Assembly (NCBI RefSeq): GCF_000423045.1
Contig: NZ_KE383972.1
Span: 329,670 to 393,669, forward strand
Direction: 5' to 3'
Source of the DNA: Christiangramia portivictoriae DSM 23547
GTDB taxonomy: Bacteria > Bacteroidota > Bacteroidia > Flavobacteriales > Flavobacteriaceae
DNA length: 64,000 nt
Within the stretch, counting starts at the first letter, position 1. Every line of letters begins with the position of its first letter. This document shows positions 1 through 64,000 of this stretch, piece by piece. Under the pieces are notes generated by a model, which saw nothing but the letters and a program-made list of their open reading frames with translations, was not told where the DNA came from and ran no database searches. Position numbers and translations under genes: made by a program.

Positions 1-138
1 TGCGAGGTGAGAAACAAGATGACTCGTGAAACTATTATTACCGTAGACAGGATCGTGATGGTAGCTTTGGGAGAAGATGGAAAACCCAAACCTCATGGTA
101 AAAGCAAAATCGAATTCGTAAAGGACAGACTCAAATAA
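1..138 (+). CDS. Acyl-CoA thioesterase-like protein, C-terminal fragment
   Basis: The last 45 codons of a gene cut by the left edge of the window. The readable tail contains a segment of the type VALGEDGKPKPHGK, which resembles the final strand and tail of hotdog-fold acyl-CoA thioesterases ('VAVDENGKP' type). These enzymes hydrolyse acyl-CoA to free acid and CoA in the cytoplasm. The TAA stop at 136-138 lies one base from the stop codon of the convergent channel gene, so the two genes meet tail to tail. The catalytic part is outside the window, so the family call rests on this tail only. Confidence 0.5.
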   Translation, partial: CEVRNKMTRETIITVDRIVMVALGEDGKPKPHGKSKIEFVKDRLK

Positions 139-139
139 G

Positions 140-1051
140 CTAGTCGGTTTTTTCTTTTTTAGTGGCAACTCCAACAGAAAAATCGGTTTCTCCACCATAT
201 AATTTGATTTCCTGAATATCTGCCGGCAGATAATAACCATTATCTTCAAGTGCTTCCTTAACGGCTCTTACCACATTTCCTTTGGTGATCATAGCCTGCA
301 TTCTAAAATCTGTAGTGTCAACCCAGAAAAATACCTTTAAATTAACGGTACTGGTCGCTAATTCATCTTCGATCACAAAATTTTGATGTTCATCATCTTC
401 GATCACGGTAGGTTCCTTGCGTAAAGCTTCCATGACCGTTCTTTTTGCTCCATCAATATTATCCTCATAGGCGATCCCGATGATAAAACTCCAGCGAAAG
501 AATCCGTCTTCAGTATAATTGGTGGCTGGTTTGGTCAATACATCACTATTTGGAATGTAGACATCCTTGCCGTCGAAAGTTTTTAATTTGGTATATCGAA
601 ATTCCAGCGCTTTTACTTTTCCGAAGTTATCACCGATCTCTACCGTATCGTTCACATCAAACGGACGATTAAAAGCCAGGATAATTCCAGCTATAAAGTT
701 TTCACCAATATCTTTGAACGCAAAACCCAGCACCACCGCACTGGCTCCAGCCGCGGTAAGAATACCGGTCGCCACTCCTCCCAGACCGGCCGCCTTAAGC
801 GCCAGCATGATGGAAGTAATGATAATCAGAAACCGAATCGCTTTACCAAGAAATTTGCTCATCAAAGGATCTGAAGTTCTTGCAGAGATGCGCCTGGTGA
901 AAAATCTCCCTAGCCATATACCTATTAAAACCCCAAGAATGATGATAAGTAAGCCAAGACCGATTCCAGGTAATTGATCAATAAAATTCTGATAAAATTC
1001 ATTGAAGGATCCTTCAATGCTATCTATTTCCTGATCGGCCTTACTTTGCAT
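140..1051 (-). CDS. MscS-family small-conductance mechanosensitive channel
   Basis: Inner-membrane channel that opens under membrane tension to release solutes during osmotic downshock. With the ATG at 1051 the protein is 303 residues, close to E. coli MscS (286). There are three membrane segments at about 27-49, 72-90 and 93-118. The third is Gly/Ala-rich (AAGASAVVLGFAFKD), as expected for the pore helix. The beta domain carries the family segment PNSDVLTKPATNYT. An in-frame TTG three codons upstream (1060) is possible but less likely. It lies on the same strand as an EEP-fold protein and a second, larger channel gene, which may be co-expressed. Confidence 0.9.
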   Translation of the reverse strand: MQSKADQEIDSIEGSFNEFYQNFIDQLPGIGLGLLIIILGVLIGIWLGRFFTRRISARTSDPLMSKFLGKAIRFLIIITSIMLALKAAGLGGVATGILTAAGASAVVLGFAFKDIGENFIAGIILAFNRPFDVNDTVEIGDNFGKVKALEFRYTKLKTFDGKDVYIPNSDVLTKPATNYTEDGFFRWSFIIGIAYEDNIDGAKRTVMEALRKEPTVIEDDEHQNFVIEDELATSTVNLKVFFWVDTTDFRMQAMITKGNVVRAVKEALEDNGYYLPADIQEIKLYGGETDFSVGVATKKEKTD

Positions 1052-1109
1052 AATGTTCAATTTTTCTGAAAAATGAATACTTTTCTGAATATAAAATTAT
1101 AATACTCCA

Positions 1110-2213
1110 TTATTGATTGCTCGATCCATTTGGACCTTTTTCAGAATTCTCTTTTTCTTCTTCAGCGATTTGTTCTTTTGCTTTTTTGATCTCATCCTCA
1201 GGTGCATCATCTGGCTTTTGCTCATCAGCTAATTCAGGTTGTAAGAATAGCTGGGCGTAAAATGGAAAATGATCAGATTTTACATCATCACCTAAAGCTA
1301 TCTTTTCAACTCTAAATTCTTCAGAAACAAATATATGATCCAGCGACCAGCGCATGATAAAACTTTTGGCATTGAAAGTATTGTAAAAGCTACGTCCCTT
1401 TCTCACGTCCAGTAATTCCCCGACCGTTTGAAACATGCTCGTTGTCTGAGACCAGGCCACATCATTAAAATCACCAATCACTACCACAGGAATATCTGCA
1501 TTCATAGATTCCAGAGCAACTTTCATCATTTCAGCATCTCTATCTGAAGAGGAAGGATTGTGTTGAGGCATTGGAGGAGTAGGGTGAATGGCATGCAATT
1601 GAATCCGGTCTCCCGAACGTAATTGAATTTCTGTATGAATGGAAGGGATACTGTCATCCACAATATATTTTACCTGGGGATTGTTCAGTTTAAATTTTGA
1701 ATACAAGAGCATTCCATAGGTGTTGTCAAGAGGTACTTCGACTTTATAAGGGTAGCTGTTCCCTATACCAGATTTGATGGCATTGGACCATTTCAGGTCA
1801 GTTTCAGTGAAAACGGCGACATCTGGATCCAGCTTTTTCATTTCTGCAATGAGGACATCTTTCTCCTTATTCTTCTGAAGGACATTGGACGTCAACAGCA
1901 TCATACCGGTTTGCTTATTTACAGCTTCTGTTGGTTGTCCAACATCATAAGGTACAAGTGGTGTATAGGGCAGGATCTTCACAAACTGGTATACAAAACA
2001 ACCCATTAGTATGATCACAAATGCATAATCCCGCCAGTTTGAAATTTTAAACCTAAGGAAGTAGGCGAAAATCGCCATAAGGGTAAGCAGAGTTAATTGT
2101 ATATGAGGGTAATCAAACATTCTTACCCACCAGAAATCTACTGCAACTATCGGAATTAATGTAATAAGCACGGCAAGAATTCCGAAGCCCTGTAAAAAAG
2201 GTTTTAATTTCAT
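1110..2213 (-). CDS. Membrane-anchored endonuclease/exonuclease/phosphatase family protein
   Basis: A 367-residue protein with three N-terminal membrane segments (about 8-28, 35-53, 62-82) followed by an EEP (DNase I-like) domain at about 103-322. Family residues are visible: N110 in the first strand, E137 (FTETD), H210, D248 and N250 (GDFND), and the terminal D292-H293 and D314-H315 pairs. The metal-dependent hydrolase domain should therefore be intact. The last 45 residues are highly charged and low in complexity. The substrate (nucleic acid, phospholipid or phosphoinositide-like) cannot be told from sequence. It lies 16 bp downstream of the larger MscS-like gene, so co-transcription is likely. 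Confidence 0.85.
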   Translation of the reverse strand: MKLKPFLQGFGILAVLITLIPIVAVDFWWVRMFDYPHIQLTLLTLMAIFAYFLRFKISNWRDYAFVIILMGCFVYQFVKILPYTPLVPYDVGQPTEAVNKQTGMMLLTSNVLQKNKEKDVLIAEMKKLDPDVAVFTETDLKWSNAIKSGIGNSYPYKVEVPLDNTYGMLLYSKFKLNNPQVKYIVDDSIPSIHTEIQLRSGDRIQLHAIHPTPPMPQHNPSSSDRDAEMMKVALESMNADIPVVVIGDFNDVAWSQTTSMFQTVGELLDVRKGRSFYNTFNAKSFIMRWSLDHIFVSEEFRVEKIALGDDVKSDHFPFYAQLFLQPELADEQKPDDAPEDEIKKAKEQIAEEEKENSEKGPNGSSNQ

Positions 2214-2229
2214 TTAATTAGTTTGTTAG

Positions 2230-3504
2230 TTAAGTTGATCTATCTATCAGGTAGTTACGAAGGTCATCTCCAGACGGTGCTTCAAAAAGTTGAAGATCGA
2301 AATAAGGAATGGCTGCAATAAGATGATCAAAAATATCTGCGGAAATATACTCAAAATTTTCCCAGCGTTTATCTCTACTGAAGCAGAGGATCTCCAGAGG
2401 AATCCCGTTTGGTGTTGGAGCAAGATGTCTAACGATCAGATACATCTCTTTGTGAATCGCTGAATGATCCTGCAAGTAAGAATCTGCATACTTCCTGAAA
2501 ACTCCCAGATTCGTCTGGTTTCTTCCATTTATAAGTACACTTTTATCTACATTGTTCGCCTCATTGTATTTATCGATCTCAGACTGCCTGTTTTCCAGGT
2601 AAGGAGCGATTAGTTGAATTTTCTTAAGCTTGGCAATATCTTCGGGACCGAGAAATTTTACTGAGTTCTGTTTTATGAAGACAGATCGTTTTATCCTTCT
2701 GCCTGGAGACTCCTGCATCCCTCTCCAGTTTTGAAAGGAATCTGAAATAAGACTGTATGTTGGAATGGTGGTGTAGGTATTATCCCAGTTTTGTACCCGA
2801 ACGGTGGCCAGGTTAATTTCCGTAACCGTACCATCGGCTCCAAACTTCTGAAATGTAATCCAGTCTCCAATTCTAACTATATCATTTACAGATACTTGTA
2901 TAGAGGCAACTAAACCTAAGATTGTATCTTTAAAGATTAATAGAATTACTGCGGAAGCGGCACCTAATGAGATAGCAAACCCAATGACAGATTTACCAGT
3001 GATTACCGAGAACATGAACATCAAACCTATGATCCAGAGGAAGATCATAATGATCTGGCTGAAGCTTTCCAGAGGCTTGTCATTAAATTCAGACCTGGTT
3101 TTTAAATAATTTCTAGTAGAGCGAAGTACACTTCTGCAGATCCAAACTACCAGAATGATAATATAAATCTTCATCGTGTAGTAGAAGAATTCCAGAATTT
3201 TCGGAAAATCGATGAAGATTAATGGAAATAGCTCATATACAATATAGATAGGCAGAAATCTCCCAACATATCTTGGGAAATTACTTTTGATTAGGAAATC
3301 GTCTATGGTAGTTTTCGTTCTATTCGTAAAAGCACTTATTGCTTCAATGACGAAATGCTTGACCAGGTAATTCGTTGCGAAAACAACAAAAGTTAGAGCT
3401 ACAATATTGATCAAGAGATTTAAATACTGTGCCACAACAGCATTCATTCCATATTCAAGAAACAACTCCTCGAAAAAACAAATAATATCTATCATGCTAT
3501 CCAT
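2230..3504 (-). CDS. YbdG/MscM-like mechanosensitive channel
   Basis: A 424-residue membrane protein of the large MscS subfamily, similar in size to E. coli YbdG (415). It has about five predicted membrane segments in the first 200 residues. The conserved pore and beta-domain region includes FKDTILGLVASIQ and VRIGDWI. The C-terminus ends with a YFDLQLFEAPSGDDL segment that resembles the YbdG tail. It probably acts as an osmotic-stress channel in the inner membrane. It is the middle gene of a minus-strand run: the DUF3817 gene ends 10 bp upstream and the EEP-domain gene starts 16 bp downstream. ATG at 3504; a second ATG at 3495 is possible. Confidence 0.88.
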   Translation of the reverse strand: MDSMIDIICFFEELFLEYGMNAVVAQYLNLLINIVALTFVVFATNYLVKHFVIEAISAFTNRTKTTIDDFLIKSNFPRYVGRFLPIYIVYELFPLIFIDFPKILEFFYYTMKIYIIILVVWICRSVLRSTRNYLKTRSEFNDKPLESFSQIIMIFLWIIGLMFMFSVITGKSVIGFAISLGAASAVILLIFKDTILGLVASIQVSVNDIVRIGDWITFQKFGADGTVTEINLATVRVQNWDNTYTTIPTYSLISDSFQNWRGMQESPGRRIKRSVFIKQNSVKFLGPEDIAKLKKIQLIAPYLENRQSEIDKYNEANNVDKSVLINGRNQTNLGVFRKYADSYLQDHSAIHKEMYLIVRHLAPTPNGIPLEILCFSRDKRWENFEYISADIFDHLIAAIPYFDLQLFEAPSGDDLRNYLIDRST

Positions 3505-3514
3505 TACTGTAGGT

Positions 3515-3799
3515 TTAGAGGTATTTCTTCTCTACGTAGAACGGTCCAAATGGAATAAAGGAACAGCCAAAAATGATCGCGATCTGCTTAAGCCCCCAAT
3601 TCATAGGTTTTATTAGTAGCAGGGCTCCAACTACATAGGCTACGAAAAGTACACCATGTGCCATGCCTACATGCTTAACCATCGCCGGCATATCCAAAAT
3701 ATATTTTAAAGGCATGGCTATTAATAATAGTACCAGAAACGAAATACCTTCCAGAATGCTAATCCACTTAAATACAGTAATCTTATGTCTTAAAGCCAT
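3515..3799 (-). CDS. DUF3817 family small membrane protein
   Basis: A 94-residue protein with three predicted membrane segments and the DUF3817 pattern: an N-terminal FKWISILEGISF, a central KHVGMAHGVLF and a C-terminal segment ending in FGPFYVEKK. No function is established for the family. It is the first gene of the minus-strand run that includes both MscS-type channels. It begins with ATG at 3799 and stands divergent from galE, with 138 bp between the two start codons. The family assignment is firm but the role is unknown. Confidence 0.85.
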   Translation of the reverse strand: MALRHKITVFKWISILEGISFLVLLLIAMPLKYILDMPAMVKHVGMAHGVLFVAYVVGALLLIKPMNWGLKQIAIIFGCSFIPFGPFYVEKKYL

Positions 3800-3937
3800 A
3801 AATAAATTTTGGAGTACAAAGATAATTTATATTCTCTAGATGACCTTGTTTACAGCGCAGGCTTTGTGAGCAATTTAATAAAGTAGTAAACCTGGTTATG
3901 TGGCAATTTTAGTATTTTGCACATGTAAAATAAAATT

Positions 3938-4981
3938 ATGAATAATAAGAAAGTATTGGTTACCGGCGGTCTGGGATTTATTGGTTCTCATACCGTAGTG
4001 GCCTTACAAGCGGAAGGTTTTGAGGTTGTGATCATAGACAATCTCTCGAACTCTTCTATTGATGTACTGGGTGGAATCACTCAAATTAGTGGTAAGACCC
4101 CAGAGTTTGAAAATATAGATTTACGTGATAAATCTGCTGTAAAGGATTTTTTTGAAAATTATCCAGACATTGAAAACGTGATTCATTTTGCTGCTTCGAA
4201 GGCCGTAGGAGAAAGTGTGACCAATCCATTACTGTATTATGAAAATAATCTCTCAACACTGGTTTACTTACTACATGAGCTGAACAATAAATCGAAGGCC
4301 AATTTCATATTCAGTTCCTCATGCACCGTCTATGGACAGGCTGATGAATTACCAATTACAGAGAACGCTCCGGTAAAACAGGCTGAATCTCCTTACGGTA
4401 ACACTAAACAGATAGGGGAAGAGATCATTCGCGATACGTGTAAGGTTAATCAGGAATTAAAAGCAATATCCTTACGTTATTTCAACCCGATTGGTGCACA
4501 TCATTCCGGACAAATTGGGGAACTTCCAATTGGAACTCCTCAGAACCTGGTTCCTTTTATTACACAAACTGCCATTGGAAAAAGAACTGAACTATCTGTT
4601 TACGGTGATGATTATCCTACGAGGGATGGAACGGCAATTCGAGATTATATTCATGTAATGGATCTTGCAGAAGCACACGTTTCGGCCTTAAAACGCCTGT
4701 TATCTGGAGAAGACAATCAAAATTATGAAGTTTTCAATCTAGGTACAGGAAATGGCAATACGGTGTTAGAGGTTATTAAGTCTTTTGAAACAGTTTCAAA
4801 GAAAGACCTGGCATATAAAATTGTAGGCAGGAGAGAAGGGGATATCACTGCAGCATATGCAGACACCAATAAAGCAAATGATCATTTGAATTGGAAAGCA
4901 AAGAGATCTCTAGATGAAGCATTGGATAGTGCCTGGAAATGGCAGCAACTAGTCGAGAAAAAAGAGGCAGATCAGGATTAA
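3938..4981 (+). CDS. galE: UDP-glucose 4-epimerase
   Basis: Interconverts UDP-glucose and UDP-galactose with tightly bound NAD+, supplying galactose residues for polysaccharide and feeding the Leloir pathway. The 347 residues match the usual GalE length. The NAD-binding GGLGFIG is at 10-16, the SSSCTVYG catalytic segment at about 126-133, and the YxxxK pair is Y153/K157 (SPYGNTK). The C-terminal half carries RYFNPIGAH and the RDYIHVMDLA segment typical of GalE. The gene appears monocistronic and ends in a strong bidirectional hairpin shared with the convergent YqaE-type gene. Confidence 0.96.
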   Translation: MNNKKVLVTGGLGFIGSHTVVALQAEGFEVVIIDNLSNSSIDVLGGITQISGKTPEFENIDLRDKSAVKDFFENYPDIENVIHFAASKAVGESVTNPLLYYENNLSTLVYLLHELNNKSKANFIFSSSCTVYGQADELPITENAPVKQAESPYGNTKQIGEEIIRDTCKVNQELKAISLRYFNPIGAHHSGQIGELPIGTPQNLVPFITQTAIGKRTELSVYGDDYPTRDGTAIRDYIHVMDLAEAHVSALKRLLSGEDNQNYEVFNLGTGNGNTVLEVIKSFETVSKKDLAYKIVGRREGDITAAYADTNKANDHLNWKAKRSLDEALDSAWKWQQLVEKKEADQD

Positions 4982-4997
4982 TTATAATGATTAAAAG

Positions 4998-5021
4998 AAA
5001 GACCGGCAATTGCCGGTCTTT
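4998..5021. terminator. Bidirectional intrinsic terminator (galE / YqaE-type gene)
   Basis: A perfect 24-bp palindrome with a GACCGGCAATTGCCGGTC core, flanked by A residues on the left and T residues on the right. It lies between the convergent galE and YqaE-like genes and can serve both strands. Confidence 0.85.
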
Positions 5022-5027
5022 CTTTTA

Positions 5028-5186
5028 TTATTTCGTTCCGTTTACCAGAAACGCGTGAATCACACCTGGAATCCAACCTAGAGCTGTAAGTAATAAACTT
5101 ATCAGGAAGGTTACTCCTAAACCGTGCTTCATGAATACGGCTAATGGCGGTAATAAAATGTTTAAGATAACTGTTAGAATAGACAT
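5028..5186 (-). CDS. YqaE/Pmp3 family membrane proteolipid
   Basis: A short gene of 52 codons. The protein begins MSILTVILNILLPPLAVFMK and continues with HGLGVTFLISLLLTALGWIP and GVIHAF, which is the Pmp3/YqaE pattern: two hydrophobic helices, a PPLAVF motif in the first and LGWIPGVIHA in the second. Members in yeast, plants and bacteria are linked to salt, cold or envelope stress, but the exact action is unclear. ATG at 5184-5186, TAA at 5028-5030. The downstream palindrome is a shared terminator. The DedA-like gene lies upstream on the same strand after a 125-bp gap. Confidence 0.9.
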   Translation of the reverse strand: MSILTVILNILLPPLAVFMKHGLGVTFLISLLLTALGWIPGVIHAFLVNGTK

Positions 5187-5311
5187 AGCTTTTGATTTAT
5201 TTGGTTAATAGTTAGTGATGAACATTTGTTCAATAAGCCCGCAAGGTAGAAGGATAGTAAGTCTTTGCCATAAACCTTGGGAAAAGTTTATAAGCAACTT
5301 CTAACAAAGCG

Positions 5312-5929
5312 TTAAACCATTTCAAATATAACCAGGGCGTATAAATAAAACCTGGCAAACCTAAGCAGTCCAAATATTAAATAACTTGGGAACGGAAATC
5401 TAATGATCCCAGCAGCGATACTGGTCATTGCAAACGGAATGGGTAACAGTGCTCCTACAATGATCAAAAACCCACCCCATTTTCGGGTGTTCTTGATATG
5501 TTTTGCCAATTTGAGTTCAAGGGCATTATGCACCGCAGGAATTTTAGTGATCGATACACCAATCCAGTAAGAAACTACCCCACCAAGGTAGGAACCCAGT
5601 GCGAGCAGTGACAGATATAAAAATGGCATTGCCGATTTTCCAGCCCATGCAATAAAAAGTTCAGGTGGAACCAGGCCTAGCAAAGATTCTGAAATAAAAA
5701 ATATAGACAGAACCTTCCACGGACTATAGGTTTCAGTTACCGTAACCAACATGTCCTCTATATCCAGAAGAAAGTGATCGATCGCCCATAACGCAGCTAC
5801 GAATAATACAATTGGTAGAATGGCTTTTCTCAAACTTCCTAAAACAAAGGAATAGAAACCGGTGTAACTGTAGTATTGGTGCAGCAGGCGGATTCGCGAC
5901 TTCTTTTTAGATTTCGCTTTATCTTTCAT
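5312..5929 (-). CDS. DedA/VTT-domain (SNARE-associated-like) membrane protein
   Basis: A protein of 205 residues with a basic N-terminus (KAKSKKKSR) and about five hydrophobic segments. The central part ESLLGLVPPELFIAWAGK followed by GSYLGGVVSYWIG, and a later GALLPIPFAMTSIAAG, match the VTT/DedA pattern, including the conserved Gly and Pro residues of the re-entrant loops. Members are inner-membrane proteins proposed to act in lipid flipping and membrane homeostasis. The ATG at 5929 is preferred over the TTG one codon earlier. The substrate is not predictable from sequence. Confidence 0.8.
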   Translation of the reverse strand: MKDKAKSKKKSRIRLLHQYYSYTGFYSFVLGSLRKAILPIVLFVAALWAIDHFLLDIEDMLVTVTETYSPWKVLSIFFISESLLGLVPPELFIAWAGKSAMPFLYLSLLALGSYLGGVVSYWIGVSITKIPAVHNALELKLAKHIKNTRKWGGFLIIVGALLPIPFAMTSIAAGIIRFPFPSYLIFGLLRFARFYLYALVIFEMV

Positions 5930-5997
5930 CAATTCTCCTTCTTTCTTTTAATAGCAATTTCTAATGATCAAGTAACGAATTGGAAACTGTAAAAATC

Positions 5998-6414
5998 CTA
6001 ATAATCTTCTCCAGCGAAGGCTTTAAGAGCCTTTACATATTCCCGAAGTTCCTCTTCATTCAGTTTATTTGAATGCTCAGCCATTAGGGATAACATATAT
6101 TCCAAACTTTCCTGCCCTGTGATTTCTTCTGAAGTTTCAATTCCAGAGGATTCTTCAGAATCTATTTCAATAGGATCACCGTTTTCATCAAGTTCTACTG
6201 GAATATCATCTGGGATAGCAATTAGGAAATCCTGGTTTTCACTGATATGTTCGTGAGTCAATCTGGTAACTTTAGCCAAAAGTGGAATATTTTCTTCAAC
6301 TACCATTTTCCGTAGTTCTTTAAGATCCTCTACGATCGTATTGATAATGATCCCGTTGCGCATAAGGTCACGCTGAATCTTATTAAGTAACTTTTGTGCT
6401 TTAATGTTTTCCAA
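5998..6414 (-). CDS. Hypothetical acidic cytoplasmic protein
   Basis: A 138-residue protein of unknown function. The first 60 residues look helical (repeated I/L spacing in KAQKLLNKIQRDL and VEDLKELRKMV). A very acidic linker follows at about 80-108 (IPVELDENGDPIEI), then a second helical part rich in Leu and Glu. There is no signal peptide and no membrane segment. The first codon of the open frame is TTG (6414). The next in-frame ATG is at 6363 and would remove 17 residues that continue the helical pattern, so the TTG is kept. It stands alone upstream of the DedA-like gene. A small conserved flavobacterial protein is the best description. Confidence 0.6.
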   Translation of the reverse strand: MENIKAQKLLNKIQRDLMRNGIIINTIVEDLKELRKMVVEENIPLLAKVTRLTHEHISENQDFLIAIPDDIPVELDENGDPIEIDSEESSGIETSEEITGQESLEYMLSLMAEHSNKLNEEELREYVKALKAFAGEDY

Positions 6415-6628
6415 GGTTGTCTCTATTAAATGGTCTGTAACTATTAGGTGAAAGCAGGTGTATACCTACTCAATATCTGAGCGGACAAAGTTAGTTTTTT
6501 TACATTTCTATAAAAGCGTTTTGATAGGATTTATTAAGTATTTAACCTTTAAAATTAACAATATCTTACCGCTATAAATTTCAGTCTGCTCGAAGCCTTT
6601 CTTAGTTTTATTCTCTAAAATTAAATTT

Positions 6629-7339
6629 ATGAGTTCTAAAAATAAAACTGCACTTATTACAGGCGGAAGTAAAGGAATAGGCTACGGAGTAGCAGAGACG
6701 CTTCTTAATATGGGATACAAAGTTGCTGTTACCAGCAGATCACTATCATCTGCCGAGGAGGCCGCTAAAAAATTATCAGCCCACGGTGATACTCTGGGTC
6801 TGGAAGCCGATGTTAGAAGTTATGAAAGTCAGCAGAAAGCAGTCCAGCAATTGCTAGAAAAATGGGGGCAGCTAGATGTCCTGGTTGCCAATGCAGGTGT
6901 TGGTAACTTTGGAGCTGTGGATGAATTAAGCATTGATGACTGGAAGGATACGATCGACACTAATCTTAATGGTTTATTTTATTCAGTAAAGGCGAGCGTG
7001 GAAGCTTTGAAAAAGACCGAAGGTTATATCATTACAATATCCAGTCTAGCCGGGACCAATTATTTTGCAGGTGGAGCAGCTTACAACGCAAGTAAATTTG
7101 CTGTGACAGGATTTTCACAAGCGATCATGCTGGATCTGCGTGACAAAGGGGTTAAAGTAAGTACCATTATGCCCGGTTCTGTGGCTACACATTTCAATGG
7201 AAATGAACCTTCAGAAGAAGATGCCTGGAAAATACAGAGTGAGGATATAGGAGAACTTGTTGCAGATCTTCTAAAAATGAATCCAAGAACGCTGCCTAGT
7301 AAAATAGAAGTACGTCCATCCCGACCTCCAAAAAAATAA
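6629..7339 (+). CDS. Short-chain dehydrogenase/reductase (SDR)
   Basis: A 236-residue classical SDR that uses NAD(P)H to oxidise or reduce a carbonyl/alcohol substrate. It has the nucleotide-binding TGGSKGIG at 11-18, NAG at 88-90, catalytic S139 (ISSLAG), and Y152/K156 (AYNASK). It is closest in style to 3-oxoacyl-ACP-reductase-like SDRs, but the substrate is undetermined. It is followed by its own terminator and then by a second SDR with the same fold but limited identity, so the two are not a recent duplication. Confidence 0.88.
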   Translation: MSSKNKTALITGGSKGIGYGVAETLLNMGYKVAVTSRSLSSAEEAAKKLSAHGDTLGLEADVRSYESQQKAVQQLLEKWGQLDVLVANAGVGNFGAVDELSIDDWKDTIDTNLNGLFYSVKASVEALKKTEGYIITISSLAGTNYFAGGAAYNASKFAVTGFSQAIMLDLRDKGVKVSTIMPGSVATHFNGNEPSEEDAWKIQSEDIGELVADLLKMNPRTLPSKIEVRPSRPPKK

Positions 7340-7356
7340 ACGATTATATTACTGAT

Positions 7357-7382
7357 AGCCGCTTGATTCAAGCGGCTTTTTT
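7357..7382 (+). terminator. Intrinsic terminator of the first SDR gene
   Basis: A hairpin with stem AGCCGCTTG/CAAGCGGCT and a three-base loop, followed by six T residues, 17 bp after the stop codon. Confidence 0.88.
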
Positions 7383-7459
7383 CTTTAACAAGCTTTAGCA
7401 GTTAAGGTTAAATTGATGACAAAGCCTATATACGCTAAGGTTTCAGACTAATCATCCTT

Positions 7460-7467
7460 TAAATTTG
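7460..7467 (+). promoter_or_regulatory. Predicted -7 box of the second SDR gene
   Basis: TAAATTTG matches the Bacteroidota -7 consensus TAnnTTTG exactly, 13 bp before the ATG at 7481. No TTG was seen at the usual -33 spacing. Confidence 0.5.
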
Positions 7468-7480
7468 TAAAAAAAAAGTT

Positions 7481-8230
7481 ATGAGTATTAAAGGAAAGAC
7501 GATTATTATTACCGGAGCATCGAGTGGAATTGGCGAAGCAACTGCATTGAAACTAGCTAAGGAAGGCGCTAATGTTGTTATAACTGCCAGAAGAGAGGAA
7601 CGTCTGAATGAATTAAAGAAAAAAATAGATGACTTAAATGCTGGAAAGGCTTTAGTAGTCATCGGCGACGTGACCAATAAGGATCATTTGAAGTCACTTG
7701 TGGAAAAGGCCAAAAAAGAATTTAATAGTATTGATGGTCTAATTAATAACGCAGGTTTGATGCCTTTGTCATTTGTAAAAAATCTTCATACAGATGAATG
7801 GGATAAAATGATTGATGTAAATATTAAAGGTGTACTGAACGGCGTTGCAGCAGTATTACCAACCATGATGGAACAAAAGTCTGGTAATATCATCAATATT
7901 TCTTCAAGTGCAGCCAATAAGATCTATCCTGGAGGGGCAGTATATTGCGCAACGAAATCTGCCGTAAAAATGTTTTCTGAAGGATTAAGAATGGAACTTG
8001 CCCCGAAATTCGGAATTAATGTAACTTCCATTGAACCTGGTTTTGTTGACACCGAGCTTGCTGAATCTATTACAGACGATGAAGTAAAAGAAGGTTTACT
8101 TTCCAACTTTAAAGAAATGACTCCTTTGGAGGCTCAGGATATCGCAGATGCGATCCACTATTCACTAACGCAACCAAAACGTGCAAATGTGAACGATGTG
8201 TTTATCATGCCAACAGAACAGGAACAATAG
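7481..8230 (+). CDS. Short-chain dehydrogenase/reductase (SDR)
   Basis: A 249-residue NAD(P)-dependent SDR. TGASSGIG is at 11-18, NNAG at 89-92, the catalytic Ser lies in INISSSAA (about 139-145), and Y155/K159 form the YxxxK motif (YCATK). The style is that of the YdfG/serine-dehydrogenase-like clade of SDRs (GASSGIGEATA near the N-terminus, EPGFVDTELAES after the active site). That clade acts on 3-hydroxy acids and small ketones. This substrate call is a guess from style. It has its own -7 box and terminator, so it is monocistronic. Confidence 0.88.
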   Translation: MSIKGKTIIITGASSGIGEATALKLAKEGANVVITARREERLNELKKKIDDLNAGKALVVIGDVTNKDHLKSLVEKAKKEFNSIDGLINNAGLMPLSFVKNLHTDEWDKMIDVNIKGVLNGVAAVLPTMMEQKSGNIINISSSAANKIYPGGAVYCATKSAVKMFSEGLRMELAPKFGINVTSIEPGFVDTELAESITDDEVKEGLLSNFKEMTPLEAQDIADAIHYSLTQPKRANVNDVFIMPTEQEQ

Positions 8231-8248
8231 AGTCTTTAGAAAAAGAAA

Positions 8249-8275
8249 AGCCCGGATGATCTCCGGGCTTTTTTT
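8249..8275 (+). terminator. Intrinsic terminator of the second SDR gene
   Basis: A hairpin with stem AGCCCGGA/TCCGGGCT and five-base loop TGATC, followed by a T run. The convergent MDR gene ends 16 bp further on and may also use it. Confidence 0.9.
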
Positions 8276-8290
8276 ATGTTTAAATCTTCC

Positions 8291-9280
8291 TTAGATTTTC
8301 ACCACCATTTTACCTGTATTTTTACCATCAAAAAGATCGATAAATGCCTGCGGCGTATTTTCAAAGCCTTCCACAATGGTTTCATCGTATTTCAGTTTGC
8401 CAGATTGTAACCAACCTGCAAGTTCCTGTATGGCTCTTTGGAATTCTTCCTGATGATCCCTAACCAGAAATCCCTGCATTAAAGCCGACTTCTTAATTAA
8501 AATACCTTCTGGTCTTGGTCCCGTTGGAGTTTCGGTTTCGTTATATATGGAGATCGCTCCGCAATTGATGATACGTGCCGCTTTATTGATATTTTGAAGC
8601 GTAGCATCCAGAATTTCTCCACCAACATTGTCAAAATACACATCAACTCCATCTGGACAATGCTCTGCGATCGCTTCCTTCATATTGGAAGTTGTTTTGT
8701 AGTTGATGCCGGCGTCATATCCAAACTTACTCTGGATATGCTCAATTTTATCGTCAGATCCCGCGATCCCTACAACTCGGCATCCCTTGATCTTTCCAAT
8801 TTGTCCAACCACACTTCCAACAGCTCCGGCAGCTCCGGAAACCAGTAATGTTTCACCCTCTTTTAATTTCCCGATAGTATCAAGTGCAAGATGAGCGGTT
8901 AATCCCGTAAGTCCCAAAACACCAAGGTATGCAGAAAGTGGCGCCATTTCCTTGTCGATCTTTCGCAAACCACTTCCATCATGCATCTGCTCAAGTTTCC
9001 AGTCCAGCATTCCTATTACATGATCCCCTTCTTTAAAATCTTCAGTATTGGAAGATATAACTTCGGAAACTACCATCGACTCGAGAGGTTTTCCTACTTG
9101 AAATGGTTCAATATAAGATTCTTCGTCACGCATTCTTCCGCGTAAATAAGGATCTACAGAAATATACTTCGTTTTAAGCTTTAGTGCTTTCTCTTCTGAA
9201 ATTTCAAAATCTTTAATATCAAAATCTGAAGTCTCAGGTTTTCCTTTTGGTCGTTGCTTTAAAATGATCTGCTTATTCAT
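8291..9280 (-). CDS. NADP-dependent MDR oxidoreductase (CurA/PTGR-like)
   Basis: A 329-residue zinc-independent medium-chain dehydrogenase of the leukotriene B4 12-hydroxydehydrogenase/CurA type. The N-terminus carries the RPKGKPETSDF and SVDPYLRGRM segments typical of this clade. The Rossmann motif GAAGAVGSVVGQIGK lies at about 148-162, and YFDNVGGEILD follows at about 215. No zinc-ligand cysteines are seen. Members reduce alpha,beta-unsaturated carbonyls with NADPH, which suggests detoxification of reactive enals. It is convergent with the second SDR gene. Confidence 0.88.
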   Translation of the reverse strand: MNKQIILKQRPKGKPETSDFDIKDFEISEEKALKLKTKYISVDPYLRGRMRDEESYIEPFQVGKPLESMVVSEVISSNTEDFKEGDHVIGMLDWKLEQMHDGSGLRKIDKEMAPLSAYLGVLGLTGLTAHLALDTIGKLKEGETLLVSGAAGAVGSVVGQIGKIKGCRVVGIAGSDDKIEHIQSKFGYDAGINYKTTSNMKEAIAEHCPDGVDVYFDNVGGEILDATLQNINKAARIINCGAISIYNETETPTGPRPEGILIKKSALMQGFLVRDHQEEFQRAIQELAGWLQSGKLKYDETIVEGFENTPQAFIDLFDGKNTGKMVVKI

Positions 9281-9423
9281 AACATGTATTTTTTAGCAAA
9301 TTAATGTGCAATCATACAATTGGCAAACATGCTTTCATAATTAAAACTTAAAACTAAAAAGAGGGTTGATAGCCATGATTATTGGGCTCATCTTCGTAAT
9401 TTCATTGTTTCAAACCAGCCAGA

Positions 9424-11685
9424 TTGAAAATAGATTTTCAGCATTATTATAATGAACTTATCAAGTTTCTAAGAAGTACCGACTTCTCAAAGGCCATTGT
9501 ACTTACCATTGCCATTGTCATTCCAATTGCGGTATTTTCGAATATTGGACTGCTTGAAATTGGCGTGAGCATGGCCATGGGAAGTTTACTTTCTTCCCCA
9601 AGCGATGTCGCCGGGAGCTTCAAACATAAGGTCATAGGAATCATAGCCGCAGCATTACTGGGTGCTATCTCCTTCTGTATTGCAGGCTACGCCGCTCAGT
9701 TTAGCTGGGCAGTCGCGCCCATGTTACTGGTGATGATGTTCTGTATCGCCTATCTTTCTGTCTATGGTTTCAGAGCTTCGCTGGTAACATTTGCAGGACT
9801 TCTTGCAGTAGTCCTTAGTTTCGCTAATATCTCTTCGGAAATTGAAATCTGGCAAAAGTCCTTACTTATTTTTGGAGGTGGCCTATTCTACATGCTCATA
9901 AGTATCGTATGGTATCTGCTGAAGCCTGAAAGAGCTTCAGAACAGCAGATCGCCGAAACTATGGAACTAACGGCAGATTATTTACGACTTAGGATAAGGA
10001 TGCTTGATCCTGAAGCAGATCTGGAAACGATACAGAAGGAACTTTTTCAGAAGCAAACAGAGCTCAATGAGCATCATGAAAGTCTTAGGGAGCTTTTAAT
10101 AAGTTTTAGAATGTCTTCCGGAAGTTCAGGATATACTCGAAAAAGACTTCTCATTTTCATAGATCTTGTAGATATGCTGGAACTGGCCATGGCAAATCCT
10201 ATTGATTATCCCAAGATGCGAAAAGTGCTGGCTTCAGATTTTATCGAATTGGATGTATTCAGGCAGTTTTCATTAAAGATGGCCGGGCAGTTGGATCGTA
10301 TTTCACTTGCTGTGCATACAAATTCCAGGATGCCTGTAAATAAGCTTTCCGAAGAGTTGAAGAAAGTAGAAGAAAGCTTATTGAAATACCGTGCTGCGAT
10401 CAATATTTCTGAAAAGCGGGAGAGCATGCTCATTCTTAGAAATTTCTATGATTACCAGGCCAGGCAGGCACAGAAGATTAGCAATATTGACCGGATACTA
10501 CGTAATTTGGAGGGAAAGAAAAGAATTTTCAAGGATAAGGACGTACAGCAATTTATAACACAGCAGGAGTATAGTTTAAAAACCTTAAGAACCAATTTCC
10601 ATTTCAATAGTTCCATATTTCGCCATGCATTGAGACTGGCCATTGTTGTGCTGGCAGGTTACTTACTGGGTTCATATTTTTCGGTGCAAAATGCTTACTG
10701 GATATTACTTACAATCGTTGTAATCATGCGGCCTAATTACGGCCTTACCAAGCAAAGAACAAGGAAACGGATCGTAGGCACGCTTATAGGTGGCGCCCTG
10801 GCCATTGGAATCGTGTTCATAACCCAGAACACGACGGTTTATGCTATTCTGGGAATTTTCAGCTTAACACTGGCGTTTTCACTAATTCAGCGCAATTACA
10901 CCACTGCCGCCATGTTCATTACTCTCAGTATTATCTTTATTTATGCGCTTCTACAGCCTGAAGTTCTGAACGTCATCCAGTTCCGTATTCTGGATACGGT
11001 GATTGGTGCAGCCCTTGCGGGCCTGGGGAATTTTATTTTATGGCCTAAATGGGAACTTAAAGAGCTGAACAGTGTGATTAGCAATTCGATCAACTCCAAT
11101 ATTGGTTATTTGGAGGAAATTGATGACTATTACCATAACAAGGAGAATTTGCCCATAAGCTATAGACTTGCCCGAAAAAAAGCTTTTCTGGATATGGGAG
11201 AATTGAGTGGCGCATTCCAGAGAATGACCCAGGAACCCAAATCCCAGCAAAAGCAGCTGAGCCTTATCTATGAAATTGTAGGCCTTAACCACACATTCCT
11301 ATCTGCACTGGCTTCAATGGGATCTTATATCAGGAATCACCCTACAAGCAAAGCTTCTTCAGATTTTGAAATGTACACAAGAACCATAATTTTTAATCTC
11401 AGGAATTCTGTACTTCTTCTGGAGAACGAGAACAGGAAAGAGAAAGAAGGTGAAGGAATTTCGAAAGCTGGTAAAGCACTACATCGCAGGTTCGATGAAA
11501 TGGCCACAGAAAGAGATCGGGAAATAAGCGAAGGAAAAGCGCAAATTGATGATAATACCAGGTTGAATCTTCAGGAGGCACATTTGATCACAGGGCAACT
11601 GGAATGGCTTCTGGATCTTTCAGAAAAATTAGAGATCAATACTGAAAAACTAACAGCAAAACTAGATGAGCAAAAGAGCTTTTAA
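9424..11685 (+). CDS. FUSC/YccS-like inner-membrane protein
   Basis: A 753-residue protein with two hydrophobic blocks: five to six segments at about 20-165 and six at about 400-540. They are separated by a long soluble helical part, and a soluble C-terminal tail follows. The second block (LLTIVVIMRPNYGLTKQRTRKRIVGT) is the FUSC-like signature also found in YccS/YhfK and aromatic-acid exporters. The role is probably envelope transport or efflux, but the substrate is unknown. The only usable start is the TTG at 9424, because an in-frame TAA lies shortly upstream. The 3' end overlaps the next gene by 20 bp. Confidence 0.82.
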   Translation: MKIDFQHYYNELIKFLRSTDFSKAIVLTIAIVIPIAVFSNIGLLEIGVSMAMGSLLSSPSDVAGSFKHKVIGIIAAALLGAISFCIAGYAAQFSWAVAPMLLVMMFCIAYLSVYGFRASLVTFAGLLAVVLSFANISSEIEIWQKSLLIFGGGLFYMLISIVWYLLKPERASEQQIAETMELTADYLRLRIRMLDPEADLETIQKELFQKQTELNEHHESLRELLISFRMSSGSSGYTRKRLLIFIDLVDMLELAMANPIDYPKMRKVLASDFIELDVFRQFSLKMAGQLDRISLAVHTNSRMPVNKLSEELKKVEESLLKYRAAINISEKRESMLILRNFYDYQARQAQKISNIDRILRNLEGKKRIFKDKDVQQFITQQEYSLKTLRTNFHFNSSIFRHALRLAIVVLAGYLLGSYFSVQNAYWILLTIVVIMRPNYGLTKQRTRKRIVGTLIGGALAIGIVFITQNTTVYAILGIFSLTLAFSLIQRNYTTAAMFITLSIIFIYALLQPEVLNVIQFRILDTVIGAALAGLGNFILWPKWELKELNSVISNSINSNIGYLEEIDDYYHNKENLPISYRLARKKAFLDMGELSGAFQRMTQEPKSQQKQLSLIYEIVGLNHTFLSALASMGSYIRNHPTSKASSDFEMYTRTIIFNLRNSVLLLENENRKEKEGEGISKAGKALHRRFDEMATERDREISEGKAQIDDNTRLNLQEAHLITGQLEWLLDLSEKLEINTEKLTAKLDEQKSF

Positions 11686-12178
11686 AAAATATATAAAGGA
11701 ACTTGCCAAAGAAGATCTGGAAGAACAGATCCTTGACCTCTATAACAGGTTTGAAGATGTAAAGACATATTACAATTTTGTATTCAATCCCAATGAGGAA
11801 AAACTTGTGCAGGATGCAAAATTCAAAATAGGGAAGGAGTATTTTCCTCCCAATAACAGGAGACCAAAGAAGAGACGTTCCGTAGCACATAAGCTCATCA
11901 AACATTACCTTAAGTTAGGTATGGAATCTCATGCGCTGGCTGATGTCATGTTTTACAATGTAGAAATTGCCCAGGCCTTTTCTGAAGAGCAGGAATACAA
12001 TACAGAAGCTTTTGAGAAAAGCATTTTCAAATCGTTTGAACAGGCGGTTCAGTATGTCGCAGAGCATGGCGTTATTACAAATTTCGAAAACCGCATCCAG
12101 AAAATTGCGAGATTCAGTCATGATCACAAGTGGTCTAACAGCTATCAATTTGTAACAGCAGCAGATAGGGTACTTTAA
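11666..12178 (+). CDS. DUF6155-like protein
   Basis: A 170-residue soluble, mainly helical protein with a basic centre (NNRRPKKRRSVAHKL). It resembles a family of unknown function in Bacteroidota (DUF6155; recalled, not searched). There is no signal peptide and no enzyme motif. The ATG lies within the last 20 bp of the FUSC gene in another frame, so translation is probably coupled and expression shared. That is the only clue to its function. Confidence 0.65.
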   Translation: MSKRAFKKYIKELAKEDLEEQILDLYNRFEDVKTYYNFVFNPNEEKLVQDAKFKIGKEYFPPNNRRPKKRRSVAHKLIKHYLKLGMESHALADVMFYNVEIAQAFSEEQEYNTEAFEKSIFKSFEQAVQYVAEHGVITNFENRIQKIARFSHDHKWSNSYQFVTAADRVL

Positions 12179-12278
12179 AATTAAATTCCCGTTGGTGCAT
12201 CTCTCAAAAAGTTAGAATTGACTTAAATCAATATACCTCTGCGCACATTTGAGTATTTTTGAATTTAGAACAAACACT

Positions 12279-13070
12279 ATGGAACTGGAAGAAATCATTA
12301 AACAAATTGAATCTCAAAAAAATCTTCCAAATCTTAATTTCAGTATTAAGGAGAAGACAGAGGCGTTCACTAAAAAGCTTTTTTATACATTATTCGATAA
12401 ACAAACTCCCGTAGCAGATAATTTAATGGAACTGGGAAAGGATTTTGAAGTGCTGGCAAAACTGGTTTGCTGGGAGCCTGGCTCGCCTTGCCAGGATATC
12501 TGGAGTGATTATCTCACCCGGCTACCCGGCATCCTTGAAAATCTCAATCTTGATGCTGAAGCTATTTCCAGAAATGATCCCGCAGCCAATTCAGTAGAAG
12601 AAGTTTATTTAAGTTATCCTGGTTTCTTCGCCATTGCGATTTACAGACTTAGCCATGAATTTTACAAATTTGGTTTACCATTGGTTCCCAGATTGATGAC
12701 CGAATGTGCTCATAGCCTTACCGGAACCGATATTAATCCAGGGGCAGTTATAGGAAAATCTTTTTTTATTGATCATGCCACGGGTGTAGTTATTGGCGAA
12801 ACTGCTACAATAGAAGATAACGTAAAGATCTATCAGGGTGTCACGCTGGGTGCACTAACCGTAGATAAAACCATGCGTAACCTAAAGCGACATCCAACTA
12901 TTAAAAACAATGTCACTATTTATGCGAATGCAACCATCCTGGGTGGAAAAACAGAAATTGGTGAAAATTCGGTAATAGGAGGAAATGTATGGCTTACCAG
13001 GTCTGTTCCTGCAAACTCGATGGTTTCTCATACCCCGCAGATTAATATTAAAAATACAGCAGATAAGTAA
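12279..13070 (+). CDS. cysE: Serine O-acetyltransferase (EpsC/CysE type)
   Basis: Transfers acetyl from acetyl-CoA to serine to give O-acetylserine, the first step of cysteine synthesis. From the ATG at 12279 the protein has 263 residues. A helical N-terminal part is followed by the left-handed beta-helix with hexapeptide repeats ([24 protein letters not shown], split over several turns). The catalytic HATGVVIGE segment is present. An in-frame TTG at 12249 lies upstream, but a -7-like TATTTTTG at 12254-12261 overlaps that extension, which favours the ATG. The TAA stop overlaps the ATG of the sulfhydrylase gene (TAATG), so the two partners of the pathway are translationally coupled. Confidence 0.92.
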
Positions 13071-13957
13071 TGAATAACTCAGTAATAGATTTAGTAGGAA
13101 ATACACCGCTGGTAAAAGCTACCAGGGTATTTACCAAACCTGGTGTGGAATTATACTTTAAACTGGAAGGCCAGAATCCAGGCGGAAGTGTGAAAGACCG
13201 TGCCGCTTATAATATGATCAAAAGCGCCCTTGATCGCGGTACCATAGACAGAAGTACTAAATTGATCGAGGCAACCAGTGGAAATACCGGAATTGCTCTG
13301 GCAATGATTGCCGGTATATTTGGACTTGACATCGAACTGGTTATGCCAGAAAATTCGACGATTGAAAGAGTCCAAACCATGCGGGCTTATGGAGCGAAAG
13401 TCACTTTGACCAGCTCAGACGATGGGATCGAAGGATCACGTGATTATGCTGAAGACAAGATGAAAACCGGGAATTACTTTATGTTAAATCAATTTGGGAA
13501 TGACGATAACTGGCAAGCTCACTATAAAACTACAGGTCCTGAAATTTGGAGAGATACTAAAGAAAAGGTGACACATTTTGTATCTTCTATGGGGACTACT
13601 GGAACGATCATGGGCACGAGTACTTTTTTAAAAGAGAAAAATCCTGATGTCCAGATTGTTGGTGTCCAGCCTGAAGAGAATGCCAGGATTCCTGGAATAA
13701 GAAAATGGCCAGAAGCTTATTTACCCAAAATTTTTGACGCAAGCAAGGTTGATAAGGTATTGGAAGTAAATGAAGAAGATGCAAGAAAAATGAGTAGAAG
13801 ATTGGCTGAGGAAGAAGGTATATTTGCCGGAATGAGTAGTGGAGGAGCTACAGCAGCGGCAATCAGATTATGTGAATCCCTTGAAAGTGGATTGGTGGTA
13901 TCTATTATCTGTGATCGTGGTGACCGCTATCTGTCTTCAGATTTGTTCAACAAATAA
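13070..13957 (+). CDS. cysM: Cysteine synthase B (O-acetylserine sulfhydrylase)
   Basis: A PLP enzyme that replaces the acetyl group of O-acetylserine with sulfide (or thiosulfate in the CysM type) to form cysteine. It is 295 residues, the CysM-like short form. The PLP lysine is K42 in GGSVKDRAA. TSGNTGIA at 69-76 binds substrate carboxylate, and SSMGTTGT around 175 binds the PLP phosphate. The C-terminal SSGGATAAA segment is also present. Its start codon overlaps the cysE stop. The 3' flank holds a long imperfect inverted repeat. Confidence 0.93.
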   Translation: MNNSVIDLVGNTPLVKATRVFTKPGVELYFKLEGQNPGGSVKDRAAYNMIKSALDRGTIDRSTKLIEATSGNTGIALAMIAGIFGLDIELVMPENSTIERVQTMRAYGAKVTLTSSDDGIEGSRDYAEDKMKTGNYFMLNQFGNDDNWQAHYKTTGPEIWRDTKEKVTHFVSSMGTTGTIMGTSTFLKEKNPDVQIVGVQPEENARIPGIRKWPEAYLPKIFDASKVDKVLEVNEEDARKMSRRLAEEEGIFAGMSSGGATAAAIRLCESLESGLVVSIICDRGDRYLSSDLFNK

Positions 13958-13960
13958 CGA

Positions 13961-14067
13961 AAGCTATATAAGGTCAGGATCAACCTGTGATGAACGTCCT
14001 TTAGAATTAAGCTTTTTTATAGCTGTAGATTCCCTGGAGAATATCGATACCTGATCTTATATAGCTT
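13961..14067 (+). repeat. Long imperfect inverted repeat after cysM
   Basis: Arms 13961-13978 (AAGCTATATAAGGTCAGG) and 14050-14067 are complementary over 18 positions with one G/U wobble in plus-strand RNA, around a 71-base loop. It lies between cysM and the convergent secreted-protein gene, where a terminator would be expected, but it has no clear T run. The shape also fits a small inverted-repeat element (107 bp), though no flanking target-site duplication is evident. Confidence 0.6.
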
Positions 14068-14075
14068 CAGAATAA

Positions 14076-14633
14076 TTAGAATTTTTCAATAGAAGCAACA
14101 CCATAATCATACTTTGAAGGTATGATTTTTAGCCTCTGGCGATCATTTCCTTTTCTAAGAACCACAATATACTTTTCCTCATCGAGTTGATCGCGAAGTC
14201 CTCGTGCCTGGTATTTATTCCTGGTCATGGTCCAGCCCATATATTCCCCAAAAATTTCATTTCTCACCAGAGCTGGAAGTGCAATGTCTTTGAATACCTG
14301 GCTGGTTTTTAACAGGTTTCCTTTTTCGTCATAGGTGGCTTCCAGGTAACCTTTATTGCTGCGTAAGGTTACTACAACGTCTCCAGATTGAATATCTGCC
14401 TCATCGATAAAGCGATGAACATCAAAATTGGCTTTGGCAAAACCAATGGCATTAGATTGAAATTGGGCTGCAAATTTTTCTTTCACCTTAACCATTCCAT
14501 TGGGATAGTCTTCAAAAATAAGGTCTGCAGTGGGACTAAAATTGATTCTGGTCTCGTCAAGCTGAATAATGTCCTGGGACTGGGCGCCAAAACTTAACAT
14601 AATTGCGAAAATAATAATGATGAACTTTTTCAT
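14076..14633 (-). CDS. Secreted hypothetical protein
   Basis: A 185-residue protein with a clear signal peptide (MKKFIIIIFAIMLSFGAQSQ, cleavage near residue 19-20). The mature part is mixed alpha/beta with segments such as GYLEATYDEKGNLLKTSQVFKDI that loosely recall PepSY-like periplasmic domains (alternating strand, turn, helix). No catalytic motif is visible. A perfect -7 box stands about 40 bp upstream of the ATG at 14633, so it is probably an independent gene. Function unknown; periplasmic location inferred from the signal peptide. Confidence 0.7.
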   Translation of the reverse strand: MKKFIIIIFAIMLSFGAQSQDIIQLDETRINFSPTADLIFEDYPNGMVKVKEKFAAQFQSNAIGFAKANFDVHRFIDEADIQSGDVVVTLRSNKGYLEATYDEKGNLLKTSQVFKDIALPALVRNEIFGEYMGWTMTRNKYQARGLRDQLDEEKYIVVLRKGNDRQRLKIIPSKYDYGVASIEKF

Positions 14634-14673
14634 GATGTAAAAATTTAATGATGAATAATTGATTATTGATACT

Positions 14674-14681
14674 CAAAATTA
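14674..14681 (-). promoter_or_regulatory. Predicted -7 box of the secreted-protein gene
   Basis: CAAAATTA on the plus strand reads TAATTTTG on the minus strand, an exact TAnnTTTG match. It would place the transcript start about 35 bp before the ATG. No -33 TTG was seen. Confidence 0.45.
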
Positions 14682-14731
14682 ACTCATTAACATCGCAGGG
14701 AAAATGACCTAAGTAGCATAACAGAATTAAA

Positions 14732-15442
14732 TTAGTCCTTAGTATGATTTTTCAATTGCTCTAAAAGTAATGGTACGTTTTTGATCTGTACCTTATTTCT
14801 TGAGATTTGAATAAGTCCCATTTTTTTCATTTTCTGAAGATGTCTGTTTACAACTGCTCGACTGGAGCCAATTAAACACGCCAATTCTTTGTCTGGCAAA
14901 TCATTGATGTACTGAAGTTTATTGGAGGATCTGTCCAGATTCCTGAGCATAAGCTGAAGCAACCGTGTGGTAATATCATTAAAAACCATCTGGGAGACGT
15001 TCTCTTCCAGGGCTCGCATCGACCTTCCTGCACAGGACAGAAAATTTTTATAATATTCGGGATAGCAATCAAGCCAGTCTCTTAATCTATCCATTGCTAT
15101 GGACAATACTTCTGTGTAATCAAGACATTCATAATAGGCCTGGTGTTTTACCCCGTCTAAAAGGCAGAAAAGATCAAATACATCATCCTTTTTTAATAAA
15201 AAAACGGTATGTTCTTTAGCACTGTCCAGATCTGCATGATACATTTTGATTCTTCCTAGCTGTATTATATAAAAGTGATAGAGGAATTTTTCGCAATGAA
15301 CAAGACAGGTCTGTTTTGGCCATTTCTCTACATGAAAACTTGGTAACAGTTCTTTTAAATGTTCTTTTGAAACATTAGCGAACAGCTGACAGGTCTTTAA
15401 TGCTGAATAATAATTTTGGTAATGGGAATCTTTTTCTCGCAA
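14732..15442 (-). CDS. Crp/Fnr family transcriptional regulator
   Basis: A 236-residue protein with an N-terminal cyclic-nucleotide-binding-like beta-barrel (about 15-135) and a C-terminal winged helix (about 160-232). The recognition region is LACLIGSSRAVVNRHLQKM. The usual cAMP-binding Arg/Ser motif is not conserved, so the ligand is unclear. Four of its cysteines lie in the sensor half (C18, C42, C47, C60), which might respond to redox or metal, but this is speculation. The first codon is TTG (15442); an in-frame TAA 12 codons... upstream region shows a stop a few codons before it and no ATG nearby, so no longer start exists. Confidence 0.82.
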   Translation of the reverse strand: MREKDSHYQNYYSALKTCQLFANVSKEHLKELLPSFHVEKWPKQTCLVHCEKFLYHFYIIQLGRIKMYHADLDSAKEHTVFLLKKDDVFDLFCLLDGVKHQAYYECLDYTEVLSIAMDRLRDWLDCYPEYYKNFLSCAGRSMRALEENVSQMVFNDITTRLLQLMLRNLDRSSNKLQYINDLPDKELACLIGSSRAVVNRHLQKMKKMGLIQISRNKVQIKNVPLLLEQLKNHTKD

Positions 15443-15593
15443 ATCCTCGGAATTTTAATTGGCATCATTCCGGGGGATGGGCTGTCCAGAGAGGATGAAT
15501 ATCTCAAGATCAGGTATTTCAGTAAAATACGAAGGTACAATAATTCGAAGTGGAAAACCATTTAAATAAGACTCTATAATGTCCATTTTATTT

Positions 15594-15623
15594 TTGAGTA
15601 AAGCTTAAAATGCTTTATTTTTG
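15594..15623 (+). promoter_or_regulatory. Two-box Bacteroidota promoter of the helicase gene
   Basis: A TTG at 15594-15596 is followed after 19 bp by TATTTTTG at 15616-15623. Both boxes and the spacing fit the -33/-7 consensus. Transcription should begin near 15629, which rules against the in-frame TTG at 15629 and supports the ATG at 15650. Confidence 0.75.
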
Positions 15624-15649
15624 CAAAATTGCTTACTATAAAGGACTAT

Positions 15650-17164
15650 ATGGCGTCAGAAACATTCGGAATTGAGAAAAAGAAGGTCGACAAACAACTA
15701 TATGATTATCAGCAGAAGGATATAGATAAAATTTTTGGGGTGATAGATGAACATCCTGAAAACTATAATCTTCTATACCAATTACCTACAGGAGGAGGGA
15801 AGACTGTGATCTTTTCTCAAATGACCAGGGAATACATCCAAAGAACCAATAAAAAGGTTTTGATACTTACGCACCGTATCGAACTATGTAAGCAAACTTC
15901 CAAAATGCTATCAGGTTTTGGTGTTCGTAACAAGATCATCAACAGTAAGGTTAAGGAACTGCCAGATCAAAATGACTACATGTGTTTTGTAGCCATGGTG
16001 GAAACCCTCAATAACAGGCTAAATGATGAAAAGCTCAAGATCGAGGATATTGGCCTGGTAATTATCGATGAAGCGCACTATAATAGTTTCAGGAAATTAT
16101 TTAAGTTTTTTGAGAAATGCTTTATTCTTGGAGTAACTGCCACACCGCTAAGTTCCAATATCAAATTACCAATGAAGGACAATTACCGCGAACTTATCGT
16201 AGGTGATTCCATTACGTCCCTCATTGAAAAAGGTTTTTTAGCGAAATCCAATATATACAGCTACAATGTGGGTCTTACCAATTTAAAAGTTGGGATGAAT
16301 GGTGATTATACCGTAAAATCTTCAGAGGAACTGTATTCAAATTATAGTATGCAGGAAAAGCTTTTGAATGCTTACTATGAACGTTCCCGAGGTAAGAAAA
16401 CATTAATTTTCAACAACGGTATCAATACTTCCGTAGAAGTATATCATACTTTTAAGAATGCTGGTTTACCTATTCGTCATTTAGACAATACCACCAGCAA
16501 ACAGGATAGAAAAGATATTCTAAAATGGTTCAAGCATACCCCAGATGCGATCGTAACTTCTGTGAGTATTCTAACCACCGGTTTTGATGAACCAACCGTG
16601 GAGACCATTGTATTAAATCGGGCAACAAAGTCACTGACTCTGTATTTCCAGATGATTGGACGTGGATCTCGTGTACTTAAGGATAAAAATGAGTTTACCG
16701 TGATAGATCTTGGTAACAACATGGCCAGGTTTGGGAACTGGAGCAGTCCCGTGGATTGGAAACAGATTTTCAGATCACCAGATTTCTATTTTGAAAACTT
16801 ATTAAGCGATGAGGATATTGAAAGAGATTTTCAATACCAGATGCCAGAAGAAATAAGAGCACAGTTTTCCAAAACCGAAGATGTTACTTTCGATATTGAA
16901 GCTGCTTACGATACAGTCATTAAAAAAGGACTTAAATCCAAAGCAGTTCTTGAATGGTCGATGGAACAACACGTTAAAATGTGTGTAGAGAACAGTGAAG
17001 ATGTTTTTGATGCCAGGATACTCGCCAAAGAGCTAAAAGATGATATTAGCTCTCGTATCAAGCAATATTCTTATTGCATCAGTAAAAGCACTAAAAATTA
17101 CCGTGACTGGCTTGAGGAAGATTATTCCAGGAAACTAAGAATGCAGATCAATAAAGAATTCTAG
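15650..17164 (+). CDS. DEAD/DEAH-box superfamily 2 helicase
   Basis: An ATP-dependent nucleic-acid translocase of 504 residues (from ATG 15650) of the SSL2/RadD-like group. Motif I is LPTGGGKTVIFS, motif II is IIDEAHYN (DEAH) and motif III is TATPLS. The second RecA-like domain ends with the motif VI segment QMIGRGSR. About 120 extra C-terminal residues have no recognised domain. It is a stand-alone helicase without adjacent nuclease or methylase genes, so a restriction system is unlikely and a repair role (as for RadD) is more plausible. Its TAG stop shares CTAG with the stop of the convergent PBP1A gene. Confidence 0.88.
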   Translation: MASETFGIEKKKVDKQLYDYQQKDIDKIFGVIDEHPENYNLLYQLPTGGGKTVIFSQMTREYIQRTNKKVLILTHRIELCKQTSKMLSGFGVRNKIINSKVKELPDQNDYMCFVAMVETLNNRLNDEKLKIEDIGLVIIDEAHYNSFRKLFKFFEKCFILGVTATPLSSNIKLPMKDNYRELIVGDSITSLIEKGFLAKSNIYSYNVGLTNLKVGMNGDYTVKSSEELYSNYSMQEKLLNAYYERSRGKKTLIFNNGINTSVEVYHTFKNAGLPIRHLDNTTSKQDRKDILKWFKHTPDAIVTSVSILTTGFDEPTVETIVLNRATKSLTLYFQMIGRGSRVLKDKNEFTVIDLGNNMARFGNWSSPVDWKQIFRSPDFYFENLLSDEDIERDFQYQMPEEIRAQFSKTEDVTFDIEAAYDTVIKKGLKSKAVLEWSMEQHVKMCVENSEDVFDARILAKELKDDISSRIKQYSYCISKSTKNYRDWLEEDYSRKLRMQINKEF

Positions 17165-19473
17165 TTATCATCTTTTTTACCGAAGAGTTTTTTAAAGAAA
17201 CCTTTTTTCTTTTTGGTATTCTCTTCTTTAGCGTCGTTTGATCGGTCTTTCCTGTCTTTATTTTTGCCAGAGAACAATCTTTCAAAAAAGTTGTCTCGTT
17301 CTTCAGGTGGACATTCCATCAGGCTAGCCAGTTCTGAAGACAGTGGCTGGAACCTCGCATTCGTAATTTTATTAAATGCTGAATTTGCGTTCATTTTCTG
17401 CATTAGTTTTGCGAAAATTGGTAATGCCGAATTTGCTCCCTGGCCAATTGCGGTATTTCTGAATCCAATACGGTGATCGTCAGACCCTACCCAGGTGACA
17501 CAAACCAGTTCCGGGGTGATCCCTACAAACCATCCATCTTTATTGTCCTGGGTGGTCCCGGTCTTACCTGCAATATCATTTCTCAAACCATAACTGTAGC
17601 GAAGTCGGCTTGCAGTACCTTCATCTACGGTTGCCTGCATCATGTTTACCATGATTTTGCGTGTTTCTTCGGAAAAAGCTCTTTTTTTAGAAATTTCGGG
17701 CTGGAATCTAGCCAGTACGTTTCCTTCTGCATCCTCAATTCTGCTAATATAGTATGGTTTGCTGGCATAACCCGAATTAGCGTAGGCTGAATATGCTCCC
17801 GTCATTTCCTCCAGACTGAGCGAAGCGGTTCCAAGAGCGATGGACGGCACGGCTGGAAGTTCGGATGTAATGCCAAGTTCTCTTGCCTGCCTGATTACAT
17901 TAGGTATTCCGGTTTCCATTAATACCTTCACGGCAATAGTGTTCATGGATTTACTCAGTGCTGTCTTTAAATTATAATTCATATTAGGATCATCTCCTTC
18001 CGAAGAAGAATTGGAAGGAGTCCATCCTTTGTCATAAGTAACTTCCCGAACCGAAAAATAGGTACAGGGATCCATACCATTTTCCAAAGCGGCAGTATAA
18101 ACAAATGGCTTGAAAGTAGATCCAACCTGCCTTTTACTCTGGCTTACGTGATCATATTTAAAAGAGCGGAAATCCACACCACCAACCCAGGCCTGGACTG
18201 AACCATCTTTGGGACTAACCGCCAGAAGACCGGAGTTTAAAAATTTAAGGTAATGCGCGATACTATCTATGCTGCTTACATTTTGAGTTTCCATACCCTT
18301 ATAGGTAAACAATTCGGTAGCATGCTTCTGTTCCATTCTTTTAAGAATTTCTTCTTCTGAATATCCTTCTTTGGAAAGCTTCTGGTATCTCGAACTACGT
18401 TTTACCGCGTCCAGCAAAACCTTACGGTTCTTTTCCCAAGGGGCATTACTGCCGTAAGAATTTTCATGATCTGTTTGCAGTTGAGCCATATGTTCTCTCA
18501 TAGCCTGTTCGGCAAGCTGTTGCATTTCATAATTAAGCGTGGTATGAACTATAAGACCATCTCTGTAGATATTATATTTCTCCCCATCCTTATTCTTTAA
18601 AGTGTCAAGAATACCTGAAACATCCTTGCGTACCTGTTCTCTAAAGTAAGGCGCGATGCCCTTATCGTGGCTATAGGATTTATAATCCAGAATGAGTGGC
18701 AGCATTTTAGCTTCTTCAGCCTGTGTAGAACTTAGATAATCATATTTCGCCATTTGCATAAGCACCACATCACGGCGAAGCCTGCTTCTTTCAGGAAATA
18801 TACGCGGATTATAGTAGTGACTCGCTTTGAGCATTCCCACCAGAACTGCTGCTTCTTCCAATCGAAGTTCTGCCGTGTGCTTATTAAAGAATTTCATCGA
18901 AGCACTCTCAATTCCGTAGGTATTATCACTAAAAGGGACTGTATTAAAATATAGCTGAATTAGCTCATTCTTACTATAAACATTCTCCAAACGTTTTGCA
19001 ATGACTGCTTCCTGCATCTTGTTGATCACGATCCCAAGCATTCCATAATCCTTTCTGCCATAAATATTCTTGGCAAGCTGAAGAGTAATGGTACTTCCTC
19101 CTCCAGCCGACTCGTCCTGTAGCAGGATGGATTTAAAGAATACTCTTCCTAAACTGCGATTATCTATGCCATCATGTTCATAAAAACGCGCATCTTCAGT
19201 AGCAATTAAAGCTTCAATAAGATGGGAGGGAAGCTGATCGAAGTTAATGGGTTGTCTGTCGAAAACATAAAATTTACCTATTAATTCTCCATTGGAAGCA
19301 AGAACCTGAGTGGCTTTATTTTGTTGCAAGGAAGATAATTCTGATTCTGTTGGTATTTTTCCGAATAGACCAAAATAGATACTCGCAAAGAAGAGCAGGA
19401 AAAATCCTGTAAGACTGGAGATTATGATAAGTGCCCATTTAAAAATGGGGTTATTTTTTATTTTCTTCAACAT
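17161..19473 (-). CDS. Class A penicillin-binding protein (PBP1A-like)
   Basis: A bifunctional peptidoglycan synthase anchored in the inner membrane: glycosyltransferase plus DD-transpeptidase. It has 770 residues with one membrane helix at about 12-36. In the GT51 domain, the catalytic E93 lies in TEDARFYEHDG and GGSTITLQLAKN is at 125-136. The transpeptidase motifs are S452-x-x-K455 (STFKPF), S509-M-N511 and K637-TGT. All catalytic motifs are intact. The tail (about 720-770) is rich in Lys, Asp and Glu. On the minus strand its upstream neighbour is a micro-ORF unit closed by a terminator, so it probably has its own promoter. Confidence 0.95.
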   Translation of the reverse strand: MLKKIKNNPIFKWALIIISSLTGFFLLFFASIYFGLFGKIPTESELSSLQQNKATQVLASNGELIGKFYVFDRQPINFDQLPSHLIEALIATEDARFYEHDGIDNRSLGRVFFKSILLQDESAGGGSTITLQLAKNIYGRKDYGMLGIVINKMQEAVIAKRLENVYSKNELIQLYFNTVPFSDNTYGIESASMKFFNKHTAELRLEEAAVLVGMLKASHYYNPRIFPERSRLRRDVVLMQMAKYDYLSSTQAEEAKMLPLILDYKSYSHDKGIAPYFREQVRKDVSGILDTLKNKDGEKYNIYRDGLIVHTTLNYEMQQLAEQAMREHMAQLQTDHENSYGSNAPWEKNRKVLLDAVKRSSRYQKLSKEGYSEEEILKRMEQKHATELFTYKGMETQNVSSIDSIAHYLKFLNSGLLAVSPKDGSVQAWVGGVDFRSFKYDHVSQSKRQVGSTFKPFVYTAALENGMDPCTYFSVREVTYDKGWTPSNSSSEGDDPNMNYNLKTALSKSMNTIAVKVLMETGIPNVIRQARELGITSELPAVPSIALGTASLSLEEMTGAYSAYANSGYASKPYYISRIEDAEGNVLARFQPEISKKRAFSEETRKIMVNMMQATVDEGTASRLRYSYGLRNDIAGKTGTTQDNKDGWFVGITPELVCVTWVGSDDHRIGFRNTAIGQGANSALPIFAKLMQKMNANSAFNKITNARFQPLSSELASLMECPPEERDNFFERLFSGKNKDRKDRSNDAKEENTKKKKGFFKKLFGKKDDN

Positions 19474-19559
19474 TCTTGAGTAGTAAGGTTTGCAAAGAAA
19501 CGAATGTTTGTAGGAGTGGATTATATTTTAAGCTTATTTTATAAATTTTGTTAAATAAA

Positions 19560-19590
19560 AAGAGGTCAATAACCTTACTAACCTCTCTTT
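19560..19590 (-). terminator. Terminator of the micro-ORF transcript
   Basis: Read on the minus strand: AGAGGT, a 14-base loop, ACCTCT and then TTTTTATTT. The stem can be extended by A-T pairs and one G-T pair. It lies downstream of the three micro-ORFs and 87 bp before the PBP1A start codon, and separates the two units. Confidence 0.7.
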
Positions 19591-19630
19591 TAACTGTAGT
19601 TGTGATGATTTGATCGATAAAATGGTCTAT

Positions 19631-19762
19631 TCATGCAGTATATCTTTGATCGCTGGATTTAGACCTGTGTGATGATTTAATGTTTAGAAACGGTCTCCGG
19701 TGTGTGATGCCACCGGCTCTCTCGTTTCCAAAAACCTGTAAATTGCTTTCCAGACTTGTCAT
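19631..19762 (-). CDS. Micro-ORF C, 43 codons
   Basis: A small open frame (MTSLESNLQVFGNERAGG and onward, rich in Arg, Ser and His near the end), starting 23 bp after the stop of micro-ORF A. Its ESNLQ-VF segment resembles EANLQRQVF in micro-ORF B. The frame also covers a strong hairpin (19687-19728), so the conserved object here could be the RNA rather than a peptide. No promoter or ribosome-binding signal is specific to it. Unknown function; coding status is uncertain. Confidence 0.4.
   Translation of the reverse strand: MTSLESNLQVFGNERAGGITHRRPFLNIKSSHRSKSSDQRYTA
19687..19728 (-). other. Stem-loop with symmetric internal loop
   Basis: GAAACG (19687-19692) pairs with CGTTTC (19723-19728), and CCGGTG (19697-19702) pairs with CACCGG (19711-19716) around an eight-base loop. 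No T run follows on either strand, so it is not a standard terminator. It lies inside the micro-ORF transcript. Confidence 0.6.
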
Positions 19763-19785
19763 GATGATTAAATTTTGATGATTGA

Positions 19786-19884
19786 TTAATACTTTCTTCG
19801 CCTGGAGATAGATGATCTTTCAGCGTTTGCTTCAGTGTTCATAAAGCTGGATCTTGATTTTGTGTGATGAATTGAATGTCTCAT
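19786..19884 (-). CDS. Micro-ORF A, 32 codons, paralogue of micro-ORF B
   Basis: A 32-residue basic peptide beginning MRHSIHHTKSRSSFMNTEAN and ending in an Arg/Lys-rich tail (SRRRKY). It aligns without gaps to micro-ORF B: 16 of the first 20 residues are identical. Five of the nine differing codons in that stretch change only the third base (ATT/ATC, ACA/ACG, AAA/AAG, ACT/ACA, GAA/GAG). This pattern suggests that the peptide is, or was, under selection. It has no signal peptide and no membrane helix. The family was not recognised. Confidence 0.55.
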   Translation of the reverse strand: MRHSIHHTKSRSSFMNTEANAERSSISRRRKY

Positions 19885-19919
19885 ATTTAATAGTTTAATG
19901 ATTGATGAACGATGTTAGA

Positions 19920-20015
19920 TTATGCTTTTCGCTTCGGAAAAACTTGCCGTTGTAAGTTTGCCTCTGTGTTCATAAAGCACTGTCTTCTCTTCGTGTGATT
20001 GATTGAATGTCTCAT
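19920..20015 (-). CDS. Micro-ORF B, 31 codons, paralogue of micro-ORF A
   Basis: A 31-residue basic peptide beginning MRHSINHTKRRQCFMNTEAN and ending PKRKA. It is the first frame of the micro-ORF transcript, 35 bp before micro-ORF A and about 65 bp after the predicted start of transcription. It shares the MRHSI-HTK-R--FMNTEAN core with micro-ORF A. It could be a small regulatory or nucleic-acid-binding peptide, a leader peptide or a toxin; the sequence does not decide. Confidence 0.55.
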   Translation of the reverse strand: MRHSINHTKRRQCFMNTEANLQRQVFPKRKA

Positions 20016-20085
20016 AACGTATTATTTAGATGAATATTAAACCATTTTGTAGATGTTTTCTAATGGTTTCTATTTAATAGACGAG

Positions 20086-20093
20086 CAAAAATA
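20086..20093 (-). promoter_or_regulatory. Predicted -7 box of the micro-ORF transcript
   Basis: CAAAAATA on the plus strand reads TATTTTTG on the minus strand, an exact match to TAnnTTTG. It lies 71 bp upstream of micro-ORF B. At the -33 spacing the sequence is TTA rather than TTG. Confidence 0.5.
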
Positions 20094-20234
20094 GTTTCTG
20101 TTACAGTACTATGTAATAAAAGGTACTATATTAACATTTTTTAACATTTTATACTCAAATAAGCTTTTCAAAGAATTGTTAAACTTTTTTCATGAGATAA
20201 GCTTAATTGTACATTCGAACATAAAAGTATCTAT

Positions 20235-21086
20235 ATGAATAAGTGGATTATTGGAATCGTTACCTTAGTGCTGGTTCTGGCCGGGATCATCTATACGATT
20301 TATCAATTGAATGACTATGATTTCAATGATGCTGAAAAATCGTATGAAATTGTAGATACCTGGGAATTGCCATCGGAGCTCAATGAAGTCTCTGGGATCG
20401 TTTATGAAAAGAATGACCTAATGATTTGTGTGCAGGATGAAGATGGTATTCTATTTACTTATGATATGAAAGCCAGGAAGATCATAAACCAGCACAAATT
20501 TTCCTATGCCGGGGATTATGAGGCTTTAACCTATCTCGATGGATCATACTGGATTGCTGAAAGTAATGGGAGATTAATTAATGTTATCGATCTGGATGTT
20601 GCCGACCAGGAAATTGAAGGAACACAACTGGATTTTGAATATAGAAACAATATTGAGGGTATGGCTGCAACATCTAACAATAAGTTGTGGATTACCGTAA
20701 AGGACCGAAACCTGGATAACAGTAGTGGATATAAAGGAGTCTATGAATATGATCCTGCGAGCAATAAACTTCAGAGAGAACCTGTTCTAAAAATCGATTA
20801 CGAGGATCCAAAATTTGACCGTTTAAAAACACACAATCCCAGAAAATTATTAAGACCTTCAGATCTTGCAATTCATCCTACAACCGGCGAGTTATATATT
20901 CTGGATGCCGAATTTCAAAAAATCGTAGTTACAAACAAACAAGGTACGATCAAGTCTATACACTTGCTTGACCCTGCTGAGTTTGAGCAACCAGAAGGCA
21001 TTGCATTTTCCAGTGATGGAAGAATATTTATATCTAACGAAAGAGTAGGAGTTCCTGCTAATATCCGGGAGATACGGTTTAATTGA
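20235..21086 (+). CDS. SdiA-regulated-domain protein, membrane-anchored
   Basis: A 283-residue protein with one N-terminal membrane helix (about 4-23) and a periplasmic beta-propeller-like domain of the SdiA-regulated (YjiK) type. Typical segments are LNEVSGIVYEKND, YAGDYEALTY, NNIEGMA, LRPSDLAIHPTTGELYILDA and QPEGIAFSSDGRIFISNE, which are repeats of the propeller blades. The family is linked to quorum-sensing regulation in enterobacteria only by name, and its biochemical activity is unclear. ATG at 20235. It converges with the dipeptidase gene, leaving one base between the stop codons. Confidence 0.85.
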   Translation: MNKWIIGIVTLVLVLAGIIYTIYQLNDYDFNDAEKSYEIVDTWELPSELNEVSGIVYEKNDLMICVQDEDGILFTYDMKARKIINQHKFSYAGDYEALTYLDGSYWIAESNGRLINVIDLDVADQEIEGTQLDFEYRNNIEGMAATSNNKLWITVKDRNLDNSSGYKGVYEYDPASNKLQREPVLKIDYEDPKFDRLKTHNPRKLLRPSDLAIHPTTGELYILDAEFQKIVVTNKQGTIKSIHLLDPAEFEQPEGIAFSSDGRIFISNERVGVPANIREIRFN

Positions 21087-21087
21087 T

Positions 21088-22371
21088 TTAATCACGCATA
21101 TTTTTGCTAACCTCCTGGACTTCATCCAGTACTCGAAGTAGATTCTCACCCCAGAGTTTTGCTATATCTTCTTCGGAATAACCTCTGCGAACGAGTTCTA
21201 TGGTTACATTCAGTGTTTCACTGGCATCGTCCCAACCATAAATACCTCCACCGCCATCAAAATCGGAACTAATTCCAACATGATCAATACCAATTTTTTC
21301 CACGAGATAATCAATATGATCTACAAAATCTGTGACCGCAACTGGTGAAGCGCTATCATTTAATGCATCGAGGGCAGGTCCTGCCGCAGTTCTTATGGTT
21401 CTAAAATCTGTATAATATTTCTCTCTGGCATCTTTATCTAGCTTTCTTACACTGTCTCTTTCGAGGTATTCCAGACCTAATTCTGCAGCAGTAGTTTTAT
21501 AAACATTAGCTTCTGCCTTAGAGAACGCATTGTGTTTCTCGGTATTTAAATAGGAACTGAATGCTACCGTTTGAACAACTCCACCTTTCTCGCGAAACAG
21601 TGCAAGTAGTTCATCATCCAGGTTTCTGCTATGATCGCAAAGTGCTCTGGCAGAAGAATGAGAGGCAATTAAAGGAGCCTTCGAGATCCTAAACATATCT
21701 TTGATCGCCTGCTTACTGGGATGTGAAACATCGATCATGATACCATGTTTGTTCATTTCCATTACAGCCTGCTTACCCAGGTCGCTCAGCCCGTTATGCA
21801 ACCATTCATCATTCTCCTCACCAGTATTGGAGTCTGAAAACTGGCTATGTCCATTGTGTGAAAGAGACATATATCTGGCACCGCGATCGTGAAATTCCTT
21901 TATCCTGTCCAGGTCTGTCCCCAGAGGATAGGCATTTTCCACACCAATCATCGCCACTTTTTTACCTTCAGCAACCAACTTTCTCACTTCAGCAGATGTT
22001 GTGGCCAGTCCTATAGATGCAGGCGCATAAGAATCTGTAAGCCTGTGAATTGCTTCAAATTTGCTAATGGCATTCTCATAAGCTTCAGCGTATGCCTCCT
22101 CATGTAATTCACCCTGCCCGGTATAAACGATCAGCCAGCTAACATCAAGACCACCAGCCATCATTTTCGGCAGGTTTACCTGTGTATCCAGGTTTTGAGT
22201 ATAGTTCTTTTCCGTAGTAAAATTACTTACGTTGATATCGTTGTGGGTATCTATCGTAATAACCTTTTCATGTATTCTGGTCGCTTTTTCTATTATTTCT
22301 GAATCCTGCGTTTGAGCATTGCTTTGGAAAGCTAAAGAGAAAAGGAGTAATCCTGATATTGATAATTTCAT
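21088..22371 (-). CDS. Membrane dipeptidase (peptidase M19), secreted
   Basis: A zinc dipeptidase of the renal dipeptidase family, 427 residues with a signal peptide (cleavage near residue 20). The metal-binding DTHND is at 41-45. Other family segments are GVENAYPLG (bridging Glu), IDVSHPS, ASHSSARAL and GISSDFDGGGG, all intact. It hydrolyses dipeptides, including D-amino-acid-containing ones in some members, in the periplasm or outside the cell. It may serve peptide use or peptidoglycan turnover. It is a single gene between the SdiA-type protein and the divergent RimK-like operon. Confidence 0.92.
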   Translation of the reverse strand: MKLSISGLLLFSLAFQSNAQTQDSEIIEKATRIHEKVITIDTHNDINVSNFTTEKNYTQNLDTQVNLPKMMAGGLDVSWLIVYTGQGELHEEAYAEAYENAISKFEAIHRLTDSYAPASIGLATTSAEVRKLVAEGKKVAMIGVENAYPLGTDLDRIKEFHDRGARYMSLSHNGHSQFSDSNTGEENDEWLHNGLSDLGKQAVMEMNKHGIMIDVSHPSKQAIKDMFRISKAPLIASHSSARALCDHSRNLDDELLALFREKGGVVQTVAFSSYLNTEKHNAFSKAEANVYKTTAAELGLEYLERDSVRKLDKDAREKYYTDFRTIRTAAGPALDALNDSASPVAVTDFVDHIDYLVEKIGIDHVGISSDFDGGGGIYGWDDASETLNVTIELVRRGYSEEDIAKLWGENLLRVLDEVQEVSKNMRD

Positions 22372-22450
22372 AAGTTTAGATTTTCAGGCTGAATTTAATA
22401 ATTATATTTAAGGATAACTTAAAATCTTAATTTACGATTGAATTTTAGTA

Positions 22451-22458
22451 TACATTTG
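22451..22458 (+). promoter_or_regulatory. Predicted -7 box of the RimK-like operon
   Basis: TACATTTG, an exact TAnnTTTG match, 22 bp before the ATG at 22481. No TTG at the -33 position. Confidence 0.5.
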
Positions 22459-22480
22459 ATTGGAGTTACCATTTAATTGA

Positions 22481-23932
22481 ATGAATAAATACATCGTTGT
22501 AAACCAGCCTGAAAACTGGACCATTTCACCTGAAAACACAAAAATTATCTCTTCACGGGATTATCTTACCAATCCTGAATTTGCAAAATTAAAGAACGTT
22601 AGAATCTTTAACCTTTGCAGGGATTATTCCTACCAGTCCAAAGGATATTACGTTTCACTGCTGGCGGAAGCGAGAGGTCATTCCGCAATTCCAACAATTA
22701 AAAACTTAGTGGATCTTGGGGAGCCAAAACTGGTAAGAATCGTTTCAGATGAATTTGACGATCTTATACAGCGAAGTTTTAAAAGCCTCAAGTCAAACGA
22801 GTTTACACTCAGCATTTATTTTGGACAGAACGTCGCTGCCAAATACAAGGAACTAAGCGCTACTTTTTTCCGGCATTTTCAAATCCCTTTATTACGGGTG
22901 AAATTTAGTTATACAAATAAGTGGAATATTAAAAATATCAAAGCGATATCTGAAGCTGAAATTCCTGAAGAACATCGGGAAAGTATGTTCGCATTTGCAG
23001 AGCAATATTTTAGCAAAAAGCGTTATGATACACCCAAACTTTCGAATTATGACTATGACCTGGCGATCCTGGTAAAAGAGGGTGATCCTGCTCCGCCCAG
23101 CAATCCAAAAGCTTTGAAGAAATTTGTGGAGATCGCAGAAAAAATGGGCTTTTATACTGAAATTGTATCTCCCAGAGATCTTTCGAGGCTCTCTTCATTT
23201 GATGCGCTTTTCATCCGGCAGAGTACAGAAGTGAATAATGAAGCCTATGCCTTTGCACGTAAGGCGCAACAGGAAGGCATAGCACTGGTAGACATGCCAG
23301 ATGCGATCCTGAAATGCTGCAACAAGGTATTTATGGCGGAAGCTTTACAGAATGCAGGAATTCCTACCCCGGAAACCATGATCGTACACAGGGAAAATAT
23401 AGGTCAAGTTCTCCAGAAAATTGGATTGCCGGTAGTGCTGAAATCACCAGATTCTACATTTTCATTTGGTGTCAAAAAGGCTAAGACCGAAACTGAATAT
23501 CATGAACTGGTATCAGCAATGCTTAAGGAATCAGAATTGGTCATCGCTCAGGAATTTTCCTATTCTGATTATGACTGGAGAATTGGAATACTGGATGGCA
23601 AAGCATTTTACGCCAGTAAATACTATATGGCCAAAGGACACTGGCAGATCTACAACTGGAACGCGGAGGATAAATATGACCAGGACGGTAATGCAGATTC
23701 TCTGGCTATAGAAAAAGTACCTCCTGATATTATAAAAATCGCGGTTAAGTCGGCCAGATTAATGGGCTCAGGTTTGTACGGAATTGATATTAAAGAAACT
23801 AAAAAAGGTCCGGTAGTTATTGAAATCAACGATAACCCAAATATAGACGCAGGAGTGGAGGATGAGTATTACGGTGAAAAGATCTATACAGATATCATCA
23901 TGGCACTCAAAAAACGACTGGAAAAAAATTAG
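22481..23932 (+). CDS. RimK-family ATP-grasp ligase with RLAN domain
   Basis: A 483-residue protein with an N-terminal RimK-like ATP-grasp-associated domain (RLAN, about 1-170) and a C-terminal ATP-grasp domain (about 260-480). Nucleotide- and metal-binding segments are visible: PVVLKSPDSTFSFGVKK, VIAQEFSYSDYDWRIGILDG and VIEINDNPNID. ATP-grasp enzymes join a carboxylate to an amine through an acyl phosphate; RimK itself adds glutamate. It is the first gene of a three-gene operon with a GCS2-like ligase (2 bp downstream) and an N-formylglutamate amidohydrolase-like protein. This suggests synthesis and trimming of an amide-linked small molecule or peptide tag. The substrate is unknown. Confidence 0.88.
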   Translation: MNKYIVVNQPENWTISPENTKIISSRDYLTNPEFAKLKNVRIFNLCRDYSYQSKGYYVSLLAEARGHSAIPTIKNLVDLGEPKLVRIVSDEFDDLIQRSFKSLKSNEFTLSIYFGQNVAAKYKELSATFFRHFQIPLLRVKFSYTNKWNIKNIKAISEAEIPEEHRESMFAFAEQYFSKKRYDTPKLSNYDYDLAILVKEGDPAPPSNPKALKKFVEIAEKMGFYTEIVSPRDLSRLSSFDALFIRQSTEVNNEAYAFARKAQQEGIALVDMPDAILKCCNKVFMAEALQNAGIPTPETMIVHRENIGQVLQKIGLPVVLKSPDSTFSFGVKKAKTETEYHELVSAMLKESELVIAQEFSYSDYDWRIGILDGKAFYASKYYMAKGHWQIYNWNAEDKYDQDGNADSLAIEKVPPDIIKIAVKSARLMGSGLYGIDIKETKKGPVVIEINDNPNIDAGVEDEYYGEKIYTDIIMALKKRLEKN

Positions 23933-23934
23933 GT

Positions 23935-25155
23935 ATGGCTTATCACTTATTTGAAGTTTTTGGAGTAGAGTTGGAATATATGCTCGTCCAGGATAATACA
24001 ATGCAAGTAAATCCTGCTGTTGACGAATTATTTACACTTAAAAACGGTGTGCTTACTTCCGATATTCCTAATGGAAAGATTGAATGGAGTAACGAACTGG
24101 TAGCGCATGTTGTGGAATTAAAAACGAATGGACCTGTTTCCAGCCTCGTAGGTCTGGAACATGAGTTCAATCAGGATGTAAAGGAAATCAACAAGCTTCT
24201 GGAAAGCATCGATTCAAAATTACTGGCTGGTGCCTGCCATCCCTTAATGAAGCCCCTTGAAGAAACCAAATTGTGGCCGCATGATCATAATGAGATCTAC
24301 AATCTTTACAACAGGATCTTTGATTGCAGAGGTCATGGATGGAGTAATGTTCAAAGCATGCATATTAATTTGCCATTCGCAAATGATCAGGAATTTGAGC
24401 AATTACATGCCGCAGTACGCGTGCTGCTTCCAATAATACCGGGTTTGGCTGCAAGTTCACCGGTACTGGACGGTAAGTTCAACGGCTATAAGGACTCCAG
24501 AATGCATTACTACAAGACCAACCAGAAGGAAATACCTCATATGACCGGAAAGGTAATCCCTGAACAGGTCTTCAGTAAAAAAGAGTATTATGAGAAGATC
24601 TTTGAGCCTATAAATAAAGCGATCCAAAAGTACGACACTGAAAATATACTGGATCATCACTTTTTAAATTCAAGAGGAGCCATATCCCGTTTTGACAGGA
24701 ATGCCATTGAGATTAGGGTGATCGATATTCAGGAAACACCTTCGGCTGATATCGCCATCGCGGCCTTTGTTGTGGAAACCTTGAAATTGCTGGTTTCAGA
24801 AGAGCTGGTATCTTTGGATGATCAAAAGAAATGGCACGAAGATGACCTTTTTGTGATTCTTGATGATGTCATAAAAGATGCTGAAACCACATTAATTACC
24901 AATAAACGATACCTGGCGATTTTCGATCTGGACAAGGAGGCCGATGTGAAAAGTATCTGGAAGAACCTTTACAAAAGGGTAGGTTCTAAATTATCTGTCA
25001 ATCATCAGAATCACATTGAATTTTTACTACAGAATGGAAGTCTGTCATCACGAATCTTAAAATCCCTGAGAGGCGATTTTTCAGAAATGAACATCAAACG
25101 GACTTATTTCAAAATAGCTGAGTGTTTACAGTCAGGTCGCATGTTCAGGCCATGA
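23935..25155 (+). CDS. GCS2-family carboxylate-amine ligase
   Basis: A 406-residue member of the glutamate-cysteine ligase family 2 (YbdK-like). It opens with FEVFGVELEYML, the family's first metal/ATP-binding strand (E-x-E). Further family features are NELVAHVVELKTNGP, SMHINLPF and AIEIRVIDIQETPSADIAI. The fold is that of glutamine synthetase, forming an amide bond with ATP. True gamma-glutamylcysteine synthesis is not implied, because family members often have other amines. It is coupled to its neighbours: 2 bp after the RimK-like gene, and its stop overlaps the next ATG (ATGA). Confidence 0.87.
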   Translation: MAYHLFEVFGVELEYMLVQDNTMQVNPAVDELFTLKNGVLTSDIPNGKIEWSNELVAHVVELKTNGPVSSLVGLEHEFNQDVKEINKLLESIDSKLLAGACHPLMKPLEETKLWPHDHNEIYNLYNRIFDCRGHGWSNVQSMHINLPFANDQEFEQLHAAVRVLLPIIPGLAASSPVLDGKFNGYKDSRMHYYKTNQKEIPHMTGKVIPEQVFSKKEYYEKIFEPINKAIQKYDTENILDHHFLNSRGAISRFDRNAIEIRVIDIQETPSADIAIAAFVVETLKLLVSEELVSLDDQKKWHEDDLFVILDDVIKDAETTLITNKRYLAIFDLDKEADVKSIWKNLYKRVGSKLSVNHQNHIEFLLQNGSLSSRILKSLRGDFSEMNIKRTYFKIAECLQSGRMFRP

Positions 25156-25841
25156 AATTACTTTTGACCTGTGAGCATGCTACCAATGCAATTCCATCAC
25201 AATACGCTTATCTTTTTGAAACTCATCATGAAGTTCTGGAAACTCACGAAGGTTTTGATCCTGGTGCTTTCGATCTGTTCAAATCCCTGGAAACACTGGC
25301 CGATGCCAGATATTATCAAAAGGTAGGAAGATTGCTTATCGAAACCAATCGTTCCTTGCATCATCCCAGCCTTTTCTCCCGGTTCTCGACAAAACTTGAA
25401 CAATCTGAGAAGAACAGTATAATCGCCACATATTATACACCTTACCGATCTCAAGTAGAAAATATGATCAGAAATTTTCAGCAAGATAATCATGTCGTGC
25501 TGCATGTTTCGGTACATTCATTTACGCCGGTTTTGAATAGTCTGGAGAGAAATTGTGACATAGGGATACTGTATGATCCAGGAATTCCCTTAGAAAAACA
25601 GTGGTGCGTGCAATTTAAATCCTTGCTAAATCAAAAGTCTGCCTATAGAATCCGCAGTAATTATCCTTATTTAGGGAAGGCTGATGGATTTACAACATAC
25701 CTTAGAAAAAGGTTTCCTGAAAATTATCTGGGAGTCGAAATCGAGATCAATCAGAAATTTGTCAATAGTAATTTGATGGACGGAAGAGTAAAAAAGCTCT
25801 TATTTGACTGTATAGAAAAAAGCATAAAAAAAGCTCCTTAA
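25152..25841 (+). CDS. N-formylglutamate amidohydrolase-like protein
   Basis: A zinc-type amidohydrolase of the FGase family, 229 residues from the ATG at 25152. It begins with [14 protein letters not shown], the family's CEHA-x-N motif that holds a metal ligand. [13 protein letters not shown] and [12 protein letters not shown] follow, which contain further expected ligands. A longer GTG start (25122) is possible but would extend 30 bp into the previous gene. The ATGA overlap with the GCS2-like gene argues for the ATG. In this context it probably removes an acyl or glutamyl group from the product of the two ligases rather than taking part in histidine degradation, for which no other gene is nearby. 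Confidence 0.85.
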
Positions 25842-25852
25842 ACAAGGAGCTT
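25824..25852 (-). terminator. Terminator of the OsmC gene
   Basis: On the minus strand AAGCTCCTT-loop-AAGGAGCTT is followed by seven T residues. The hairpin overlaps the stop codon of the convergent amidohydrolase gene. On the plus strand the T run is poor. Confidence 0.75.
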
Positions 25853-25872
25853 AAATTCGGGGGATTTCATAT

Positions 25873-26283
25873 CTATTTTAGATCATATTCCAGTGTGATC
25901 TCTGCATTCAGTAATTTAGATAGCGGACAGCTTTCTTTCGCTTTTTTCGCGATCTTATCGAATGTGTCCTTATCGATTCCCGGTACATCTGCCGTTAGAA
26001 TTAAGTGGGATTTTGTAATCTCACCATCTTCAAATGTAATCTCACTGGTAGTAGCTACCTGGTTTGGCTCAAAACCATCCTCTGTAAGAAATGCAGATAA
26101 TTGCATACTGAAACAACCAGCATGTGCAGCTCCAACTAATTCTTCCGGATTTGTTCCATTTCCATTTTCAAAACGAGTTTTATAAGAGTACTGTTCGTCT
26201 TTCAAAACTCCGCTTTCAAGACTTACAGTTCCTTTTCCTTCCTTTAAAGAGCCTTTCCATTCGGCTGATCCTTTTCTTATCAT
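25873..26283 (-). CDS. osmC: OsmC family peroxiredoxin
   Basis: A 136-residue thiol peroxidase that reduces organic hydroperoxides. The two redox cysteines of the family are present: C57 in [13 protein letters not shown] and C119 in [10 protein letters not shown]. The N-terminal [14 protein letters not shown] and the central [13 protein letters not shown] pattern are characteristic of OsmC rather than Ohr. It acts in the cytoplasm under oxidative or osmotic stress. It is a single gene between two hairpin terminators. Confidence 0.92.
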
Positions 26284-26373
26284 AACTTTATTATTGATTT
26301 TGATCTAATGTAAGGAGCATCAGCATTAATGGAAAAGAATTATCATAACCTTAACCAGAAACCTAAAAAATTT

Positions 26374-26402
26374 AAAAAAAAAGCCCGGAATTTCCGGGCT
26401 TT
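26374..26402 (-). terminator. Terminator of the FKBP gene
   Basis: On the minus strand AAGCCCGGAA/TTCCGGGCTT forms a near-perfect hairpin followed by eight or more T residues, 22 bp after the stop codon of the FKBP gene. Confidence 0.9.
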
Positions 26403-26423
26403 ATCTAAAATCGTGGTGATTTC

Positions 26424-26855
26424 TTATTTGATCTCTACAACTTCCAGATCGAATACCAAGTCCTTACCTGCTAAGGGATGATTCGCATCTACTACGATCG
26501 TCTCCTCTTTAACGTCTGTAATAACCAGGTTGATCTCACGACCATCAGGTCCTTTAGATACCAATGGCATTCCAACTTCAGGTTTTAATTCTTCCGGAAG
26601 CTGATTTTTCTGAACTTCCTGAATCAATTCTTCTTTTGGATCTCCATAGGCGTCATCCTTAGATATATTGATAGTCTTTTTTTCGTTAATTTCCATACCA
26701 ATAAGGCCTTCTTCAAATCCAGGAATTAGCTGACCCTGACCAAGAGTAAACTCTATTGGTTCTCCACGTTCAACCGAACTGTCAAAAACCTGTCCATCTT
26801 CTAATTTTCCTGTGTAGTGCACCTTAACGGCATCATTCTGCTTAACTTGACTCAT
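26424..26855 (-). CDS. SlyD-like FKBP-type peptidyl-prolyl isomerase
   Basis: A 143-residue folding helper that interconverts cis and trans prolyl bonds. The FKBP part begins at residue 5 (VKVHYTGKLEDGQVFDSS) and contains PIEFTLGQGQLIPGFEEGLIGM. An inserted IF (insert-in-flap) domain at about 70-125 marks the SlyD type. The His/Cys-rich metal-binding tail of E. coli SlyD is missing; the protein ends with DLEVVEIK. It is probably cytoplasmic, since no signal is seen. Monocistronic. Confidence 0.92.
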   Translation of the reverse strand: MSQVKQNDAVKVHYTGKLEDGQVFDSSVERGEPIEFTLGQGQLIPGFEEGLIGMEINEKKTINISKDDAYGDPKEELIQEVQKNQLPEELKPEVGMPLVSKGPDGREINLVITDVKEETIVVDANHPLAGKDLVFDLEVVEIK

Positions 26856-26991
26856 AAAATATTGTTTTCCATTACAAATTGTGGCTTCGATTAGCTCTCC
26901 ACCATTTCATCTACAAAAGTGCAAGGACCTTGCCGAAGACCGGAATGACCGACACAATAGCTGATTATACCGGCAATATGTCAGGCAATGA

Positions 26992-27022
26992 TTGTTTATT
27001 AAGTTAAAAAAAGATAACTTTA
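26992..27022 (+). promoter_or_regulatory. Predicted promoter of the Gfo/Idh/MocA operon
   Basis: TTG at 26992-26994, a 20-bp spacer, then TAACTTTA at 27015-27022 (one mismatch to TAnnTTTG). The ATG follows at 27050. Confidence 0.5.
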
Positions 27023-27049
27023 AGCAGTTACTAACCAACTTCTTACATA

Positions 27050-28516
27050 ATGAGTAAATTTTCTTTCAAAAATACTTCCAACAACCGAAGAAATTTTATC
27101 AAAAAATCTGCTGTTGCAGCCACCGGATTCATGATCATTCCACGACACGTATTGGGTGGTCCTGGTTTTACGGCACCAAGCGATAAGCTATTGATCGCCG
27201 GGATTGGAGTAGGAGGTAAAGGGGAGTCAGACATTATGAGTTTTTATAAAAGCGGCAAAGCTGAGATCGCATATTTATGTGATGTTGATGACCGGCGTGC
27301 AGCAGCTTCCAGAAAAGCATTTCCAAAGGCTAAATATTATAAGGACTACAGGGAAATGTTCGATAAAGAATCCAAGAATTTTGATGCCGTAAGTGTTTCC
27401 ACTCCAGACCATAATCATGCTGTCCAAACTATGGCTGCGATGGAGCGTGGCAAGCATGTCTACGTTCAGAAACCTCTTACGCATGATATCTATGAAGCAA
27501 GAAAACTTACAGAAGCAGCAAAGGAATTTAAAGTTGTAACCCAAATGGGAAACCAGGGTGCTTCTGGGGATGGTGTACGAACCATGAAAGAATGGTATGA
27601 AGCTGGTTTAATTGGTGATGTAAAGGAAGTGAAAGTCTGGACGAATAGGCCCGTTTGGCCACAAGGGATTCCCTGGCCAAAAACCAGTAGTGCTATCCCT
27701 TCAGAACTGGATTGGAAACTGTGGCTTGGTACCGCACCCCACAAGGATTATGTAGATGGATTAGTTCCCTTTAACTGGCGCGGCTGGTGGGATTATGGAA
27801 CGGGTGCTTTGGGCGATATGGGTTGCCATCTTATAGAACCACCTTTTAGCGTACTCGGTCTTAAATACCCTAAAGAAGTGGAGTGCAGTGTTGGTAGCGT
27901 TTATGTTGATGAATTTCAAAGAGGTTACTTCCCAGATAGCTGTCCTCCTTCAAGTCATGTTATTATGAGCTTTGATGGAAAGAATGATGATGCAGAGGAC
28001 ATCAAGCTACATTGGATGGACGGTGGGATAAAGCCAATGCGACCTGAAGAATTAGGTCCAGATGAGACTTTCGGAGATGGAGGAAATGGAGCATTGATCA
28101 TTGGCAGTAAAGGCAAGATGATGTGTGGTACCTACGGACTCAATCCTCGACTTTTGCCTACTTCCAGAACAGAGGAAGTTAACATAGCCCAGACGTACGA
28201 AAGAGTTCCGGATGGTATGAATGGTCATTACGCTCAATGGGTGGAGGCGGCTATTGCTGGATACGGCAATAAAAAGTTGAGTTCACCGTTCGATATCGCA
28301 GGTCCTTTAACTGAATCTTTATTGATAGCCAATCTTGCTATTAGAGGCTACGATATTCAGAACATGAAAAAGGACGCTAATGGTAAGGACCAGATGATCT
28401 ATCCAGGTAGAGACCTGAAAATGATCTGGGATTCAGACAACATGAAAGTCACTAATTTTGATGAAGCAAACCAATTTGTTAAACGAGAATATCCTGAAGG
28501 ATTCACTTTATCTTAA
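27050..28516 (+). CDS. Gfo/Idh/MocA family oxidoreductase with Tat signal
   Basis: A 488-residue NAD(P)-dependent sugar or polyol oxidoreductase. The N-terminus has a twin-arginine signal (NRRNFIKKSAVAATGF), so it is probably exported folded with its cofactor to the periplasm. The Rossmann segment IAGIGVGGKGE lies at about 50-60, CDVDDRR at about 77-83, and the family EKP motif appears as QKP (YVQKPLTHD). The catalytic region around DYGTGALGDMGCHLIEP, with a His after GDMGC, is typical of glucose-fructose-oxidoreductase-like and glycosidase-like members in Bacteroidota. The substrate is unknown. The 3D-domain lipoprotein gene starts 3 bp downstream, so they share a transcript. Confidence 0.88.
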   Translation: MSKFSFKNTSNNRRNFIKKSAVAATGFMIIPRHVLGGPGFTAPSDKLLIAGIGVGGKGESDIMSFYKSGKAEIAYLCDVDDRRAAASRKAFPKAKYYKDYREMFDKESKNFDAVSVSTPDHNHAVQTMAAMERGKHVYVQKPLTHDIYEARKLTEAAKEFKVVTQMGNQGASGDGVRTMKEWYEAGLIGDVKEVKVWTNRPVWPQGIPWPKTSSAIPSELDWKLWLGTAPHKDYVDGLVPFNWRGWWDYGTGALGDMGCHLIEPPFSVLGLKYPKEVECSVGSVYVDEFQRGYFPDSCPPSSHVIMSFDGKNDDAEDIKLHWMDGGIKPMRPEELGPDETFGDGGNGALIIGSKGKMMCGTYGLNPRLLPTSRTEEVNIAQTYERVPDGMNGHYAQWVEAAIAGYGNKKLSSPFDIAGPLTESLLIANLAIRGYDIQNMKKDANGKDQMIYPGRDLKMIWDSDNMKVTNFDEANQFVKREYPEGFTLS

Positions 28517-28519
28517 AGG

Positions 28520-28972
28520 ATGCTGTACTTCAACAATCTGTACAGGCTTAAAAAATCTGCGATTTTGATCTCCGGTTTTATTTTGATGATTTACCTAACT
28601 GCCTGTACGGCATTTGATGGTAGCAAGGAGACTGAAGACTGGGACACCATTTGTGTAACTGCGACGGCCTATAATTCAGTGGAATATCAAACACAGAATA
28701 ATCCCAGGATCACTGCCTGGGGAGATACTTTAAAACCAGGCATGAATGCGATTGCAGTTTCGCGCGATCTTTTAAAAATGGGACTGGATTATAATTCTCC
28801 TATTAAAATCGAGGGCTTCGACAGTGTTTTTTATATTAAGGATAAAATGCATTATCGCTGGAAGAAAAGAATTGATATTTACATGGGCCAGGATGTTTCA
28901 AAAGCTAAAGATTTTGGCAAGAAGCAACTGAATATTGCCTACATTTTTTCGAAGGATTCTTTGAAAAACTAG
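28520..28972 (+). CDS. 3D-domain lipoprotein
   Basis: A 150-residue lipoprotein. The lipobox LTAC places the acylated Cys at about residue 29. The mature part is a 3D (double-psi beta-barrel) domain with the expected sequence islands: VTATAYNS, TAWGDTLKPGMNAIAVSRDL and KRIDIYMG, whose Asp residues correspond to the three conserved Asp of the family. Such domains occur in lytic transglycosylases (MltA) and Rpf-like wall hydrolases; alone it may bind or cut peptidoglycan. It follows the oxidoreductase gene by 3 bp and precedes the channel gene by 34 bp. Confidence 0.82.
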   Translation: MLYFNNLYRLKKSAILISGFILMIYLTACTAFDGSKETEDWDTICVTATAYNSVEYQTQNNPRITAWGDTLKPGMNAIAVSRDLLKMGLDYNSPIKIEGFDSVFYIKDKMHYRWKKRIDIYMGQDVSKAKDFGKKQLNIAYIFSKDSLKN

Positions 28973-29006
28973 GATTGTTTATCTTCGAACTTCTTAAAAG
29001 TTCAAA

Positions 29007-30083
29007 ATGATGCCTTCTTTCAGATCTACATTCCTGTTGCTTTTTACATTTGCCATTTGCGTTCATACCTTAATCGCTCAGGATAGCCTTTCTTCGGAAA
29101 ATAATAAAGTGGTTATAGGGATTTCAGAAACCGCTCCATTTGTTGAGAAGCACAATGACAAATTTAGAGGATTGAGTATTGCCTCCTGGAAGATGGTAAA
29201 CGAGGAACTGCAACTGGACTATGAATTTAGAGAGTATCAGGACCTGGGGAGTTTGCTGGCAGGAATTGAAGCAGGAGAGGTGGATTTTAGCATCAATCCT
29301 GTTACCGTAACAGACAACCGGATGCATCGTATGGATTTTTCACAACCATATTTTATATCGCATACCAGCGTTGCCAAAAGATCAGAATCTCAAACTTTAA
29401 GACACCTGCAGAATTTGTTTAGCTGGGAGTTTTTCTCGATCATCGCTTTACTGCTGCTCATCATATTCATTTTTGGTTTTTTAGTTTGGATATTCGAAAG
29501 AAAGGAGAATAAAGATGAATTTGGTGGGAATCTCAAGGGCATTCTGCAAGGCTTCTGGTGGAGTGCGGTCACAATGACCACTGTGGGATACGGTGATAAA
29601 TCTCCCAGAACCCTGGGCGGGAGAATTGTAGGACTCATCTGGATGTTTATGGCGGTCATTATCATATCCAGTTTTACAGCCGGCATCGCCTCTTCATTAA
29701 CAGTAAAAGGAATCAATGAAGATATTGGAACCATTCAGGATCTGGAAAGGTTTGAGGTTACTACGGTGAGCAGTTCCAGTTCACAGGAATTACTGGAATT
29801 ATATAATATCGAGGCAGATTTCGTTAATAATGAGATAGAAGCATTAGAAAGACTCATTAACGAAGAAACATTTCTGGTGGTGTATGATGAACCGATTCTA
29901 AGGTACCAGATAGAACAATTAAACCTGAGCAACGAACTTGAAATTGTCGAACAAAGTTTGAAAAAAGATTATTATAGTTATGCCTTTCCAAAAAGTTCTC
30001 CATACCGGGAAATGATCGATCCTGTCCTGGTAAGAGTATTGAAAACTATGGAATGGGCAGCCATTGTCAAGGATTATAATTAA
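29007..30083 (+). CDS. GluR0-like ligand-gated potassium channel
   Basis: A 358-residue protein with the prokaryotic ionotropic-glutamate-receptor layout. It has a signal peptide (1-24), then ligand-binding lobe S1 (about 33-130, periplasmic-binding-protein fold with VVIGISETAPFVE and DFSINPVTVTDNR). The first membrane helix is at about 141-163 and a pore loop follows with the potassium filter TVGYGD (192-197). The second helix spans about 205-231, and lobe S2 about 238-355. It should open in response to an amino-acid-like ligand in the periplasm. The filter motif is complete. It may be co-transcribed with the 3D lipoprotein. Confidence 0.9.
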   Translation: MMPSFRSTFLLLFTFAICVHTLIAQDSLSSENNKVVIGISETAPFVEKHNDKFRGLSIASWKMVNEELQLDYEFREYQDLGSLLAGIEAGEVDFSINPVTVTDNRMHRMDFSQPYFISHTSVAKRSESQTLRHLQNLFSWEFFSIIALLLLIIFIFGFLVWIFERKENKDEFGGNLKGILQGFWWSAVTMTTVGYGDKSPRTLGGRIVGLIWMFMAVIIISSFTAGIASSLTVKGINEDIGTIQDLERFEVTTVSSSSSQELLELYNIEADFVNNEIEALERLINEETFLVVYDEPILRYQIEQLNLSNELEIVEQSLKKDYYSYAFPKSSPYREMIDPVLVRVLKTMEWAAIVKDYN

Positions 30084-30246
30084 GTCTCTGATAATTGATC
30101 TATAATGCCTGGCTGCAAATCAACCTATTACATTGATTGAAAATATAGTTCGAGCAAGCATCAGATTATCAAAAAATGAAAAATTATGTCATTAAATTAT
30201 TGATAATTAGTATATTGGGAGTTCAAAATAACCAAACGACCTAATC

Positions 30247-30399
30247 ATGACCAGCGGGAACAAATCTGAAAATACTTCAGACCCAAACATCTTCAGCCAG
30301 AATAACAGTAATACTAATAAGTTTATCTATCTAGCCATTGCCTTTATAGTCATATTTACGGTAGTAGCCATGACTGGTGTCTATTACGAATACTGGTAG
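30247..30399 (+). CDS. Small single-pass membrane protein
   Basis: A 50-codon ORF: an N-terminal polar half rich in Asn and Ser (TSGNKSENTSDPN) and one C-terminal hydrophobic helix (about 26-45, FIYLAIAFIVIFTVVAM) ending in Tyr and Trp. The composition contrast (polar then clean membrane helix) is unlikely by chance. It ends 2 bp before the stop of the convergent ACT-type regulator gene. Function unknown. Confidence 0.6.
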   Translation: MTSGNKSENTSDPNIFSQNNSNTNKFIYLAIAFIVIFTVVAMTGVYYEYW

Positions 30400-30401
30400 A
30401 C

Positions 30402-31046
30402 TTAAGCCTTAATTTCATTTAGCAAAAGAAAGGCTTTGTTGACATATTCCTTCTCCAGGAAAAGTGCGAAGTAGTTTGAGGTGGAAATCATTTCAAAAAC
30501 CGGTATTCCTTCATATGCCAGCAATTTGAACATATAAAAGTATAGTCCCACTGTTTGTGAACTATTCTTTGGTAATGCTATGGTGATCGACGACAGCTCC
30601 TTTTTAACCGTCACCCTTACTTCATTTTTAAAACAATCTTCCACGAGATCGGTTAATGTAGAAGAGACCAGGATGTTACTTTCCTGGTAATTACTGGAAT
30701 AATTAAGGTATATGCCGGTTTGGTCCTTTACAGCCTCCAGAAGTCTTGCTTTATTTGCGATGATCGTCTTGCTGTTTAGAAAAGTATATTCGGTAATACC
30801 AGAACGCACAATAATATCCCCAAGTTCTCGCAAATTTTTCATATTGATCTTGGTTCTATGCGGAGCGTAGCGCCGAAGAGCCATTATAATACTTCCCTGC
30901 TTTACTGTTTTTCGCATCTCCTGTTCAACCTGTGGCTGGATATCGGCGGCTAATCCGCTAAAATTGATGATATCCCGGGCGATCGCATCGTCAAGAAATG
31001 GTTGATGCCTAATAATATCGTGGACTACGGTAGTAATTGTCTTCAT
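30402..31046 (-). CDS. Predicted ACT-type amino-acid-metabolism regulator
   Basis: A 214-residue soluble protein. The first 75 residues (VVHDIIRHQPFLDDAIARDIINFSGLA, then GSIIMALRRY) look like a winged-helix-type domain. They recall the ACT-containing regulators of amino-acid metabolism grouped with COG2061 (recalled, not searched). The C-terminal part (about 140-212) has the beta-alpha-beta pattern of an ACT-like domain, including GIPVFEMISTSNYFALFLEKEY. It is divergent from aspartate kinase, with a perfect palindrome between them. The likely job is amino-acid-responsive control of lysC and of itself. Confidence 0.65.
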   Translation of the reverse strand: MKTITTVVHDIIRHQPFLDDAIARDIINFSGLAADIQPQVEQEMRKTVKQGSIIMALRRYAPHRTKINMKNLRELGDIIVRSGITEYTFLNSKTIIANKARLLEAVKDQTGIYLNYSSNYQESNILVSSTLTDLVEDCFKNEVRVTVKKELSSITIALPKNSSQTVGLYFYMFKLLAYEGIPVFEMISTSNYFALFLEKEYVNKAFLLLNEIKA

Positions 31047-31055
31047 TGTTAATTA

Positions 31056-31072
31056 TTGTACACAATGTACAA
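31056..31072. promoter_or_regulatory. Perfect palindromic operator candidate
   Basis: TTGTACA-CAA-TGTACAA, a perfect 7-3-7 inverted repeat in the gap between the ACT-type regulator (start 31046) and aspartate kinase (start 31147). It overlaps the predicted minus-strand -7 box, so a bound protein would block the regulator's own promoter. Confidence 0.65.
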
Positions 31073-31077
31073 ATGTA
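31070..31077 (-). promoter_or_regulatory. Predicted -7 box of the ACT-type regulator gene
   Basis: CAAATGTA on the plus strand reads TACATTTG on the minus strand, an exact -7 match, about 24 bp before the ATG. It overlaps the right arm of the palindrome by three bases. Confidence 0.5.
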
Positions 31078-31146
31078 TATAAATTGATTAATTTTCTTTA
31101 GCGCAGCTGAAAGTATATGTACTTATGCACAGAGAAATCGGGAGAT

Positions 31147-32481
31147 ATGAAAGTTTTAAAATTTGGAGGGACTTCAGTAGGATCAGCAGAAAACATCCGG
31201 AATGTTTCAGATATCATTCAAAATATTGATGGTGAAAAGTTACTGGTTCTTTCAGCAATGTCTGGTGTTACAAATTTACTGGTAGAATTGTCGGGACATA
31301 TTCAGCAGCAGAATCAACCTATGATCGATGAAGTATTGGAAGCTCTTTTCTCCAGACATGAAAATGAAATTGAACTCTTATTCCCTTCAGTAGAAGACAG
31401 AAAATATATGTTTGATATGCTGCAGGCAGAACTTTCAGAATTACGTCACATGGCTGATCAAATATACTCTTCAGAAACAGAGAGTAGTATATTAACCGCA
31501 GGCGAAACTATTCTAACAAAGATGTTCAGCTTTTATCTAAGCACAGAACATATTGAGAACAGATGGCTGAATGCACGAGACTTTATGCAGGTGTCCAATC
31601 TGGAAAATCCAAATACAGAGCGGGTCGGAAAATTGCTTCAGGATCAGATCGAATCTCAGGACAGGGCACCAATCTACGTAACTCAGGGTTTTGTGAGGAT
31701 TAATGATCGTGGAGAAATTTCCACGCTGAATAGGGGAGGTAGTGATTTTACTGCCACAATTATTGGAGCTGCTATCAATGCTTCTGAAGTTCAGATCTGG
31801 ACAGATATTAATGGATTGCATAATAACGATCCCAGGATTGTAGAAAATACGTTTCCGGTCGCTCAGCTAAGTTTTGAAGAAGCGGCAGAGCTTGCCTATT
31901 TTGGCGCAAAGATTCTGCATCCCCAAACCATATCCCCGGTTATAGAAAAAAACATACCAGTATTCTTAAAAAATACATTTAAACCAACCGATCCCGGAAC
32001 CTGTATTTCAGCTATTTCTGAAATAAAAGGTTTAAAAGCAATTTCAGCGAAAGACAATATCACGGCAATTAAAATCAAATCGAACAGGATGTTAATGGCT
32101 CATGGTTTTCTTAGAAAAATCTTTGAGGTTTTTGATAAATATGAAACAGCCATCGATATGATCACTACTTCTGAAATCGCCATATCGCTTACCATAGACA
32201 ATATTACGAACCTGGAACCTATTCTTGGAGAGCTTCAGGCTTACGGAGAGATTAGTGTAGATCGAGATCATAGTATCATTTGCGTAGTTGGCGAAGGACT
32301 TATTGATGATCGCGGAACCCCGAGGTTATTTGAAATTCTGGATGACGTGCCGGTAAGGATGATCTCTTACGGTGGAAGCAATAACAACATTTCACTTTTG
32401 GTGGATACAAAATACAAGGCTGCTGCTTTGCAGAATCTTAATAAAAAATTGTTCAGAAGGGCTTTTGAAGCCAGTGTTTGA
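31147..32481 (+). CDS. lysC: Aspartate kinase
   Basis: Phosphorylates aspartate, the committed step towards lysine, threonine, methionine and diaminopimelate. From the ATG at 31147 the protein has 444 residues and begins MKVLKFGGTSVGSAEN, the canonical start of the family; the ATG at 31117 would add ten unrelated residues. Segments NRGGSDFTATIIG and WTDINGLHNNDPRIV (substrate and ATP binding) are intact. Two ACT domains follow (about 290-440), where feedback by amino acids would act. It is a monofunctional kinase, with no homoserine dehydrogenase part. It ends in a hairpin shared with the convergent glycosyltransferase gene. Confidence 0.95.
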   Translation: MKVLKFGGTSVGSAENIRNVSDIIQNIDGEKLLVLSAMSGVTNLLVELSGHIQQQNQPMIDEVLEALFSRHENEIELLFPSVEDRKYMFDMLQAELSELRHMADQIYSSETESSILTAGETILTKMFSFYLSTEHIENRWLNARDFMQVSNLENPNTERVGKLLQDQIESQDRAPIYVTQGFVRINDRGEISTLNRGGSDFTATIIGAAINASEVQIWTDINGLHNNDPRIVENTFPVAQLSFEEAAELAYFGAKILHPQTISPVIEKNIPVFLKNTFKPTDPGTCISAISEIKGLKAISAKDNITAIKIKSNRMLMAHGFLRKIFEVFDKYETAIDMITTSEIAISLTIDNITNLEPILGELQAYGEISVDRDHSIICVVGEGLIDDRGTPRLFEILDDVPVRMISYGGSNNNISLLVDTKYKAAALQNLNKKLFRRAFEASV

Positions 32482-32521
32482 TACTTCTGATGATGTTTGG
32501 TTAAACTGTTTTTTGTGTAGT

Positions 32522-32560
32522 GAAAACCGTTGGAAAGCATTTGCTTCCAGCGGTTTTCTA
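32522..32560. terminator. Bidirectional terminator between lysC and glycosyltransferase
   Basis: GAAAACCGTTGGAA pairs with TTCCAGCGGTTTTC (one G/T wobble) around a short inner stem. It has T residues on the plus side and an A-rich left flank, 40 bp after lysC. Confidence 0.75.
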
Positions 32561-32562
32561 TT

Positions 32563-33780
32563 TTAAGAGTTCTTCAATTGAATATACCTGGACATGAAAT
32601 AAGTACTTCTCTGCAAATGATGTTTCATCATACTTCCTGTAAAATTTAATTCACGATGCTTCTGAAGTTCTCTGGAGGTGCGGGAAAGATAGCTTTTCAA
32701 TCTATCCTGATGATAGTTCATGTCAAAACGCTTCTCGATTATTTTATATCCATTTGCGCTCATCTCGTTCCAAAGTTGTTCATTGGAATACAAGTTTCTG
32801 GCCGCCTCAATGAACAGATCGTCATCATGCTCAATAAAACCATTCCAGTCAAGTTGTCCAGCCATGCCCTCACTTCCAGTATTTGTGGTTACCGAAGGCG
32901 TACCACAAAGCATGGCCTCAGCCAGTTTACCTTTTAAACCGGCTCCAAACGGAATGGGAGCAAGGCAAACTCTGGCAGCACTCATCACTTCCAAAGCATT
33001 TTCTGCCCGACCGTGAACAAGAAATTTCTCGCTCTCATTGTGCAGATTCCAGACTTTTTGAGAAGGATAAGCGCCGTAGATATGTAAGTGAGCTTCCGGC
33101 ACTAATTTCCTCAGCACAGGCCAGATATTGTTTTTAAGGTGAAGAACAGCTCTCCAGTTTGGTTCATGGAGAAAATTACCAATGCTTACAAAGTCTTTTC
33201 TGTCTTCAAACTTTTTCACTTCAGAAGAAGCAGGCTTCATCATGAACGGCAAATAAAAAAGAATATGTTCTGGAATCTTCAGTTTATCGATCAACAGATT
33301 CATTTCAAATTCAGAAATGATAAGGGAAATATCACACCTGAAAATCGCTGCAGCTTCCCGTTTAGTGATGTTTGCATTCAAATAAGCAGAATTAAATACC
33401 TGTCCTGTCTTTAGAATTTGCTCCCTAACCTTTCTAAGCGAATGCAGGTCTTCGGTATCCAGGATCTTTAAAGCATCTGGACAAAATTTATCCACTCGCC
33501 ACCCGAACTGTTCTTCCATCATAAACCGGTCAAAGAGTACAATCTGAGGATCTAAATCCTGAATAAAAGTGTCAAACTCATCATTATTAGGCTGAATTTC
33601 CCGTGTGGCAATTCCAATTTCCTCAAGACCTGCCATATAATCTGATCTTTTCGCAGAAGTTGCAAAAGTGATTTTATATCCCTGTTCCCTGAAAAACTCG
33701 ATCAATTGCATCATTCTTGCACCAGCGGCAGATGATCCAGGTTCTGGCCATACGTATCCTATTATGAGTACTCCGAGCAT
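32563..33780 (-). CDS. GT4-like glycosyltransferase
   Basis: A 405-residue GT-B-fold glycosyltransferase. The N-terminal lobe opens LGVLIIGYVWPEPGSSAAGARMMQ, which binds acceptor. In the C-terminal lobe, VSIGNFLHEPNWRAV and a donor-binding part around LAPIPFGAGLKGKLAEAMLCGTP have the E-x7-E spacing typical of this fold. The open frame could extend to 33870, but the added 30 residues are not like the family and run into the permease gene. The ATG at 33780 leaves a normal 25-bp gap to it. The product could be an LPS, capsule or glycoprotein sugar. No other sugar genes are adjacent. Confidence 0.82.
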   Translation of the reverse strand: MLGVLIIGYVWPEPGSSAAGARMMQLIEFFREQGYKITFATSAKRSDYMAGLEEIGIATREIQPNNDEFDTFIQDLDPQIVLFDRFMMEEQFGWRVDKFCPDALKILDTEDLHSLRKVREQILKTGQVFNSAYLNANITKREAAAIFRCDISLIISEFEMNLLIDKLKIPEHILFYLPFMMKPASSEVKKFEDRKDFVSIGNFLHEPNWRAVLHLKNNIWPVLRKLVPEAHLHIYGAYPSQKVWNLHNESEKFLVHGRAENALEVMSAARVCLAPIPFGAGLKGKLAEAMLCGTPSVTTNTGSEGMAGQLDWNGFIEHDDDLFIEAARNLYSNEQLWNEMSANGYKIIEKRFDMNYHQDRLKSYLSRTSRELQKHRELNFTGSMMKHHLQRSTYFMSRYIQLKNS

Positions 33781-33805
33781 TATTTTTAAAGCAAAAATAC
33801 ATTTT

Positions 33806-35617
33806 TTAAATCTGGCTGGTGAGCAGGAAAGTCGCTGTAATCCAAAGTACAATCGATAGCAAGCCACCAATGATCAAAAAATGTTTGAATTTGTAGATAC
33901 CCATGCCATAGATGATAGTATTGGTCTGGTAGCCCACTGGTGTAAAAAAACTAAAATTAGATGCGAACAGGACGGCCAGAATAAATGGTTTTGGATCGAG
34001 TTGTAATTTAGTGGCTATGGTTATCGCAATAGGGGCGATAATGATCGCGGTAGCGTTGTTAGAAATAAAACCACTTAAAAACATGGTCACCAGGAATAAC
34101 AAACCTATGATACTATAATTAGGCTTCCCATCAAACAACAGCAATAGATTGGTAGAGATCCAGTCATCTGCCCCGGTGTTGCTCATGGCTACACCTAATG
34201 GAATCATTCCCGCCAGTAAAAAGATAATTTGCCAGTTCACCTGCGTATAGATTTTTCCCAGGTCGATACACTTAAAGAGGATCATTAAAAAACAACCAAT
34301 AACGGCACTTTTAAGAATAGGAAATATTGAAAAAGCAGAGAGCGCAATAACCAGAATCAATATCGCCAGGCTGAGGGATCGTTTTTGTCTCGAAACAGGA
34401 CTAATTTCCTCGTGGTTTTGAAGAATGCTAATGTTGTCCATTTTCTGGAGTTCATGTAGATCATTTCGAGTAACTTCTACCAGCAAGCGATCTCCAACCC
34501 GCAATTCAATATCATCAGATTTTTTATTAAAAATCCTTCTTTTTGGATTTCTGAAACTTCGTCTTTTCCGGATCGCCAGGGGTACCGCTCCATGGAGATC
34601 ATACCAGCCCACGGTTTTGATGCTTTTTCCAATTAAAGGGGAATTGGGTAGCATTAATATTTCGACCAGCTGTATGTTTTCTTCAATTTCTGAAGCTTCC
34701 TGCATAATTGGCTTTATAGCTTTAGCTTCAGAATTTCTAATAATGGTGAGATCGCCTTCTTCCTTTAATTGAATGAGCTGTTCTATGCTACACCTAAGTA
34801 GTAGTTGATCACCAGTTTTTAGGGTGGTATACTTGCCTGGGTGATCATTGATAACACCTTTTCGCTTGAGCCTTATAACTTCGATCGCGTCCTTTTCATT
34901 GCCAAATATATCGCGCAGGTTCTTCCCGATTAATTTAGATTTTTCACTAACGATTCCTTTGGTTATAAATTCGTCTAAATTATAAACCGAATTAAGATCA
35001 CTGGATTGTTTCTTCGGAAGAAATCCTGCCATCAGGCTCACCAGGAAAATAGTGATTAGCATAAAAATGATGCCGTACCAGCTAAATTCGAAAAATCCAA
35101 ATCGTTCCACTCCTCTTTTTACTGCCACGGCATTTACTATAAGGTTGGTAGAGGTTCCCATAAGTGTACAGCTACCACCAATGATACCGGCAAAGGAAAC
35201 TGGCAATAACAACTTTGAGCTGGGGATGTCATATTTTTCTGCCAGCTCATCGATGATCTTTACGAAAACCAATACCACAGCGGTGGTATTTATAAATGCT
35301 GAAATACTCCCTGCAATAAACATAAAAACCGGGATCATTATAAAGAGGGGGAGTCCTTTTAATTTTCTCATTCCCTGAGCCAGTAGATCGATCACTCCGT
35401 TATCTTCCAGACCTATAGCGATGATCATAAGGCAGAGTACCGTTATGGTTGCTGCGCTGGAAAAACCTGAGATAGCCTCTTCCGGAGAAACCACATTGGT
35501 TAACAAGAGTAATCCAAGGATGATAAAAGCGATCTTATCCACCGGGAATACCTCGAGGGCAAATAAAACGATCACTCCAAGAATGATCACAAATAGTGCA
35601 ATGATTTCCAGACTCAT
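33806..35617 (-). CDS. SLC13-family permease with two TrkA-C domains
   Basis: A 603-residue inner-membrane transporter with about eleven membrane segments, split by a cytoplasmic part at about 210-400 that holds two TrkA-C (RCK-C) domains. The first is KLIGKNLRDIFGNEKDAIEVIRLKRKG and following, split here as LIGKNLRD and AIEVIRLKRKG; the second is PLIGKSIKTVGW and AVPLAIRKRR. Conserved transporter segments are GGSCTLMGTSTNLIVNAV and a second SNNATAIIIAPIAI repeat. Family members move sulfate, dicarboxylates or other anions with sodium. The anion is not predictable. The glycosyltransferase gene follows by 25 bp. Confidence 0.88.
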   Translation of the reverse strand: MSLEIIALFVIILGVIVLFALEVFPVDKIAFIILGLLLLTNVVSPEEAISGFSSAATITVLCLMIIAIGLEDNGVIDLLAQGMRKLKGLPLFIMIPVFMFIAGSISAFINTTAVVLVFVKIIDELAEKYDIPSSKLLLPVSFAGIIGGSCTLMGTSTNLIVNAVAVKRGVERFGFFEFSWYGIIFMLITIFLVSLMAGFLPKKQSSDLNSVYNLDEFITKGIVSEKSKLIGKNLRDIFGNEKDAIEVIRLKRKGVINDHPGKYTTLKTGDQLLLRCSIEQLIQLKEEGDLTIIRNSEAKAIKPIMQEASEIEENIQLVEILMLPNSPLIGKSIKTVGWYDLHGAVPLAIRKRRSFRNPKRRIFNKKSDDIELRVGDRLLVEVTRNDLHELQKMDNISILQNHEEISPVSRQKRSLSLAILILVIALSAFSIFPILKSAVIGCFLMILFKCIDLGKIYTQVNWQIIFLLAGMIPLGVAMSNTGADDWISTNLLLLFDGKPNYSIIGLLFLVTMFLSGFISNNATAIIIAPIAITIATKLQLDPKPFILAVLFASNFSFFTPVGYQTNTIIYGMGIYKFKHFLIIGGLLSIVLWITATFLLTSQI

Positions 35618-35746
35618 TCGAAAAATAAATTTGATAAATGTAGTATCCTATCAAACCTCTTGTTAGGTTTTCAGAAATATTTATGATAGTTACTGCAGGC
35701 TTTTCACTTGTGTTTCGCTATAATAAGGATCTATTAAAAACTAATT

Positions 35747-36253
35747 ATGAGCAGAGGTTTTGTTAAAGAAGATGATCAGGAAGAACCCATAATCGTACCA
35801 CCGAGAGCAGCGATACCAGATGGAGTTACCAACTACGTAACGCCTAACGGATTTGAGGAATTACATTCCGAAATGAAAGCACTTGAAATTGAACGATCAG
35901 AAATCAATACCACAGATGAAACTGAAAAGAGGAGAGCAAAAGGCCTGATTGACGGTAAAATAAAATTGCTTGCAGAGAGAATTCAGTCTGCCCGGGTTTT
36001 AAATCCTACGCAACAGGCGCAGGATGAAATCAGGTTTGGTGCTCACATCAAATTAAAGAACCATAACACATCCCACATTCAGAAATTCCAGATTGTAGGA
36101 GTTGATGAGGCCAACATTAAAGATCAGAAAATTGCGTTTGTGGCGCCAATAGCCAGAGCGGTCACAGGTAAAAAAGTTGGTGAAACTGTGGATTTTAAAT
36201 TGGGAAATGAAACGCGTACACTAGAAATTCTTGAGATTAATTACTCTTCCTGA
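35747..36253 (+). CDS. GreA/GreB-family transcript cleavage factor
   Basis: A 168-residue protein that resembles GreB in its start (SRGFVKEDDQEE and PPRAAIPDGVTNYVT). The N-terminal coiled-coil part is at about 40-85 (LHSEMKALEIERSEI, KRRAKGLIDGKIKLLAERI) and the C-terminal FKBP-like domain at about 95-165. The acidic pair at the coiled-coil tip that rescues RNA polymerase is less clear (a TDETEKR segment lies there). Probable role: rescue of stalled RNA polymerase. It overlaps the stop of the convergent usher gene by 13 bp. Confidence 0.8.
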   Translation: MSRGFVKEDDQEEPIIVPPRAAIPDGVTNYVTPNGFEELHSEMKALEIERSEINTTDETEKRRAKGLIDGKIKLLAERIQSARVLNPTQQAQDEIRFGAHIKLKNHNTSHIQKFQIVGVDEANIKDQKIAFVAPIARAVTGKKVGETVDFKLGNETRTLEILEINYSS

Positions 36254-38832
36254 CTTCCAGTAATATTTTGAAGGTTAAATTCAACCGAATCTTCAATATC
36301 GCCATATTCCGATACTTCTATCTCGAAATCATAAACTGCCGGACCTGATTTCAAGTTTAGATTCTGTAATTGATCCGGATCGACTCTGGCACTATATATA
36401 CCCGGCTTTAATCCCAGATAGGTGAAATACCCGTCGCCTTCAGAAAGCACTTCTGCAACCACCTGGTCGTTCTGATCTAATATCTGCACTTTAATTCTAC
36501 CCTGTCCCCGGTATGAATCTTCAGATTTCAGATTCACAAAACCGGATACTTCTCCCAAGACACTAACAGGAATTTCAATGGTTTTAAACTGGTTTGGTAC
36601 AGTCTCTACCAGGATCTTAGGATTGTTCACCTTCCACGCGATATTGTCCAGGCTGTTGCTTTCCACTTCCAGCATTGTTTGAACGTACGGTTGCAGATCT
36701 GTCAGCCTGATTTCAGTTTTATCTTTATTGTATTTCAGGAGACCCGGTTTTGTTTTCAGCTCAATTCCAGGAACTCCCTTCTCCATGGGATCTCTTTTAC
36801 CATTGCCATTTAAATCAAGAAACGGCAGGATGGTAATGCCACCACGAGCAACTCCCGGACGATTGCTTAAAGTCACATAATCATTCGCGTCGTCCCAGCG
36901 AACACTTCCCCGTGCAGATTGAATATGCGAGGAATTTCTGTTGCCAAGTCTTGAAGTAACCGAAGTCTGTGCGAAATTGAAGGCGTAACGTAAGCCAATT
37001 TCGAAGGTGTGAGCATCCCTAAGCGCGTTATTCTCATAAGAAAGATTAAGGAAACCCCGCTCAAAAATCACTCTTTCCAATTCCAGATTTAAGTTTCTAA
37101 AACTTTGATCCCCAAGATCGAATTGTACCTGAGGCGAGAATAAAACCTGGTAAGGCAAACGGTAGGTTTGTGAAAGAGAGGAATAGATCGTAGGGTTTTC
37201 GAGATTGGAATTAAAAATTCCATAGGTAGTAAGGTTGGTACTAATGCCAAATAGATTTCCGGAAAGCAGCAATTGTGCAGTTGTGAAATCTGTTGTAGGC
37301 AGAAGGATCTGATTAATGGAAAACCGGCTAAAAGCGGAAAAATTCTCTAACCGGATGGGAGCAGAAAATCTAAATTCTCGTTCTTCGAGGTAATTGAAAT
37401 TGATGGCGGTCTGGTCGTCGTGATATTTGGCATACTTCAAATCAAACTGAACCCTTGAAGGAGTCCGGTAACTCAGGATTCCTTCACCTTTTACACCATA
37501 CGTATATTCACCAGAAAATAGAAGATTTGAAGTCATTCTCAGGGAAGTATTCACGAACGGCATGTATTCTCCACTGCGTACATCAGACAAATATTCGACA
37601 CCTCCACCAATGGTTAGACTCCTGGAAACGCCGTATCCCATTGTATACCTAGAAAATCTTCTGTTATCCTCATCTTCAACCACACCGGCACTCAACGCAT
37701 ATTGAAATTTATGTTCCGGTACAAAATTATAGGGGATGTTGATGACCCTGGTATCAGATAATTCTTCGCCATAAGGCCCAAAAAAACGAAGATCTATATT
37801 GGTGTTCCCATACATTAATGGCACATCAAAGGAGTAAAACCCTGAAGCATCTGCCTGTGTAAAGTCTACAAGCACATTGTTCACGTAAAGTTCCACAGTC
37901 CATCGTGGTTCGGTATAATCATTCAAAATGTAGGTTCCATAGGAGCGACGGTTTACCAGAGGTGCGTTGGTTAACTGTACACCTACAACCGGAGCAAATA
38001 ACGACGATGTGGCGCCCGTGAAAATTTTACCTGCTGTAACCTGTTTAAAAAGCTTACTGTCATTATCTACATACTTCCACTGGTAAAACTGGTTTCTGCC
38101 TGTGAACGGTACTCTGTCTGAATAATTTAACAGGATATTTGTTTCACCACCCGCGAACATGGTCCCAAGTCCCAGATTGAACCGATTGTCATCCTGACCG
38201 TTCGTTTGCTGCGTGGTTGTTATGGCCCAGTCCAGATTTCCTCCTTTAAAAAATGGATATTTTCTTTCTATAAGGGTGTCTGGTTCAAGAATTCCTATGC
38301 TTCGGTTAAGATTCTTTCGAGCTCTGTCTCTTCTTTTTTGCTTGATTATAGGTAATTCCAGCTCTGTTGAAAAGGCAATTTGTAAATCCCGAATGGAAAA
38401 GGTTGTTTCTAACCCGAAAAACCTTTCGAAGAGATCAGACCGTAGATAAAAGATGGTAGCGGTTTGTATATATTCTTCATTCTGAAGCTTAATTTCCTGC
38501 GCATCCAACTCCAGGATCTTATTTTCCAGATCGAGTGTATACGGGGAATCCATATTTTCAACGAATCCTGAAATCACAGTGTTTGTATCATTGGTTTCGC
38601 TTTTAAGCTGAAAAAGTTGAAATAGATCGAGAAAGCTTATATACGCAACTTCATTTTTAATTGCTACAGGAATTTCCATGGTCCCCAGTTCACGGGAGGT
38701 CATGTCTATCATGAATTCATCATAATCGGGATATTCCTGAGCTTTTAGAACGCTGGAAAACGAAAGCAGTAAGAAGAACACTAAAACTCTGACCTTATAC
38801 GAATGGCGAATCAATAGAATAATTCTTTTCAT
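36241..38832 (-). CDS. Outer-membrane usher-like protein
   Basis: An 863-residue protein with a signal peptide (cleavage near residue 31). Its middle has the many alternating amphipathic strands of a large beta-barrel. Usher features of the alternative (CooC/TcfC-like) type include ASGFYSFDVPLMYGNTNIDL, FFGPYGEEL and a C-terminal section FLDLNGNGKRDPMEKGVPG. This last part leads into a beta-sandwich with carboxypeptidase-regulatory-like repeats. It is the last gene of the locus, 15 bp after a DUF4402 gene, and should export and assemble the DUF4402 subunits. Assignment rests on these segments and on context; the barrel and plug should be tested by structure prediction. Confidence 0.72.
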   Translation of the reverse strand: MKRIILLIRHSYKVRVLVFFLLLSFSSVLKAQEYPDYDEFMIDMTSRELGTMEIPVAIKNEVAYISFLDLFQLFQLKSETNDTNTVISGFVENMDSPYTLDLENKILELDAQEIKLQNEEYIQTATIFYLRSDLFERFFGLETTFSIRDLQIAFSTELELPIIKQKRRDRARKNLNRSIGILEPDTLIERKYPFFKGGNLDWAITTTQQTNGQDDNRFNLGLGTMFAGGETNILLNYSDRVPFTGRNQFYQWKYVDNDSKLFKQVTAGKIFTGATSSLFAPVVGVQLTNAPLVNRRSYGTYILNDYTEPRWTVELYVNNVLVDFTQADASGFYSFDVPLMYGNTNIDLRFFGPYGEELSDTRVINIPYNFVPEHKFQYALSAGVVEDEDNRRFSRYTMGYGVSRSLTIGGGVEYLSDVRSGEYMPFVNTSLRMTSNLLFSGEYTYGVKGEGILSYRTPSRVQFDLKYAKYHDDQTAINFNYLEEREFRFSAPIRLENFSAFSRFSINQILLPTTDFTTAQLLLSGNLFGISTNLTTYGIFNSNLENPTIYSSLSQTYRLPYQVLFSPQVQFDLGDQSFRNLNLELERVIFERGFLNLSYENNALRDAHTFEIGLRYAFNFAQTSVTSRLGNRNSSHIQSARGSVRWDDANDYVTLSNRPGVARGGITILPFLDLNGNGKRDPMEKGVPGIELKTKPGLLKYNKDKTEIRLTDLQPYVQTMLEVESNSLDNIAWKVNNPKILVETVPNQFKTIEIPVSVLGEVSGFVNLKSEDSYRGQGRIKVQILDQNDQVVAEVLSEGDGYFTYLGLKPGIYSARVDPDQLQNLNLKSGPAVYDFEIEVSEYGDIEDSVEFNLQNITGSQEE

Positions 38833-38847
38833 ACGATACTAGCTGAA

Positions 38848-39348
38848 CTATTCCTGAATAAAAGTAAGTGTGAAGAACCCGCTATAATTTCCTGCACCAT
38901 TCGCTGAAAGCGGACCAATATTAAGAGTTCCGCCAACATAAACCGGGTTCGGAATTTCTGAAGCAGCCGTGGTAATAAAAGTTTTACCCGTACTATAGCT
39001 ATTAATTTCAAGAGTTAATGTTTGTCCGCTTGTACCATTTAGGGTAAACTGACTGTCATGCATGATATTCACCAGGGTACCTGGATTAGCATAAACATCG
39101 AACAGAGCAGGAGAGACCGTAGTACCAGTGTTTAGCAGTTTTACATCTCCTGTCCAGGTGCGGGTACCATCGGAATCCACAGTAACAGTTCCTACACCAT
39201 TATCAACTGCGAAACTTCCAAAGTTGAGAAATTGTGCAGTGTTCACTTCAACGTTGATTGGGATAGGTGGATTTTCCTGTGCTTTTAATTGCTTCGGAAA
39301 AAGGGCGATCATGAAAACGATCATTATGATGAAATATCGATATTGCAT
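38848..39348 (-). CDS. DUF4402 pilin-like protein 4
   Basis: A 166-residue secreted protein: signal peptide (1-23), then one DUF4402 domain of all-beta pattern, with TWTGDVKLLNTGTT and the domain-typical VYVGGTLNIGPLSANGAGNYSG near the end. It ends FTLTFIQE. Unlike the other three copies it lacks the penultimate tyrosine, so it may have a special place such as tip or anchor. It lies 4 bp after the type IX cargo gene and 15 bp before the usher gene. Confidence 0.78.
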   Translation of the reverse strand: MQYRYFIIMIVFMIALFPKQLKAQENPPIPINVEVNTAQFLNFGSFAVDNGVGTVTVDSDGTRTWTGDVKLLNTGTTVSPALFDVYANPGTLVNIMHDSQFTLNGTSGQTLTLEINSYSTGKTFITTAASEIPNPVYVGGTLNIGPLSANGAGNYSGFFTLTFIQE

Positions 39349-39352
39349 ATAA

Positions 39353-42034
39353 TTATTTTCTCACGATTACTTTTTTTGTAAATGTTCCTTGTGCTGAAGT
39401 ATAAGTAACTAAATACACTCCGTTGCTTATAATATGATCAAATCTTAGATCTGCTTCGGCCGAAGCAGGAAGCTGCTGCAGGATCTTTCCATTTAAATTA
39501 CTTAAGATCACGATATCCCCTTCGGCAGAATCTGCTTTCATCCGCACATGAATGGAACCCTGACCGCTCTTCAGAATAAAAGGTTCAAAGACAACGTCGG
39601 TTGGTGATACCTTATCATCATTAAAACGCAGGTAGAATCGATCATTGATTTCACCTTTATCGAGATCAACCTCGTAATCTTCATCCTGGAGGTTGGTCAC
39701 CTTGTCATTTTGAGTATCTATAAGATAAATAGACATTTGAGCTGAAAGATTTTCAAGATCTTTTACACTGAATCGTATGGATCCAGATTGTTGTAAATTA
39801 ACTCCAAGAGGAATTTGTTCTAGATTTTTGGCGTTATTCAATTTATGTGACTTAATGCTGGCTTCCAGCCGATCTTCAGTGATAATATATAAGTTCGGAA
39901 CCTGGGTATTTGTATTCAGGATCTTCAAAGCATCTTTTTCACGATCGAATTTTCTACTGGCAAACGCATCATTATAAATTACTATGGCATCTTCAGCATT
40001 AGAAAATGAGAAGCTAGCGACAATACGGGCAAGTTCAGTATGAGATTCCTGTTGTTTATAGAAATCTTGCTCAAAATCGTTTACTCTTACTGAATTGTCC
40101 ATGCTAATATTCGAACTGGAAGTACCACTGGTCGCATGCACAAAAAACCCCTGCATGGAAGGAATGATGTTTCCAGTATCGCCAGTAGAGCTAATGCCTG
40201 CAACATAAGAGGAGTAGGTGCCATTATATTGTTCCCCACTGGTGGAATTGAAAAAATAAACGGCGTTATCTATATTGGTAGTCATGGCAGACACCATATT
40301 CCAATCAATAGGTGATGGATAGGGGTTGGACACCAGGTGATAGCCTTTTGTATAATCTCCATGAATACTACTTAGACTTGTATTCATCGCGCCATCCTGT
40401 ACACTGCCTTCCAATTCCACAACCACTGGAAGATCGCTGTTACCAAAGTTGAAAGCATAGCCTTCAAGTGAATTCATTGCATTAGTAGCAACATCATAGG
40501 CCTCCCATCCTGAGATATCATTACCATTAGCGTCTTTATTTCCTTCGATATATCGATATACATTTGGAAACTCTGACCCTAAACTGACGTATGGCGCGAA
40601 ATCTCCAATGGTAGAGTCAGCAAACGGACTTCCAAAATATTTGTATCCAGAAGCAGAGGCAAGATATCGCTGCATTTTGACGGTACCGTTTAAGGTACCT
40701 GTTCCAGATCCATCGATAAGTGCAGTTTGATCCAGATTGCTGATTAAGGTTACTTTATTATCTGTGAAGAATATGCCCCGGTTAATTTTAAGCCAGCCAT
40801 AAATTTTTAAATCTGCATTATTATTTACCTGCAGCGCATTGTCGATCTCTAGATTTAGAATATTTCCATTGAGGATCATGGAGGAGCCAATTTGCTGTTG
40901 TAGGTATCCTTTAAATGTAAGGGTGCCGGAATCTGCATCTATCTGTCCGGGACCAGAAACCTCGCCATATATTTCAAGTTTATTATCCAGGATTTCAATA
41001 AAACTAGATTCTTCCAGGATAATGTTTCTAACTTGGGCTATAGGTCCACTCTGTATGACCGGGTAATTTTGTAATCCTCGAGGAATTGTCACATCGGTTT
41101 CTGAAGATGGTAGAGTTTCGCACAACCAGTTTAGAGGATTATTCCAGTCATTTCCAACAGATCCACTCCATTCAAAAATTTCATTGATGATCACTTTTGC
41201 AGGTTTGGAAAATGTTACTTTGCAACCACTTACACTTCCGGTTTCCTCATCAGCTACAGCTTTTATCTTAACTCTGTATAAAATTCCTTCCAGATCGCTT
41301 GAGATATCTGTTAGAACCAGATCTTTAGATGTTTCACCATCAATATTTATATAGTTGCTGTCTTCGCTACTTTTTTGCTGCCACTGGTAAGAAAATTGCT
41401 GGTCACTGGTAACCTGAGTCGCAAAGATCACCGTAGAACCTATACAGCCCACCTGATCACCCGGACTCACAAGATTAAAACAATTCAGTTTGTCTGCGAT
41501 TGCCGGAGGAAATGTTTCGATGTTATCTTCGTAACTTTCTTCAGAGCCATAATCACAATCTGTTTGCGCAACCCCTGTGGTATCTCCCTCGTACTCATCA
41601 CAGCTTGTAAAATTATCCTGCCAGCCACTAACATCACCAAAGATATATACATTGCCGTCTTCGATATCTATGGAAGCTTGATCTGAACCTGAAGTTCGGG
41701 TAAAATTCCCCATTACAATAAGATAGGAGGAGATACTTATATCTACTTTGTTGCTCCCAATAAAGTCACCATATACAATAACGACAGCGTCGGGACCCAT
41801 AGTAAACTGGCTTTTGTTTCCAGACATGTTGAGGTCTCCGTACACTAACAAGGTTCCGTTTACAACAAGATGACTGTCGTTCGATGGTAAAGTTACAGAT
41901 AAGTATTCTTCAGTTTCACCCAGGGCAACCGTATGTAAACTATTAATTGTAAAGTCTTCCTGTGCGACCGACTGTCCCGACAGGAATATGACAAGAATTA
42001 AAAAAAATGAATGTCTAATTTGTGATAAGAACAT
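39353..42034 (-). CDS. Large secreted protein with type IX sorting domain
   Basis: An 893-residue surface or secreted protein. Signal peptide 1-24. Residues about 35-135 form repeated beta-rich VYGD/MGNF/IFGD units (a short parallel-beta-like run). About 190-285 is an Ig-like domain with paired cysteines. Next is a WSGSVGNDWNNPLNW segment that begins further filamentous units, and a broad beta-rich region. The last 80 residues, ending FDHIISNGVYLVTYTSAQGTFTKKVIVRK, split here as SNGVYLVTYTS and KKVIVRK, form a type A C-terminal domain recognised by type IX secretion. It lies 3 bp after the chaperone gene and 4 bp before DUF4402-4. It probably acts as an adhesin of the locus. Confidence 0.82.
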   Translation of the reverse strand: MFLSQIRHSFFLILVIFLSGQSVAQEDFTINSLHTVALGETEEYLSVTLPSNDSHLVVNGTLLVYGDLNMSGNKSQFTMGPDAVVIVYGDFIGSNKVDISISSYLIVMGNFTRTSGSDQASIDIEDGNVYIFGDVSGWQDNFTSCDEYEGDTTGVAQTDCDYGSEESYEDNIETFPPAIADKLNCFNLVSPGDQVGCIGSTVIFATQVTSDQQFSYQWQQKSSEDSNYINIDGETSKDLVLTDISSDLEGILYRVKIKAVADEETGSVSGCKVTFSKPAKVIINEIFEWSGSVGNDWNNPLNWLCETLPSSETDVTIPRGLQNYPVIQSGPIAQVRNIILEESSFIEILDNKLEIYGEVSGPGQIDADSGTLTFKGYLQQQIGSSMILNGNILNLEIDNALQVNNNADLKIYGWLKINRGIFFTDNKVTLISNLDQTALIDGSGTGTLNGTVKMQRYLASASGYKYFGSPFADSTIGDFAPYVSLGSEFPNVYRYIEGNKDANGNDISGWEAYDVATNAMNSLEGYAFNFGNSDLPVVVELEGSVQDGAMNTSLSSIHGDYTKGYHLVSNPYPSPIDWNMVSAMTTNIDNAVYFFNSTSGEQYNGTYSSYVAGISSTGDTGNIIPSMQGFFVHATSGTSSSNISMDNSVRVNDFEQDFYKQQESHTELARIVASFSFSNAEDAIVIYNDAFASRKFDREKDALKILNTNTQVPNLYIITEDRLEASIKSHKLNNAKNLEQIPLGVNLQQSGSIRFSVKDLENLSAQMSIYLIDTQNDKVTNLQDEDYEVDLDKGEINDRFYLRFNDDKVSPTDVVFEPFILKSGQGSIHVRMKADSAEGDIVILSNLNGKILQQLPASAEADLRFDHIISNGVYLVTYTSAQGTFTKKVIVRK

Positions 42035-42037
42035 AGG

Positions 42038-42850
42038 CTATTCCAGGTCTAGAACCGCATTTCCTAACATCACACCTTCTTCAGTTTCGTAAAATATTTG
42101 CAAAGATCCTTTTCCGGGATCCATCTGCTCGAAGTTTTGCAAGTCGAAATTAAAGCGTCTATTCAAATTTGGGGTATAGACTGCGATCCCTTTTACCAAT
42201 CCTACTTCTACCGGTTCACTTTCTGGAGTATCGTACAAAACCCGAAGATTTCCATAAGCAGACATATTACCAGTTCGATTGAAATTCAAACTTAGATTTC
42301 CAGTATCCTTATCCAGGGATAGATCGTTAATTTTAATCTTTGTTGTTGATTCCCCAACTTTCAATATAACGGGAATACTAATTCCAAATACTGTCTTGAT
42401 ATTCAGGGAAATACCATCCTGGTCATTTTGAGCTTGTTCGCTACCCAGCGCAGTTTGCTTCTCGATAGCCCTAAAATACAAATGAGACCTGTATTCCTTA
42501 TTCTCAAGTTCACCAGACCTGGTTATCTGCAACTTTACTGTTTGTGCTTCGTTTGGTGCCAATCGCACTCTACGAGGATAATACCTTAGGTTCTTATCTG
42601 CAAAGAACTGTCCTTCCTCCGGCTCGGTGATTTCCACGAAACCTCCGGCTTCCTTCATTTTGTACTGGATGAATGAGATGGCGTAAGATGCAGTATCGCT
42701 ACCCGTATTTACAAGGTTTACTTCCTGGCTACGCTGATTTCCATCAAACACGACACGTTTTGGCATGATCATAAGATCACCCTGCGCTTTGCACGTAAAT
42801 GGTAAAAGAGTGATAAAAACAAGAAGGGCAAATTGAAATCTTAGTTGCAT
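42038..42850 (-). CDS. PapD-like periplasmic chaperone
   Basis: A 270-residue protein with a signal peptide (1-22). Two Ig-like domains follow the classical pattern: LMIMPKRVVFDGNQRSQEVNL in the first strands (split as LMIMPKRVVF and NQRSQEVNLVN), YYPRRVRLAPNEAQTVKL before the G1 strand, and EYRSHLYFRAI around the expected subunit-binding Arg. In the family this chaperone holds pilin subunits in the periplasm until they reach the usher. It lies 31 bp after DUF4402-3 and 3 bp before the type IX cargo gene. Confidence 0.82.
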   Translation of the reverse strand: MQLRFQFALLVFITLLPFTCKAQGDLMIMPKRVVFDGNQRSQEVNLVNTGSDTASYAISFIQYKMKEAGGFVEITEPEEGQFFADKNLRYYPRRVRLAPNEAQTVKLQITRSGELENKEYRSHLYFRAIEKQTALGSEQAQNDQDGISLNIKTVFGISIPVILKVGESTTKIKINDLSLDKDTGNLSLNFNRTGNMSAYGNLRVLYDTPESEPVEVGLVKGIAVYTPNLNRRFNFDLQNFEQMDPGKGSLQIFYETEEGVMLGNAVLDLE

Positions 42851-42881
42851 GGGGATTGCAGATTTATCCTGTAAGGATTAG

Positions 42882-43379
42882 TTAGTTATAGCTTACAGTA
42901 ACATTAAAACCAGAAGAATTTGTATAAAAACCAGCCGCCTGATTGGCTTCTAGATTCAGAGTTGCTCCAATTTTTAAAATATCCAGATCTTCTCCAGATA
43001 ATTCAGGAATGGCTGTGAAATCGTCAATTAAGAGAAATTGATTAGGATTATTCTCATTAAATAATTTGAAGTTTTCCGGCAGTGTAATGGAGTAATTGTA
43101 ATTACCATGTTTAACCACAGCTTCCGCAGCGCTTACCTGTCCAGGATTGGCAGGAGATAATTGAAGCCCGTAAGCAGTTCTGCTTCCTTCAGGAGACAGA
43201 ATGACTCTTCCAGGATTATAGCCGCTAATAACATTACCAAAATGTAAATCTACACTCTTGGTAATTTCAATAGGTTCAACAACTGCGGCGGTGGAATTGA
43301 CTACTGCACTGGCTGAAACCTGAGAAAAGGAAAAGCCTGTAACTAAAAAGAATAATATGAGAATGAAAGATACTTTCAT
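42882..43379 (-). CDS. DUF4402 pilin-like protein 3
   Basis: A 165-residue secreted protein with a signal peptide (1-19) and one DUF4402 domain. Segments such as EITKSVDLHFGNVISG near the start, SPEGSRTAYG, and the final GFYTNSSGFNVTVSYN match the other copies. It ends with a tyrosine in the last-but-one place (VSYN), a feature shared with fimbrial subunits. It is the first gene of the tight five-gene group chaperone-cargo-DUF4402-usher, after a terminator that follows DUF4402-2. Confidence 0.8.
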   Translation of the reverse strand: MKVSFILILFFLVTGFSFSQVSASAVVNSTAAVVEPIEITKSVDLHFGNVISGYNPGRVILSPEGSRTAYGLQLSPANPGQVSAAEAVVKHGNYNYSITLPENFKLFNENNPNQFLLIDDFTAIPELSGEDLDILKIGATLNLEANQAAGFYTNSSGFNVTVSYN

Positions 43380-43408
43380 GGATAAAAGTTACATATAAAC
43401 AATTGGAT

Positions 43409-43440
43409 AAAAAAGCGCCGCCATTTGTTATGACGGCGCT
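43409..43440 (-). terminator. Internal terminator after DUF4402-2
   Basis: On the minus strand AGCGCCG (from 43440) pairs with CGGCGCT (43414-43420), with extra pairing in the loop, and is followed by six T residues. It stands 27 bp after the DUF4402-2 stop and 34 bp before the DUF4402-3 start, so it probably limits read-through into the assembly genes. Confidence 0.85.
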
Positions 43441-43466
43441 CTAGATATTTCTATTGGTAGAATTGT

Positions 43467-43946
43467 TTACTCATAACTAACGGTAACCTTTACGTCACCG
43501 GCATATTCTGCAACACCCTGGTTAGGGTTTACAGCTAATGTTCCTCCAACGTAGATTGTCTGAGTTCCAGAAGAAGTTGATTCTGGAAGATTTGTTACAG
43601 GCGTCAAAACCATATTTGAATGACCTGTAGCAGTTAGATCTGAAGCCTCTAGTGTTATTGTATATGTTTCATCACCACCAGTGATGTCGAATGATGCAGC
43701 CTGATTGGTTGTAGTTGGTGCATCCATATCTGCATCAATGGTTCTGGTTCCTGCCGCATCTGCAGCAATAATTACATTACCACCGGCAGCAGACCCGATG
43801 ATTTTACCGAAATTAAGATCATTTGTCTTAACGATTTTGAGGGGACTCACAATTACTGCATTTGTAGTAGCAGTAGCATTTGATGATCCTTGGGAGAATC
43901 CAAGAGCACATACAAACAGCATTGCGAGTAGGGCAATCTTTTTCAT
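43467..43946 (-). CDS. DUF4402 pilin-like protein 2, candidate major subunit
   Basis: A 159-residue secreted protein. Signal peptide 1-18 (ALLAMLFVCALGFSQG), then a DUF4402 domain with VSPLKIVKTNDLNFGKIIG, AAGTRTIDAD, and the final IYVGGTLAVNPNQGVAEYAG and VKVTVSYE. Penultimate tyrosine present. It has its own predicted promoter and a strong terminator, as would suit a subunit needed in excess. The composition is low in large residues and rich in Ala, Thr and Gly, as in pilins. Confidence 0.82.
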   Translation of the reverse strand: MKKIALLAMLFVCALGFSQGSSNATATTNAVIVSPLKIVKTNDLNFGKIIGSAAGGNVIIAADAAGTRTIDADMDAPTTTNQAASFDITGGDETYTITLEASDLTATGHSNMVLTPVTNLPESTSSGTQTIYVGGTLAVNPNQGVAEYAGDVKVTVSYE

Positions 43947-44005
43947 AAAGAGTAGGTTTAGAGTTATTTAGTGCGGTAAATATGAACTTATTAAAGTCCT
44001 ACAAC

Positions 44006-44013
44006 CAAACTTA
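44006..44013 (-). promoter_or_regulatory. Predicted -7 box of the DUF4402-2 gene
   Basis: CAAACTTA on the plus strand reads TAAGTTTG on the minus strand, an exact -7 match, 60 bp before the start codon. It separates DUF4402-2 from DUF4402-1. No -33 TTG seen. Confidence 0.45.
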
Positions 44014-44146
44014 TTCGTTAAAGAGGTGATAATAGTCGATGAGTGGCAATTTACTGTCGACGAATGGAAGATATGACATGTATGGTCTGACAGAAGGGAA
44101 ATTTAATCGTTGAAATAGTATTGTAAGCTTTAGCCTACAAGGTGTA

Positions 44147-44653
44147 TTAGTTATAGCTTACCACTACAGCTATAGGTGTAGTGGTACTGTATATGCCCGG
44201 GTCCAGACCTGGTTCCAATTCCAGAGTAGCCCCAACTTTGATTGTTTGAGAGTCTTGATTTAAGGTATTGGCTTCAACTTCCGTCTTAAAATCCTTTAGT
44301 GTAATTTCTGTAGCTCCATTACTGAGTTTAATGTTTTGTTCTGGAATCTGAACGCTGTAGGCATATCCATTCTGGCCGCTAACTTGCAGATTTGCAGCAG
44401 TTGCACTTTGAGAATCTTTTAAGATCGCTCCTCCGCTAGCCGTACGGCTATTATCCGTATTTAACGTTACCTGACCACCATGCTGAGCATCCACATCCGC
44501 GAAATTCATATTAGTAGTGGTTTGCAAAGCTATTGGTTGAACGATATTTACAGAAGCAGTAAATGTGGCGGTGGCGCTTGTTTGTGCCATGGAAATATTT
44601 AAACTAAATAAAAGTATGATACTAAATAACCCTGTGTATAATGTATTTTTCAT
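44147..44653 (-). CDS. DUF4402 pilin-like protein 1
   Basis: A 168-residue secreted protein with a signal peptide (1-23) and one DUF4402 domain: VQPIALQTTTNMNFADVDAQ, NSRTASGGAIL, IKVGATLELEPGLDPGIYS and a final AVVVSYN. Penultimate tyrosine present. It is the first (most upstream) gene of the locus, with 200 bp before the next one. It could be another shaft or minor subunit. Confidence 0.8.
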   Translation of the reverse strand: MKNTLYTGLFSIILLFSLNISMAQTSATATFTASVNIVQPIALQTTTNMNFADVDAQHGGQVTLNTDNSRTASGGAILKDSQSATAANLQVSGQNGYAYSVQIPEQNIKLSNGATEITLKDFKTEVEANTLNQDSQTIKVGATLELEPGLDPGIYSTTTPIAVVVSYN

Positions 44654-44804
44654 ACTTCAAATATAGATAAAGAGCAGATTACATCGACGAAATACATGAA
44701 AGGATCGACAAACGACATTCAACTTTAACATTACATTAACGTTTTAAAGACAAAGTATTAATTTTTTTAATAAGAAATGGCAGTTAGTCATAAAGGCTGA
44801 AAAT

Positions 44805-44830
44805 AAAAAAGCCGCTGTTGAATGGCGGCT
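44805..44830 (-). terminator. Terminator of the small acidic-basic protein gene
   Basis: On the minus strand AGCCGC/GCGGCT with a nine-base loop is followed by a run of T residues, 30 bp after the stop codon of the 96-residue protein gene. Confidence 0.7.
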
Positions 44831-44859
44831 TTGTTTAGTATTACCAGTTTATGAATTGG

Positions 44860-45150
44860 TTAATTAGCATCTGAAGCTCCTTTTTGGTTATACTGCATAT
44901 TTTCTTCATCTACTAATTCCGTTTTATTTTTAGCTCTGGCATCATTACTTGCTGGTATATCAAGTTCATCTGGAGTAAAATCCACATCTTGCCTATTGCT
45001 TAAATCCTTATCCTGGCCTTCATTCAGGCTTCTACCTTTTTCGTGTAGAACCTGCTTATCCTGTTTGGTTACTTCAGGATTATAAGGTATTTCCTTTTTA
45101 TCTTCACTAATCAATTTCGCGCTCTTGCTTTCTGTTTTAATCTTTTTCAT
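44860..45150 (-). CDS. Hypothetical small hydrophilic protein
   Basis: A 96-residue, highly charged protein (Lys, Asp, Glu, Asn, Gln-rich; no Cys or Trp). It has no signal peptide or membrane helix and looks intrinsically disordered. Short segments such as VTKQDKQVLHEKGRSLNEG and VDFTPDELDIPASNDARAKN resemble small stress-linked proteins of flavobacteria, but I do not recognise the family with certainty. It has its own terminator and lies between the surface locus and the OmpA gene. Confidence 0.6.
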   Translation of the reverse strand: MKKIKTESKSAKLISEDKKEIPYNPEVTKQDKQVLHEKGRSLNEGQDKDLSNRQDVDFTPDELDIPASNDARAKNKTELVDEENMQYNQKGASDAN

Positions 45151-45226
45151 AATTTCTATTTTTATGAATATACTAAATGCAAAAGGTTGAATGCGTCAAG
45201 AGGAAGTTAATCTGTAGTTAAGGTAA

Positions 45227-45254
45227 ATAAAAAAGAGAGCCGTAAGCTCTCTTT
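45227..45254 (-). terminator. Terminator of the OmpA-family gene
   Basis: AAAGAGAGC/GCTCTCTTT, a 9-bp stem with loop CGTAA; minus-strand T run follows. It begins 23 bp after the stop codon. Confidence 0.8.
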
Positions 45255-45276
45255 AATATATATAAGTGTTTTAAAC

Positions 45277-46125
45277 TTATTCAGCGTCTGCCATACTACC
45301 TTCAGATTCGAGCATTGCGAAAAATTTATCCAGATTAGGAATGATCACGATTCTCGTTCTTCTGTTCTTTGCCATATTCTCCTTATTAGTGTTATCCACT
45401 AGTGGCTGATAGCTGCTTCTTCCTGCTGCAATTAGTTTGGAAGGCTCGACATTATATTTATCCTGCAGAATTCTAACAATAGAAGTAGCTCTTCGAACAC
45501 TCAAGTCCCAGTTATCCTGAAGATACGATTCTTTAACCATGGTTCTGTCATCAGTATGACCTTCGATCATCACTTCCATTGCTGGTTCACTATTAATTAC
45601 TTCAGCAAGTTTTTTGAGTAACGGTTGAGCTTCCTTCGTCACTCTGTAACTTCCGCTTCCAAAAAGTAGTTTATCTGATACATTGATCATCACGACAGTT
45701 TCGTCAACATTGATATCGATATCGTCTGCATCAGCACCTTCCGAGATATTCTGTTTAAGATTATAAGAAACTGCGAGGTTGATACTATCTTCTAAGGTTT
45801 CAGCACCTTTAACCTTTTCAGGGTCCATCTTGGCGATGGTAGATTTCATTTTCTCTTTTGTCTTTTTGGACATTACAGTGAGATCATTCATTTCCATCAT
45901 TCCCTCATTCTCTGTTCTAAGAGAATTGATCTTTGCATTATAATCGGCAACACGCTCTTCAATGCGTGCATATTTTTCTTCAATTTCTTCTTTTTCAACC
46001 TGAGTCTTTTGAAGTGTACTTCTGGTGTCATTTAGTTCACCTTCCAAGGCCACATACTTCTTTTTCGATACACAGGATGTTAACAAACCTGCGGTTAATA
46101 CAGTAGCTGTAATTACTCTTCTCAT
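45277..46125 (-). CDS. OmpA-family peptidoglycan-binding lipoprotein
   Basis: A 282-residue lipoprotein: lipobox LLTSC with the acylated Cys at about 18, a coiled-coil part at about 25-75 (LEGELNDTRSTLQKTQVEKEE split as LEGELNDTRSTL and KTQVEKEEIEEKY), then an OmpA C-terminal domain (about 145-270). The peptidoglycan-binding part is visible in MIEGHTDDRTM, WDLSVRRATSIVRIL and AAGRSSYQPLV, and ends NRRTRIVIIPNLD. It should tie the outer membrane to the wall. It stands divergent from tamB. Confidence 0.9.
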   Translation of the reverse strand: MRRVITATVLTAGLLTSCVSKKKYVALEGELNDTRSTLQKTQVEKEEIEEKYARIEERVADYNAKINSLRTENEGMMEMNDLTVMSKKTKEKMKSTIAKMDPEKVKGAETLEDSINLAVSYNLKQNISEGADADDIDINVDETVVMINVSDKLLFGSGSYRVTKEAQPLLKKLAEVINSEPAMEVMIEGHTDDRTMVKESYLQDNWDLSVRRATSIVRILQDKYNVEPSKLIAAGRSSYQPLVDNTNKENMAKNRRTRIVIIPNLDKFFAMLESEGSMADAE

Positions 46126-46530
46126 AATTTAGTTCTTAGTTTTCTGTTATGCTATCCCTGAATGCTAGAATAGTGCCAATAGAATTCGGTTAAGCAAACG
46201 GTTGCCCTGTATTTTGGATTGATCCAACCAATCACAATATTTACAAGTGCCTTAAAAACAGGGTTCTAACGTATTTTTTCGGCGATCAATTGAATTCAAG
46301 TTAATCTCAATTTCTTTAAAAAGCATTAAGTTATCTTTTTATAAAATGTGTAGATAAAGAAGCATGACTGTTGAAAAATTCTACAAATTCAAATTCTGAA
46401 ATCCTCTATTTTGAGCCTACATTCATGAGGCTAACTATATATTTAACACAAGTTTATTAGTAAACTCGCAGCTATAAGTTCGCCATCATATATCTAAACG
46501 ATAACTTTGGAAACTTCTAAAATTTATTTT
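46126..46530. other. 405-bp gap between the divergent ompA-like gene and tamB
   Basis: AT-rich, without an open frame that looks coding. Besides the tamB -7 box at 46502-46509 it holds only short weak hairpins (for example AGCCT/AGGCT at 46414-46432). The promoter of the OmpA-family gene must lie here, but no exact -7 match was found on the minus strand. Confidence 0.5.
46502..46509 (+). promoter_or_regulatory. Predicted -7 box of tamB
   Basis: TAACTTTG, an exact TAnnTTTG match. It overlaps the first possible TTG start (46507), so translation more likely starts at the TTG at 46531. The -33 position reads TTC. Confidence 0.5.
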
Positions 46531-49500
46531 TTGAGCACAGCCAAAGCACGCTTTTTCAAGATTTTAAAAATTCTGGGGAAAATACTCCTGAGCATCCTTA
46601 TTCTACTTGTTCTAATACTCCTTTTTATAAGAAGTCCCTGGGGACAGAATATTATCAAGGATAAATTTATAAGCTCGATCGAAGAGAAGAGTGGTGCACA
46701 GATAGATCTGGAGAGAATTTTTGTACAGTTCAACGGGAATATTGAAGTCGACAATTTATATATCGAACATCCCGCGGGAGATACCATCATATATAGTGAA
46801 CATATTACGGCGAATATTCCTTTCATGCCTCTAATTAAAGGTGAAGGATTCAGTCTCAAAGCTTTGGAGGCTCGCCGTGTTCGTGCTAATATTATTCGGG
46901 AAGATTCTATTACGGGGTTTAATTATGAAGTTCTCATGAAGGCCTTTGCTTCAGATACTACTCAAACTGCAACCACCGCGACAGATACGACCAGTTCAGG
47001 CATGCAGATATCTCTTGGAGAATTTGATCTGAAAAATTTTGACGTGGATTATGTAGATAAGGTGAGCGGTATTGATACCAAGGCAAAATTTGAAGAACTA
47101 CAGCTCTCCTTTGCTGAAACAGATCTTACGAACATGGCTTTTGTTGTTGAAGACGCTATCCTGAATAATGCCCGCGTAACCTATAACCAAACGAAACCTT
47201 TTCCACCTTCGGAAGGTGAATCCAGTCCCGCCCCGATTTTTGAAGTACAAAAATTAAATTTCAATAATGTCCAGGCGATATACAATTCCAGTCCCGATTC
47301 GATTTCAGCTGAACTGAAGATTAATGTGCTGGAAACAAGTGCATCCAATTTCAACCTGCAGGATAGTATCATTTCTTCTGAATTGCTAAAACTTCATAAT
47401 TCAGATATCATTCTGGAACTACAGCAGCAAAAATCCTCAGTAGCAAAGGATCAACAGAAAAGTACTGCCGAAAATTTTTCGTGGCCAGACTGGAAGATCA
47501 ATATTGATAAAATCGACCTTTCCAATAATAATATCCTGTATCGTGTAAACGGTGCACAGGTAAAGCCTGGAACCTTTAATCCTGATGTTCTGGATATTCA
47601 GGATTTTGACTTGCAGGCTTCTCAAATTTCATACGCCCCAGAAAACGCGAGTTTAAATATTTCTGAATTTAATTTTACTGAAGCATCTGGAATTAAGGTA
47701 GATCAATTTAATCTCCAGGCAGAACTTACCAGCGATCATATAAGGCTTACAGATATAGTCTTCGACGGAATTGGAAACAGCTTGAATGGTAACCTAGAAA
47801 TCAGTTACAATGATTTGGATGCTTTTCTGCAAGATCCTGGAAATGCTAATCTGCAGGCTGAACTTTCCAATATTAATATGAACCTGGATGAGTTTTTCAG
47901 ATTTCAGCCAGAGTTTCGAGAAAATCAGTATTTAAAGAATCTCGCAAAATCTCCGGTTAAAGGAAATTTGTCCATTAGTGGTAAAGTGGATAATCTAAAC
48001 CTGTCTAAACTTAATCTTCGTTGGAGAAATACCACTATACAGGGTAGCGGCAGCATAGTCAATGCACAGGATCCGGAAAATCTCAGCTTTAATCTGCCTA
48101 ATGTACGACTTTCATCTACCCGCAAGGATCTCCAGAATTTTGTAAGTGAAGCCGATCTTGGAATGCAAATTCCCGAAAAGATTAGCATTAATGGAAGTTT
48201 TAAGGGTGATATGGAGCAGGTAAGGACTGCAGCCAAGATCGCGACTTCAGATGGTAGTATTGACGTAGATGGGAACTTCGAGTTTGGTGACAAGATTGCC
48301 TTTGACGCAGAGGTTCAGGGTGACGGGATCTCTCTGGGAAGACTGCTTCAAAATGATGCACTTGGTGATCTAAAAATAGACATTAAACTTACCGGAAGTG
48401 GTAATTCTGTGGCAGATCTTAATGCCAATCTTGATTCTACAATAGAGAGTTTTACCTATAATGGTTATGAGTTCAGGCAAATCGATTTAAATGGAGAGCT
48501 CAGGAACGGAAAAGGACCTGTTAATTTAGTATACCAGGATGCAAACCTGGATATGGAAGCACAACTGGATGTTGCCCTGGATTCGGTTTCTCCACGAGTT
48601 GATTTCAGTTTATATCTTGATGGTGCAGATCTTGAGGCTCTAGGGATTACCCAAAAGACTATCAAAGCAGCGTTTGAACTACAGGGATGGTTCGAAGGAA
48701 ATTCTTCAGAATACGAACTTGAAGCTGAAATCATCGACGGTGTGGCGGTTTATAACAATAAGGCATATTTACTTGGCAGTTTTTCTGCAGATGCTTTTGT
48801 AAGACAGGATACCACTTCCGTAGACATTAATAACAGGATCCTGAACCTTGACCTTCAGTCCAATGCCAGTCCTGCAGCGTTTTCAGCAGCCATAGATCGA
48901 CACTTTAAAAGATACATCACAGAAAATTACCAGGAAGATTCTATTTTCAATCCTGTTAATATGAAGATGAATGCGAAGATTAGCGAAGCGCCTATTCTAA
49001 CAGAGGTTTTTCTTCTTAATCTTCAAAAACTTGATACCTTAACGATCGATGTGGACTTTGCAGAATCTGAAAGAAGATTGGATGCCAATGTCGATGTGCC
49101 ATTCGTAAATTATTTCAATAGCGAGATCGATAGCCTGAAACTTGATATTAAATCGAATCCACAGGATCTTAAATTTGAATTCGCATTCAAGGAGCTCAAT
49201 ACCGGTCCGCTGGCTATCAAGCGTACCATATTTGGAGGTGATGTGCAAAACAGAAAACTGAACCTTGAATTTACTTCTCTTTATGACACCACCCGGGTCG
49301 TACACGCAACATCACAATTGAACTTTCAGGGTGATACGTTACAATTTCATATAGATAATAAGGACCTTGTTTTAAATGGGAACCCATGGCAGATCGAGAA
49401 TTCGAATATGCTAAGCTTTGATACGGGTTACCTGAATTTCCAGAACTTTAGATTGTTTAGAGAAGATCAGGAAATGCGCATAAGCAACGATAAACCCGGT

Positions 49501-51561
49501 GTTGAAAAAGAACACCTGAGCCTTGACTTTAAAAACTTTAAGTTAGCTGCACTGTTAAGTTATCTGAATCCTGAAGAGAAGCTCGCACAGGGTCAGGTGA
49601 ATGGAAATATAGTATATGAAGAACCTTTTGGAGAAACCGGTATCCTGGCAGATATGGAGATTAATAAACTATCTATGCTAGGTGTGGATATGGGAACTCT
49701 AAGTTTACAGGGGAATTCTTCTGGATTTAGTCAGTACGATTTCGAAATGGCGATGAAAGGTGGAGAAATCGATCTGGATCTTACCGGATCCTATATTGCG
49801 GCTGAGCCTTCAGCAAAGCTGGATCTAAATTTGGATTTGAACGAGGTGCGCATGACTGCTCTCGAAGGCTTTTCCCAGGGAGAGATCAAAAACGCTGATG
49901 GCAGTTTTAGTGGGAAATTTAAACTTAATGGCACTTTACTGGAACCGGTTTATGAAGGCAACTTACAGTTTGATTCAGCTTCCTTCAATATCGCGATGCT
50001 GGACTCTCAATTTACTTTGCCAAATGAACAACTCAATCTGGATAATCAAGGGGTATATTTCGATAATTTTGAGATCGTTGATGCTGAAAGCAACTCCATC
50101 GTGGTTAACGGTGAAATTACCACTCCAAGTTTCCTAAACCCAGGATTTGATCTTGATGTACAGGCAGAAAACTTTAAGCTCATCAATTCTACGGAAGAGG
50201 ATAATGATCTGTTCTACGGAACTGCTGTCGTGGATGTAGACGCGCAAATCAAAGGTGATCTTACCTTACCAAAGGTGACGATGAATGTAGATGTGCGAAA
50301 AAGTACAGATCTTACCTATGTAGTACCGGAAACCGAACTTCAAATGAAAGAAAGGGATGGTATCGTCATATTCGTAAATAAAGAAACCCCCGACGATATC
50401 CTGACTGAAACCGAAGAAGAAAGCTACGTGGTTTCAGGCTATGACATTTTCGCAAGGTTAACGGTAAATGAAGGAGCAAAGTTCAATGTGATCATTAACC
50501 AGGAAACTGGTGATATTTTCCAGGTTCAGGGAGAAGGAGATCTTATCTTCAATATGTATCCTAATGGCAGAACTGCCCTTACGGGAATTTATAACATTAA
50601 TGATGGTTACTATGAGATGAGTCTCTATAACCTTGTGAAAAGAAGATTTGATATAGCCGATGGGAGTCGTGTTTCCTGGGCAGGTGATCCCTTTGATGCA
50701 CAGTTGGACGTTAGAGCCATTTACCGTGTAGAAACGGCCGCTTCAGGATTGCTGTCCTCAAGTTTGACCGCTGTAGATCCAGAGCAGGAAGGAATGTATC
50801 GACAGGAACTGCCTTTCTTGGTTTATTTAAACGTAGACGGAGATCTAATGGCCCCAAAAATTTCCTTTGGATTAGACATGCCAGAAGATGAACGTGGCGC
50901 CATTAGCGGAAGCGTATATAACAGGGTTCAGCAATTGAACAACCAGGAACAGGAATTGAACAAACAGGTATTCTCATTGCTGGTCCTCAACCGGTTCTTT
51001 CCAGAGGGCGGTAGTACAGGTGCAGGTGGTGGTACGATGGACGTAGCCAGAGATAACCTAAACAGTGCCTTATCAGACCAGTTAAACATGTTATCAAGCA
51101 AAGTACTTGGAAACAGTGGACTACAATTAAATTTTAATCTTGATAGTTATACAGATTATCAGGGAGATAATGGCCCTCAGGATCGTACTCAGTTGGGTAT
51201 TAGTGCTCAAAAAGCATTCCTGGAAGACAGGTTGATCGTAGAAGTGGGAAGTGCCGTGGATATTCAGGGTGGAAATCAGGCAGGGCATGAGGCAAGCCCG
51301 GTCATTGGAAATGTTAGTATTTCCTATCTTCTTGATGAAAGTGGTATCTGGAGATTAAAAGGTTTCAGTAGAAGTCAGTACGAAAATGTGATCGATGGGC
51401 AGTTGGTAGTGAGCGGTATATCCTTGATTTTTACCAAAGAATTCAACAAGTTCAAGAATATGTTTGAAAAGGCGGTGATGGAAGAAGTAAAGAAGGAAAA
51501 GAAAGAACCTGCAGACACAGAAAGTTCAGAAGGTACAGAAAGCACGGAAGATGAAAATTAG
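46531..51561 (+). CDS. tamB: TamB-like translocation and assembly module protein
   Basis: A very large protein (about 1676 residues) with one N-terminal membrane helix (FKILKILGKILLSILILLV region) and a long repetitive beta-rich part built like a periplasm-spanning groove. The C-terminal part is the TamB/DUF490 domain (NINDGYYEMSLYNLVKRRFDIADGSRVSWAGDPFDAQLDV, here cited only in part: INDGYYEMSLYN and DAQLDVRAIY), ending with a Lys/Glu-rich tail. It carries lipids and helps in outer-membrane protein assembly. An in-frame stop at 46495 and the absence of a nearby ATG force a TTG start. Its end overlaps the tamL start by 11 bp. Confidence 0.88.
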   Translation: MSTAKARFFKILKILGKILLSILILLVLILLFIRSPWGQNIIKDKFISSIEEKSGAQIDLERIFVQFNGNIEVDNLYIEHPAGDTIIYSEHITANIPFMPLIKGEGFSLKALEARRVRANIIREDSITGFNYEVLMKAFASDTTQTATTATDTTSSGMQISLGEFDLKNFDVDYVDKVSGIDTKAKFEELQLSFAETDLTNMAFVVEDAILNNARVTYNQTKPFPPSEGESSPAPIFEVQKLNFNNVQAIYNSSPDSISAELKINVLETSASNFNLQDSIISSELLKLHNSDIILELQQQKSSVAKDQQKSTAENFSWPDWKINIDKIDLSNNNILYRVNGAQVKPGTFNPDVLDIQDFDLQASQISYAPENASLNISEFNFTEASGIKVDQFNLQAELTSDHIRLTDIVFDGIGNSLNGNLEISYNDLDAFLQDPGNANLQAELSNINMNLDEFFRFQPEFRENQYLKNLAKSPVKGNLSISGKVDNLNLSKLNLRWRNTTIQGSGSIVNAQDPENLSFNLPNVRLSSTRKDLQNFVSEADLGMQIPEKISINGSFKGDMEQVRTAAKIATSDGSIDVDGNFEFGDKIAFDAEVQGDGISLGRLLQNDALGDLKIDIKLTGSGNSVADLNANLDSTIESFTYNGYEFRQIDLNGELRNGKGPVNLVYQDANLDMEAQLDVALDSVSPRVDFSLYLDGADLEALGITQKTIKAAFELQGWFEGNSSEYELEAEIIDGVAVYNNKAYLLGSFSADAFVRQDTTSVDINNRILNLDLQSNASPAAFSAAIDRHFKRYITENYQEDSIFNPVNMKMNAKISEAPILTEVFLLNLQKLDTLTIDVDFAESERRLDANVDVPFVNYFNSEIDSLKLDIKSNPQDLKFEFAFKELNTGPLAIKRTIFGGDVQNRKLNLEFTSLYDTTRVVHATSQLNFQGDTLQFHIDNKDLVLNGNPWQIENSNMLSFDTGYLNFQNFRLFREDQEMRISNDKPGVEKEHLSLDFKNFKLAALLSYLNPEEKLAQGQVNGNIVYEEPFGETGILADMEINKLSMLGVDMGTLSLQGNSSGFSQYDFEMAMKGGEIDLDLTGSYIAAEPSAKLDLNLDLNEVRMTALEGFSQGEIKNADGSFSGKFKLNGTLLEPVYEGNLQFDSASFNIAMLDSQFTLPNEQLNLDNQGVYFDNFEIVDAESNSIVVNGEITTPSFLNPGFDLDVQAENFKLINSTEEDNDLFYGTAVVDVDAQIKGDLTLPKVTMNVDVRKSTDLTYVVPETELQMKERDGIVIFVNKETPDDILTETEEESYVVSGYDIFARLTVNEGAKFNVIINQETGDIFQVQGEGDLIFNMYPNGRTALTGIYNINDGYYEMSLYNLVKRRFDIADGSRVSWAGDPFDAQLDVRAIYRVETAASGLLSSSLTAVDPEQEGMYRQELPFLVYLNVDGDLMAPKISFGLDMPEDERGAISGSVYNRVQQLNNQEQELNKQVFSLLVLNRFFPEGGSTGAGGGTMDVARDNLNSALSDQLNMLSSKVLGNSGLQLNFNLDSYTDYQGDNGPQDRTQLGISAQKAFLEDRLIVEVGSAVDIQGGNQAGHEASPVIGNVSISYLLDESGIWRLKGFSRSQYENVIDGQLVVSGISLIFTKEFNKFKNMFEKAVMEEVKKEKKEPADTESSEGTESTEDEN

Positions 51562-53824
51562 AATTTCAGTAATTATAATAATAGCTGTAGCACTGTTCCA
51601 GTCCTGCAGCGTGGAAAAATTTATCCCGGAAGAAGAATTGCTCTATACGGGGTCTAGCATTCAAATCGAATCTGATACCGTAATAAAGGAGAAACCAGAA
51701 CTAAAAGCTGAATTGCAAAGTGTTCTAAGGCCAAAACCTAATGCGCAGATCCTGGGTATGAGACCGGGACTCTATTTTCATTATAAAGCACAACGTGAAA
51801 AGCCGGGCTTCATCAATAAATTTTTAAATAAAAAAATAGGGGAGGAGCCGGTTTACTTATCTGATGTAGATCTGGAAAACACCGAAGATCTGCTTCTAAA
51901 CAGATTGGAAAACAGGGGCTTCTTTTATTCAAATGTTACTTCAGAAGAAATGAAGAATGAAGATGCGAAAACAGCATCTGTGAATTATGATCTCAACGTA
52001 CCAGAGCCTTATACGATGGCTACCTATCAGCTCGACAATGATACGCTACGAGTGTATAATGAGATCAAAGGCAATCTGGATAAAACGCTTCTGGGTGAAG
52101 GGATGAGATTTGACCTTCCAAAATTAAAACTGGAAAGGGAACGCATCGATCTTTTTCTGAAAGGGGAAGGTTATTACAACTTCAACCCAGGATTTTTAAT
52201 TTTTGAAGCAGATACCAACCAGTATGACAGGAAAAAATTTGATTTATTTTTAAGACTAAAAAAAGATGTCCCTGCAAAATCTGTTATTCCATACAGGATT
52301 TCAAATGTAAATGTTTACGCAAATTATAATGTGGATGAAGACAGCGTTACCAACAATTTCAAACGATTCGAGGATAAGAATTACTTTCAGGATGAATTGT
52401 TCTTTAGACCAAAATATCTGGATCCTTATTTGTTAATAGAAACGGGTGATAATTTTAGCCCTGAAGCGTCCAGGGCAACCAGTAGGAGATTGGGAACTAT
52501 AGGTTCTTATAAGTTTGTAAATATTAGGTACGATGAAGTTGATACTCTGGCTACAGATAGCATTGGCCTATTAGAAGCGAACATTTTCCTATCACCTTTA
52601 AAAAAGCGAGCGATAAAAGCAGAGCTGCAGGCCCTGACTAAATCCAACAATTTTGCTGGTCCGCATCTTGGAGTTACCTTTTCTAACAGAAACCTGTTCA
52701 AAGGTGGTGAACGTTTGGATATTTCAGCCAATTTTGGATATGAGGTTCAGCTTGGAGACGGAGGTATCCCGGGAAGAAATTCATTAAATTTCGCTCTTAG
52801 CAATGATTTAATTGTACCAAGACTTTTATTCCCAGTAGAATTTAATAACAACTTTTTTAAATATGACATTCCAAAAACCAGGATAAGCCTGGGAGGGGAC
52901 TATTTAAAGAGAGCACAGTTATTTACTCTTACCAGCTTAAATGCTGCTTTTGGCTATTTCTGGAATGCTAACAGGTATGTTACACATGAATTGAATCCCA
53001 TAGATCTTAATTTTGTAAGATTAGGGAATGAAAGCGAGGAGTTTTTAGAGATCTTGGACGAAAATCCGTTACTGAGAAGCAGTTTTGACCAGGAATTTAT
53101 TGCAGGTCTAACTTATTCCTTCACCTACAATGGAATGATAGATTCTAATAAAAAACATGTGTTCTTTCTAAATTCCAATTTTGATATCGCTGGAAATACC
53201 ATGAGTCTTATTGGCTCTGAAAACGAGCAGGGAAAAGATGAAGTTTTTGGGCTGGATTATGCACAGTACGCAAAACTGGATATGGATTTTCGCTATCATC
53301 TAAGATTTGAAAATCAGAGTTTAATAGCAACCAGATTGTTTAGTGGCTATGGAATCCCATATGGTAATTCTGATGTGATGCCTTTTAGCAAACAGTACTT
53401 TTCAGGTGGGCCTTATAGTGTTCGCGCCTTTAGAACCAGGTCTCTTGGTCCAGGGACATTCCAGGGAGCAGAAGATACCGAACAGTATCGTGACCAGTCT
53501 GGTAACATCAGGATCGAGGCAAATGCTGAATACAGGTTTCCAATCGTCACTTACTTAAACGGGGCATTTTTTATAGATGCCGGGAACGTCTGGAATAGCA
53601 AGTCCCAGGAAGAAACTGGCTTTGAAAATGGTCAGTTCCAGTCAGATTTTATAAATGAACTGGGAATTGGTGCAGGTGCAGGTCTGAGAATCGATATACA
53701 AAGTTTTGTGATAAGATTTGATCTTGCTTTTCCAATGCATGATCCAAACAAGCCACAGGGTGAAAGATGGGTAAATGATTTTGGCAGTCCGGTGTTTAAT
53801 TTTGCGATTGGTTATCCATTCTAG
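51551..53824 (+). CDS. TamL-like lipoprotein of the Omp85/BamA family
   Basis: A 757-residue protein with a lipobox (FQSC at about 16-19) in place of a plain signal. POTRA-like domains fill about 30-350, and a 16-strand Omp85 beta-barrel the remainder, with FSGGPYSVRAFRTRSLGPG (the conserved barrel-sealing VRGF-like motif, here VRAF) and a final strand ending FNFAIGYPF. The lipoprotein form of TamA in Bacteroidota is called TamL, and it partners TamB. The 11-bp overlap with tamB shows coupled production. The 3' end overlaps the upp stop by 4 bp. Confidence 0.9.
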   Translation: MKIRISVIIIIAVALFQSCSVEKFIPEEELLYTGSSIQIESDTVIKEKPELKAELQSVLRPKPNAQILGMRPGLYFHYKAQREKPGFINKFLNKKIGEEPVYLSDVDLENTEDLLLNRLENRGFFYSNVTSEEMKNEDAKTASVNYDLNVPEPYTMATYQLDNDTLRVYNEIKGNLDKTLLGEGMRFDLPKLKLERERIDLFLKGEGYYNFNPGFLIFEADTNQYDRKKFDLFLRLKKDVPAKSVIPYRISNVNVYANYNVDEDSVTNNFKRFEDKNYFQDELFFRPKYLDPYLLIETGDNFSPEASRATSRRLGTIGSYKFVNIRYDEVDTLATDSIGLLEANIFLSPLKKRAIKAELQALTKSNNFAGPHLGVTFSNRNLFKGGERLDISANFGYEVQLGDGGIPGRNSLNFALSNDLIVPRLLFPVEFNNNFFKYDIPKTRISLGGDYLKRAQLFTLTSLNAAFGYFWNANRYVTHELNPIDLNFVRLGNESEEFLEILDENPLLRSSFDQEFIAGLTYSFTYNGMIDSNKKHVFFLNSNFDIAGNTMSLIGSENEQGKDEVFGLDYAQYAKLDMDFRYHLRFENQSLIATRLFSGYGIPYGNSDVMPFSKQYFSGGPYSVRAFRTRSLGPGTFQGAEDTEQYRDQSGNIRIEANAEYRFPIVTYLNGAFFIDAGNVWNSKSQEETGFENGQFQSDFINELGIGAGAGLRIDIQSFVIRFDLAFPMHDPNKPQGERWVNDFGSPVFNFAIGYPF

Positions 53825-54480
53825 TGTTGCAGCTTCTGCCCATAGCAAAGATCTCCGGCATCACCCAAACCAGGAACGATATAGCCATTCTTGTCTAGTT
53901 CATTATCTATGGTTGCAATCCAGAGTTTGGAATTTTCCGGAAACTCAGATTTTAAGAATTCAATACCTTCCGAAGATCCTATAACAGAAACCAGGTGGAT
54001 CCTGGCCGGTGTCCCCATGGGAGTGATCGCTTTTAAAACATTAGCGAAAGATTTTCCCGTAGCAAGCATGGGATCTGCCAGAATAAGCGTTTTACCCTCC
54101 AGGGAAGGTGAAGCCAGGTATTCTACCAGGACTTCGAAATTTTCATCATTATCGGGATGATGTCTGTAAGCAGAAATAAAAGAATTTTCAGCGTCATCGA
54201 AGTAATTTAAAATGCCCTGATGTAAAGGCAGGCCGGCTCTTAAAATGGAACAGATCACCACCTCATTGTCTGGCTGGGCGATTTCAGAATTACCCAGTGG
54301 CGTTTCAACAGTTCGTTTTCGATAGTTGAGTTCCTGGCTCAGCTCATAAGACATGATTTCTCCCAAACGCTCTATATTTCTACGGAAGCGCATACGATCC
54401 TTTTGGACGTGTACATCTCTTAACTGACTTATAAATTTGTTAGCGATTGAATTATTTTGGGATAGTTCGTGAACCTGCAT
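53821..54480 (-). CDS. upp: Uracil phosphoribosyltransferase
   Basis: Salvages uracil with PRPP to UMP. 219 residues, family-typical. Conserved RMRFRRNIERLGEIM and an ICSILRAGLPLHQG stretch lie in the N-terminal half. The PRPP loop is LILADPMLATGKS (about 146-158), and the C-terminal uracil-binding YIVPGLGDAGDLCYG is intact. Tail-to-tail overlap of 4 bp with tamL. A -7 box lies shortly upstream. Confidence 0.95.
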   Translation of the reverse strand: MQVHELSQNNSIANKFISQLRDVHVQKDRMRFRRNIERLGEIMSYELSQELNYRKRTVETPLGNSEIAQPDNEVVICSILRAGLPLHQGILNYFDDAENSFISAYRHHPDNDENFEVLVEYLASPSLEGKTLILADPMLATGKSFANVLKAITPMGTPARIHLVSVIGSSEGIEFLKSEFPENSKLWIATIDNELDKNGYIVPGLGDAGDLCYGQKLQH

Positions 54481-54502
54481 GTAATTTTCCTTTTTTGGTA
54501 CT

Positions 54503-54510
54503 CAAAATTA
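54503..54510 (-). promoter_or_regulatory. Predicted -7 box of upp
   Basis: CAAAATTA on the plus strand (TAATTTTG on the minus strand), exact -7 match, 22 bp before the start codon. Confidence 0.45.
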
Positions 54511-54587
54511 CTTTTTTTATTTTATTATTAAAGAATACACCTAAAACCTAATTTGGTCGTTATAAAATCGAAATTAAATATTGGCTG

Positions 54588-54595
54588 TATTTTTG
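54588..54595 (+). promoter_or_regulatory. Predicted -7 box of the secreted-protein gene
   Basis: TATTTTTG, exact match to TAnnTTTG. It supports the ATG at 54625 rather than an upstream start at 54553, which would lie before the transcript start. Confidence 0.5.
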
Positions 54596-54624
54596 ATATG
54601 CTTTTGCTGCATAAAACACTTGCT

Positions 54625-55242
54625 ATGAATAGATTCATTCTTTTACTCATCATGTTCAGTTCTGTATCGCTCTATTCTCAAATTGAGATTCCAAGAAGCA
54701 CCAATACAGGAAGGGTTATCAAAGCCGAAGAATCAAATTCCACAGGCTTTCCTATTCTGAAAAGAGACAATGCCGAGAAGGAAAGTCGGTTTTTAAAAGA
54801 AAAGCCTAAAGCTATCGATCTCAGGGAAAATCCAAATAATTTACTTACTGAAGCAGACGCCATGAAAGAAAAATGGGCAAAAGATGCTGAAGTAAAAGAA
54901 GAATATAAATTTGACCAGAGCCTTGGTAACGTAGTAACGAAGGGTAGATTTGTGGAAGTTTACTGCCGAGACCACCAGTTTATTGACGGTGATAAGGTAC
55001 AGATCATTGTCAATGGTGAATTAGTGGAGGCAAGTGTGACGCTAAGCGCTGGTTTTAAGCCGGTATTGGTCAATTTACAGGATGGTTTTAATAGCATTCA
55101 ATTTGTTGCGCTGAATCAGGGAAGCTCAGGACCCAATACAGCTGAATTGAGAGTTCTTAGCGAAAAAGGGGAGATGCTCGCAAAGAAAGAATGGAACTTG
55201 CTTACTGGTGCAAAAGCCGAATTGATCGTTGTCAAAAATTAA
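54625..55242 (+). CDS. Secreted hypothetical protein
   Basis: A 205-residue protein from the ATG at 54625. Signal peptide 1-18 (RFILLLIMFSSVSLYSQ). The mature part begins with a low-complexity polar stretch and continues into a beta-rich domain at about 110-203 (GRFVEVYCRDHQFIDGDKVQIIVNG split as GRFVEVYCRDHQ and IDGDKVQIIVNG, then LQDGFNSIQFVALNQG and a final NLLTGAKAELIVVKN). It is seen in related flavobacteria but has no assigned role. Its unusual feature is the regular DGD-K-x-V-x-V pattern like a carbohydrate-binding fold; this is only an impression. Monocistronic. Confidence 0.65.
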   Translation: MNRFILLLIMFSSVSLYSQIEIPRSTNTGRVIKAEESNSTGFPILKRDNAEKESRFLKEKPKAIDLRENPNNLLTEADAMKEKWAKDAEVKEEYKFDQSLGNVVTKGRFVEVYCRDHQFIDGDKVQIIVNGELVEASVTLSAGFKPVLVNLQDGFNSIQFVALNQGSSGPNTAELRVLSEKGEMLAKKEWNLLTGAKAELIVVKN

Positions 55243-55397
55243 TGATCGAATATTACTTTTCAATGATTCTGACTTGTTCAATTTTTACTGCAAATTTCAC
55301 ATTAACTTAAGGTTACCTGACAATCTTCTGTTAATCTTTCGAACTAAGCTCCTTTAAGTTGCTAAATTGAAATTAATTAACCAGTAAAATTGAAATT

Positions 55398-55601
55398 ATG
55401 GCAATTGTAAAAGTGATTGAAGTGATAGCCGCTTCAGAAAAAAGTTTTGATGACGCAGTACAAAAAGCAGTTACAGAGGCTGCGAAGACAGTAAAAAATA
55501 TCCGCTCGGTTTACGTAAAGGAGATGAAAGCCCATGTAGATGGCGATAGAATTACTTCGTATGCGGTGAATGCAAAGATATCGTTTGAGAAAACCAACTA
55601 A
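55398..55601 (+). CDS. Dodecin family flavin-binding protein
   Basis: A 67-residue protein with the dodecin pattern: short beta strand, helix (KSFDDAVQKAVTEAAKTVKNI), then two long strands (SVYVKEMKAHVDGDRITSYAVNAKISFE). The helix here is given in two parts, KSFDDAVQKAV and TEAAKTVKN. Dodecins form 12-subunit shells that store or buffer flavins in the cytoplasm. The gene is followed by its own terminator. The region before it has a repeated AAATTGAAATTA (55374 and about 55387), of unknown meaning. Confidence 0.9.
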   Translation: MAIVKVIEVIAASEKSFDDAVQKAVTEAAKTVKNIRSVYVKEMKAHVDGDRITSYAVNAKISFEKTN

Positions 55602-55623
55602 GAGATCACAATAATTTAAAGAA

Positions 55624-55651
55624 ATGCCGGACGAAAGCCCGGCATTTTTTA
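55624..55651 (+). terminator. Intrinsic terminator of dodecin
   Basis: ATGCCGG (55624-55630) pairs with CCGGCAT (55639-55645), followed by six T residues. The promoter of the next gene begins immediately after. Confidence 0.88.
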
Positions 55652-55679
55652 TTGATTCCCTTTTAAAGACTTAAATTTG
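55652..55679 (+). promoter_or_regulatory. Two-box promoter of the second Crp/Fnr-type gene
   Basis: TTG at 55652-55654, 17-bp spacer, TAAATTTG at 55672-55679 (exact -7 match). Transcription would start near 55685, which favours the second ATG (55697) over the first (55688). Confidence 0.65.
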
Positions 55680-55696
55680 CTCCAAACATGGTACTA

Positions 55697-56269
55697 ATGT
55701 CTGCAGATATTTTTGAGCATATATCCAGGGAAATCGAGTTTTCTGAGTTTGAAAAAACAGAATTTAGAAGTATTCTTTCTGAAGTTTCCATTCGAAAAAA
55801 AGAATTGCTTATTAAACCCGGGCAAACGGTACAAAATGAATATTTTGTGGTAGAGGGATGTTTGCGTGCTTACTATCTGGATGAGCAGGGTAATAAGCAC
55901 ATTATTCAGTTTGCCATCGAAGACTGGTGGATTAGTGATTTTGAAGCATTTTTTACTAACCAGCCTTCAAAACTTTATGTGGAGGCCATTGAAGATTCGA
56001 AGTTATTGTCTTTAAATCGAACGCTGCTCGAAGAACTATACCAGAGGATTCCAAAATTTGAACGCTTCTTCAGAATAAAAACCACCGGCGCTTTTGTTTC
56101 GCTCAGAAAAAGAATACTATCATCCCTGGAAAAATCGAACAAGGACCGTTATCTGGATTTCTGCGAAACCTATCCTGAAATCGAAAAAAGAGTTCAGAAT
56201 TATCATATTGCAAACTATTTGGGAATGAAGCCAGAGAGCTTAAGCAGGATTCGAAAAGATCTGGCATAA
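55697..56269 (+). CDS. Crp/Fnr family transcriptional regulator
   Basis: A 190-residue regulator (from ATG 55697) with an N-terminal cyclic-nucleotide-binding-like domain (about 20-120) and a shortened C-terminal helix-turn-helix (about 145-190, with HIANYLGMKPESLSRIRKDL as the recognition part). The N-terminal domain contains LLIKPGQTVQNEYFVVEGCLRAYYLDEQGN, here noted as two parts (LLIKPGQTVQNEYF and GCLRAYYLDEQGN). Proteins of this short type are common in Bacteroidota and often control nearby metabolic genes. No cAMP contact residues are clear. It is followed by a long non-coding gap and the cold block. Confidence 0.82.
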   Translation: MSADIFEHISREIEFSEFEKTEFRSILSEVSIRKKELLIKPGQTVQNEYFVVEGCLRAYYLDEQGNKHIIQFAIEDWWISDFEAFFTNQPSKLYVEAIEDSKLLSLNRTLLEELYQRIPKFERFFRIKTTGAFVSLRKRILSSLEKSNKDRYLDFCETYPEIEKRVQNYHIANYLGMKPESLSRIRKDLA

Positions 56270-56703
56270 AACCTAGTTAAGTGGCAACCTCCTTTGTGTT
56301 TTATACTGAAATGCATTTTATCAATAGCATGTCTATATATATAAAGTTGATGAACTTCATCTATAAGCTTAGGCTTAAATCATTCAATAATGTAAGACCT
56401 GTGTAAATGGCTTCAGAGTTAAATAAATTAGCTATGCATGATAAAAAGATCCAGGTTATACCAGGCCTGTTATCCATGTTTCGTCCTGGCAGACAGGAAT
56501 TCTATAAGTTGATTTTTTGTTTTAGAAGACATCAATTGCCATGCTTTTATAAATTAATATTGTAATAAATATATACCGGTAAGTACATTCATTCCTTTCC
56601 CACATTACAATAGCAGCAGAATTACTTCACCTGATAGGTTATTGAATAAAATCTAATCCCGGAAGTTGATTATTTAAAGCTTTCACAATTGATTTGCTAT
56701 GCC

Positions 56704-56711
56704 TATCTTTG
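56704..56711 (+). promoter_or_regulatory. Predicted -7 box of the cold-shock-domain gene
   Basis: TATCTTTG, an exact TAnnTTTG match. It gives a leader of about 140 nt, similar in length to leaders of known cold-shock genes. No -33 at proper spacing. Confidence 0.5.
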
Positions 56712-56797
56712 TAAAAATTTTAGTGCAGGTCAAAATGGCTTACGCTCTCTCTGAATAAATCCTACAAAAGATAATCTTACACATTAAATTTTTCTGG

Positions 56798-56840
56798 TAT
56801 TCGTTTAGTTGGTTCAATGCATTGAAATTTTCAACGAATA
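56798..56840 (+). promoter_or_regulatory. Leader hairpin of the cold-shock-domain gene
   Basis: TATTCGTT (56798-56805) pairs with AACGAATA (56833-56840). Inside, TTCAAT (56813-56818) pairs with ATTGAA (56821-56826). The structure ends 18 bp before the ATG and may form a cold-sensitive element. AT-rich stems would melt with temperature, consistent with control of translation. Confidence 0.5.
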
Positions 56841-56858
56841 TTAATTAATTTATAGTGA

Positions 56859-57320
56859 ATGGCAAGATCCGGACAAACCCAAAACAAAAGAGAGAAAGAA
56901 AAGAAGAAAATCAAAAAGCGTAAGGAGAAAGAAGCCAAGCGTTTAGAAAGAAAAGAAAATTCCAACAAAGGTGGATCATTCGAAGATATGATCGCTTATG
57001 TTGATGCCGATGGGAATCTAACCGATACTCCACCAGATCCAAGTCAAAAGGTAGAAGTAGAAGTAGAGGACATCGAAATTGCAATTCCGAAGAAAGAGGA
57101 CAGGGAGGAAGAGGAGATCATTACTGATACAGAAGGTAAGGTTTCATTTTTTGATCACTCTAAAGGATTTGGATTCATTATCGGAAAACAGACTGGCGAG
57201 AAATATTTCGTGCATGTGAGTGGTCTTATCGACGAGATCGATGAGAATGATAAAGTAAGCTTCGAACTGGAGCAGGGAATGAAAGGACTCAACGCTGTTA
57301 GAGTTAAGGTCATCGATTAA
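56859..57320 (+). CDS. Cold-shock-domain protein with basic N-terminal tail
   Basis: A 153-residue protein. Residues 1-42 are strongly basic with many Lys and Glu (KREKEKKKIKKRKEKEAKR). An acidic linker follows, and then a C-terminal cold-shock domain (about 90-153) with RNP1-like KGFGFI and RNP2-like YFVHVS. It should bind single-stranded RNA or DNA; the tail may add RNA contacts. It is larger than CspA (70) and stands before the desaturase and csp genes, so it probably belongs to the same cold response. The leader has a -7 box and hairpin. Confidence 0.85.
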   Translation: MARSGQTQNKREKEKKKIKKRKEKEAKRLERKENSNKGGSFEDMIAYVDADGNLTDTPPDPSQKVEVEVEDIEIAIPKKEDREEEEIITDTEGKVSFFDHSKGFGFIIGKQTGEKYFVHVSGLIDEIDENDKVSFELEQGMKGLNAVRVKVID

Positions 57321-57425
57321 ATTCTCTCCTAGAAAAGGGAACTAAATACAAAACTGAATTTATCCTGTAGCGTAAAAGTTTGAAAACTAATTAATTATTT
57401 ATAGTGTGAATGTAAAAATAAAGAT

Positions 57426-57433
57426 TACATTTG
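57426..57433 (+). promoter_or_regulatory. Predicted -7 box of the desaturase-csp operon
   Basis: TACATTTG, exact match to TAnnTTTG. The -33 position holds GTG with a 19-bp spacer. The transcript would start near 57440. Confidence 0.5.
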
Positions 57434-57518
57434 CCTTAGTAAATATTTTAGTTTTCTTCACTTTTTAGTCCTTTCAGGATATTTCAAGTTTTGTTTACTT
57501 CATTATTTAGTTTGTAAA

Positions 57519-58631
57519 ATTAATAGTACCAGTATCAACAATCCAATATTCGCTCAAAAACGAGCATCCGATTTCTCAAAGACTCTTCGAAGCCGGGTAA
57601 ATAGCTATTTCAAAAATAATAACATCAGTAAACATGCTAATGCAAGCATGATCGTAAAAACTGTGCTGATGCTATTGACATTTATAGTCCCTTTAATCAT
57701 TGTTAACACAGGAGTCGTTGAAAGCACATGGTTGTTGTTTGGACTGTATATTTTAAGTGGTTTCGGCATGGCTGGTATTGGCATGGGAATCATGCATGAT
57801 GCAATTCACAACTCTTACTCCAAAAATCAAAAGGTCAATCAATATCTGGGTTATACTTTAAATCTCATTGGTGCTAACGCAAGCATCTGGAGAATTCAGC
57901 ACAACGTACTTCATCATACCTTCACAAACATTGAAGAGGCTGATGATGATATTAATCCTCCATTTTTCCTACGTTTTACTCCGCATACCAAAAGATATAG
58001 GATCCATAAATTTCAGCATTTGTATAGCTGGTTCTTTTATGGTTTATCTACTGTAAGCTGGGTAACTGCCAAGGATTTTGTTAGAATGGCCAAATTCAAG
58101 AAAATGGGATTTTTCAAGGAAGGTAAAGAATTCAAAAAACAGTTACTTACCGTAATTGGCTGGAAACTGGTTTCTTTCTTTTTTGTACTCATACTGCCAA
58201 TAATCATGGCACCACAGGCATGGTGGATTGTTGTTATGGCTTTTATTAGCATGCACTTTGTTACAGGTTTAATGATTACTACCATATTTCAACTGGCACA
58301 TATCGTTCCAACCACGGAGTATCCACTGGCAGATGAAAAAGGTATTGTACAGGGTGACTGGGCAAGTCATCAATTATTGACAACAGCTAATTTTTCTCCA
58401 AAGAGCAGGTTATTTTCCTGGTTTATTGGTGGATTGAACTATCAAATTGAACATCATTTATTGCCTAATATCTGTCATGTTCATTATAGAAAAATATCAC
58501 ATATCGTAGCGCAGACCGCGAAAGAATACGGTTTGCCTTATCATAACCAGCATAGTTTTGTATCTGCCGTTGGTGAGCATTTTAAAATGCTAAGACAGCT
58601 AGGTAAAGTTGATACATTGAGAGTTGGATAA
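57519..58631 (+). CDS. Acyl desaturase without a canonical start codon
   Basis: A membrane di-iron fatty acid desaturase that introduces a double bond into acyl chains, as in adaptation to cold. The first ATG (57648) lies inside the fold. The frame is open upstream, and its product (ASDFSKTLRSRVNSYFKNNN followed by ISKHANAS) matches the soluble N-terminus of desaturases. No ATG, GTG or TTG occurs in frame there, so the likely start is ATT at 57519 (context AAA-ATT-AAT), giving 370 residues, the family's usual length. Histidine boxes are complete: HDAIH (about 93-97), HNVLHH (about 128-133), QIEHH (about 309-313). A sequencing error or frameshift is an alternative. Pseudoknot 1 starts 4 bp after the stop. 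Confidence 0.8.
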   Translation: MNSTSINNPIFAQKRASDFSKTLRSRVNSYFKNNNISKHANASMIVKTVLMLLTFIVPLIIVNTGVVESTWLLFGLYILSGFGMAGIGMGIMHDAIHNSYSKNQKVNQYLGYTLNLIGANASIWRIQHNVLHHTFTNIEEADDDINPPFFLRFTPHTKRYRIHKFQHLYSWFFYGLSTVSWVTAKDFVRMAKFKKMGFFKEGKEFKKQLLTVIGWKLVSFFFVLILPIIMAPQAWWIVVMAFISMHFVTGLMITTIFQLAHIVPTTEYPLADEKGIVQGDWASHQLLTTANFSPKSRLFSWFIGGLNYQIEHHLLPNICHVHYRKISHIVAQTAKEYGLPYHNQHSFVSAVGEHFKMLRQLGKVDTLRVG

Positions 58632-58634
58632 AAT

Positions 58635-58670
58635 AGATCGGAAGCCATACGATCTTAAAAGTTTAATGGC
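58635..58670 (+). promoter_or_regulatory. H-type pseudoknot before csp1 (copy 1)
   Basis: Stem 1 AGATCG (58635-58640) with CGATCT (58650-58655); stem 2 GCCAT (58644-58648) with ATGGC (58666-58670). Its end is 26 bp before the ATG at 58697. Both stems differ from copies 2 and 3 by compensatory changes. Confidence 0.75.
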
Positions 58671-58696
58671 AATTTATAACAATTAATAAGTAAGTA

Positions 58697-58891
58697 ATGC
58701 AAGAAGGAAAAGTGAAGTTTTTTAATTCAACAAAAGGATTTGGATTTATAAAAGCTGACGATTCGAACGAAGACATCTTCGTACACTCAACTGGTCTTAT
58801 CGACGAGATTCGTGAAGATGACAGAGTACAATTTGAAACAGAACAGGGAAGAAAAGGCCTTAATGCTGTGAACGTTGAAGTAATTGACTAA
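58697..58891 (+). CDS. CspA-type cold-shock protein, copy 1
   Basis: A 64-residue RNA chaperone that melts mRNA structure at low temperature. RNP1 KGFGFIK and RNP2 DIFVHST are intact. It is identical in protein sequence to copy 2 and differs in only a few third-codon bases. It starts 65 bp after the desaturase stop. The intervening bases are mostly the pseudoknot, so it is probably read from the desaturase promoter. Confidence 0.95.
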   Translation: MQEGKVKFFNSTKGFGFIKADDSNEDIFVHSTGLIDEIREDDRVQFETEQGRKGLNAVNVEVID

Positions 58892-58899
58892 TTACTGAT

Positions 58900-58918
58900 A
58901 AGTTTCAGCTTGAAACTT
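58900..58918 (+). other. Hairpin after csp1
   Basis: AAGTTTC (58900-58906) pairs with GAAACTT (58912-58918) around a five-base loop. No T run follows, so it does not look like a terminator; it may protect or separate the csp1 message. Confidence 0.5.
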
Positions 58919-58925
58919 AAAATAA

Positions 58926-58961
58926 GAGATCATGGCCGGGTGATCTCATAATAAATCCGGC
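58926..58961 (+). promoter_or_regulatory. H-type pseudoknot before csp2 (copy 2)
   Basis: Stem 1 GAGATCA (58926-58932) with TGATCTC (58941-58947); stem 2 GCCGGG (58935-58940) with TCCGGC (58956-58961), with one G/T pair at the end. Its end is 25 bp before the ATG at 58987. Confidence 0.8.
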
Positions 58962-58986
58962 GCTATTAACATATAATATTAAAGTA

Positions 58987-59181
58987 ATGCAAGAAGGTAA
59001 AGTAAAGTTTTTCAATTCAACAAAAGGATTTGGATTTATAAAAGCTGACGATTCTAACGAAGACATCTTTGTACACTCAACTGGTCTTATCGACGAGATT
59101 CGTGAAGATGACAGAGTACAGTTTGAAACAGAACAGGGAAGAAAAGGTTTAAACGCCGTTAACGTTGAAGTAATTGACTAA
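58987..59181 (+). CDS. CspA-type cold-shock protein, copy 2
   Basis: A 64-residue cold-shock protein whose sequence is identical to copy 1 (RNP1 KGFGFIK, RNP2 DIFVHST). Because the spacers have diverged while the coding parts have not, recent gene conversion or duplication plus strong selection is likely. It lies 95 bp after copy 1, which includes a hairpin and pseudoknot 2. Confidence 0.95.
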   Translation: MQEGKVKFFNSTKGFGFIKADDSNEDIFVHSTGLIDEIREDDRVQFETEQGRKGLNAVNVEVID

Positions 59182-59218
59182 TTACTCTTTGACGTTTGAT
59201 TTTCAGACTCAAAATAAC

Positions 59219-59254
59219 AGATCACTGCCGGATGATCTTTAAATGGAGCCGGCA
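59219..59254 (+). promoter_or_regulatory. H-type pseudoknot before csp3 (copy 3)
   Basis: Stem 1 AGATCA (59219-59224) with TGATCT (59233-59238); stem 2 TGCCGG (59226-59231) with CCGGCA (59249-59254). Its end is 25 bp before the ATG at 59280. Confidence 0.8.
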
Positions 59255-59279
59255 ACAATAACAATTAATTAGTATAGTA

Positions 59280-59474
59280 ATGCAAGAAGGTAAAGTAAAA
59301 TTTTTCAATGCAACCAAGGGATTTGGTTTCATTAAATCAGACGAAACAAACGAAGACATCTTTGTACACTCAAGTGGTCTTATCGATGAAATTCGCGAAG
59401 ACGACAGAGTTCAGTTTGAAACTGAGCAAGGAAGAAAAGGATTGAATGCTGTAAATGTTGAAGTAATCGACTAA
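59280..59474 (+). CDS. CspA-type cold-shock protein, copy 3
   Basis: A 64-residue cold-shock protein with few differences from copies 1 and 2 (for example Ala for Ser near residue 11, Ser-Asp-Glu-Thr in place of Ala-Asp-Asp-Ser, and SSG for STG). RNP motifs are intact. It is the last csp gene and ends in a strong terminator. The differences suggest it split first. Confidence 0.95.
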   Translation: MQEGKVKFFNATKGFGFIKSDETNEDIFVHSSGLIDEIREDDRVQFETEQGRKGLNAVNVEVID

Positions 59475-59499
59475 CTACATTCTATTCCATAGATCCAAA

Positions 59500-59528
59500 A
59501 GCCATCCCTAATAGGATGGCTTTTTTTA
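59500..59528 (+). terminator. Terminator of the desaturase-csp operon
   Basis: AGCCATCC (59500-59507) pairs with GGATGGCT (59514-59521) around a six-base loop and runs into seven T residues, 25 bp after the csp3 stop. Confidence 0.9.
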
Positions 59529-59621
59529 TTCCTTCCCGAGAATTATCTCTTTGTGTTTTTATTAATAGAATTGATTAAAACATTTACGATATTGTTCAAA
59601 CCAACCAAAATTCAACAACTC

Positions 59622-60677
59622 ATGTTCAAAAGTAAGCCTGCAATATTTTACATAGCCGCAGCAATTCTGGCTGTCTATTTTCTAATTGCCGGACTGGTTA
59701 AGGCCAAGGGTTTTTTCGCTCCATTGGCTACTGCCGTTATTCTTAGTCTCGTGGTCCTGCCACTGAGTATCTGGATGGAAAAATTTATGAAACGAGCCTG
59801 GGCTGCCATGATAAATAGTTTGCTGTTATTCGGGATAAGTATTGGATTGATGGCTTTAATAAGCATGCAGGTTAGAAATTTTACAGAAGACTGGCCAAAG
59901 ATACAGGAGCAAATGGCGCCTAAAATTGAGCAGCTTAAAACATTTGCTCTGGAACATACACCTCTTGACCCTGAAGATATTAATCAATCCAATGAAGAAG
60001 ATAATGAAGCCATGAGTGCCAGTATGCGCAAGAAGATTACGGCATTTCTTAGTGGACTGTCCAGTTTTCTGGCAAATTACCTTTTAACATTCGTATATGT
60101 ATTCTTCCTGCTTAATTACAGGGAAATCTTTAAAAACTTCCTGCTGCGTATCATGCCCGATTCGAAAAAAGAGTCGATCAAACATACGTTGTCAAAATCC
60201 ATAAAAGTAGCTCCTCAATACCTGCTGGGTAAATTAATGCTTATGGGCCTTCTTGCAATATTGTACTCCATTGGCCTCGGAATTTCTGGAGTGGATAATT
60301 TTATTCTGGTAAGTGTTATTGCCGCAATTTTGACTTTGATCCCCTACGTTGGTAATATTCTTGGATTTACTATGGCCGTTGCTTTTGGATTTCTAAGCAG
60401 CGGAGATACAGCTGTACTTATTGGTATTGCGCTTACTTTTACAATTACGCAATTTGTGGAATCTTATGTATTACAACCATTTATAGTTGGAGATCGTGTA
60501 GACGTACATCCATTCTTTGTTATCGTCTCTGTTATTGCTGGAAATTTGATATGGGGTATCATTGGGATGATCCTCGCTATCCCGGTGTTAGGTATCATCG
60601 TGGTAATTCTACACAATATTGAAGCAACCAAACCATTAGGTATACTTCTTAGTAAAACGAAGTTCTCTGAGACCTGA
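59622..60677 (+). CDS. AI-2E/PerM-family membrane protein
   Basis: A 351-residue protein (from ATG 59622) with about eight membrane segments: two near the N-terminus, a soluble part at about 75-135, and the rest after 140. Family segments include PLATAVILSLVVLPLSIWME, GVDNFILVSVIAAILTLIPYVGNILG (in part: AAILTLIPYVGNILG), and VLQPFIVGDRVDVHPFFVI. Members are exporters or transporters of poorly known substrate; some were first linked to AI-2 export. A GTG start at 59553 would add 23 residues that are not typical of the family. It precedes the M16 protease gene by 46 bp. Confidence 0.85.
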   Translation: MFKSKPAIFYIAAAILAVYFLIAGLVKAKGFFAPLATAVILSLVVLPLSIWMEKFMKRAWAAMINSLLLFGISIGLMALISMQVRNFTEDWPKIQEQMAPKIEQLKTFALEHTPLDPEDINQSNEEDNEAMSASMRKKITAFLSGLSSFLANYLLTFVYVFFLLNYREIFKNFLLRIMPDSKKESIKHTLSKSIKVAPQYLLGKLMLMGLLAILYSIGLGISGVDNFILVSVIAAILTLIPYVGNILGFTMAVAFGFLSSGDTAVLIGIALTFTITQFVESYVLQPFIVGDRVDVHPFFVIVSVIAGNLIWGIIGMILAIPVLGIIVVILHNIEATKPLGILLSKTKFSET

Positions 60678-60698
60678 TTGATATTAATTCCTTAATTT

Positions 60699-60723
60699 GG
60701 AAGAATAATCAATTTATTCTTCC
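60699..60723 (+). promoter_or_regulatory. Perfect inverted repeat abutting the M16 protease start codon
   Basis: GGAAGAATAA (60699-60708) and TTATTCTTCC (60714-60723) form a perfect 10-bp stem with loop TCAAT. The right arm ends at the base before the ATG (60724). No T run follows, so it is not a terminator. It may be an operator or an mRNA hairpin over the ribosome-binding region. Confidence 0.7.
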
Positions 60724-63558
60724 ATGAGAAAATTTTATTTTTTACTTATTTCAGGTATGCTGTCATCTGGGGTTGGTCTTAGCCAGTCTGCAGAACCAAA
60801 CCAGCAAGTTCCCGAATTCGAACTCAATTACGAAAAATTCACTTTGGACAATGGTCTTGAGGTGATCCTTCATGAAGATCACAGTGATCCAATTGTGGCA
60901 GTAGCCACTATGATGCACGTGGGTTCAAACAGGGAGAAACCTGGTAAAACCGGTTTTGCTCACTTTTTTGAGCATATGAGTTTTAATGATTCTGAAAATG
61001 TTCCTGTTGGTGCCAACCGTAAGATGATTCCAGAGTGGGGTGGGAGCAGAAATGGCGGAACCTGGAGTGATGGTACGGTATATTACGAAGTAGTACCCAA
61101 AGACGCTTTTGAAAAGATCCTCTGGATCGATTCAGATAGATTTGGATATATGATCAATACAGTTACACAAGCTGCTCTTGATCGTGAAAAACAGGTAGTA
61201 AAGAACGAAAAGCGGCAACGCGTGGATAACGCTCCCTATGGTTATACAGATGAAATCATTAGAAAAAACCTCTACCCAGAAAACCATCCTTACAACTGGA
61301 CCGTTATTGGACAGTTACCAGACCTACAGTCGGCAACCCTGGAAGATGTAAAGGAATTCTACCAGCAATATTATGGTGCGGCGAACGCATCGCTCGTAAT
61401 TGCAGGTGACATAGACATAGCAGAAACCAAACGACTGGTTGCCCAATGGTTTGGCGAGATTCCCTCAGGACCTGAAGTTGAGCCAATGAAGGCAATGCCG
61501 GTAGAACTTAGAACTACCAAAAACCTTTATTTCGAAGATAATTTCGCAAAACTCCCGGAACTTAGAATGGTTTATCCAACAGTAGAAGATTATAACAAGG
61601 ATATGTATGCCTTACAAATATTAGGACAACTCTTAAGCGGAAGCAAAAAATCACCTTTGTATCAAACGGTAGTTGAAGAATCCAATCTTGCACCACGCAT
61701 TAGTACCTACCAAAGTAGTAGTGAGCTCGCGGGAGAATTTGTGGTAAGAGTACGTGCTAATTCAGGAACAGATCTGGATAGTGTTCATTTCGCCATTCAG
61801 AAAGGTTTTGAAAGGTTCGAAGAATCTGGGGTAAGTGAAGATGATCTGAAAAGAATCAAAGCCGAACTTGAAACTCAACTTTACCAGGGAGTTAGTACTG
61901 TACTCAACAAAGCTTTTCAATTAGTACAGGATAATGAATTTAATGGTGATCCCGGATACTTAAAGAAAACGGCAGAACTTACAAATGAGGTCACTTCAGA
62001 AGATATCATGCGCGTTTACAATAAGTATATCAAAGATCAGCATTATATTATGACCAGCGTTATTCCCAAAGGCAGCCTGAACCTGGCTATAAATAATTCA
62101 GAAGAAGCCAACGTGTGGATTGAAGAAGTCAAGAAAGATGTAGCCAGCGAGGAGGTTAGCCAGGGAGAGGAAGCTGTATACGACAAAACTCCGTCCAAAT
62201 ATGATCGAAGTGAACCTGAATTTGGCGATCTGCCTTTATTCAAGGCACCGCAAATCTGGACAGCAGAACTTGAAAATGGAATAGAGATTTATGGAATTGA
62301 GAATAACGAAATACCGCTTGTACAGTTTGATATTACAATTCCAGGTGGACAACGACTGGATCCAGATGGAAAAGAAGGTGTGTCGTACCTGCTAAGTGAT
62401 TTAATGTTACAGGGAACAGCCACGAAAACTCCGGCAGAATTAGAAGAAGCTCTCGGACTTTTGGGAGCTAATGTATACATAAGTACCGGAAATGAAGACT
62501 TTCGTATTTCAGGCACCTGTTTAAGCAAGAACTTAAAGGCAACGATGAAACTCGTGAAGGAAATATTATTGCAACCAAGATGGGATTCAACAGAACTATC
62601 GAGATTAAAACAAGCTCTTGAGACCAGTTTGAAGGATCGAGAAGCGAATCCACAGGCAATTGCCTCTACAGCGTTCTATAAGCTATTATATGGAGAGGAG
62701 CATAGTTTCGGAGTGCCGGTAAATGGTACTTTAAAAACAACTGCAAATATTACTATGAATGATTTAAAAGCTTATTATGCTAAATTATCTCCTGAAGATG
62801 CCAAATTTCATATAGCAGGTGCGGTTGGAAAAGATCAGGTAATAGACATTGTTTCCAATTTAGAAACAGATTGGGATACTGCAGCTCCTGAAATATCTAC
62901 CTCTGAAATAGATGCGCCAGGCGAACCGGGAACTTTATATTTTATAGATGTTCCAGACGCTAAACAATCTGTGATCATGGTGGGCAAACTGGTACTTTCA
63001 GAAAATGATGAGAATGCCAGTAAACTTGCTTTTGCTAATGAGATCCTGGGTGGTGGTTCGAGTGGTAAACTATTTCAGACTTTAAGAATTGAAAAAGGTT
63101 ATACCTACGGAGCATACTCTGGTATTGCCCAGAATGAAACAATTTCACCATTTTATATCTCAACCAGTGTTCGTGCAAACGCTACTTTACCCTCCCTGGA
63201 GATCATCGAGAAGATGCTGACTAATTATGCTGAAGATTTTGGTGATGAAGAAGTTGAACTGACGCAGAACAAGCTATTAAAAGAAAACACTCGTTCTTAT
63301 GAGAGTCTGGGAGCTAAGCTGGGTATGCTGAATGATATAAGCAAGTATAAGAAAGCTGCAAATTTTATTGAATTACAGCAGGAGGAACTTATGAATATGA
63401 CAGAAAACGACTTCAAGTCTATTATTAAGCAATATATTGACGAAACAGGAATGATCTATTTGGTGGTTGGCGACCGGGCAACACAACTAGATGAAGTCAG
63501 GAAGCTGGGGAAACCTGTGGTTGAACTTGATATTTATGCCAATAAACTAAAAGAATAG
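60724..63558 (+). CDS. M16-family (pitrilysin-like) two-domain metallopeptidase
   Basis: A 944-residue secreted or periplasmic zinc peptidase. Signal peptide 1-20. The inverted zinc motif is HFFEH (80-84) with the third ligand E162, 78 residues on, as in the family. There are two homologous halves: the active half (about 35-260) and a second half (about 520-720) lacking the motif, joined by a linker. The second half still has the fold segments (GGQRLDPDGKEGVSYLLSDL region). It digests peptides in the periplasm or on the surface. An exact terminator follows. Confidence 0.93.
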   Translation: MRKFYFLLISGMLSSGVGLSQSAEPNQQVPEFELNYEKFTLDNGLEVILHEDHSDPIVAVATMMHVGSNREKPGKTGFAHFFEHMSFNDSENVPVGANRKMIPEWGGSRNGGTWSDGTVYYEVVPKDAFEKILWIDSDRFGYMINTVTQAALDREKQVVKNEKRQRVDNAPYGYTDEIIRKNLYPENHPYNWTVIGQLPDLQSATLEDVKEFYQQYYGAANASLVIAGDIDIAETKRLVAQWFGEIPSGPEVEPMKAMPVELRTTKNLYFEDNFAKLPELRMVYPTVEDYNKDMYALQILGQLLSGSKKSPLYQTVVEESNLAPRISTYQSSSELAGEFVVRVRANSGTDLDSVHFAIQKGFERFEESGVSEDDLKRIKAELETQLYQGVSTVLNKAFQLVQDNEFNGDPGYLKKTAELTNEVTSEDIMRVYNKYIKDQHYIMTSVIPKGSLNLAINNSEEANVWIEEVKKDVASEEVSQGEEAVYDKTPSKYDRSEPEFGDLPLFKAPQIWTAELENGIEIYGIENNEIPLVQFDITIPGGQRLDPDGKEGVSYLLSDLMLQGTATKTPAELEEALGLLGANVYISTGNEDFRISGTCLSKNLKATMKLVKEILLQPRWDSTELSRLKQALETSLKDREANPQAIASTAFYKLLYGEEHSFGVPVNGTLKTTANITMNDLKAYYAKLSPEDAKFHIAGAVGKDQVIDIVSNLETDWDTAAPEISTSEIDAPGEPGTLYFIDVPDAKQSVIMVGKLVLSENDENASKLAFANEILGGGSSGKLFQTLRIEKGYTYGAYSGIAQNETISPFYISTSVRANATLPSLEIIEKMLTNYAEDFGDEEVELTQNKLLKENTRSYESLGAKLGMLNDISKYKKAANFIELQQEELMNMTENDFKSIIKQYIDETGMIYLVVGDRATQLDEVRKLGKPVVELDIYANKLKE

Positions 63559-63584
63559 GGAAGAATTCGATTCTATAATTTAGT

Positions 63585-63620
63585 ACAACAGCGCGAAATT
63601 ATCGCGCTGTTGTTGTTTTG
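63585..63620 (+). terminator. Terminator of the M16 protease gene
   Basis: A 12-bp perfect stem, ACAACAGCGCGA (63585-63596) with TCGCGCTGTTGT (63602-63613), five-base loop, followed by a T-rich tract. Starts 26 bp after the stop. Confidence 0.88.
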
Positions 63621-63715
63621 TAAGACCTTTTAATCAGTTAATTAACAAATACTTATTCAAAGAATTAGTGATTTACAAATAATTAATAATATATTAGATA
63701 ATACATCGTATAAAA

Positions 63716-63767
63716 CTAACTCACGGTAAGAAGATTCTTTCAATCTTCTAAAATGAAGTTTAGTTAG
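63716..63767 (+). promoter_or_regulatory. Nested stem-loop in the leader of the response regulator
   Basis: Inner stem AGAAGATT (63729-63736) with AATCTTCT (63742-63749); outer stem CTAACT (63716-63721) with AGTTAG (63762-63767). It ends 16 bp before the ATG. No T run, so it is not a terminator; a role in translation or RNA stability is possible. Confidence 0.4.
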
Positions 63768-63783
63768 AATTTGTCAATTGTTT

Positions 63784-64000
63784 ATGTCTGGATCGTCAAG
63801 AATTCATCTCTTACATGTAGAGGACTCCAAAACAGATGCGTACTTACTACAAAGGCATCTGGAGAACACTGATATCCAGATTTACCTGGCGACAAGCAAA
63901 AAAGAGTTCGAATATTATCTCCACAATCATTCTTTTGATATTATTCTTTGCGATCATTACCTACCAGACCTTTATTCTAATGAAGCCTTGGAAACTGTTA
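63784..64000 (+). CDS. Response-regulator receiver-domain protein, truncated by window edge
   Basis: The first 72 codons of a gene. It begins MSGSSRIHLLHVEDSKTDAY, with the acidic pair of a receiver domain (VEDS) at about 12-15. The phospho-acceptor Asp is the second Asp of DIILCDHYLPDLYS, at about position 57, followed by the expected loop. It should receive phosphate from a histidine kinase. Output domain is beyond the window. LLHVED with the long first helix is the style of receivers fused to hybrid or GAF-containing proteins or of single-domain receivers. Confidence 0.85.
   Translation, partial: MSGSSRIHLLHVEDSKTDAYLLQRHLENTDIQIYLATSKKEFEYYLHNHSFDIILCDHYLPDLYSNEALETV

Follow-up and report, generated by a model that had tools for sequence, protein, structure and literature searches.

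The gene 32 protein (gp32) of bacteriophage T4 is an OB-fold protein. In the available text of PMC535899, the operator on gene 32 mRNA is described as a pseudoknot of about 28 nt followed by a segment of weaker structure that carries UUAAA/UAAA repeats together with the ribosome-binding site, and gp32 as nucleating at the pseudoknot and then binding cooperatively over the start region. Cold-shock (Csp) proteins, according to the accessible part of PMC4679880, have an OB fold and bind single strands. An extract of PMC9947658 reports that CspA of Escherichia coli binds its own mRNA, prefers YYR and stimulates its own translation in the cold, and that the cspA mRNA contains a cis-acting thermosensor. 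For Bacteroidetes, the section of PMC6847099 at hand describes mRNAs without Shine-Dalgarno sequences, whose initiation depends on low structure and A at positions −3 and −6.

The desaturase-csp operon and its three pseudoknots

We analysed a stretch of 64,000 nucleotides from Christiangramia portivictoriae DSM 23547 (hereafter the window), in which a predicted pseudoknot and an A+T-rich start region precede each of three tandem csp genes. The operon runs from a candidate −7 motif through a fatty acid desaturase gene and csp1 to csp3 to a terminator-like hairpin and contains the following features.

57426–57433, + strand: candidate −7 promoter motif TACATTTG of the operon
57534–58631, + strand: fatty acid desaturase (PF00487), apparent AUC start at 57534–57536
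58635–58670, + strand: pseudoknot 1; stem S1 58635–58640/58650–58655 (AGATCG/CGATCT), stem S2 58644–58648/58666–58670 (GCCAT/ATGGC); loops L1 58641–58643, L2 58649, L3 58656–58665
58671–58696, + strand: A+T-rich start region of csp1, from the pseudoknot end to the ATG
58697–58891, + strand: csp1, cold-shock domain protein (PF00313), 64 aa
58899–58919, + strand: predicted hairpin after the csp1 stop, before pseudoknot 2
58927–58961, + strand: pseudoknot 2; S1 58927–58932/58941–58946 (AGATCA/TGATCT), S2 58935–58939/58957–58961 (GCCGG/CCGGC)
58962–58986, + strand: A+T-rich start region of csp2
58987–59181, + strand: csp2, 64 aa, protein identical to csp1
59188–59213, + strand: predicted hairpin after the csp2 stop, before pseudoknot 3
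59219–59253, + strand: pseudoknot 3; S1 59219–59224/59233–59238, S2 59227–59231/59249–59253
59254–59279, + strand: A+T-rich start region of csp3
59280–59474, + strand: csp3 (PF00313), 64 aa
59497–59524, + strand: intrinsic-terminator-like hairpin and T run after csp3

The three elements have a common H-type layout of 35–36 nt, S1(6)-L1(2–3)-S2(5)-L2(1)-S1'-L3(10)-S2'; S1 of pseudoknot 2 can be extended by the pair 58926/58947 and S2 of pseudoknot 3 by the pair 59226/59254. A preliminary description of this DNA had proposed an element of two interleaved stems before each csp gene, with both partners of three pairs differing between copy 1 and the other two copies, and the window sequence confirmed both statements. 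The spacings given there to the start codons (25, 25 and 26 nt) were right for copies 2 and 3, but copy 1 ends 26 nt before its start, so that the series reads 26, 25 and 26 nt with a 5-bp S2. The proteins encoded by csp1 and csp3 also matched OB_RNB (PF08206) with 22.5 and 21.3 bits, below the cut-off of 24.

The likelihood of such folds arising by chance was assessed by shuffling each 100-nt upstream region 1000 times with its dinucleotides preserved, and counting pseudoknots with a summed stem energy of −17 kcal/mol or lower. Such a pseudoknot ended 20–32 nt before the start in 0, 1 and 0 of 1000 shuffles for copies 1, 2 and 3, respectively, and occurred anywhere in the 100-nt region in 1, 8 and 3. 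At the same cut-off, the + strand of the window contained 14 sites, among which the csp elements rank 1, 2 and 4, and the − strand contained 15 pseudoknot sites of similar strength. Because stem strength alone is therefore not unique, the case rests on position and on conservation in homologues.

As to the other operon signals, TAnnTTTG is a −7 promoter motif; a scan for sigma-70 promoters was uninformative, yielding 14 sites versus 14.4 expected. Terminator-like sites numbered 4 in the 64-kb stretch versus 1.9 expected. The hairpins in the csp-csp spacers are more stable than those of shuffled sequences (mean z −2.5), with 31 of 32 distinct spacers below −1 and 19 below −2, and their base often reads TTATTTT...AAAATAA (32 distinct spacers, L001–L018). 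Because these spacers aligned poorly with MAFFT, we claim no covariation for them. RNAfold also predicted a hairpin near the beginning of the csp2 reading frame, at about 59004–59044, which may simply reflect the codons. Upstream of the operon, a gene at 56859–57320 codes for a 153-aa protein with a charged N-terminal part and a C-terminal cold-shock domain; it adjoins the operon in most loci compared, and no pseudoknot was found before its start.

The conserved N-terminus of the desaturase precedes the first ATG (57648) and would be lost if the start were called there. Among 20 desaturases of the genus (the window and loci L169, L171–L180 and L182–L189), none has an ATG, GTG or TTG in frame in the interval from the preceding stop to the conserved FSKTL/FSRTL motif. 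The codon 13–14 positions before that motif is ATC in 19 of the 20 and ATT in the remaining one, and it is preceded by an in-frame stop at a distance of 4 codons in four loci and of 2 codons in one. Outside the genus (L192, L195 and L196 among the loci), relatives in G083 and G084 have an ATG near that place, and those in G064, G024 and G034, which lack one, show ATC or ATT. Apparently, the desaturase starts at AUC, or at AUU in one genome. An ATG in some frame lies between the promoter motif and the ATC/ATT codon in 7 of 17 leaders, in five of them directly behind the motif, which leaves room for frameshifting. Readthrough of the desaturase stop with the help of pseudoknot 1 appears less plausible, as the distance from the preceding csp stop is 34–37 nt for copies 2 and 3.

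Conservation and position of the fold in Christiangramia

Within Christiangramia, a genus of marine bacteria in the Flavobacteriaceae, all 55 csp genes of the array carry the pseudoknot; they occur in 21 of 24 genomes, with 1 to 4 copies per genome and 48–49 distinct element sequences. A search for csp genes at E ≤ 1e-20 returned 56 matches in the 24 genomes, namely these 55 and one elsewhere (G011:C3), and among named relatives of the csp2 protein the best is that of C. lutea (95% identity). We built a covariance model (R1) from the 55 elements, so their recovery follows by construction, whereas the absence of others does not. All 55 scored 28.4–57.8 bits and lie at the array; the next best match in the 24 genomes reached 20.4 bits, and no strong copy away from the array was present among the best 150 first-look candidates per genome. 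Three genomes (G015, G018 and G023, the last 67% complete) lack both an array csp and a strong R1 match, yet G015 has the desaturase. The csp genes of the genus that were found without the pseudoknot are the G011:C3 paralogue (MQEGTVKFFN) and the second csp genes of G000 and G018.

Covariation was evaluated on an alignment of the 48 distinct elements (A2) with 12 pairs and 573 pair cells, 96.0% of which pair. As a control, sliding the partner by 1–3 columns left 31–45% paired. Two-sided changes affect 8 of the 12 pairs in 44 cells; shuffling gave 10.0 on average and never as many in 500 rounds. Of the five shuffle measures, that of further pair types was equalled in 1 of the 500 rounds. By the APC-corrected G statistic, the predicted pairs 14-35, 15-34 and 7-17 rank 1–3 of 703 column pairs, ranks 4–17 are all taken by non-predicted column pairs, and five other predicted pairs rank 18–55. 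Three S1 pairs are invariant, and these together with the outer S1 pair rank 436–493, the outer one being 493. A longer alignment (A1) contains a misalignment at one S1 column that affects 9 rows; there, of the predicted pairs only two, both from S2, lead the list (ranks 1 and 2 of 2701), and S1 first appears at rank 30. Pairing is lost at the outer position of S1 in 5 of the 48 elements and at the optional sixth position of S2 in 16. According to these ranks, S2 is better supported by covariation, and S1 rests on the pair 7-17, the G-U evidence and the slid control.

The 525 stem cells comprise 467 Watson-Crick pairs, 51 G-U, 0 A-C and 7 others. The occurrence of 51 G-U versus no A-C pairs indicates that the sense RNA is under selection. 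The state GCCAT/ATGGC is scattered over several branches of a tree of 19 desaturase genes, which suggests that it changed more than once. In sequence, the S1 core GAT/ATC and two adenines of L3 vary little or not at all; outside the stems only these two adenines reach 90%, and L1 and L2 vary widely in sequence. The comparison of homologues thus shows a fold selected as sense-strand RNA, more for structure than for sequence.

The distance from the pseudoknot to the ATG is 25–31 nt in all 55 cases and 25–28 nt in 51 of them, and this segment averages 87% A+T (range 78–93%) with the near-consensus AACAATTAATAAGTATAGTA. With the pseudoknot set aside, it is predicted to be unpaired with a mean probability of 0.56 at 10 °C, rising to 0.72 at 37 °C, and is thus open only in part. 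On the upstream side, the pseudoknot lies 31–44 nt past the csp stop in 34 csp-csp spacers and 3–11 nt past the desaturase stop in 19 loci. In G008 (L190/L019), no desaturase intervenes between a 152-aa gene and csp; the pseudoknot lies in a long leader about 160 nt past the 152-aa gene, and the csp gene has its own promoter-like motif, TAGGTTTG, about 160 nt before its start. Because the upstream gap varies and the gap to the ATG is near-fixed, the position of the pseudoknot tracks the start codon. No TAnnTTTG was found in the 34 csp-csp spacers, which makes control at the message level the simplest option. Judged by its position, the element probably functions at translation initiation, that is, in ribosome loading.

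Genes for Csp proteins occur far more widely than the fold, which was found in one genus. In csp upstream regions of other genera, as recognised by script, no comparable pseudoknot was found at the same place. Two strong sites at L029 (−17.8 kcal/mol) and L063 (−20.1 kcal/mol) end 39–40 nt before the ATG and were rejected as unrelated. In a further 20 regions, the best csp site outside the genus was the same L029 site, and L165 had no recognised csp. Searching with R1 gave matches in 60 of 397 genomes of the family (E ≤ 0.1, including its own genome and G015) and in 8 of 395 genomes of the order (E ≤ 0.005, own genome included), which were weak apart from those of its own genome; the family scan drew only one other genome of the genus, and scans of more than 40 genomes apply stricter filters. 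Inspection of 35 non-own loci from both scans revealed no csp-like motif, and one exact 21-base pattern of one subtype had 0 matches in viral contigs. Desaturase-csp neighbours without a pseudoknot do occur in other genera, for example in G064 with an A/U-rich csp leader, so the pseudoknot may be a gain of Christiangramia on an A/U-rich leader of greater age. In two other genera, the regions preceding csp at L155 and L151 (G034 and G024) share GGATAGCTATATCC, a possible hairpin with the arms GGATA/TATCC.

The preliminary description had regarded the element as a functional RNA at the message level and had proposed to look for covariation before csp genes of homologues and to search flavobacterial genomes with a covariance model. 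The first view is strongly supported by the homologues in terms of covariation, G-U pairs without A-C and the near-fixed distance to the ATG; the covariation is present, and in the 24 genomes of the genus the search produced strong matches only at the csp array, with no csp-like motif at the 35 loci inspected from the wider scans. Of its narrower proposals, a translation enhancer or a guide for ribosomes is no more than a possibility, and a thermosensor that melts is disfavoured.

Possible functions of the element

We favour, tentatively and with rather less than even confidence, a translational operator akin to that of T4 gene 32 and bound by Csp itself. Each csp cistron of the desaturase-csp operon would have its own control element, consisting of the H-type pseudoknot and the A/U-rich start region of 25–31 nt, and the reader would be Csp, itself a small RNA-binding protein of the OB-fold type. 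Csp would nucleate or be anchored at the pseudoknot and would spread from there along the adjacent A/U-rich strand over the start codon. Plentiful Csp would reduce ribosome loading, as gp32 does on T4 gene 32 mRNA, and RNAs stabilised in the cold would draw Csp off, which would free the start regions and raise Csp synthesis. The least certain step is that the feedback would repress and not stimulate; because CspA stimulates its own translation in E. coli, the sign here could be the opposite. By comparison with gene-32-type operators, a predicted H-type pseudoknot lies upstream of the start region, and the gene product is a single-strand-binding OB-fold protein (PF00313 cold-shock domain). Against a reading by Csp, it may be held that the fold occurs in one genus, that several csp genes lack the element, that the A/U-rich tail is predicted to be open only in part, and that the cooperativity of Csp on this RNA is assumed. 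Since tandem duplication alone would spread the element, its presence before every copy is no proof of Csp reading either.

The near-fixed distance to the ATG and the conserved A/U-rich leader would also agree with an initiation element that needs no effector, which we consider rather unlikely. A rigid pseudoknot just outside the 30S footprint would either block pairing of upstream RNA with the A/U-rich start region or position the ribosome, allowing high csp translation without a Shine-Dalgarno sequence. Position −3 of the csp genes is G in 45 of 55 and A in 10 of 55, and the prevalence of G instead of the favoured A could leave room for another aid. However, a general aid would suit other abundant proteins as well, whereas no strong match lies elsewhere in the 24 genomes, and the csp genes examined in other genera showed no such pseudoknot at that place. 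The stable spacer hairpins after the stop codons, the unit order of hairpin, pseudoknot, A/U leader and csp, and the terminator-like hairpin after csp3 would fit a transcript that is cut between cistrons, with a 5' pseudoknot and a 3' hairpin shielding each csp message from decay. Such a role in processing or stability appears improbable, as the pseudoknot position follows the start codon and not the upstream 3' end, and copy 1, just past the desaturase stop, has no preceding hairpin. As a more far-reaching and quite improbable idea, the pseudoknot would dock on the 30S platform about 27 nt before the start codon as a structured ribosome-loading site that recruits ribosomes to csp in the cold; together with the AUC start of the desaturase, the whole operon would then rely on unorthodox initiation in a lineage without Shine-Dalgarno pairing.

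An RNA thermosensor, suggested in the preliminary description, would change its fold between cold and warm and thereby adjust translation. The genes are indeed cold-shock genes, and the E. coli cspA mRNA reportedly has a cis-acting thermosensor (PMC9947658; see also Giuliodori 2010, cited in PMC4166951). However, the summed hairpin-form energies of the elements average −19.5, −13.6 and −10.2 kcal/mol at 4, 25 and 37 °C (with artificial 4-nt loops and without pseudoknot loop cost), and the weakest of the 55 still has −7.0 kcal/mol at 37 °C under the same loop simplification. The stems are predicted to be stable at 4–45 °C, setting aside pseudoknot energies and alternative folds, and the pseudoknot does not cover the start codon. 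Melting within the growth range is disfavoured, both stems being predicted as stable at 37 °C in 55 of 55 elements (loop costs excluded), and we give a thermosensor only a small chance. H-type pseudoknots of about this size also occur as riboswitches, and the nearly invariant S1 core and L3 adenines would be compatible with a small-molecule riboswitch or an operator for a protein other than Csp; this is very unlikely, because the highly variable L1 and L2 form no conserved pocket-like loop and every strong match in the 24 genomes precedes csp. Finally, in many copies the palindrome GATC forms the basis of S1, as might be expected of a transcription factor site in the DNA. Such a site fails as the main account in view of the G-U versus A-C counts and the interleaved covarying stems, and, with the shuffles also taken into account, we regard a DNA-level palindrome or chance as almost certainly wrong.

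Relation to known RNA families

None of the 4227 families of Rfam 15, including Flavo-1, Bacteroidales-1 and Chlorobi-RRM, matched either strand of the 64 kb at its gathering score. Eight sub-threshold matches appeared at E up to 10, of which only that to RF01766 (cspA) overlaps an element: 18.7 bits against a gathering score of 78 (E 0.043) over 385 nt at 59143–59527, spanning the end of csp2, pseudoknot 3, csp3 and the terminator (model of 428 positions). The Rfam comparison proposed beforehand, with Flavo-1 and cspA included, thus yielded nothing at gathering score. The earlier remark that no published example was known is consistent with this result and with our finding none in the open-access literature, which is weak evidence of novelty.

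We describe a compact, covarying cis-acting RNA family absent from Rfam, with up to four copies per operon in the cold-shock array of one genus. The element is small enough for a full mutational analysis and offers a direct test of single-cistron control in a phylum with little Shine-Dalgarno use.

The cspA thermoregulator RF01766, the leader of E. coli cspA, resembles the element as a cis element of a csp message but differs in that the match is sub-threshold only. The gene associated with the Chlorobi-RRM motif codes, by its name, for an RNA-binding protein. In the portion of PMC2864571 available, Chlorobi-RRM (RF01697) is a candidate cis-regulatory RNA, like the present element, from which it differs in taxon and gene and in the lack of an Rfam match here. 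Its compact shape also recalls some riboswitches: preQ1-I and SAM-II are small H-type pseudoknots in leaders, and SAM-V is described as another in the part of its source at hand. The Christiangramia element differs from all three in having no conserved loop pocket, in occurring in csp context only and in the absence of an Rfam match.

The operators of gene 32 in T4 and RB69 share with it a short pseudoknot 5' of an A/U-rich start region in the gene of a single-strand-binding protein. In contrast to them, the element is cellular and repeated for each cistron, measures 35–36 nt instead of about 28, has a tail of 25–31 nt instead of more than 40, and shows no Shine-Dalgarno sequence; we do not claim sequence homology. 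If Csp reads the element, a phage-type autogenous operator would have arisen in a cellular OB-fold gene family.
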